IMG/VR virus record: IMGVR_UViG_3300036770_004931
Location: 1 to 23,653 of that record
Direction: 5' to 3' (one strand)
Length of the DNA stretch: 23,653 bases
From: a virus
Both the position numbers and the translations under genes were made by a program. Shown here one piece after another: positions 1-23,653 of the stretch; the stretch's first letter is position 1, and every line of letters starts with the position of its first letter. The notes below the pieces were generated by a model. The model saw only the letters and a list, made by a program, of their open reading frames with translations. It was not told where the DNA came from and ran no database searches.

Positions 1-2
1 TA

Positions 3-377
3 GTAGAAGACTACTGTGAATCAGAGCGTACTACAGCGCAGCACTGTGAGCATTTTCATAAGATGATTGAACGCTGGGGTGTTGAAGTAGTGTTTATAGA
101 TAGTGCTGCTGCACAATTTAGTGCTGACCTAGCCTACAATTATGATATAGCAACTACACGTGCTAAAAAAGATGTGCTACCTGGTATTGCCTATGTACAA
201 ACTCTAGTACAGCAAGGTAAACTGCGAGTACTTAAGTCGTGTACGCATGTACTAGACATGCTAGATATGTATAGATGGGATGATCGCGAGGGGCTGGCTC
301 GTGAACGGCCAAAGCATGATAAGTATAGTCACATGGCTGATGCCCTTAGATATGCACTATACAGCTATGTAGTATAA
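3..377 (+). CDS. terL: Terminase large subunit, C-terminal nuclease domain (5' end outside window)
   Basis: This is the last part of the DNA-packaging motor; the frame is open from base 3, so the ATPase domain lies upstream of the window. The visible 124 residues fit the RNase H-like nuclease domain that cuts the concatemer: a conserved FIDSAAAQF strand with an acidic residue near its start, and a C-terminal HDKYSHMADALRYAL motif carrying the last metal-binding aspartate typical of TerL nucleases. The natural C-terminus (LYSYVV, stop TAA) is intact, so the neighbouring endonuclease gene did not truncate it. An internal ATG at 63 exists but the frame and the protein similarity continue upstream of it. 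The last 13 bases overlap the tail of the opposite-strand GIY-YIG gene. The nuclease assignment is confident; residue roles are inferred from the family. Confidence 0.85.
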   Translation, partial: VEDYCESERTTAQHCEHFHKMIERWGVEVVFIDSAAAQFSADLAYNYDIATTRAKKDVLPGIAYVQTLVQQGKLRVLKSCTHVLDMLDMYRWDDREGLARERPKHDKYSHMADALRYALYSYVV

Positions 378-1126
378 GGTATCTCGCCAGGAGCTAATTT
401 AAAACCACTACAACTTTTACGTTTACCATGTAACATCTTACAAAAATTAGTAGTAATTACATTGTGATCTATACAAAATTTACTTAAATTATCTATAGTA
501 TACATACAGCCATCAGGCCCAATAACTTTAGGATATATAATACCTTTAGATTTAGCATTTAATAATTCACTATGTAATTTTCCCGCCTCTTTATAAGTGT
601 TTTTAGATCTTTTATTTTTAATACTAATTATCTCATTCCACAGTTCAGGGTGCTTTTGCTGTATCCAGCTATGATTTCTACCCTGATATATTTTTCTAAT
701 ATTATCATATCCAATATTAGTTATTTCGGAAATCTGTTTTAAAGACAGTTGAGGGTTACACATTAGCTTAGCTGCTTGTAATATTTCAGCATTAGTATAT
801 TTTGAGGATCCACAATCTTCTCCAGATTTAGTTCCTCCAGCATACAACTGATTTGATTCATTAAAAGAATTAAATCCATTTTCTACACTATTAAAGATTT
901 CAATAGCCATATTTTCATTATAATTTAATTCCTGGGCTGCACACTCTATCAATATTTCATATGTTGGAAATCCGTACAAAATATACGCATTTTGCAATTT
1001 ATCAGATGCTTCGTTATTTTCTAAATTATTTATATGTGCCCTATACCGTCTTTCAATCTGTATACTTTGACCAACATATACTTTATCAGTACCAGTAAAT
1101 CGTAATAAATAAATTCCTATAGTCAT
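365..1126 (-). CDS. Free-standing GIY-YIG homing endonuclease
   Basis: 253 residues. The N-terminal 90 residues carry the GIY-YIG nuclease signature: GIY at 4-6, YVG at 17-19, an arginine pair at 26-27, a likely metal-binding Glu76 and an asparagine in the GFNSFN segment near 86-89. Residues about 105-160 resemble the helix-turn-helix and NUMOD-type DNA-binding modules of homing enzymes (SLKQISEITNIGYDNI, then YQGRNHSWI). The C-terminus (GPDGCMYTIDNLSKFC then GKRKSCSGFKL) looks like a second DNA-binding motif of the same kind. The start is backed by AGGAGA (minus strand, 1137-1132) six bases upstream and a promoter at 1158-1186. It is the only minus-strand gene, more AT-rich than its neighbours, and sits between terL and the HNH gene, as expected for a selfish mobile gene in an intergenic site. 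There is no sign that it lies in an intron. Confidence 0.85.
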   Translation of the reverse strand: MTIGIYLLRFTGTDKVYVGQSIQIERRYRAHINNLENNEASDKLQNAYILYGFPTYEILIECAAQELNYNENMAIEIFNSVENGFNSFNESNQLYAGGTKSGEDCGSSKYTNAEILQAAKLMCNPQLSLKQISEITNIGYDNIRKIYQGRNHSWIQQKHPELWNEIISIKNKRSKNTYKEAGKLHSELLNAKSKGIIYPKVIGPDGCMYTIDNLSKFCIDHNVITTNFCKMLHGKRKSCSGFKLAPGEIPYTT

Positions 1127-1157
1127 TAATTTCTCCTAAATTTTATCCTATAGATTT

Positions 1158-1186
1158 ATTATACCAAAGCTTCTGGTCAAAATCAA
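1158..1186 (-). promoter_or_regulatory. Predicted sigma70 promoter for the GIY-YIG gene
   Basis: On the minus strand, TTGATT (1186-1181) and a perfect TATAAT (1163-1158) are separated by 17 bases. Transcription would start near 1151, about 25 bases before the gene's start codon, with its ribosome site AGGAGA in between. It is divergent from the promoter at 1224-1253. Confidence 0.6.
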
Positions 1187-1223
1187 ATACAAATTTTAAT
1201 TGCGGGTAAGTAAAATTTATCTA

Positions 1224-1253
1224 TTGACAATTGTGTACCTTTTAGGCTATAAT
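1224..1253 (+). promoter_or_regulatory. Consensus sigma70 promoter for the HNH-portal-capsid unit
   Basis: TTGACA (1224-1229) and TATAAT (1248-1253) both match the consensus perfectly, with an 18-base spacer. Predicted transcription start is near 1260, giving a leader of about 20 bases before the ATG at 1280. The -35 box overlaps the 8-base palindrome ACAATTGT (1227-1234). The promoter probably restores transcription of head genes downstream of the opposite-strand endonuclease gene. Confidence 0.8.
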
Positions 1254-1279
1254 TATCAAAATTGTGGAATAATATTTTT

Positions 1280-1738
1280 ATGGCAGTAAACACAAATAAA
1301 CGCATTCCAATTAAGCATATTAGAGACAAAGCTAAAAGTGCATACGAAAAAAAGCCTCATTGCTATATTTGTAATGCTCAAAATGAACTAGAGTTACATC
1401 ATCTGCACAGCCTAACATACCTATTAGAAGTCTGGGTTAAGCGTAAAGGCTATGATATTAGCAGCGATGAAAAGGTTCTGGCAATTCGTGATGAATTTAT
1501 AGCAGAGCACCAGGTAGAAATATATGATTTAGTCTATACACTCTGTAATAGACATCATGTACAGCTGCATGGTATTTATGGCAAATCGCCAAGTCCTAGC
1601 TCTGTTACTAAACAACAACACTGGATTGAATTGCAGCGTAATAAACATTTATCGGGTGAAAGCGTATTTCGTGGCAGTAGCTATGGCTCCTATTTTGCAG
1701 AGTTCACAGGGGGCTTAAATGGCGTTAGAAAAGATTAG
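1280..1738 (+). CDS. HNH endonuclease between terminase and portal
   Basis: 152 residues from the ATG at 1280. A TTG at 1262 in the same frame is only about two bases past the predicted transcription start, so I reject it; GTGGAA around 1264-1269 is a weak ribosome site for 1280. The zinc/HNH core is visible: Cys28-x2-Cys31, then LELHH (His40, His41), and at 87-97 TLCNRHHVQLH with Cys89. The usual second cysteine of this last knuckle is His92, and the position that is often asparagine before TLC is Asp83. HNH proteins next to terminase and portal are known to assist terminase in many HK97-type phages, so a packaging role is as likely as a homing role. Its last 20 bases overlap the portal start, which suggests translational coupling and a resident rather than recently inserted gene. 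Confidence 0.8.
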   Translation: MAVNTNKRIPIKHIRDKAKSAYEKKPHCYICNAQNELELHHLHSLTYLLEVWVKRKGYDISSDEKVLAIRDEFIAEHQVEIYDLVYTLCNRHHVQLHGIYGKSPSPSSVTKQQHWIELQRNKHLSGESVFRGSSYGSYFAEFTGGLNGVRKD

Positions 1739-2903
1739 TAGTTGGATTCGTGAAAAATTAAATCCAGCTCAACAGCAAATACACTATGATGAAGGCGGTG
1801 ATGTTAGTAGTTCAACACAAATACTAACACATCAAGCTGCTTTTAAGCACATAGACAGTGTAAATAGAAGCGTAAACATGGTAGTTAGTGCTTGCGCTAG
1901 CTTAGACTATGATATTAAAGATAAAGTACATGACGGAGTTACTGTTGGTGTTCGTCAAAAAACACTAAACACACTGCTTAACTTTCGTCCCAATCCCTAT
2001 CAGTCAGCACAAGATTTTCGTCGTGAGATTTTTAAGGACTTGTTGTTAGAGGGTAATGCTTTTATACACTATGATGGTACCTTTATGTACCACTTGCCAG
2101 CGTATAATGTAGACATACAAACCGACCCTAAACTGTATATTCGTGGCTATCGTTACAGCGGCTCAGTAGAGTTTAAGGATAGTGAAGTATTTTACTTTAA
2201 AGATTTGTCAAGTGATAGTATTTATCGTGGAGCTAGTAGGCTAACAGCCTGTCAAGAAAATATAAATATCTTGTATAGCATGCAGGAGTTTCAGCAAAAG
2301 TTTTTTGACAACGGCACTGTATTTGGCCTAGTGCTTACCTCGGAAAATACCCTAAGTCCAGCAGCCAAGGAAAAAACACTGGTTTACTGGCAGCAGCGAT
2401 ATAATGCTAGATCGGGCGGCAAGCGACCTATTATCCTAGATAGCGGACTAAAGCCACATAAACTATCAGACCAAACTTTTAGCGACCTAGACTTTGATCA
2501 AGCAATAAAAACGCACAGTGAGCGTATAATGACAGCTGTAGGCGTACCGCCTATATTGCTGCAAGGTGGCAATAATGCTAACATAAGTCCTAATCTTAGG
2601 CTGTTCTACCTAGAAACAATACTACCACTAACCAGACTGTATATTAGTGCCATAGAGCGATACTTTGGTTATGATGTGGAAGCAATAACCAGCAGCGTTA
2701 GTGCGCTGCAGCCTGAACTCAAAGACATAGCAAGCTATCATGCTAGCCTAGTAAACGGCGGCATTATCACACCAAATGAAGCACGAGTAGAATTACGGTA
2801 TCCCAAACTTGATGGTCAGGATACAATTAGAATCCCTGCTAATATAGCAGGTTCAGCAGCCAATCCGTCGCAGGGCGGTAGGCCACAAGCAGCTAAGGAG
2901 TAG
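1719..2903 (+). CDS. Portal protein (HK97 type)
   Basis: 394 residues, a normal length for an HK97-family portal. It forms the dodecameric ring at the capsid vertex through which DNA enters and to which the connector binds. Family-like segments include LLLEGNAFIHYDG near residues 109-121, a YRGASRL segment near 168-174 (compare the portal G.SPL region), and the diagnostic GVPPILLQGGNNANISPN near 274-292 followed by the long C-terminal helix with LYISAIERYF. A ribosome site (AGGGGG, 1708-1713) lies inside the end of the HNH gene, five bases before the ATG. The C-terminal 15 residues are Ala/Gly/Pro-rich and probably disordered. The next gene starts one base after the stop. Confidence 0.9.
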   Translation: MALEKISSWIREKLNPAQQQIHYDEGGDVSSSTQILTHQAAFKHIDSVNRSVNMVVSACASLDYDIKDKVHDGVTVGVRQKTLNTLLNFRPNPYQSAQDFRREIFKDLLLEGNAFIHYDGTFMYHLPAYNVDIQTDPKLYIRGYRYSGSVEFKDSEVFYFKDLSSDSIYRGASRLTACQENINILYSMQEFQQKFFDNGTVFGLVLTSENTLSPAAKEKTLVYWQQRYNARSGGKRPIILDSGLKPHKLSDQTFSDLDFDQAIKTHSERIMTAVGVPPILLQGGNNANISPNLRLFYLETILPLTRLYISAIERYFGYDVEAITSSVSALQPELKDIASYHASLVNGGIITPNEARVELRYPKLDGQDTIRIPANIAGSAANPSQGGRPQAAKE

Positions 2904-2904
2904 T

Positions 2905-4890
2905 ATGGACGTTAAAAATAAAGTTATTTACTTTAATTCCAGGTTTACTACCAAAGCGGCCGACGAGGAGTCTGATGGTATAACCATTGAAGGTTATGCG
3001 TCCACTAATGACGTTGACAGAGTAGGCGATGTAGTACCTACTAGTGTTTGGGAAAAGGGTTTAAAGAATTATCTTAAAAATCCTATTATCCTAGCATACC
3101 ACAATCATCAGATGCCTGTAGGTAAAATGGTTGAACACCGTGTAGATGAGCGGGGACTGTGGATCAAAGCCACTATCTCGGATGCTGCAGACAATGTGTA
3201 TAAACTAGTTAAAAAGGGAATCCTAAGTGCCTTTAGTATTGGGTTTAGGGTCAAGGATGCCGAGTATAACAACGCCGCAGAAGTATTTTTAATCAAAGAC
3301 CTAGAATTACATGAAATTAGTGTGGTTAGTATTCCTGCTAATCAAAACACGCTTTTTAGTCTATCCAAAGCATTTGACAGTGCAGAGGAATTTGAGTTAT
3401 TTAAACAGCAATTTGCAGTTAGTGATCAATCAGCTAAAGGGCTTGATAATCACGCCGTAGCAAATAGCGCAAACGAGAGGAAATGGAACATGGATCCAAA
3501 AGAACTAGAACTTATGTTAGCTAAAGCTACAGCAAGTGCTGCTGAGCAAGCTGCCAAAGCTGTTGTAGAAGCACAAGCTAAAGCACTGGCCGAAAAAGCT
3601 GCTCAAGAAAAAGCAGAAGCCGAGCTACAAGCAAAAATCAAAGCTGCTGTTGCCTCAGTGCAAACAGTTGACACAGGTGCAGAGCGCCTACTAGCCGACG
3701 TTGAAAAGCGTCTTAGCGAGCAAGCCGAAGCACATAAGAGTGCACTAGAAGGCCTAGAAGCTACATTACGCGAAAAAGCTGCTGAACTAGAAGCAGTTCA
3801 AAAGAGTCGTATGCAGTTTACTGACAAGCGTGATGGCGAAGGTGCCACATATGCAGAAAAAGAAGCCGCAGTGTTTATTAGCAAAATTACTAATAAGCCT
3901 ATTGAAGAAACCAAGTACGCTAAAAGTCTAGTACAAAAGTACGCTAGTGCTGGTACAGCAGGTGCGGCTGGATCAGGCGGCGGTGCAGGTGGTGCTATTC
4001 GCTTACCAGGTCAAACTTGGGAAACCGAAGTTAGCACAAACATGGAAAACGAAATTCGCCGTCAACTAGTAGTTGCTGGTACAATTCGTCAAATTGCCAT
4101 GACACAGCCATTTATGAAGCTGCCAATTAACCCAGATGCTGGTGCTGATGCAACTTGGGTTACAAATGCACAGTTTGGTGGATCAAACAGCAGCGGTTCA
4201 CCAGTTACACATGCGCTAAAAGACATTGAAATCAGCAGTGCAAAACTAGCTACCAAAGAGTACATTGCCTTTGAAGAAGAGGAAGATGGACTTATTGCAC
4301 TAGTGCCACTTATTCGCGATGCGATCACACGTCGTATGGCTAAGACACTAGACAAGTCAATGCTGCTAGGTAATGATGTTGGTGCTACAACATATGCAGC
4401 TGGTATCAATGGCCTAGCATATTATGATGATAGCGCTAGTAGCAGCCCAACAGTTGCTGTTGGTGGTAAACTAACGTTTCAAAAATTCTTAGATGCACGT
4501 CGTGCACTAGGTGTTTGGGGACTAGAACCCAGCGAACTAATCATGTTCGTTAGCCAAGCAGCTTACTATGACTTACTAGAAGATAATACTTTCCAAAGCA
4601 CAGATAAAATCAGTGAGTCACGTAATACATTAATTACCGGCCAAATTGGATTACTAACACAAACTCCAGTAGTTGTTACCGCACAGATGACTGGCGTAGC
4701 AGCTAATGATGCACTAGCAGTGCTAGTTAATCCACGTAACTTCGTAGTTGGTAATCATCGCGCTATGCGTATCGACACAGACGATGAAGTAATTAACCAG
4801 CGTCGTGTTATTGTTGCAAGTATGCGTGTTGCCATGAGTCGCCTAACAAGCAACGAAGGTAGCGGTGTTGTAACAATTCGTTACGTTTAA
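2905..4890 (+). CDS. Prohead protease fused to scaffold and major capsid protein
   Basis: 661 residues carrying three functions in one frame. Residues 1-150 are a U35-type prohead protease: His66 in AYHNHQMPVGK, Ser111 in SAFSIGFR and Glu137 in LELHEISVV form the expected catalytic triad. Residues 150-195 are a linker. Residues 196-305 are an Ala/Glu/Lys-rich coiled coil like the HK97 delta (scaffold) domain, which the protease should remove. A Gly/Ala-rich spacer (about 350-365) leads to the HK97-fold shell protein (about 370-661). In HK97 itself protease and shell are separate genes. Here an in-frame ATG at 3490 (Met196) with an AGGA ribosome site eight bases upstream could make a 466-residue scaffold-shell protein alone. 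Leucine codon use in the capsid part is strongly CTA-biased, as expected for a highly expressed gene. Confidence 0.92.
   Translation: MDVKNKVIYFNSRFTTKAADEESDGITIEGYASTNDVDRVGDVVPTSVWEKGLKNYLKNPIILAYHNHQMPVGKMVEHRVDERGLWIKATISDAADNVYKLVKKGILSAFSIGFRVKDAEYNNAAEVFLIKDLELHEISVVSIPANQNTLFSLSKAFDSAEEFELFKQQFAVSDQSAKGLDNHAVANSANERKWNMDPKELELMLAKATASAAEQAAKAVVEAQAKALAEKAAQEKAEAELQAKIKAAVASVQTVDTGAERLLADVEKRLSEQAEAHKSALEGLEATLREKAAELEAVQKSRMQFTDKRDGEGATYAEKEAAVFISKITNKPIEETKYAKSLVQKYASAGTAGAAGSGGGAGGAIRLPGQTWETEVSTNMENEIRRQLVVAGTIRQIAMTQPFMKLPINPDAGADATWVTNAQFGGSNSSGSPVTHALKDIEISSAKLATKEYIAFEEEEDGLIALVPLIRDAITRRMAKTLDKSMLLGNDVGATTYAAGINGLAYYDDSASSSPTVAVGGKLTFQKFLDARRALGVWGLEPSELIMFVSQAAYYDLLEDNTFQSTDKISESRNTLITGQIGLLTQTPVVVTAQMTGVAANDALAVLVNPRNFVVGNHRAMRIDTDDEVINQRRVIVASMRVAMSRLTSNEGSGVVTIRYV
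3475..3492 (+). promoter_or_regulatory. Internal ribosome site and start for scaffold-capsid protein
   Basis: GAGAGGAAA (3475-3483) precedes an in-frame ATG at 3490-3492; AGGA at 3478-3481 gives an 8-base spacer. The product would begin MDPKELELM, which resembles the start of free-standing HK97-type capsid proteins (short helical delta domain). It falls exactly at the protease/capsid boundary. Use of this start is inferred, not shown. Confidence 0.55.
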
Positions 4891-4899
4891 TTTTAGTTT

Positions 4900-4929
4900 A
4901 AGCAGAACTCGCAAGAGTTCTGCTTTTAA
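4900..4929 (+). terminator. Hairpin with GCAA loop after the capsid gene
   Basis: AAGCAGAACTC (4900-4910) pairs perfectly with GAGTTCTGCTT (4915-4925) around a GCAA (GNRA) tetraloop and is followed by two further T residues and an AT-rich stretch. The stem has 11 pairs. It may be a partial terminator or a 3' stabiliser of the capsid mRNA, reducing expression of the connector genes relative to capsid. The T-tract (TTTT, 4924-4927) is short, so termination is probably incomplete. Confidence 0.6.
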
Positions 4930-4963
4930 AAGTTTAGTAAATTAGGCTTTTAAAAGCAGAACT
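4916..4963 (+). promoter_or_regulatory. Alternative 17-bp hairpin overlapping the capsid-gene hairpin
   Basis: AGTTCTGCTTTTAAAAG (4916-4932) is the exact reverse complement of 4947-4963, with a 14-base loop. It uses the 3' arm of the 4900-4925 hairpin, so the two structures cannot form together. The second structure ends 7 bases before the AAGGA ribosome site (4971-4975) of the next gene. The layout resembles a terminator/antiterminator pair, but no ligand or protein partner can be read from the sequence. Confidence 0.5.
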
Positions 4964-4982
4964 TGTTCTTAAGGATAAATAA

Positions 4983-5546
4983 ATGGCTGACCTAATTACA
5001 AGAGCAGACTTTAAAAAGTATTTGGGACTTACCACCAATAACAGAGATGCTGAAATTGATTTGCTAATACCTAAAATTAGTCAGCTAATTAAAACTTATT
5101 GTCGCAGAACTTTTGTAGACTACTACGATGAATTAAAAACTGAAGTTCACAGTGGCGGACTAGCAGCAATCGTCCTAGAAGAAACACCTGTAGTAAGTGT
5201 AGATACTTTTAGTCTAAGCACAGATTATGGCCAAACTTACACGCCGCTAGTAGAATTTACAGACTATGTAGTAGACGGCTATAAAATAGTTTCACTAAAT
5301 CCCTATGGCTTTCGTGAATATATACGCGGCTATGAAGTAAGCTACTTTGCAGGATATGAGTCAACACCAGAAGACCTACAGCTAGCAGCATTTGACCTGC
5401 TAGAGTACTACATGAAAAATAATAGTGCAGTGCACGTTAATCGCGATGTAACACCTAATGTTACACAAATACAATATGTAGCTACTACAAACCTTCCAGC
5501 ACATATTAAGCGTGTACTAGATCAGTATATAGCGGATTATGCCTAA
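4983..5546 (+). CDS. Head-tail connector (gp6-like adaptor)
   Basis: 187 residues, mostly helical at the N-terminus (ADFKKYLGLTT, DAEIDLLIPKISQLIKTYC) with a beta-rich middle and the YEVSYFAGYESTPEDLQLAAFDLLEYY segment characteristic of HK97 gp6/SPP1 gp15-type adaptors. These form a ring under the portal after packaging. AAGGA at 4971-4975 is seven bases before the ATG. The stop TAA overlaps the next start by one base (TAATG), so translation is probably coupled. It is somewhat longer than minimal gp6 proteins (about 110 residues), because of extra beta sequence between residues 55 and 115. Confidence 0.75.
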   Translation: MADLITRADFKKYLGLTTNNRDAEIDLLIPKISQLIKTYCRRTFVDYYDELKTEVHSGGLAAIVLEETPVVSVDTFSLSTDYGQTYTPLVEFTDYVVDGYKIVSLNPYGFREYIRGYEVSYFAGYESTPEDLQLAAFDLLEYYMKNNSAVHVNRDVTPNVTQIQYVATTNLPAHIKRVLDQYIADYA

Positions 5547-7126
5547 TGAGTATAGCTGAGTTTTCTCCAGTACTACGTGCACGTATAATTGAAATTTACA
5601 GTGACAAGTCTAATAAGGTAGACTTAGCTAGTTTCAAAAAAGTAACTAGAAAAGAGCTATTTAAGAAAGCTCCAGATACAAAAGATATTAGAAGTAAATT
5701 TCAAAGTAAAGATTACCACACTTCTAGCTTAACCCTAGAAGGTTTTACTGCACTAAATAAAAAATTAGTAGATAAACTACAGGATGATAAAACTAAGGAA
5801 GTAGTAGCTAATTTATTAAATAATAGTAACTTTTTTAGTACTTTTGTAGCATATATAGAGCAAACAGAAACACTACAAGAGTATGGCAGCGGAGATTTTA
5901 GGCTGGAAAGGGTACCAGAGAAAAAGCTACGAGACTATTTTATAGAATTTATTAGTACTAGTATACCTGGACTACCTGCTGCAACACTACAAGTAATCAA
6001 AGATAACGTAGAAAGCGGTCACCTAGCAGGTATATTTTTCCTAAAAACCAAAGTAGCACTAGGCATACAAAGTCGATTTAGTGAGTCCGTTACAGCTACA
6101 TACAGAGATTTTACAATTTCATTGCCTGGATTAAACGATGGTCCCGCTATACGAGCACTAGACAGCGTACTTAAGGCACTTTTAGATGCTGATTTTTTAA
6201 CCAGTAACTTAATTACTGAATCACAGGTGTTTATAGATGCAGTTAAAAATGTGCTTGGAGATAATCCTAGCTTAATTACTGAACTACAGTTTAAAGAAGA
6301 TAATAAAAAGGCAGGCGATCTATTACAACAGTCTGGTCGTCAGTTGAACAACTTAATAAAAGCAGTTAGTGCCAGCGAGGAATCGGCCGCTGAAGCGGCA
6401 ATTGCCAACTTAATAGTAAGTTTAAAGCCAGTTGTGCAAGAAATACTATTAAAAGCTGAAGAATTAAAAGCACCACTCAGTGAACAAGGTTTATACGATC
6501 CAATAGTTAAAAATGCTAAATTTTTAGCAGAAGAATTAATAGAAACTCCTGGATCTATAACTATAAAGGATGGGATTGGCAAACATATAGCCGAGGTTAT
6601 AAAAACCGGCAAGCCTACAACCGGCCAAAAAGTCAGAATTAAGCCAAAACCTATAAAACAACAGCACAAAGAACTCTTAGATATTAGTGGTCCTGTGCAA
6701 GAATTTAAAAAAGCAGCAGAAAAAATAAAGAAAACCTTAAACCAAGTAAAAACTGCTGCTAATATTAGAGTAGTGGCTTCTAAAATAAAAGCCAAGGAAA
6801 CTTCTTTAACCTTTTTGCAAAATTTACTTAACAGCAATTTAGTACAAACTGTTAAGCAAAACATGGGTGCTGGCGGTCGTCGCGATGTACTTAATCTTCG
6901 CAGCGGTAGATTTGCAGAAAGTGTGCGTGTAGAACGACTAACACAAGGCAGACAGGGTATGATTACAGCATACTATAACTATATGCGTAACCCATATGCT
7001 ACTTTTAGTCAAGGTGGTAAACAAGAGTCACCGCGTAGTAGAGACCCTAAACTGCTAATAAGCAAAAGTATACGTGAAATAGCAGCACAGGCCAAAATAA
7101 CACGATTAAGGGCCGTATTAGTATGA
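5546..7126 (+). CDS. Large neck/tail-completion protein with long N-terminal extension
   Basis: 526 residues. Its position between connector and tail terminator is that of HK97 gp10-type neck proteins, which are usually 100-200 residues. Only the last 87 residues (about 440-526) look like that family: LNLRSGRFAESVRVERL, a YYNYMRNPYATFSQGG segment and the PRSRDPKLLISKSIREIA tail. The first 430 residues are Lys/Glu/Leu-rich, largely helical by eye, without a motif I recognise; 260-300 and 385-430 may be coiled coil. It has no signal peptide or membrane segment. The start overlaps the preceding stop by one base, and the end overlaps the next gene by four (ATGA), so all three neck genes look translationally coupled. 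The N-terminal role is unknown; it could be an internal virion or scaffold-like domain. Confidence 0.65.
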   Translation: MSIAEFSPVLRARIIEIYSDKSNKVDLASFKKVTRKELFKKAPDTKDIRSKFQSKDYHTSSLTLEGFTALNKKLVDKLQDDKTKEVVANLLNNSNFFSTFVAYIEQTETLQEYGSGDFRLERVPEKKLRDYFIEFISTSIPGLPAATLQVIKDNVESGHLAGIFFLKTKVALGIQSRFSESVTATYRDFTISLPGLNDGPAIRALDSVLKALLDADFLTSNLITESQVFIDAVKNVLGDNPSLITELQFKEDNKKAGDLLQQSGRQLNNLIKAVSASEESAAEAAIANLIVSLKPVVQEILLKAEELKAPLSEQGLYDPIVKNAKFLAEELIETPGSITIKDGIGKHIAEVIKTGKPTTGQKVRIKPKPIKQQHKELLDISGPVQEFKKAAEKIKKTLNQVKTAANIRVVASKIKAKETSLTFLQNLLNSNLVQTVKQNMGAGGRRDVLNLRSGRFAESVRVERLTQGRQGMITAYYNYMRNPYATFSQGGKQESPRSRDPKLLISKSIREIAAQAKITRLRAVLV

Positions 7127-7566
7127 GTAGAAGAAGCAGCATAGTCAGCGCCCTTAGTGATACTATTAGAATAGCTATAGACGGCACTAGTCCCTATGTT
7201 ACTAACTTGCAAAATCAGTGTTTTGCCAAGCTAAAGTTTTGGGACGAAATAAATGATTTTCCTAGCGTATACCTAAGTCCTGGTACTGAATTGCGCGAAT
7301 ACCATCCAGGCGGCTTTGCCTGGGGCATGCTTGGTGTATGTGTAAAAGTTTACTGCAAAAGTGAAGATACTGCACAAGAGCAACTAGAACAACTATTAAC
7401 TGACCTAGAAAATTGCATAGATGCAAACCGTAGGTTAGTATATGATGCAACAAATGGTTATGAAACAACAGAGATATTAATAGACTCAATAACTACGGAC
7501 GAGGGCCTACTAGCTCCCTATGCAGTTGGAGAGATTAACTTACAAGTCAGATACCAGATTATGTAA
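7123..7566 (+). CDS. Tail terminator / tail completion protein
   Basis: 147 residues, the expected size and position for a lambda U-like terminator that caps the tail tube at the head end. It has an amphipathic N-terminal helix (SSIVSALSDTIRIAI), a short beta region with FPSVYLSPG and an EYHPGG turn, a central strand (LGVCVKVYCKS), a helix with EQLEQLLTDLENCID, and C-terminal strands ending GEINLQVRYQIM, which is the usual beta-alpha-beta order of this family. Four-base overlap (ATGA) with the neck gene. The assignment rests on size, order and pattern rather than on a single diagnostic motif. Confidence 0.65.
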   Translation: MSRRSSIVSALSDTIRIAIDGTSPYVTNLQNQCFAKLKFWDEINDFPSVYLSPGTELREYHPGGFAWGMLGVCVKVYCKSEDTAQEQLEQLLTDLENCIDANRRLVYDATNGYETTEILIDSITTDEGLLAPYAVGEINLQVRYQIM

Positions 7567-7644
7567 GCAACCGTATTCGTAAAGGTCTAATACAGATAAA
7601 AGTCTAGTAATGACCGGCCGAATACCCATAAAAGGGAATAAATT

Positions 7645-9252
7645 ATGAGTTTTAATTTACTTCGTAATAGTAGAGTTTTCTTTACTACTAATGTAGGAAC
7701 TAGTGGTAATCAAATAGGAGTAGTACAGGCAACAGGTTTTACAAGTGGTAATACCAAAGAAATTCAGGTACTTGATGGCTTTGGATTTAGCCAGAATACC
7801 ACTAGTGAAACTGTTACACTAAGCGAAACTGGTGCTGTACCTGTGCGTGGACAGCGTACCTTTAACACACAGTTAGATCCAGTTGACTTTAACATGACTA
7901 CCTATATTCGTCCATTTAAGGACACTTCAGGTGGTGTAGTTACAAGCTTTAGCTGGGGAGCAACTACTGGTGCAGTTACAGCAGGCAGTGGTGCCAGCAC
8001 AACATTGTTAGATGCATATCCTGCTAACATAGTAACTGCCAGTGCAGCAACACAGGCTTTTGCTGCTGATTTTGGACTAAATACTTTTGTATATGCTACA
8101 TCAGCGCCTGCTGCTGGTAAAACCGCAACATTTGCCCCTATTTTTGGAGCAGATTCAACCACACCTAGCTATCAAAAACTTATTGGTATTTATCTAGTAA
8201 ATGGTGGTAGCGGATATACTGTTGCTCCTACAGTTACTATAGTTGATCCAGATAGTGGAGCAGAGGCCACAGCGCTGCCAGTAGTAACTACTGTAATTAG
8301 TGCAGCCGGTACCACAACTATTACCGCTGAAGAAAGTGATCTTTGGAATGCGTTTTTTACATCAAGCGCTACTGGTGCTACACAAGCCTGGACAGAAACT
8401 TCTGCATCTGCTGAATTAGTATCTGACTATAGTCAAGCACACCAATTAAAACGGTTTGGTTTAATTGTGGTTATGGATACAGCTTGTTTTGTTATTGATG
8501 ATTGTGTATTAAATACCGCAACAATTGATTTTGGTATTGATGCAATCGCCAGTGTTCAGTGGGCCGGTCAAGCAAAAGGCATTCGTCAAATTAATGCTCC
8601 TGGTCTAGGCACAGTAGGTACTTTTACAGCAAGTGGATTAGGTACCCCAACAATTAGTGGTAACTATAAACAAAAAATTACTACGGCAGCCTTTATTGCT
8701 AATAAATTGAGTACATTCTCACTATTATCAGGATTAGGTTCTCCTGGAACACCCCCTGGTGGAACACCAACTTACTATAATTTACCTATAACCGGTGGTA
8801 GCTTAACCCTAAGCAATAATGTTAGTTATTTAACACCAGCTAACTTAGGTATTGTTAATACGCCAGTTACTTATTTTGCAGGTACACGAGCAATTAGTGG
8901 CAGTGTTACGGCATACTTACGTAGTGGTGCCGCCACAGGTGCAAATGATACTAGTGATCCAACTACTGGACGTAAACAAACAGCACAATTATTAGGTGAC
9001 TTGTTAACGGGTAGTACAACTACGGTTGATCCTAGATTTTATATGAAACTAATAATTGGCGGTACAACGGCAGATGATCGTGTAGAAATAGAAATGCCAG
9101 GTGTTGTATTAACAATTCCTACTATTGCTACGGAACAAGTTGTTAGTACGAGTATTAACTTCACTGCTCAAGGTACAGACACAATTAGTGCAATCAGAGA
9201 GTTTGATCTTGAAGAAGCAAACGAAATTAATATTAAATATTACGCAGGATAA
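7645..9252 (+). CDS. Major tail tube protein with inserted beta modules
   Basis: 535 residues. It forms the stacked hexamers of the tail tube. The N-terminus (SFNLLRNSRVFFTTNV...) and the MTTYIRPF segment near residue 88 look like the tube domain of long-tailed siphoviruses; the C-terminal part (from about 385) has a Thr/Gly/Ser-rich strand pattern like decoration domains. Between about 100 and 250 lies Ala/Thr/Gly-rich sequence containing GGSGYTVAPTVTI (near 186-198), a motif I associate with small repeated beta modules in many marine phage structural proteins. AAGGG at 7632-7636 gives a good ribosome site. The gene has its own 78-base upstream gap and a hairpin downstream, consistent with high separate expression. 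It is larger than lambda V (246 residues). Confidence 0.8.
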   Translation: MSFNLLRNSRVFFTTNVGTSGNQIGVVQATGFTSGNTKEIQVLDGFGFSQNTTSETVTLSETGAVPVRGQRTFNTQLDPVDFNMTTYIRPFKDTSGGVVTSFSWGATTGAVTAGSGASTTLLDAYPANIVTASAATQAFAADFGLNTFVYATSAPAAGKTATFAPIFGADSTTPSYQKLIGIYLVNGGSGYTVAPTVTIVDPDSGAEATALPVVTTVISAAGTTTITAEESDLWNAFFTSSATGATQAWTETSASAELVSDYSQAHQLKRFGLIVVMDTACFVIDDCVLNTATIDFGIDAIASVQWAGQAKGIRQINAPGLGTVGTFTASGLGTPTISGNYKQKITTAAFIANKLSTFSLLSGLGSPGTPPGGTPTYYNLPITGGSLTLSNNVSYLTPANLGIVNTPVTYFAGTRAISGSVTAYLRSGAATGANDTSDPTTGRKQTAQLLGDLLTGSTTTVDPRFYMKLIIGGTTADDRVEIEMPGVVLTIPTIATEQVVSTSINFTAQGTDTISAIREFDLEEANEINIKYYAG

Positions 9253-9264
9253 TTTTTATCAACC

Positions 9265-9285
9265 AAGACCAGCGTTGCTGGTCTT
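9265..9285 (+). terminator. Hairpin after the major tail gene
   Basis: AAGACCAGC (9265-9273) and GCTGGTCTT (9277-9285) form a perfect 9-bp stem with loop GTT, 12 bases after the major tail stop. The following sequence (ATTAA) is not a real U-tract, so it is more likely an mRNA-stabilising or weakly attenuating hairpin than a strong terminator. Confidence 0.5.
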
Positions 9286-9302
9286 ATTAACCAAATGTAA
9301 CA

Positions 9303-9722
9303 ATGGCAGACCTTAGCTTAAAAACCCTATTAGTTCCCTCAAAAAGTATTGAAGTAGAATTTCCTGGCATGCCCGGATTCAAAATTGATGTAGCCTTTTT
9401 AAGTCGCGAAACACTTATTAGTATTCGTAAAAAAGCTACAAAAGTAATTTTTAAAAATCGACAGCCTATAGAAGAATTAAATGATGAATTATTTTTACAG
9501 TTATATGTAGAAAATGCTATAAAAGGCTGGGCTGGTTTAAAAATAAAATATTTAGAGCAGCTAGCACCTGTAGATGTAGGTCATTTAAATCCTGAAGACG
9601 AACTTAATTATACTAGCGAAAATGCGCTATACTTAATGAAAAATTCCAGCGATTTTGACAGCTTTATTAGTGAGCAAGTTAATGACCTGGGAAACTTTTC
9701 CAAGAGCAGTTTGGACAAATAG
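9303..9722 (+). CDS. Tail assembly chaperone, short form (lambda G analogue)
   Basis: 139 residues, close to lambda G (140). Such proteins bind tape measure and tail tube subunits during assembly and are absent from the virion. The sequence starts with a hydrophilic beta region (ADLSLKTLLVPSKSIEVEF) and continues with helices containing ISIRKKATKVIFKNRQPIEEL and an acidic C-terminus. Near its 3' end is the slippery heptamer GGGAAAC (9689-9695), in the correct frame for -1 shifting into the T-like frame. No convincing Shine-Dalgarno precedes the ATG; the nearest upstream structure is the 9265-9285 hairpin. The next frame is needed to make the longer partner. Confidence 0.8.
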   Translation: MADLSLKTLLVPSKSIEVEFPGMPGFKIDVAFLSRETLISIRKKATKVIFKNRQPIEELNDELFLQLYVENAIKGWAGLKIKYLEQLAPVDVGHLNPEDELNYTSENALYLMKNSSDFDSFISEQVNDLGNFSKSSLDK

Positions 9723-10075
9723 AAGTATTACTTAAAAATTATTTTCTAAACCAAGAAGTTAGCATGTCAAAAGAAAGTTATTTTGAAATGTGCGAAATGC
9801 TTGGTAACGAACCAATAGAAGCAGAAATACCAGTAGATTTTGATGATTTTCCTATGGAATTACAGCAAGCTATGATAGTTTATCGTATGTTGCGTGATGA
9901 ATGGGAAGGATTTAATGGATTATATCTTGGAAAAAGCTTTTTAGGTTTAACAGAAATATTTGAGTATACACAGATTAGTCACGATGATCGCAAATTAATA
10001 TTAATGTTGATAAGATTAATTGATAGCATACGTGGCGATCAAATTAATAAACGTCAGCAAAAGCCCATAAACTAA
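9303..10075 (+). CDS. Tail assembly chaperone, -1 frameshift long form (lambda G-T analogue)
   Basis: A -1 slip at 9689-9695 joins residues 1-131 of the short form to 126 residues read from 9695 to the TAA at 10073-10075, giving 257 residues (lambda G-T is 279). The T-like frame is open from 9686, 78 bases before its first ATG at 9764, and the upstream codons read sensibly into it (LFQEQFGQIEVLLKNYF, then NQEVSMSKESYFEMCEM), so it is translated by frameshift rather than from 9764. The T part has the acidic EAEIPVDFDDFP segment and the LRDEWEGFNGLYLG segment seen in many chaperones of this class. The ATG at 9764 has only a poor ribosome site. The ratio of long to short form is expected to matter for assembly, as in lambda. 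Confidence 0.85.
9689..9695 (+). promoter_or_regulatory. Programmed -1 frameshift site GGGAAAC
   Basis: Read as G GGA AAC in the frame of the short chaperone, this is a perfect X XXY YYZ slippery heptamer, close to lambda's GGGAAAG. A small hairpin TCCAA (9699-9703) / TTGGA (9711-9715) begins three bases downstream and might assist slipping. The short frame stops 24 bases after the heptamer. Confidence 0.85.
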
Positions 10076-10095
10076 TAGTAGTTTATGGGCTTTTT
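10059..10095 (+). terminator. Strong rho-independent terminator after the chaperone genes
   Basis: AAAAGCCCATAAAC (10059-10072) pairs perfectly with GTTTATGGGCTTTT (10081-10094), a 14-bp stem with an 8-base loop, ending in TTTTT. The stop codon TAA of the T-like frame (10073-10075) lies in the loop. It should end the head and early tail transcript here. Confidence 0.85.
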
Positions 10096-10115
10096 ATTGC
10101 AACAAATTTTTGCTG

Positions 10116-10144
10116 TTGACATTTTATCACCCTTGTGATATACT
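10116..10144 (+). promoter_or_regulatory. Strong sigma70 promoter for the tape measure and tip genes
   Basis: TTGACA (10116-10121) and TATACT (10139-10144) are separated by 17 bases, the optimal spacing. It lies 21 bases after the terminator and predicts a transcript start near 10151 with a 50-base leader; TGGAG (10191-10195) is the ribosome site for the tape measure at 10201. It separates the tape measure and tip genes from the head transcript. Confidence 0.8.
10125..10140 (+). promoter_or_regulatory. Candidate operator inside the tape-measure promoter
   Basis: TATCACCCTTGTGATA is a perfect 6-bp inverted repeat with a 4-base centre, lying between the -35 and -10 boxes and running into the -10. 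Half-site TATCAC recalls lambdoid CI/Cro operators, but the similarity is short. A bound dimer here would block RNA polymerase. A repressor cannot be identified in this window. Confidence 0.45.
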
Positions 10145-10200
10145 TGGTGTAATCTCGCATAAGTTCAGCAAACCTAAAAAAGAATTAACCTGGAGCTATT

Positions 10201-13200
10201 ATGGCAGGTAATACAATAGATATTAATTTATCTGTAATGGATAAAAGTAGTACCATAAAATCACGTACTAATGATGCAAAAGAGCTCAACAAACAATTAG
10301 AACGTAGCCAATCATTAATGGCTGGTACAGGCACTAAAAGCGGTGCAGCAGCACGTCAAGCTACTTTTATATCTGGAGGACAGGTAGAGGACTACAATCG
10401 TAGTAGAGGAGTAGCAGGAGTAACAGGTGCCAGTGCACGAGATTTTGCTGATCAAGCTAGAAGCCTTGGCGGTTTAGTTCGTTTATATGCTGCATATGCT
10501 GCTAATATATTTGCCGTAACTGCAGCATTTAATGCTTTGCGTGAAGCAATGCAAACAGACATGCTTATACGTAGTTTGAATCAGTTAGGTGCATCAAGCG
10601 GCATAGCACTGGGCGGTTTAGCAAAACAATTTGCCGCAACTACTGATGGGGCTATTAGTTTACGTGAAGCAGCAGAAGCTACTGCTAAAGCTATGAGTAG
10701 TGGCATGACTAAAGAACAATTTTTACAACTAGGCCAAGTTGCTAAAGGTGCAGCTCAAGCCCTTGGTTTAAACATGGGCGATGCTGTTAGCAGATTAACA
10801 CGCGGTATCGTTAAACTAGAACCAGAACTATTAGACGAACTGGGTTTATTTACTAAGGTAGGTAAGGCTGCTGATGACTATGCTCGTAGTATTGGAAAAA
10901 CTGAAGCACAGTTAACTGATTTTGAACGTAGACAAGCATTTGCAAATGCCGTACTTAAAGAAGGCAGAGATAAGTTCGGAGAAATAGCTCAAGAAGGTAA
11001 TCCTTATGATAAGCTATTAGCGGAACTAAAAAATGTAGCTACTGATATATTAAATGTAGTTAACACTATTGTTAGCCCTATAGCTAAGTTATTAGCTGAT
11101 AATACAGGATTAATAGCAGGAGCAATAGCATTAGCAGCAATAAAGATTACAAAAAGCGCCTTACCTGCACTAGGCCAATGGCGAGCAGGCTTAGAAGTTG
11201 CCGCTAAAGATGCTGCTGAAAAAGCCACACTAATTAATCGTAGTTTTCAAGAAGCTTTTGCTGCTAAGCAAGAACAAGCGCTCGGGATCCCAGTACTACA
11301 GAAAAACTTAGATGAAGCTAAAAAACAACTTAAATTAGCTCAACAAGAATTATTAAGTACAAGCAGTAGTATAGATAAGAGGGTTTCTGGAAGTAAATGG
11401 TTTGCAAGGGCTACCACAGAAGATGTGGCAAATGAGAAAACTATTGCTAAACTACAAGAAAGCAGCGCTAAGTTATCGCAAAGTGAGGCAGTAGATAAAC
11501 AAAAAATAGCTGCTGCAATGGCTAAAGTTGCTGATGCCCAAAAACTAGTATTACAACGTAGCGAAGCTTTGGCCAATGTAGATGATACACTTCAAGAAGG
11601 GCTACAAAAGCGTGCTAGAGTACTCAGTGAATTGTGGCAGCGAGAAGAAATTCGCGATAGAGCTAGAGAAAAAGCGGCAAGACTTCGCATACTTAGTGAA
11701 GTAAGTAAAGATGTAGATGAGAAAGGGTTTTTTGGTGGAATACAGGAACTATATAATAAGGCAAATGCTGATAAAGATCTAAGTAGACTTGGCAAATTTT
11801 TAACCGTATTTCAAGGCACAATGATAGGGGCAGCTAGAGCAGTCGGCATTTTAGCAAATGCTTTAAACCGAGCCTTTTTCTATTTTGAAATAGCTGTTGG
11901 AGTGTTTTTTGCACTTGATGCTGTACTAGGAAAGAATAGTAAGCAAGTTAAAGAGTTTACCAATAGTTTAGATGTATTAGAAGAGAGTACTAAAGGGGCC
12001 ACACTTGCATTAGAAAAGTATGTTGGTGTAATTAGTGTAGATAGTGTTATAGCAGTCAGTAATGCTTTTAATGGACTAAGTTTAAGTGTTGAGGATGTAA
12101 GAAAAAAGTTTGAGGCAGCACAAAAAACAGCCAGTAAATGGGATACTTTCTGGGATGATATTAAAGAAGGTATTATCTTCTTAGATAGCCAACAAGAAAA
12201 AGCAGCTAGTTCAATTAGTAAAGCAATTGTAAGCGCTATAGAAACAGCCCCAGAAGGTGAACTAAGAAATTCTCTCCAAGCCAAATTACAAGGTATTTTA
12301 GGAAATATTGACTTAACTGGTGAAAATATAGCCGAAGCATTAGAAAAATTAAATAAAGACGGATTTAAAGCAACATTAGAAAACTTAAGCAAAGCTTTAG
12401 AGGGCACAGATAAATTAATGCAAAAAAGTAAAGGTTTAGCTACAGAAGTTAGAGAATCAGCTAAACAAGCCCAATTATCTTATCAAAATTTAGCTAATAG
12501 TGTACGAGATCAAACTCCACTAAGTAAATTTTTAAGCGATAATTTGCGACAACTACAAGCATTAGAGTCTGCAGCAAGAGATGCTACAGCAAGTAGGGCT
12601 GCATTAGACGAATTAGTAAAATTAGGGGAAACTAGTTCCTTTGGCAATCAAGCATTACAGGCAAAAGAACTCTTACTTGAATTTGAAAATTTAGATAAAC
12701 AAGCCTCTAGTTATAAAAAGACATTAAAAGAGCAAGAAGAAAGTTTAAAGAAAATTAGTCAAGAAATGAAAGGACAAACAGCGGTAGCTATTCGTAGAAA
12801 GGGATTAGATACTGCCGCTATAACTGCTGCCGAAGATATTAATACTACCAAACGTTCTATTGATCAAATAGAAATTAGAATTACTCAAATAAATACAAAA
12901 GTTGCTAGTTTAATAAAAAATGCTGTTAAAGATCAATTAGATAGTTTATTTAAACAGTATGATTTGCAAATTCAAAAATTAAAGCTTCAAGGAGAACGAA
13001 GCAGAGCCGCTCTTGGTAGTGGAATTATTACTAAAGAGACTATCGATTATCAGGCCGATCTTACTATTCAGGGAATACAAATTGAACAACAACTAGTAAA
13101 AGTTAATGAAAAATTAGTACTAAGTACAGAATTAAATAGAATAGCTCAACAAAAACTAACTGATGAATTAACATTAATACGCTTGCAGCAAGAAAGAAGA

Positions 13201-15321
13201 GAGACAAAAGATAGTGAAGGGGCGCTTGTATTAGATAGAAATATTGCCAATTTAAAACAACGCATTGACTCCACAAAAGGTTTAGATGAGCAAGTTGCAA
13301 AAATATTTGGTAGAGAAACTAAAAAAGGTACAAAAGAGCAATTAGCTGAACTTAAAACTTTAATGGATCAGCCTGGTGGTTCTGCATACTTTTCAATTAT
13401 TCAACTATTACAAAGCCAATTACAACGAGAAGTGCAAGCAACAGAAGAAATTAGTACAGAAAATGTAAAAAGAAAATTAGCACAAATAGCAAACGATATA
13501 GACGTACAAAAAAGATTTTTAGATAATAGTATTCGCGGATATACGCAGCAACTAGATTCAATTCGTGGCATAATATCTACGGGCGATAGCGCAGAATTAA
13601 ATGTATATTTACAAGATTTAAAATTTGCTACGGAACAGTTGGATATACAAAAAGGTATTGAACAAGATACTTATATGCTATCTACTAAACTTACTGCAGA
13701 AGGTAAAAAAGCCTTTCAATCCAAAGTTAGCGAAGGTAAGGCTAGACTAGTAATACTACAACAGCAGCAACAAGAAAAAAGAATAGCAGATATACTAGCT
13801 GCTACAGAGCAAAAACGAAATGAACAATTAAAGTTTAGAACTGAACTTAGAGAACAAGAATTAGAATTATTCCAACAAATATATGCTGACGATCCGCAAA
13901 AGCTTGAAGGTTTTCGCAGGGAACTATATGAATTAAAAGAACAAGATGCCAAACAGGTAGCAAAAAATAATATTGATAAAATACGTAAAGCTACTAGAGA
14001 CCAAGAAAAACGAGTTTCTGATTATGGCCAGGATGCTGCTACGGATAGTGGCGCTAGTCAGCAATACTCTATTCAGCTAAAAATATTACAGGCGCTTAAT
14101 GAAGAATTAGATAGACTAATACAAAAAGAAAATCAAAGGGCTGTTGGATCAATCGTATTAGAATCTGCTAGACAAGCAAATTATGAAAGACAAGAAAATC
14201 TGCGTATAATAGATCAAATAAATCAAGCAACATTATTTAATTTAGAAATTCAAAATAATTTACGTAATTTAGAGCAAGAACGCTTTGACTTATCTATAGA
14301 ATCAGATAGAGCTAGACTAGATTTACAAACCCAATTAGGTTTACTAACTCAAGATGAAATAAATAAAGAAAATAGTAGATTAAAACAGCGACAAATTGCT
14401 AATGACTTACAGCAGAAATTAAATAATTTAAAAGATCAAGAAACTAGACTAAATATAGAGTTAGGTAGTTTGGAAGCAAAAATTAGGCAAGATGATTCAG
14501 GGGCTTTAAGCGCGCCAGAAGGCGTATTGGAACGCATAAAATTTATAAAAGATCAACTAGTAATGTTAGAGCAAGCAAAGAAATTTGCTACTACTTTTGC
14601 AGATACTCAAAATAAAATACTAAGCGAACAAGATAAATTTGACGATAGATTAAAAAATTATAGTCAGTCATTTAAAAATTTATTTGATGGCATGGCCGAT
14701 GCAATTGTTAATTTTGCTAAAACAGGCAAATTTGAATTTAAAGATCTAATTAATAGTTTCTTAGAAGATATACTACGTTACGAATTAAGATTACAAATGC
14801 ATGCATTATATGTTCAAGCACTTAGACCAATGTTAGGGAATTTTCTTGATTTATTATTGGGTGGAAATACATATTCTTCTGTTCGTGGAAACTTTCTTCC
14901 AGAAACTAATCAAATTGGCGGTTTTACAATGGCCAAAGGCGGAGCATTTAACCGTGGCGTAGAAGCTTATGCACGCGGGGGAATGTTTACTAATAGTATA
15001 GTAAATCAACCTACACTATTTAAAGCAGCCAAAGGTTTAGGTGTAATGGGTGAAGCAGGACCAGAAGCTATTATGCCCCTAAAGCGCGACAGCCAAGGCA
15101 ATCTTGGAGTTCGCAGCAATCAAGGCAGTGTAGAAATAGTAGTAAATAACTATACTTCACAACAAGCAGAAACTAAAGAAACTACTGACAGTAGAGGCAA
15201 TCGTCGAATAGAAGTAACAATTGGTGATATAGTAGCCGATCAAATGACTACAAATAATAGCAGTATTCAACAGGCTATGTTAGTAGGATACGGAGCTAAA
15301 CCAAGAATGATTAGGAGATAA
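10201..15321 (+). CDS. Tail tape measure protein
   Basis: 1706 residues, the largest gene in the window. It runs inside the tail tube, sets its length and later helps DNA cross the envelope. Evidence: position after the chaperones, great length, long helical/coiled-coil stretches rich in Lys/Glu/Gln (roughly 350-530 and 780-1470), and two hydrophobic segments, LLADNTGLIAGAIALAAIKI near 297-316 and FYFEIAVGVFFALDAVLG near 560-577. A lambda-family tape C-terminal domain lies near 1490-1525 (FKNLFDGMADAIVNFAKTGK, then a short helical segment). The typical Gly-rich end follows with MGEAGPEAIMPL near 1615-1626. Leucine codons are mostly TTA here, unlike the CTA-rich capsid gene. The stop is two bases before the next start; its final AGGAGA is that gene's ribosome site. 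Confidence 0.93.
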   Translation: MAGNTIDINLSVMDKSSTIKSRTNDAKELNKQLERSQSLMAGTGTKSGAAARQATFISGGQVEDYNRSRGVAGVTGASARDFADQARSLGGLVRLYAAYAANIFAVTAAFNALREAMQTDMLIRSLNQLGASSGIALGGLAKQFAATTDGAISLREAAEATAKAMSSGMTKEQFLQLGQVAKGAAQALGLNMGDAVSRLTRGIVKLEPELLDELGLFTKVGKAADDYARSIGKTEAQLTDFERRQAFANAVLKEGRDKFGEIAQEGNPYDKLLAELKNVATDILNVVNTIVSPIAKLLADNTGLIAGAIALAAIKITKSALPALGQWRAGLEVAAKDAAEKATLINRSFQEAFAAKQEQALGIPVLQKNLDEAKKQLKLAQQELLSTSSSIDKRVSGSKWFARATTEDVANEKTIAKLQESSAKLSQSEAVDKQKIAAAMAKVADAQKLVLQRSEALANVDDTLQEGLQKRARVLSELWQREEIRDRAREKAARLRILSEVSKDVDEKGFFGGIQELYNKANADKDLSRLGKFLTVFQGTMIGAARAVGILANALNRAFFYFEIAVGVFFALDAVLGKNSKQVKEFTNSLDVLEESTKGATLALEKYVGVISVDSVIAVSNAFNGLSLSVEDVRKKFEAAQKTASKWDTFWDDIKEGIIFLDSQQEKAASSISKAIVSAIETAPEGELRNSLQAKLQGILGNIDLTGENIAEALEKLNKDGFKATLENLSKALEGTDKLMQKSKGLATEVRESAKQAQLSYQNLANSVRDQTPLSKFLSDNLRQLQALESAARDATASRAALDELVKLGETSSFGNQALQAKELLLEFENLDKQASSYKKTLKEQEESLKKISQEMKGQTAVAIRRKGLDTAAITAAEDINTTKRSIDQIEIRITQINTKVASLIKNAVKDQLDSLFKQYDLQIQKLKLQGERSRAALGSGIITKETIDYQADLTIQGIQIEQQLVKVNEKLVLSTELNRIAQQKLTDELTLIRLQQERRETKDSEGALVLDRNIANLKQRIDSTKGLDEQVAKIFGRETKKGTKEQLAELKTLMDQPGGSAYFSIIQLLQSQLQREVQATEEISTENVKRKLAQIANDIDVQKRFLDNSIRGYTQQLDSIRGIISTGDSAELNVYLQDLKFATEQLDIQKGIEQDTYMLSTKLTAEGKKAFQSKVSEGKARLVILQQQQQEKRIADILAATEQKRNEQLKFRTELREQELELFQQIYADDPQKLEGFRRELYELKEQDAKQVAKNNIDKIRKATRDQEKRVSDYGQDAATDSGASQQYSIQLKILQALNEELDRLIQKENQRAVGSIVLESARQANYERQENLRIIDQINQATLFNLEIQNNLRNLEQERFDLSIESDRARLDLQTQLGLLTQDEINKENSRLKQRQIANDLQQKLNNLKDQETRLNIELGSLEAKIRQDDSGALSAPEGVLERIKFIKDQLVMLEQAKKFATTFADTQNKILSEQDKFDDRLKNYSQSFKNLFDGMADAIVNFAKTGKFEFKDLINSFLEDILRYELRLQMHALYVQALRPMLGNFLDLLLGGNTYSSVRGNFLPETNQIGGFTMAKGGAFNRGVEAYARGGMFTNSIVNQPTLFKAAKGLGVMGEAGPEAIMPLKRDSQGNLGVRSNQGSVEIVVNNYTSQQAETKETTDSRGNRRIEVTIGDIVADQMTTNNSSIQQAMLVGYGAKPRMIRR

Positions 15322-15323
15322 AT

Positions 15324-15686
15324 ATGGTTGGATTACCATGGCCTGTAAGTTTACCCCAAAGCCCTCAAAAAGATTTTCAAGAAACAATTGGCATAAATAT
15401 AATTAGGACTAGTATGGATAGTGGGCCCGCTAAACAGCGGGTCCGAAGCAAGCGCCCCAGTCAACTATCATTAAGCTTTATTATGACTAGTACAGAAACA
15501 GAGGCTTTAGAAAGTTTTATTTTAACTGATTTAAAAGGCACAAAGCGATTCGATTTTACACATCCAAGAACAGGCAGTTCAGTAGAGTGTAGAATAGTTC
15601 CTATGGGAGAAGGTGAGTTTTATACACTACAGTATAAAGCCCCAGGATACTGGCAAGTAAATTTAAAATTTGAAATATTACCATGA
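15324..15686 (+). CDS. Minor tail protein (M-like)
   Basis: 120 residues, directly after the tape measure, where lambda M sits. The pattern PWPVSLP at the N-terminus, RTSMDSGPAKQRVR near 29-42 and FDFTHPRTGSSVECR near 76-90, ending in WQVNLKFEILP, belongs to a widespread family of small tail proteins encoded upstream of tip proteins; they are thought to sit at the distal end of the tail tube around the tape measure. AGGAGA overlapping the tape measure stop serves as ribosome site. The last four bases overlap the next gene (ATGA). A GC-rich hairpin (15423-15444) lies within the coding sequence. The family name is inferred from position and motif, not from a search. Confidence 0.7.
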   Translation: MVGLPWPVSLPQSPQKDFQETIGINIIRTSMDSGPAKQRVRSKRPSQLSLSFIMTSTETEALESFILTDLKGTKRFDFTHPRTGSSVECRIVPMGEGEFYTLQYKAPGYWQVNLKFEILP

Positions 15687-16465
15687 GTAGATTGAATAGA
15701 TTATCAGCTGCAGCAATTAAAGCAATGTTTTCATCAGAAACTGATGAACAGTTAATTATGCTTATAGAAATCGAAGATCCCATTAAAACGTTGGTGTTAG
15801 AATATTTTTCTGATAGTAATGAAATACGATTAAATAATGCTGGTAATTTAAATATAGATGATAATTTAGTATTTGATAATTTAATTACTTCTGGTCTAGT
15901 TGCGAATACTACTTATTATATAGTAGACATAGACTATAGTAATAATAGAATAAAATTAGCTAGTTCCCCAAAAGGTAATCCAGTAAATGTTATATCCAAT
16001 AGTTTAGCACAGGTAGGCGGGGAAAATCCGTCCGTAAAAAGATTGATTAGAATAGCAGATTCTTGGATTGAACGATTAAGCTATACTACTACTGAAGAAG
16101 TAATTTATGGAGTAAAAAGTATAGTAAGCGGTAATATAAGAGAATTTATTTTTATACCTGTAGAGGTACAACTACCACAGGAAACAGAAAGTGGAGAGAC
16201 TAGTTGCCGGTTAGTATTTAATTATGTTACCCCGGAAATGATAGAATTAATTAGAACTAACTTAACAAAACCCGCAGCTGTAAAAATTGAGTTAGTATTA
16301 GGCAGTAATCCAGGTATTATTGAGGCAGAATTCACAGATTTTTTTATAAGTAATGTAAGCTACAATGCTAGTCAGATAACTTTTGAGCTAAGTATGGTCC
16401 CTTTTAGTCGTGAACCGTTTCCAGCGTACAACTTTACTCCACTTTATTTTCCAGGATTATTTTAA
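15683..16465 (+). CDS. Minor tail protein (L-like, DUF1833 type) with inserted module
   Basis: 260 residues. The ends match DUF1833-type tail proteins: LSAAAIKAMFSSETDEQLIMLIEIEDP at the start (shown here in short pieces: SRLNRLSAAAIKAMF, EQLIMLIEIEDP), and SWIERLSYTTTEEVIYGV, then the ARLVF-like CRLVFNYVTPEMIELIR and FSREPFPAYNFTP at the end. Lambda L fills this place in the tail tip. Between about 40 and 110 is a stretch (NLVFDNLITSG, NTTYYIVDIDYSNNRIKLAS) that the family does not need and that resembles a small beta module common in phage virion proteins. Start overlaps the M-like stop by four bases and lacks its own good ribosome site, so coupling is likely. The tip gene follows after two bases. 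Confidence 0.7.
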   Translation: MSRLNRLSAAAIKAMFSSETDEQLIMLIEIEDPIKTLVLEYFSDSNEIRLNNAGNLNIDDNLVFDNLITSGLVANTTYYIVDIDYSNNRIKLASSPKGNPVNVISNSLAQVGGENPSVKRLIRIADSWIERLSYTTTEEVIYGVKSIVSGNIREFIFIPVEVQLPQETESGETSCRLVFNYVTPEMIELIRTNLTKPAAVKIELVLGSNPGIIEAEFTDFFISNVSYNASQITFELSMVPFSREPFPAYNFTPLYFPGLF

Positions 16466-16467
16466 TT

Positions 16468-19400
16468 ATGTATGATAAATATATTGGAATACCTTACCTA
16501 GAAAATGGTAGAACTGAAGAGGGCATTGATTGCTGGGGATTAGCTCGCCTATTTTATAAACAAGAATTTAATATTGAATTACCTAGCTACGATACTGAGT
16601 ATATAGGTAGTTATGACCCTAAAGTGTCGCAAGCTATTAATTACTACAAAGATAATTGGGTTAGGACAAATACACCTAAATTAGGAGATCTTTGTTTATT
16701 TAATATTTTAGGGGAGCCTACACATGTAGGAGTATATCTAGAAAACAGTAAATTTTTACATGCCCGCGAAGGCCATAGTAGCGTAATTGAGTCATTAAAA
16801 AAACATGCTTGGAATCGCCGTTTAGAGGGTATATATAATTATAGCCCATATTCAAATATAGTTCAACTCACTGGCGTACCACACCCCTTTAAAACTAATA
16901 GAATACTTGATTTTGCTATAGCTGGCCAAACAGTTAAACAATGCGTTGAGTACATCCGTGAAAAGTATAAAATTAGTGAGCAATTAGTTAAACAGATAGT
17001 TGTAGCTATTGATGGAGTAGCTATTAGCAAAGATAATTGGGCTACAACTATATTACGTGCTGGGCAGTTAATTACTTATAAAACTATTCCTCAAGGTAGA
17101 AACGCGCTTAGAACACTTTTAATTATAGCAGTAGTAATATTTGTTCCCGAATTAATTACATCTTATCTTCCCGCAGGCACAGCTAGTTGGGCAGTAGCAG
17201 CCGCAAAATTTGCTGCTACTGCAGCAGCTATAGCACTAGTAAATGCTATAGTACCTATTAGACCTCCAAGCACAGAAAACCCTGCAAGTAGTAATCCATT
17301 AAACTTATTTAACGGAACTAACAACAGAACCAATCCCTATGGAGCAATACCAGTAGTACTAGGGCGTGTTAGAATAACTCCATTTTTAGGTTCTCAACCG
17401 TATATAGATACTCAAACTACTACTAGTTACATGAATATGCAACTAGTTTGGGGATTTGGTCCTCTTGAACTAGATATTAATGAATTATATATTGGAGCTA
17501 ACAAATTAGATTACTACTATCAAAGTAATAATGCAGATGCTGTTCCGCGACCTGTAACAGTTATGGGATATGTAGATTCAAACGGACTAGAAAGTGAAAC
17601 TCAAAAAATAACAGAGTTTAATAAATTATATCCTAATATTATAGAGCAGCAGTTCAAGAATGTTGAACTTGAAAATGACTCTAGTGGTAATAATGAAGAA
17701 GTAATTACTTTTACAGAAACACAAGCTACACGAGTTCAAGCTATCATTAGTTTTCCAGAAGGTTTACGTAAAATAAATACCAAGGATGGTAAGAGCTACC
17801 CTTCTCCTGTAAGTTTTCAAATACAATTAGAGCGTGTTAACGGAGGAGTAACTCAAGTAGTAAATACTTGGAAAACAGAAGAAACTTTTTATGATACCAT
17901 AACTCCTAGTTTAGTTACTGAGTATGATAGTTATACCGGCTTTCCAACAAATTATGATTTATATCAAAAAACAGCTTATTGTTTAACGGAAAAAAGTGGT
18001 ATAGTAGCTATAAGAGGCTCTGTAAGTGAAACTAAAAACAGTAATCCAAGTTATGAAATAAAAGAGCTATTAAATAGAAATCAACTTAGTAATTTATTAA
18101 ATATTGAAAATAATTACTCTTTTGAACCTATAATACCCCCAGGATATAAAGTATTATATACAGTTATAAATTATAAAACTAGCCCCCTAGAAATTGATAA
18201 TATAATCAACGATACTTATACATATAGTGGGTGGACTATTACACCTACACAGGAATTAGTAACAGGATATTTTAGTGAACAAGAAGGAAACTCTAATTTT
18301 GTTAATACACCTACAGGTAAATGGACAATTACAATTGGACCAGGAACACTAGGGCCTGCATCCAGTAGCCCAGCGCCGGGCTCAGCAACACAGTTAAGCC
18401 CATTAACTGGAGGTATATTACCAAGCACAATTACTGTATGGACTACACGTCAATTTACAAACGCTGTACCAACTACAAATAATAGTGTCTGGGGCACTTT
18501 TATGAATCAAAATAGTGTGTGGCTAGGAACTAGTCAAACATTTGATCAGCAGATGACTGTTAATTTTCCCTATGACGGTATATACACTATACAAGCATCT
18601 ATAGATAATAATGGTGGAGAAATTATTATTGGCGATGTAATTATTAAGATACCAGATAACTCATACCGTGACACAGGATTTGCAGCAGGATATAAAAGTA
18701 CACAATTTTTTAATGCAGGCAATAAAACTGTTAGAGTAAAAGGCAATAATAAAGAACCTCTTACTACTCTTGATAGTGATAATGCAAATGCTGGCGTTGC
18801 CGTTAAAATAACATTTGTACCTGACAATATAGTCAATTTTGTTCCTGGAGCAAACTATATAACTATAGGCGATAATGAATTCAGCACATACAAAGACGGG
18901 TTTAGTTATCCTATAACTTGGGATAATTTAATACCTGGACAATATAGAATAAAAATACGGCGTACTACAACTAGTGATCCAGATCATGAAGCAGACATGA
19001 GACACAGTTTTAAAAGCCAGTTTTTGTCTGCTACAGCTTTTAAAAGCGGCACTAGTATTAAACCCCCTTTAGGTATAGGTCTTTGTAGAACTGCTATAGT
19101 ATTAGAAAGTAGTGGAAAAATAAATGGTAGTGTAGACGGAGTAAATGCAGTTGTTCAAACACGTGGATGGGACTATGTAATAAAACCAGGTACCAGTGAA
19201 AAACATTGGTTGCCCGATCAATTAATAGATAATCCAGCTAGTTTATTTGTTTACGTACTGACCCATCCAGCTAATGCCTATGCAGTTTCGAATACATCAT
19301 TAGATGTACCAGCTATAACAGCATGGCATGTTTATTGTGATACACCAGTAACAGGCGTTAGACCAAGATTAACTTATAATGGAGTCATTACCAGTACTAC

Positions 19401-21018
19401 TAGTGTTTTAAGTATACTACAAGATATTTGTGCTGCTGGCATGGCCAGTCCAGTTTTTGTTGATGGTAAGTGGTCAGTAATAATTGATCAACCTAGAGCA
19501 CATGTAATACAACACTTTACTCCACACAATAGCTGGGGTTTTGAAGCAACAAAAACTTTACCAAAATTGCCAGATGCATTTAGAATTAGTTTTCCAGATG
19601 AACGCAATAGCTTTCAAACTCAAGAAATATTGGTAGCAAATTTTGGTAAAAATACTGAAAATGCTAAAATTATAGAAGAACTTAATCTGCCTGGAATCAC
19701 CAAAGTTGAGCAAGCCAGATATTTTGCCAGATGGCATTTTGCACAATTACAGTACAGACCAGAAATATTTACTATTAATACAGATTTTGAGTACTTAGTG
19801 TGTACTAGAGGAGATCGTGTAAAGATTACACACGACATTCCATTATGGGGAGTCGGCAGCGGTAGAATTAAAGCAATCAGTACAGACAAACTTACAATTA
19901 CATTAACAGAAAATATAGCACTGCAAGCAGGAACATCTTATCAAATTCGTATAAGAACTGATAATATAACTGCCAGCGGCGGCGGCAGTTTAGAACGCAA
20001 TTTAGCTACAATAGCTAATACAGGTATGTATGATACAATCTTGCTATCCTCCGCAGTTGATAGTACAGTTAAAGTAGACGATTTATTTATGCTAGGAGAA
20101 CTAAATAAAATCACAGAAGATTTATTAGTTCAAAGTATAGAACCAACTAGTAATACATCTGCCAAATTAACGCTAGTAGAGTATACAGAAAGTTTATATA
20201 ATTTTCCTTTTGATCCTTTTAATGATGTAACTCCAGAACTACCAAGCTACGTTCCACAAATAACTAAACGAATAGGTAGTCAAATAGTACAAAATAGTAT
20301 TGTAAGTGCACCAATAATATTAAGTATAGAAACTGCGGACAAGCTTAGTGAAGAAATATCTACAGGAATTTATGAGAATGTTGCTATTATAACTTGGCAA
20401 AATGCTATAAATTTACCAATAAGCGCAGAAAAAGTAGAATTACAAATTATTTTAGGTAATGAAATTTTCAATGAAACTAAACAAAGCGGATTATATTTAG
20501 TAAATAAAGATACAACAAGTTATACGGTAAAAGGCTTAACCAAAGATATTGTATATAAAGTACGTGCTAGATATAGAAACGCAGCAGGAACTATATCCGG
20601 ACCCTGGAGTGAAGAGTATTCTACTACTAATATCGGAAAATCTCTTAATCTATTTAAACCAGAGGATCTTAGTATAACATTCCAGGATACTTTTGTTTAC
20701 GTTAAACCAGTATTAGCCGAAAATACAATAGAACCTACAGATTTCGATACTTATGAATTTAGAATATATAAATATACAGAATCAACAGATCCTGGTGATT
20801 TCTGGGATATAAATGTTATTAATAATACTAATATACTAGTGGCTAAAAGCAAAACTCAGGCCGTATTTAATCTTTTAGATTTTAAACCAAGTCAAGAAAA
20901 TAAAGTGATAAGTGCTAGCGGAGTAAACTATAAAATTGCCTGTAGAGCTATTAACAACTCAAAAAATTATAGTTATGAAAGTGCTTTAGGTGGTATTTTA
21001 ATACAGACCATACAGTAG
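16468..21018 (+). CDS. Tail tip protein: NlpC/P60 peptidase, I-like domain and J-type tip attachment protein fused
   Basis: 1516 residues combining what lambda encodes as K, I and J. Residues 1-130: NlpC/P60 cysteine peptidase with Cys22 (GIDCWGLAR), His86 (PTHVGVYL) and His98 (FLHAREG), plus GDLCLF; expected to cut peptidoglycan at entry. About 140-210: I-like domain ending DNWATTILRAGQLITYKTIP. About 213-266: hydrophobic segment (LLIIAVVIFVPELITSYLP, then an Ala-rich helix). From about 280: J-like tip core, including YGAIPVVLGRVRITPFLG and, later, GWDYVIKPGT and PDAFRISFPDERN. About 625-650 is a Ser/Pro/Gly linker and about 655-788 an apparent inserted beta domain (TQFFNAGNKTVRVKGNN). About 1281-1390 is a fibronectin III-like domain. 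The chain stops before lambda J's later domains, which continue in the next gene. Two bases separate it from the L-like gene. Confidence 0.88.
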   Translation: MYDKYIGIPYLENGRTEEGIDCWGLARLFYKQEFNIELPSYDTEYIGSYDPKVSQAINYYKDNWVRTNTPKLGDLCLFNILGEPTHVGVYLENSKFLHAREGHSSVIESLKKHAWNRRLEGIYNYSPYSNIVQLTGVPHPFKTNRILDFAIAGQTVKQCVEYIREKYKISEQLVKQIVVAIDGVAISKDNWATTILRAGQLITYKTIPQGRNALRTLLIIAVVIFVPELITSYLPAGTASWAVAAAKFAATAAAIALVNAIVPIRPPSTENPASSNPLNLFNGTNNRTNPYGAIPVVLGRVRITPFLGSQPYIDTQTTTSYMNMQLVWGFGPLELDINELYIGANKLDYYYQSNNADAVPRPVTVMGYVDSNGLESETQKITEFNKLYPNIIEQQFKNVELENDSSGNNEEVITFTETQATRVQAIISFPEGLRKINTKDGKSYPSPVSFQIQLERVNGGVTQVVNTWKTEETFYDTITPSLVTEYDSYTGFPTNYDLYQKTAYCLTEKSGIVAIRGSVSETKNSNPSYEIKELLNRNQLSNLLNIENNYSFEPIIPPGYKVLYTVINYKTSPLEIDNIINDTYTYSGWTITPTQELVTGYFSEQEGNSNFVNTPTGKWTITIGPGTLGPASSSPAPGSATQLSPLTGGILPSTITVWTTRQFTNAVPTTNNSVWGTFMNQNSVWLGTSQTFDQQMTVNFPYDGIYTIQASIDNNGGEIIIGDVIIKIPDNSYRDTGFAAGYKSTQFFNAGNKTVRVKGNNKEPLTTLDSDNANAGVAVKITFVPDNIVNFVPGANYITIGDNEFSTYKDGFSYPITWDNLIPGQYRIKIRRTTTSDPDHEADMRHSFKSQFLSATAFKSGTSIKPPLGIGLCRTAIVLESSGKINGSVDGVNAVVQTRGWDYVIKPGTSEKHWLPDQLIDNPASLFVYVLTHPANAYAVSNTSLDVPAITAWHVYCDTPVTGVRPRLTYNGVITSTTSVLSILQDICAAGMASPVFVDGKWSVIIDQPRAHVIQHFTPHNSWGFEATKTLPKLPDAFRISFPDERNSFQTQEILVANFGKNTENAKIIEELNLPGITKVEQARYFARWHFAQLQYRPEIFTINTDFEYLVCTRGDRVKITHDIPLWGVGSGRIKAISTDKLTITLTENIALQAGTSYQIRIRTDNITASGGGSLERNLATIANTGMYDTILLSSAVDSTVKVDDLFMLGELNKITEDLLVQSIEPTSNTSAKLTLVEYTESLYNFPFDPFNDVTPELPSYVPQITKRIGSQIVQNSIVSAPIILSIETADKLSEEISTGIYENVAIITWQNAINLPISAEKVELQIILGNEIFNETKQSGLYLVNKDTTSYTVKGLTKDIVYKVRARYRNAAGTISGPWSEEYSTTNIGKSLNLFKPEDLSITFQDTFVYVKPVLAENTIEPTDFDTYEFRIYKYTESTDPGDFWDINVINNTNILVAKSKTQAVFNLLDFKPSQENKVISASGVNYKIACRAINNSKNYSYESALGGILIQTIQ

Positions 21019-21028
21019 GGATTATAAT

Positions 21029-23653
21029 ATGGCATTAAGAATTGAAGGTGGGTATAAATCATTAAATCTCTATTTTGATCAACCTACTAACGCATATGAA
21101 ATAGATGATGTAGATACGGAAGGAAGTTTACTAGTAAGGGAAACTAATATTCGTACTGATTTACAGGGATTAAAAATATGGATTAGAAATACTAGCTGGG
21201 GGTCTGACGAGCCTATTGATTCAGAACTTTATTATAATGGTGCATTTCAAAGTTATTTATCAATCGACAAGCTTACAGCGGAAGGTACTCAACAATTACT
21301 TGATAATACTCAATATTATGTTAAATATGCCTTTATTAGTAGATTAGATCCTAATGAATATACTATACTACCTATAGTCGATGGAGTTTCTAGTGAATTA
21401 ATAGGAACTACTCAAGATATTGCCCTATCACTAAGCGGTTATCTTACCAGAGATCCTATAGAAATTCCTACAGATGCAAATGGAAATAACCCGGAATTTA
21501 CGGATGCATCTGGTAGTTTTATAGTATTTAGATTTGGACAAGATATTAGTAAAACTACCGCAGTTACTTATTCAATAAAAACAGTTGATGGTAATATTTT
21601 AAGCACGGGTGGAGTTACTATAACAATTAGTAATGAAAATGATGCTACTAAAGGTACTTATACTGTTACAGGTATAACGGATTTAACAGGTACTATAGTT
21701 CTTACAGCTACCTGGACAAATCCTGAAAATAGTGAAAATACTATTACTATAGAAAAAATATTAAATGTTGGTAAACGTAGGCCAGGACAAACTGCATCTT
21801 TAGTAGTATTAACAGCTAACCCAGGGCAGGTATTTGTATTATCAGAAAGTAGTAATGGCAGTGTAACAGAACCAGAATCTATAAAATTTATTGCAACAGT
21901 TAGTAATATTACTAATCCACAATATGTTTGGGAAGTAGAAGATAATGGTGTAGTTAGCACCATAGGATCAGACACCCCTGGATATAATTTAAATGCTCCT
22001 ACAAACGATGAATTAACTATTAATAAGTCTGTTTTTACAGGACTAGTACCACCAAAATTTAAAGTAATAAAAGTTATTGTTACTAGTGGCGTTATTGGTA
22101 GTAATATTACTGCTACAGATTTGATAAGCGCGTACTATATTAAAGAAGGTAGCGACGCAATATCAATGGGTTTAGTAGGAGAAAATCAAACTATTATATT
22201 AAATAAAGATGGTATAGTTGTCTCTGGATTACCAATTGAAGCCGAAGCAATAGTATTAGAAGGTACCCGTAGGTTATCACCTCCTAATGTACAGTATGGT
22301 ATTTCAGGAAATAATGGATTTGTTGACTTAACAATTAATACTGCAGATAATGTACCAATAGCTGGAAAAAATGCTGGATATATTAGAGCTTCAAATACTT
22401 CAGCTACTCAAGCACTTGTTACAATTACAGCTACAGTAGCAGGTACAATATTATCAAAAAATTTAGTAGTTACTAAAGTACAAGATGGTTTAGTTGGACA
22501 ATCCGTACTTACTTCTTATGCATTTATTAGAAGTAATAATACTCCTAGTAAACCTGTTGGAGGAAGTTATAGTAGTCCTAATCCTACTGGACCTTTAAAT
22601 GCAGGAGGTACAGGTATTACATGGTCAGATGGAATACCTAATGATAATGGCAAACCTCTTTGGGCAAGTATAAGAATATTTACTAGTGATGGTTTAGAGC
22701 CAGAACAAACCGAATGGAGTATTCCAAGTAAAATAGCTGCTCCAAGCCAAAGTGCCCGATTTGAATTTAGCCCTGACGGGGCAAGTGATTGGTCAACCGT
22801 ACCTAGAAGTACAGATCAATATGCTAGATTATTAGTAAGTACAGATAATGGTATAACTTGGAATATAAGCGGAAACGTTGTAAAAATTAAAGGAGAAAAA
22901 GGCGACAGTATTACTGGAGCAGAGGGTTTAAGAACTATAGCTGCATATAGATTACGTAGTCAAACTGATGCGCCTTTAACCTCTGCTCCAGGAAATACGA
23001 TTGGCACTGCAGTACCTAGTGGGTATGATCTAACAGCTCCTAGCGCAACTGTTGGTCAAGTGGTTTGGTATATTTTTGGAAGATACAATCCAAATAGTGT
23101 TACAATTGAAAGTATTCCAGCCAATACTACGGTATGGAGTGTTCCAATAGCCGCTAGTGTATTTCAAGATATTAAAAGTGATAATTGGACTGGAGTTACT
23201 CCTACTGCTGCAACACCATTTCCAAGTGGGGCTGCTGGATATTATCTTAAAAAGAGTTCTACTGATGCTGGATTATATGCGCAAAATGCTTATATACAAG
23301 GTACCTTAAGTTCCGGCTCTTCTCCTGCAATTAGTGGTACAGCTATGACTGGAAGCGGGGCTATAATTAATTCCTCAGGAACTTTTGCACTAGGAAATAG
23401 TACTAATAACATTACGTATAATGGTTCTACAATTACCTTAAATGGTACAGTAGTTTCACAAAATAATATTAGTAATGTCAATCAACTCCAGAATTCAAGT
23501 ATTACTATTAGTAGCGGAGCTATAACTGGTATAGGTACTGGTAGTGGTAGTGTAATATTAAATAGTTTAATTACTATTAGCAGTGGTGGAACACTTAGTA
23601 ATGCTGGTGGTGGAACAGTTACTTTAACGGGTATTGGTTTTAGTGGTGACACA
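21029..23653 (+). CDS. Central tail fibre / J C-terminal-like protein (3' end outside window)
   Basis: The frame is open for all 875 codons to the window edge, so this is partial. AGGGA (21017-21021) is seven bases before the ATG and overlaps the tip gene's stop. The N-terminal 110 residues (LNLYFDQPTN, LKIWIRNTSW, NTQYYVKYAFISRLDP) look like the second fibronectin-type domain of lambda J; next come several beta-sandwich repeats, for example NAGYIRASNTSATQALVTI near 449-467 and NGKPLWASIRIFTSDG near 543-558. GEKGDSITG near 621-629 is a short collagen-like turn. From about 755 the sequence is Ser/Gly/Thr/Asn-rich with ALGNSTNNITYNGSTITLNG and then ISSGAITGIG / ISSGGTLSN repeats, typical of a trimeric fibre shaft. 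It probably trimerises below the tip and binds the host receptor; the receptor-binding end is not in view. Confidence 0.8.
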   Translation, partial: MALRIEGGYKSLNLYFDQPTNAYEIDDVDTEGSLLVRETNIRTDLQGLKIWIRNTSWGSDEPIDSELYYNGAFQSYLSIDKLTAEGTQQLLDNTQYYVKYAFISRLDPNEYTILPIVDGVSSELIGTTQDIALSLSGYLTRDPIEIPTDANGNNPEFTDASGSFIVFRFGQDISKTTAVTYSIKTVDGNILSTGGVTITISNENDATKGTYTVTGITDLTGTIVLTATWTNPENSENTITIEKILNVGKRRPGQTASLVVLTANPGQVFVLSESSNGSVTEPESIKFIATVSNITNPQYVWEVEDNGVVSTIGSDTPGYNLNAPTNDELTINKSVFTGLVPPKFKVIKVIVTSGVIGSNITATDLISAYYIKEGSDAISMGLVGENQTIILNKDGIVVSGLPIEAEAIVLEGTRRLSPPNVQYGISGNNGFVDLTINTADNVPIAGKNAGYIRASNTSATQALVTITATVAGTILSKNLVVTKVQDGLVGQSVLTSYAFIRSNNTPSKPVGGSYSSPNPTGPLNAGGTGITWSDGIPNDNGKPLWASIRIFTSDGLEPEQTEWSIPSKIAAPSQSARFEFSPDGASDWSTVPRSTDQYARLLVSTDNGITWNISGNVVKIKGEKGDSITGAEGLRTIAAYRLRSQTDAPLTSAPGNTIGTAVPSGYDLTAPSATVGQVVWYIFGRYNPNSVTIESIPANTTVWSVPIAASVFQDIKSDNWTGVTPTAATPFPSGAAGYYLKKSSTDAGLYAQNAYIQGTLSSGSSPAISGTAMTGSGAIINSSGTFALGNSTNNITYNGSTITLNGTVVSQNNISNVNQLQNSSITISSGAITGIGTGSGSVILNSLITISSGGTLSNAGGGTVTLTGIGFSGDT

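Follow-up and report, generated by a model that had tools for sequence, protein, structure and literature searches.

Two hairpins sharing one strand form a conserved RNA element between the capsid and connector genes of uncultivated T5-like phages

The gap between the capsid and head-tail connector genes of an uncultivated virus contains two overlapping RNA hairpins that compete for one strand, and the same pair recurs at the same junction throughout a lineage of uncultivated T5-like phages. Both structures covary, the shared strand is retained even where the signature of an intrinsic terminator is absent, and T5 and related isolates carry a counterpart of the first hairpin only. We tentatively propose, with a confidence that stays a little short of even, that this intercistronic element combines a leaky terminator (hairpin 1, H1) with a second hairpin (H2) that forms on read-through RNA and separates the two messages, so that the dose of the connector is set below that of the capsid.

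Results

The stretch of DNA analyzed here (referred to as the window) corresponds to the 23.7-kb record of an uncultivated virus and encodes a siphovirus head and tail module. The module comprises the terminase end, portal, a protease-capsid fusion, a head completion protein, tail terminator, major tail protein, tail chaperones, tape measure, and tip proteins, the last two having been named from size, position and domains. The genes called as capsid and connector on either side of the hairpins in the original prediction were upheld. Upstream lies a prohead protease (S78) fused to an HK97-type major capsid protein (2905–4890, plus strand, 661 aa), which ends 9 nt 5' of H1, and downstream lies a head completion or head-tail connector protein (4983–5546, plus strand, 187 aa; PF24163, phrog_442) with an ATG start codon at 4983.

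The 661-aa capsid protein shares about 33–37% identity with T5-like records of Vibrio, Salmonella and Escherichia. Because of this similarity, and because the connector matches the Pfam head completion family PF24163, the lineage is regarded as T5-like. The head module also has the attributes of T5-like (Demerecviridae-related) phages, namely capsid and protease homology, a head completion protein beside the capsid, and the same gene order. A search of named phages with the capsid led to T5-like isolates, and searches of named phages with the DNA and with the connector protein gave no match. Among the cellular genomes searched, one contig binned as Verrucomicrobia (L236) carries the same element, but this bin is too weak a pointer to the host.

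Several other features of the module were recorded. Protease and capsid form a single ORF in 251 loci of the window lineage (overlapping loci counted apart), whereas L051 and the T5-like isolates compared encode them separately. A sigma-70-like consensus promoter (TTGACA-18-TATAAT, 1224–1253) is located 5' of a small HNH-like ORF and the portal gene, and is a candidate for the start of the head operon. Positions 63–1738 hold a terminase fragment, followed by a minus-strand GIY-YIG ORF (365–1126) that scored just under the Pfam cut-off and by a small ORF with HNH-like motifs recognized by eye; these two ORFs are candidate homing-endonuclease-type insertions in the packaging region. A 9-bp hairpin (9265–9285) separates the major tail protein gene from the tail chaperone gene and may be a further weak stop that follows a structural gene with an abundant product. 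A perfect 16-bp hairpin with A- and T-tracts (10059–10094), of the bidirectional terminator type, overlaps the end of the tail chaperone gene, and a sigma-70-like promoter (TTGACA-17-TATACT, 10116–10144) follows 3' of it and 5' of the tape measure gene; hairpin and promoter together (10059–10144) likely mark a transcription-unit border.

Both stems of the original prediction were found at the places that it gave. H1 (4900–4925, plus strand) is formed by pairing of 4900–4910 with 4915–4925 (11 bp, GCAA loop, −17.3 kcal/mol) and has the form of an intrinsic terminator, with four U at 4924–4927. H2 (4915–4964, plus strand) contains a 17-bp stem (4916–4932 with 4947–4963, 100% paired), which in folding extends to 22 bp (4915–4936 with 4943–4964) with G·U pairs near the loop, and its 5' arm contains the 3' arm of H1 together with the U-tract. 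The shared strand A' (4915–4925, plus strand) can thus pair either with 4900–4910 in H1 or with the outer 3' arm of H2. This outer arm, A2 (4954–4963, plus strand), is a second copy of AAGCAGAACT and rivals 4900–4909 for A'. As to the motif AGCAGAAC, which had been noted twice in sense and once reversed, the sense copy at 4901–4908 and the reverse complement at 4917–4924 were confirmed, and the second sense copy was relocated from 4956–4963 to 4955–4962.

The two overlapping hairpins are real and far beyond chance. The 111-nt region folds with −33.5 kcal/mol, compared to −19.6 ± 2.7 kcal/mol for 200 dinucleotide shuffles (z = −5.1, no shuffle as good). A scan for two hairpins, of ≥8 bp and ≥14 bp, with the 3' arm of the first overlapping the 5' arm of the second, returned a single site in the window, which is on the plus strand. 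The minus strand of the window and 0.95 Mb of Markov-1 copies gave no hit. In 1.38 Mb around the relatives, this architecture was found only at the capsid/connector junction, the lone match elsewhere being the same junction at the start of a locus. Three H2 sequence patterns, which would miss elements of like architecture but unrelated sequence in other phages, were also searched in 2.9 million viral contigs and matched at least 120, 94 and 5 stretches, respectively; among the matches listed, every site was directly 5' of the connector gene or 3' of the capsid gene. A search of the window and nine relatives against Rfam returned nothing above the gathering threshold, and no description of the element was found in the literature searched, whose coverage was partial.

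The hairpin pair is a conserved RNA element. Gaps between capsid and connector genes were extracted from relatives in viral contigs of uncultivated T5-like phages, and H1 followed by H2 with overlapping arms was present in all 113 distinct upstream regions, 110 of which were parsed directly. Stems broken without compensation, which according to the original prediction would speak against the element, were looked for in the 113 gaps and are rare: a mismatch in L040 breaks the base of H1 and leaves H2 intact, one H1 mismatch occurs in L117 (among the parsed gaps), and a single H2 mismatch in L129. Besides L040 and L129, the near misses include L059 (50–151), where roughly 50 inserted nucleotides fold within the loop of H2 and neither H1 nor the basal duplex of H2 is disturbed; this insert had no match above threshold in Rfam. 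H1 is mostly 10–11 bp long in the relatives, often with a UUCG or GNRA loop, and H2 is a near-perfect duplex of 16–23 bp, the core of which adjoins H1 with zero nucleotides between them in 69 of 73 distinct gaps. The primary sequence is very different between clades, and the pairing is kept. A run of four U follows H1 in 67 of 110 relatives, and strand sharing is likewise kept in the 43 that lack it.

Mutual exclusion of the hairpins, as originally claimed, is complete in the small clade of the window, where the overlap is 11–12 nt, but only partial in most relatives. There, the overlap is mostly 4–8 nt and affects the base of H1 only, and a shortened H1 can therefore coexist with full H2.

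The compensatory changes in related phages by which the original prediction was to be checked were found, in the shared strand as well as in the two stems. In an alignment of 74 rows, H2 had 254 double-change cells (80 ± 8 in shuffled alignments) and a covariation score of 0.585, compared to 0.176 when shuffled and at most 0.17 in slid registers. The score of H1 was 0.411 versus 0.248 when shuffled, and its support is weaker because a slid register reaches 0.33. Shared columns 35–38 pair with both partners in nearly all rows (A1, 63–69 of 71; A2, 65–71 of 71). A' and A2 changed along the same branches at column 38, with 11 and 12 steps when counted singly and 12 when counted jointly, compared to 23 if uncoupled. 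The ten lowest pairs of H2 include hardly any G·U, whereas its upper stem has many and A1:A' has 19 at one shared position, as though H2 had to prevail over H1. Sequences within the window's clade vary too little for this clade alone to show covariation. A first parsimony count was dropped, since the parser's register at the base of H1 shifts by one nucleotide between close relatives and inflated the number of concordant changes.

These patterns bear on two explanations that assign no role to an exchange of RNA structures. The inverted repeat could be a DNA-level element such as a protein binding or cruciform site, for which the near-perfect Watson-Crick lower stem would be suitable. However, the pairing persists between clades of very different sequence, the repeat always has the sense orientation of the capsid gene, and the upper stem is rich in G·U pairs, as RNA stems are. 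We consider a function in DNA scarcely credible. Alternatively, H1 could be a plain leaky terminator and H2 functionless, with the match between A2 and A' a by-product of fold-back copying during replication, which perfects imperfect inverted repeats. Copying of the arms would be expected to leave outer H2 pairs nearly free of G·U and inner pairs with many, as observed, but the outer arms of close relatives change neither quickly nor in blocks, H2 is kept in all 113 gaps, and the basal duplex is retained around the large loop insertion of L059. Such an origin thus appears quite improbable to us.

At the junction that corresponds to the hairpin pair, after the major head protein gene, a putative rho-independent terminator is annotated in T5 (AY543070, 101563–101586). 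A terminator-type hairpin with a U-run was found there in T5 and eight other T5-like isolates, and an H2-like structure or a shared strand was absent from the junction in all nine. The isolates and the window lineage have the same junction, the same genes and an H1-type hairpin in common, with a U-tract in the isolates, the window and 67 of 110 relatives, whereas the gap measures about 57–66 nt in the T5-like isolates with annotated borders and 72–100 nt in the window lineage. As T5 and the isolates have the terminator hairpin without H2, H1 looks ancestral and H2 looks like a gain of the aquatic lineage, a loss in the isolates being the less likely alternative.

Discussion

The original prediction interpreted the hairpin pair as an attenuator, in which H1 as terminator and H2 as antiterminator would decide on transcription of the connector gene. 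Part of this interpretation was supported: two mutually exclusive, conserved structures exist 5' of the connector gene, and the capsid-side hairpin is of the terminator type, given its U-tract in the window and the terminator hairpin kept by T5-related isolates at the same spot. An antiterminator, however, can work only if it folds before the terminator has been completed. In the window the order of the strands is reversed, with the 3' arm of H2 (4947–4963) being made about 20 nt past the U-tract of H1 (4924–4927). H2 cannot prevent termination at H1, because this arm is transcribed only after the polymerase has passed the U-tract, and no consistent U-tract was found behind H2 in the relatives. 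A classic attenuator is therefore very unlikely. Transcription of the minus strand would give a suitable order, but that strand has neither a gene at the junction nor a U-tract after H1. Read-through of the capsid stop codon into the connector was ruled out by a further in-frame stop two codons on. What remains of the predicted tuning of connector against capsid output is that the position of the element suits the dosage of these two proteins, the capsid being needed in hundreds of copies per virion and the connector in few.

We infer the function of the element, including termination, leakiness, refolding order in cells, and processing or insulation, from its structure, position and conservation. 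H1 would fold once transcribed and, with the U-tract that is present in the window and about 60% of the relatives, would act as a leaky intrinsic terminator 3' of the capsid gene. Part of the transcripts would end after this gene, giving much shell protein and little connector, and the terminated messages would end in full H1 as a stable 3' end of the capsid message. Upon read-through, the downstream arm would be made and H2 would zip up, taking the base of the H1 3' arm (all of it in the window) and the U-tract. Stepwise folding predicts this order, with H1 forming first, then H1 together with the H2 core, and full exchange once about 4957–4963 has been made, so that H2 would act only on RNA already read through. 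The resulting near-perfect duplex, which ends just 5' of the connector ribosome site, would most likely separate the messages through an RNase III-type cut or as a nuclease roadblock. It would protect the capsid message from the 3' side and leave the connector message with a hairpin at its 5' side.

Termination is not the whole conserved function, because about 40% of the relatives lack UUUU after H1. These relatives keep the shared strand, and selection hence appears to act on the H1/H2 exchange itself and not on termination alone. The duplex has a fairly constant length, and its recognition irrespective of sequence would suit an RNase III-like dsRNA nuclease or a simple barrier to nucleases. 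The length of the H2 helix is at the short end for RNase III of Escherichia coli and counts against cutting by RNase III.

The main rival to processing or insulation is a translational switch, which we consider possible but unlikely. A ribosome ending the capsid gene would cover the 5' base of H1 and free A' for A2, and the longer H2 would reduce 30S entry; with few ribosomes on the capsid gene, H1 would close and the connector site would open. The spacing of the element is partly in line with this model. H2 ends 7–18 nt before the connector ATG in the relatives (most often 10–11 nt), and H1 most often starts 7–10 nt past the capsid stop codon, at the edge of a terminating ribosome, but the latter spacing is only loosely kept (4 to ≥23 nt). 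Strand sharing is also maintained where the U-tract is weak. Furthermore, the predicted energies of the H1 and H2 states tie (median difference −0.2 kcal/mol), so that either state may win in cells; this near-equality is partly built in by the repeated strand and is not counted as evidence for tuning. The position of the connector's ribosome-binding site argues against the switch: AAGGA (4971–4975, plus strand) is outside both hairpins, and H2 in the window ends 7 nt 5' of it.

Known systems resemble the leaky stop followed by H2 formation in some of its steps. In the sib/tI retroregulation of int in phage lambda, a terminator hairpin forms on terminated RNA and a larger duplex only on read-through RNA, and the strand order and predicted stepwise folding of the window element have the same consequence. 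RNase III cutting at sib lowers the upstream gene int, whereas the upstream gene is needed in bulk here; there is no sequence relation between the two elements, and cutting is only proposed for ours. The leaky terminator of phage T7 gene 10 (T-phi) and the rplL-rpoB attenuator plus RNase III site each stand between an abundant upstream and a scarce downstream product. They share the leaky stop with the window element but have no overlapping second hairpin, and T7 uses its own polymerase. In E. coli, the ahpC and pflB messages are stabilized when RNase III cuts downstream of them, at sites that precede ahpF and pflA, respectively (PMC5371410). These sites likewise are intercistronic duplexes, cutting of the window element being only a proposal, and in contrast to it no strand sharing is described for them in the passages that deal with these sites (PMC5371410).

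If a terminator hairpin that the polymerase has passed is dismantled by downstream RNA, and if this fixes the capsid-to-connector ratio, such a read-through-triggered rearrangement would represent a new class of element, structure-conserved in a large uncultivated T5-like lineage; we regard this broader claim as rather doubtful at present. Leaky terminators and ribosome sites are the usual explanation for how hundreds of capsid proteins and few connectors are obtained from one operon. The element described here would be a compact, strongly covarying answer to this dosage question, used by a whole aquatic phage lineage and missing from Rfam. It also marks this lineage, as H2 occurred only at this junction among the matches listed from 2.9 million viral contigs. 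Finally, it opens the fate of messages that read through a terminator to reporter tests.
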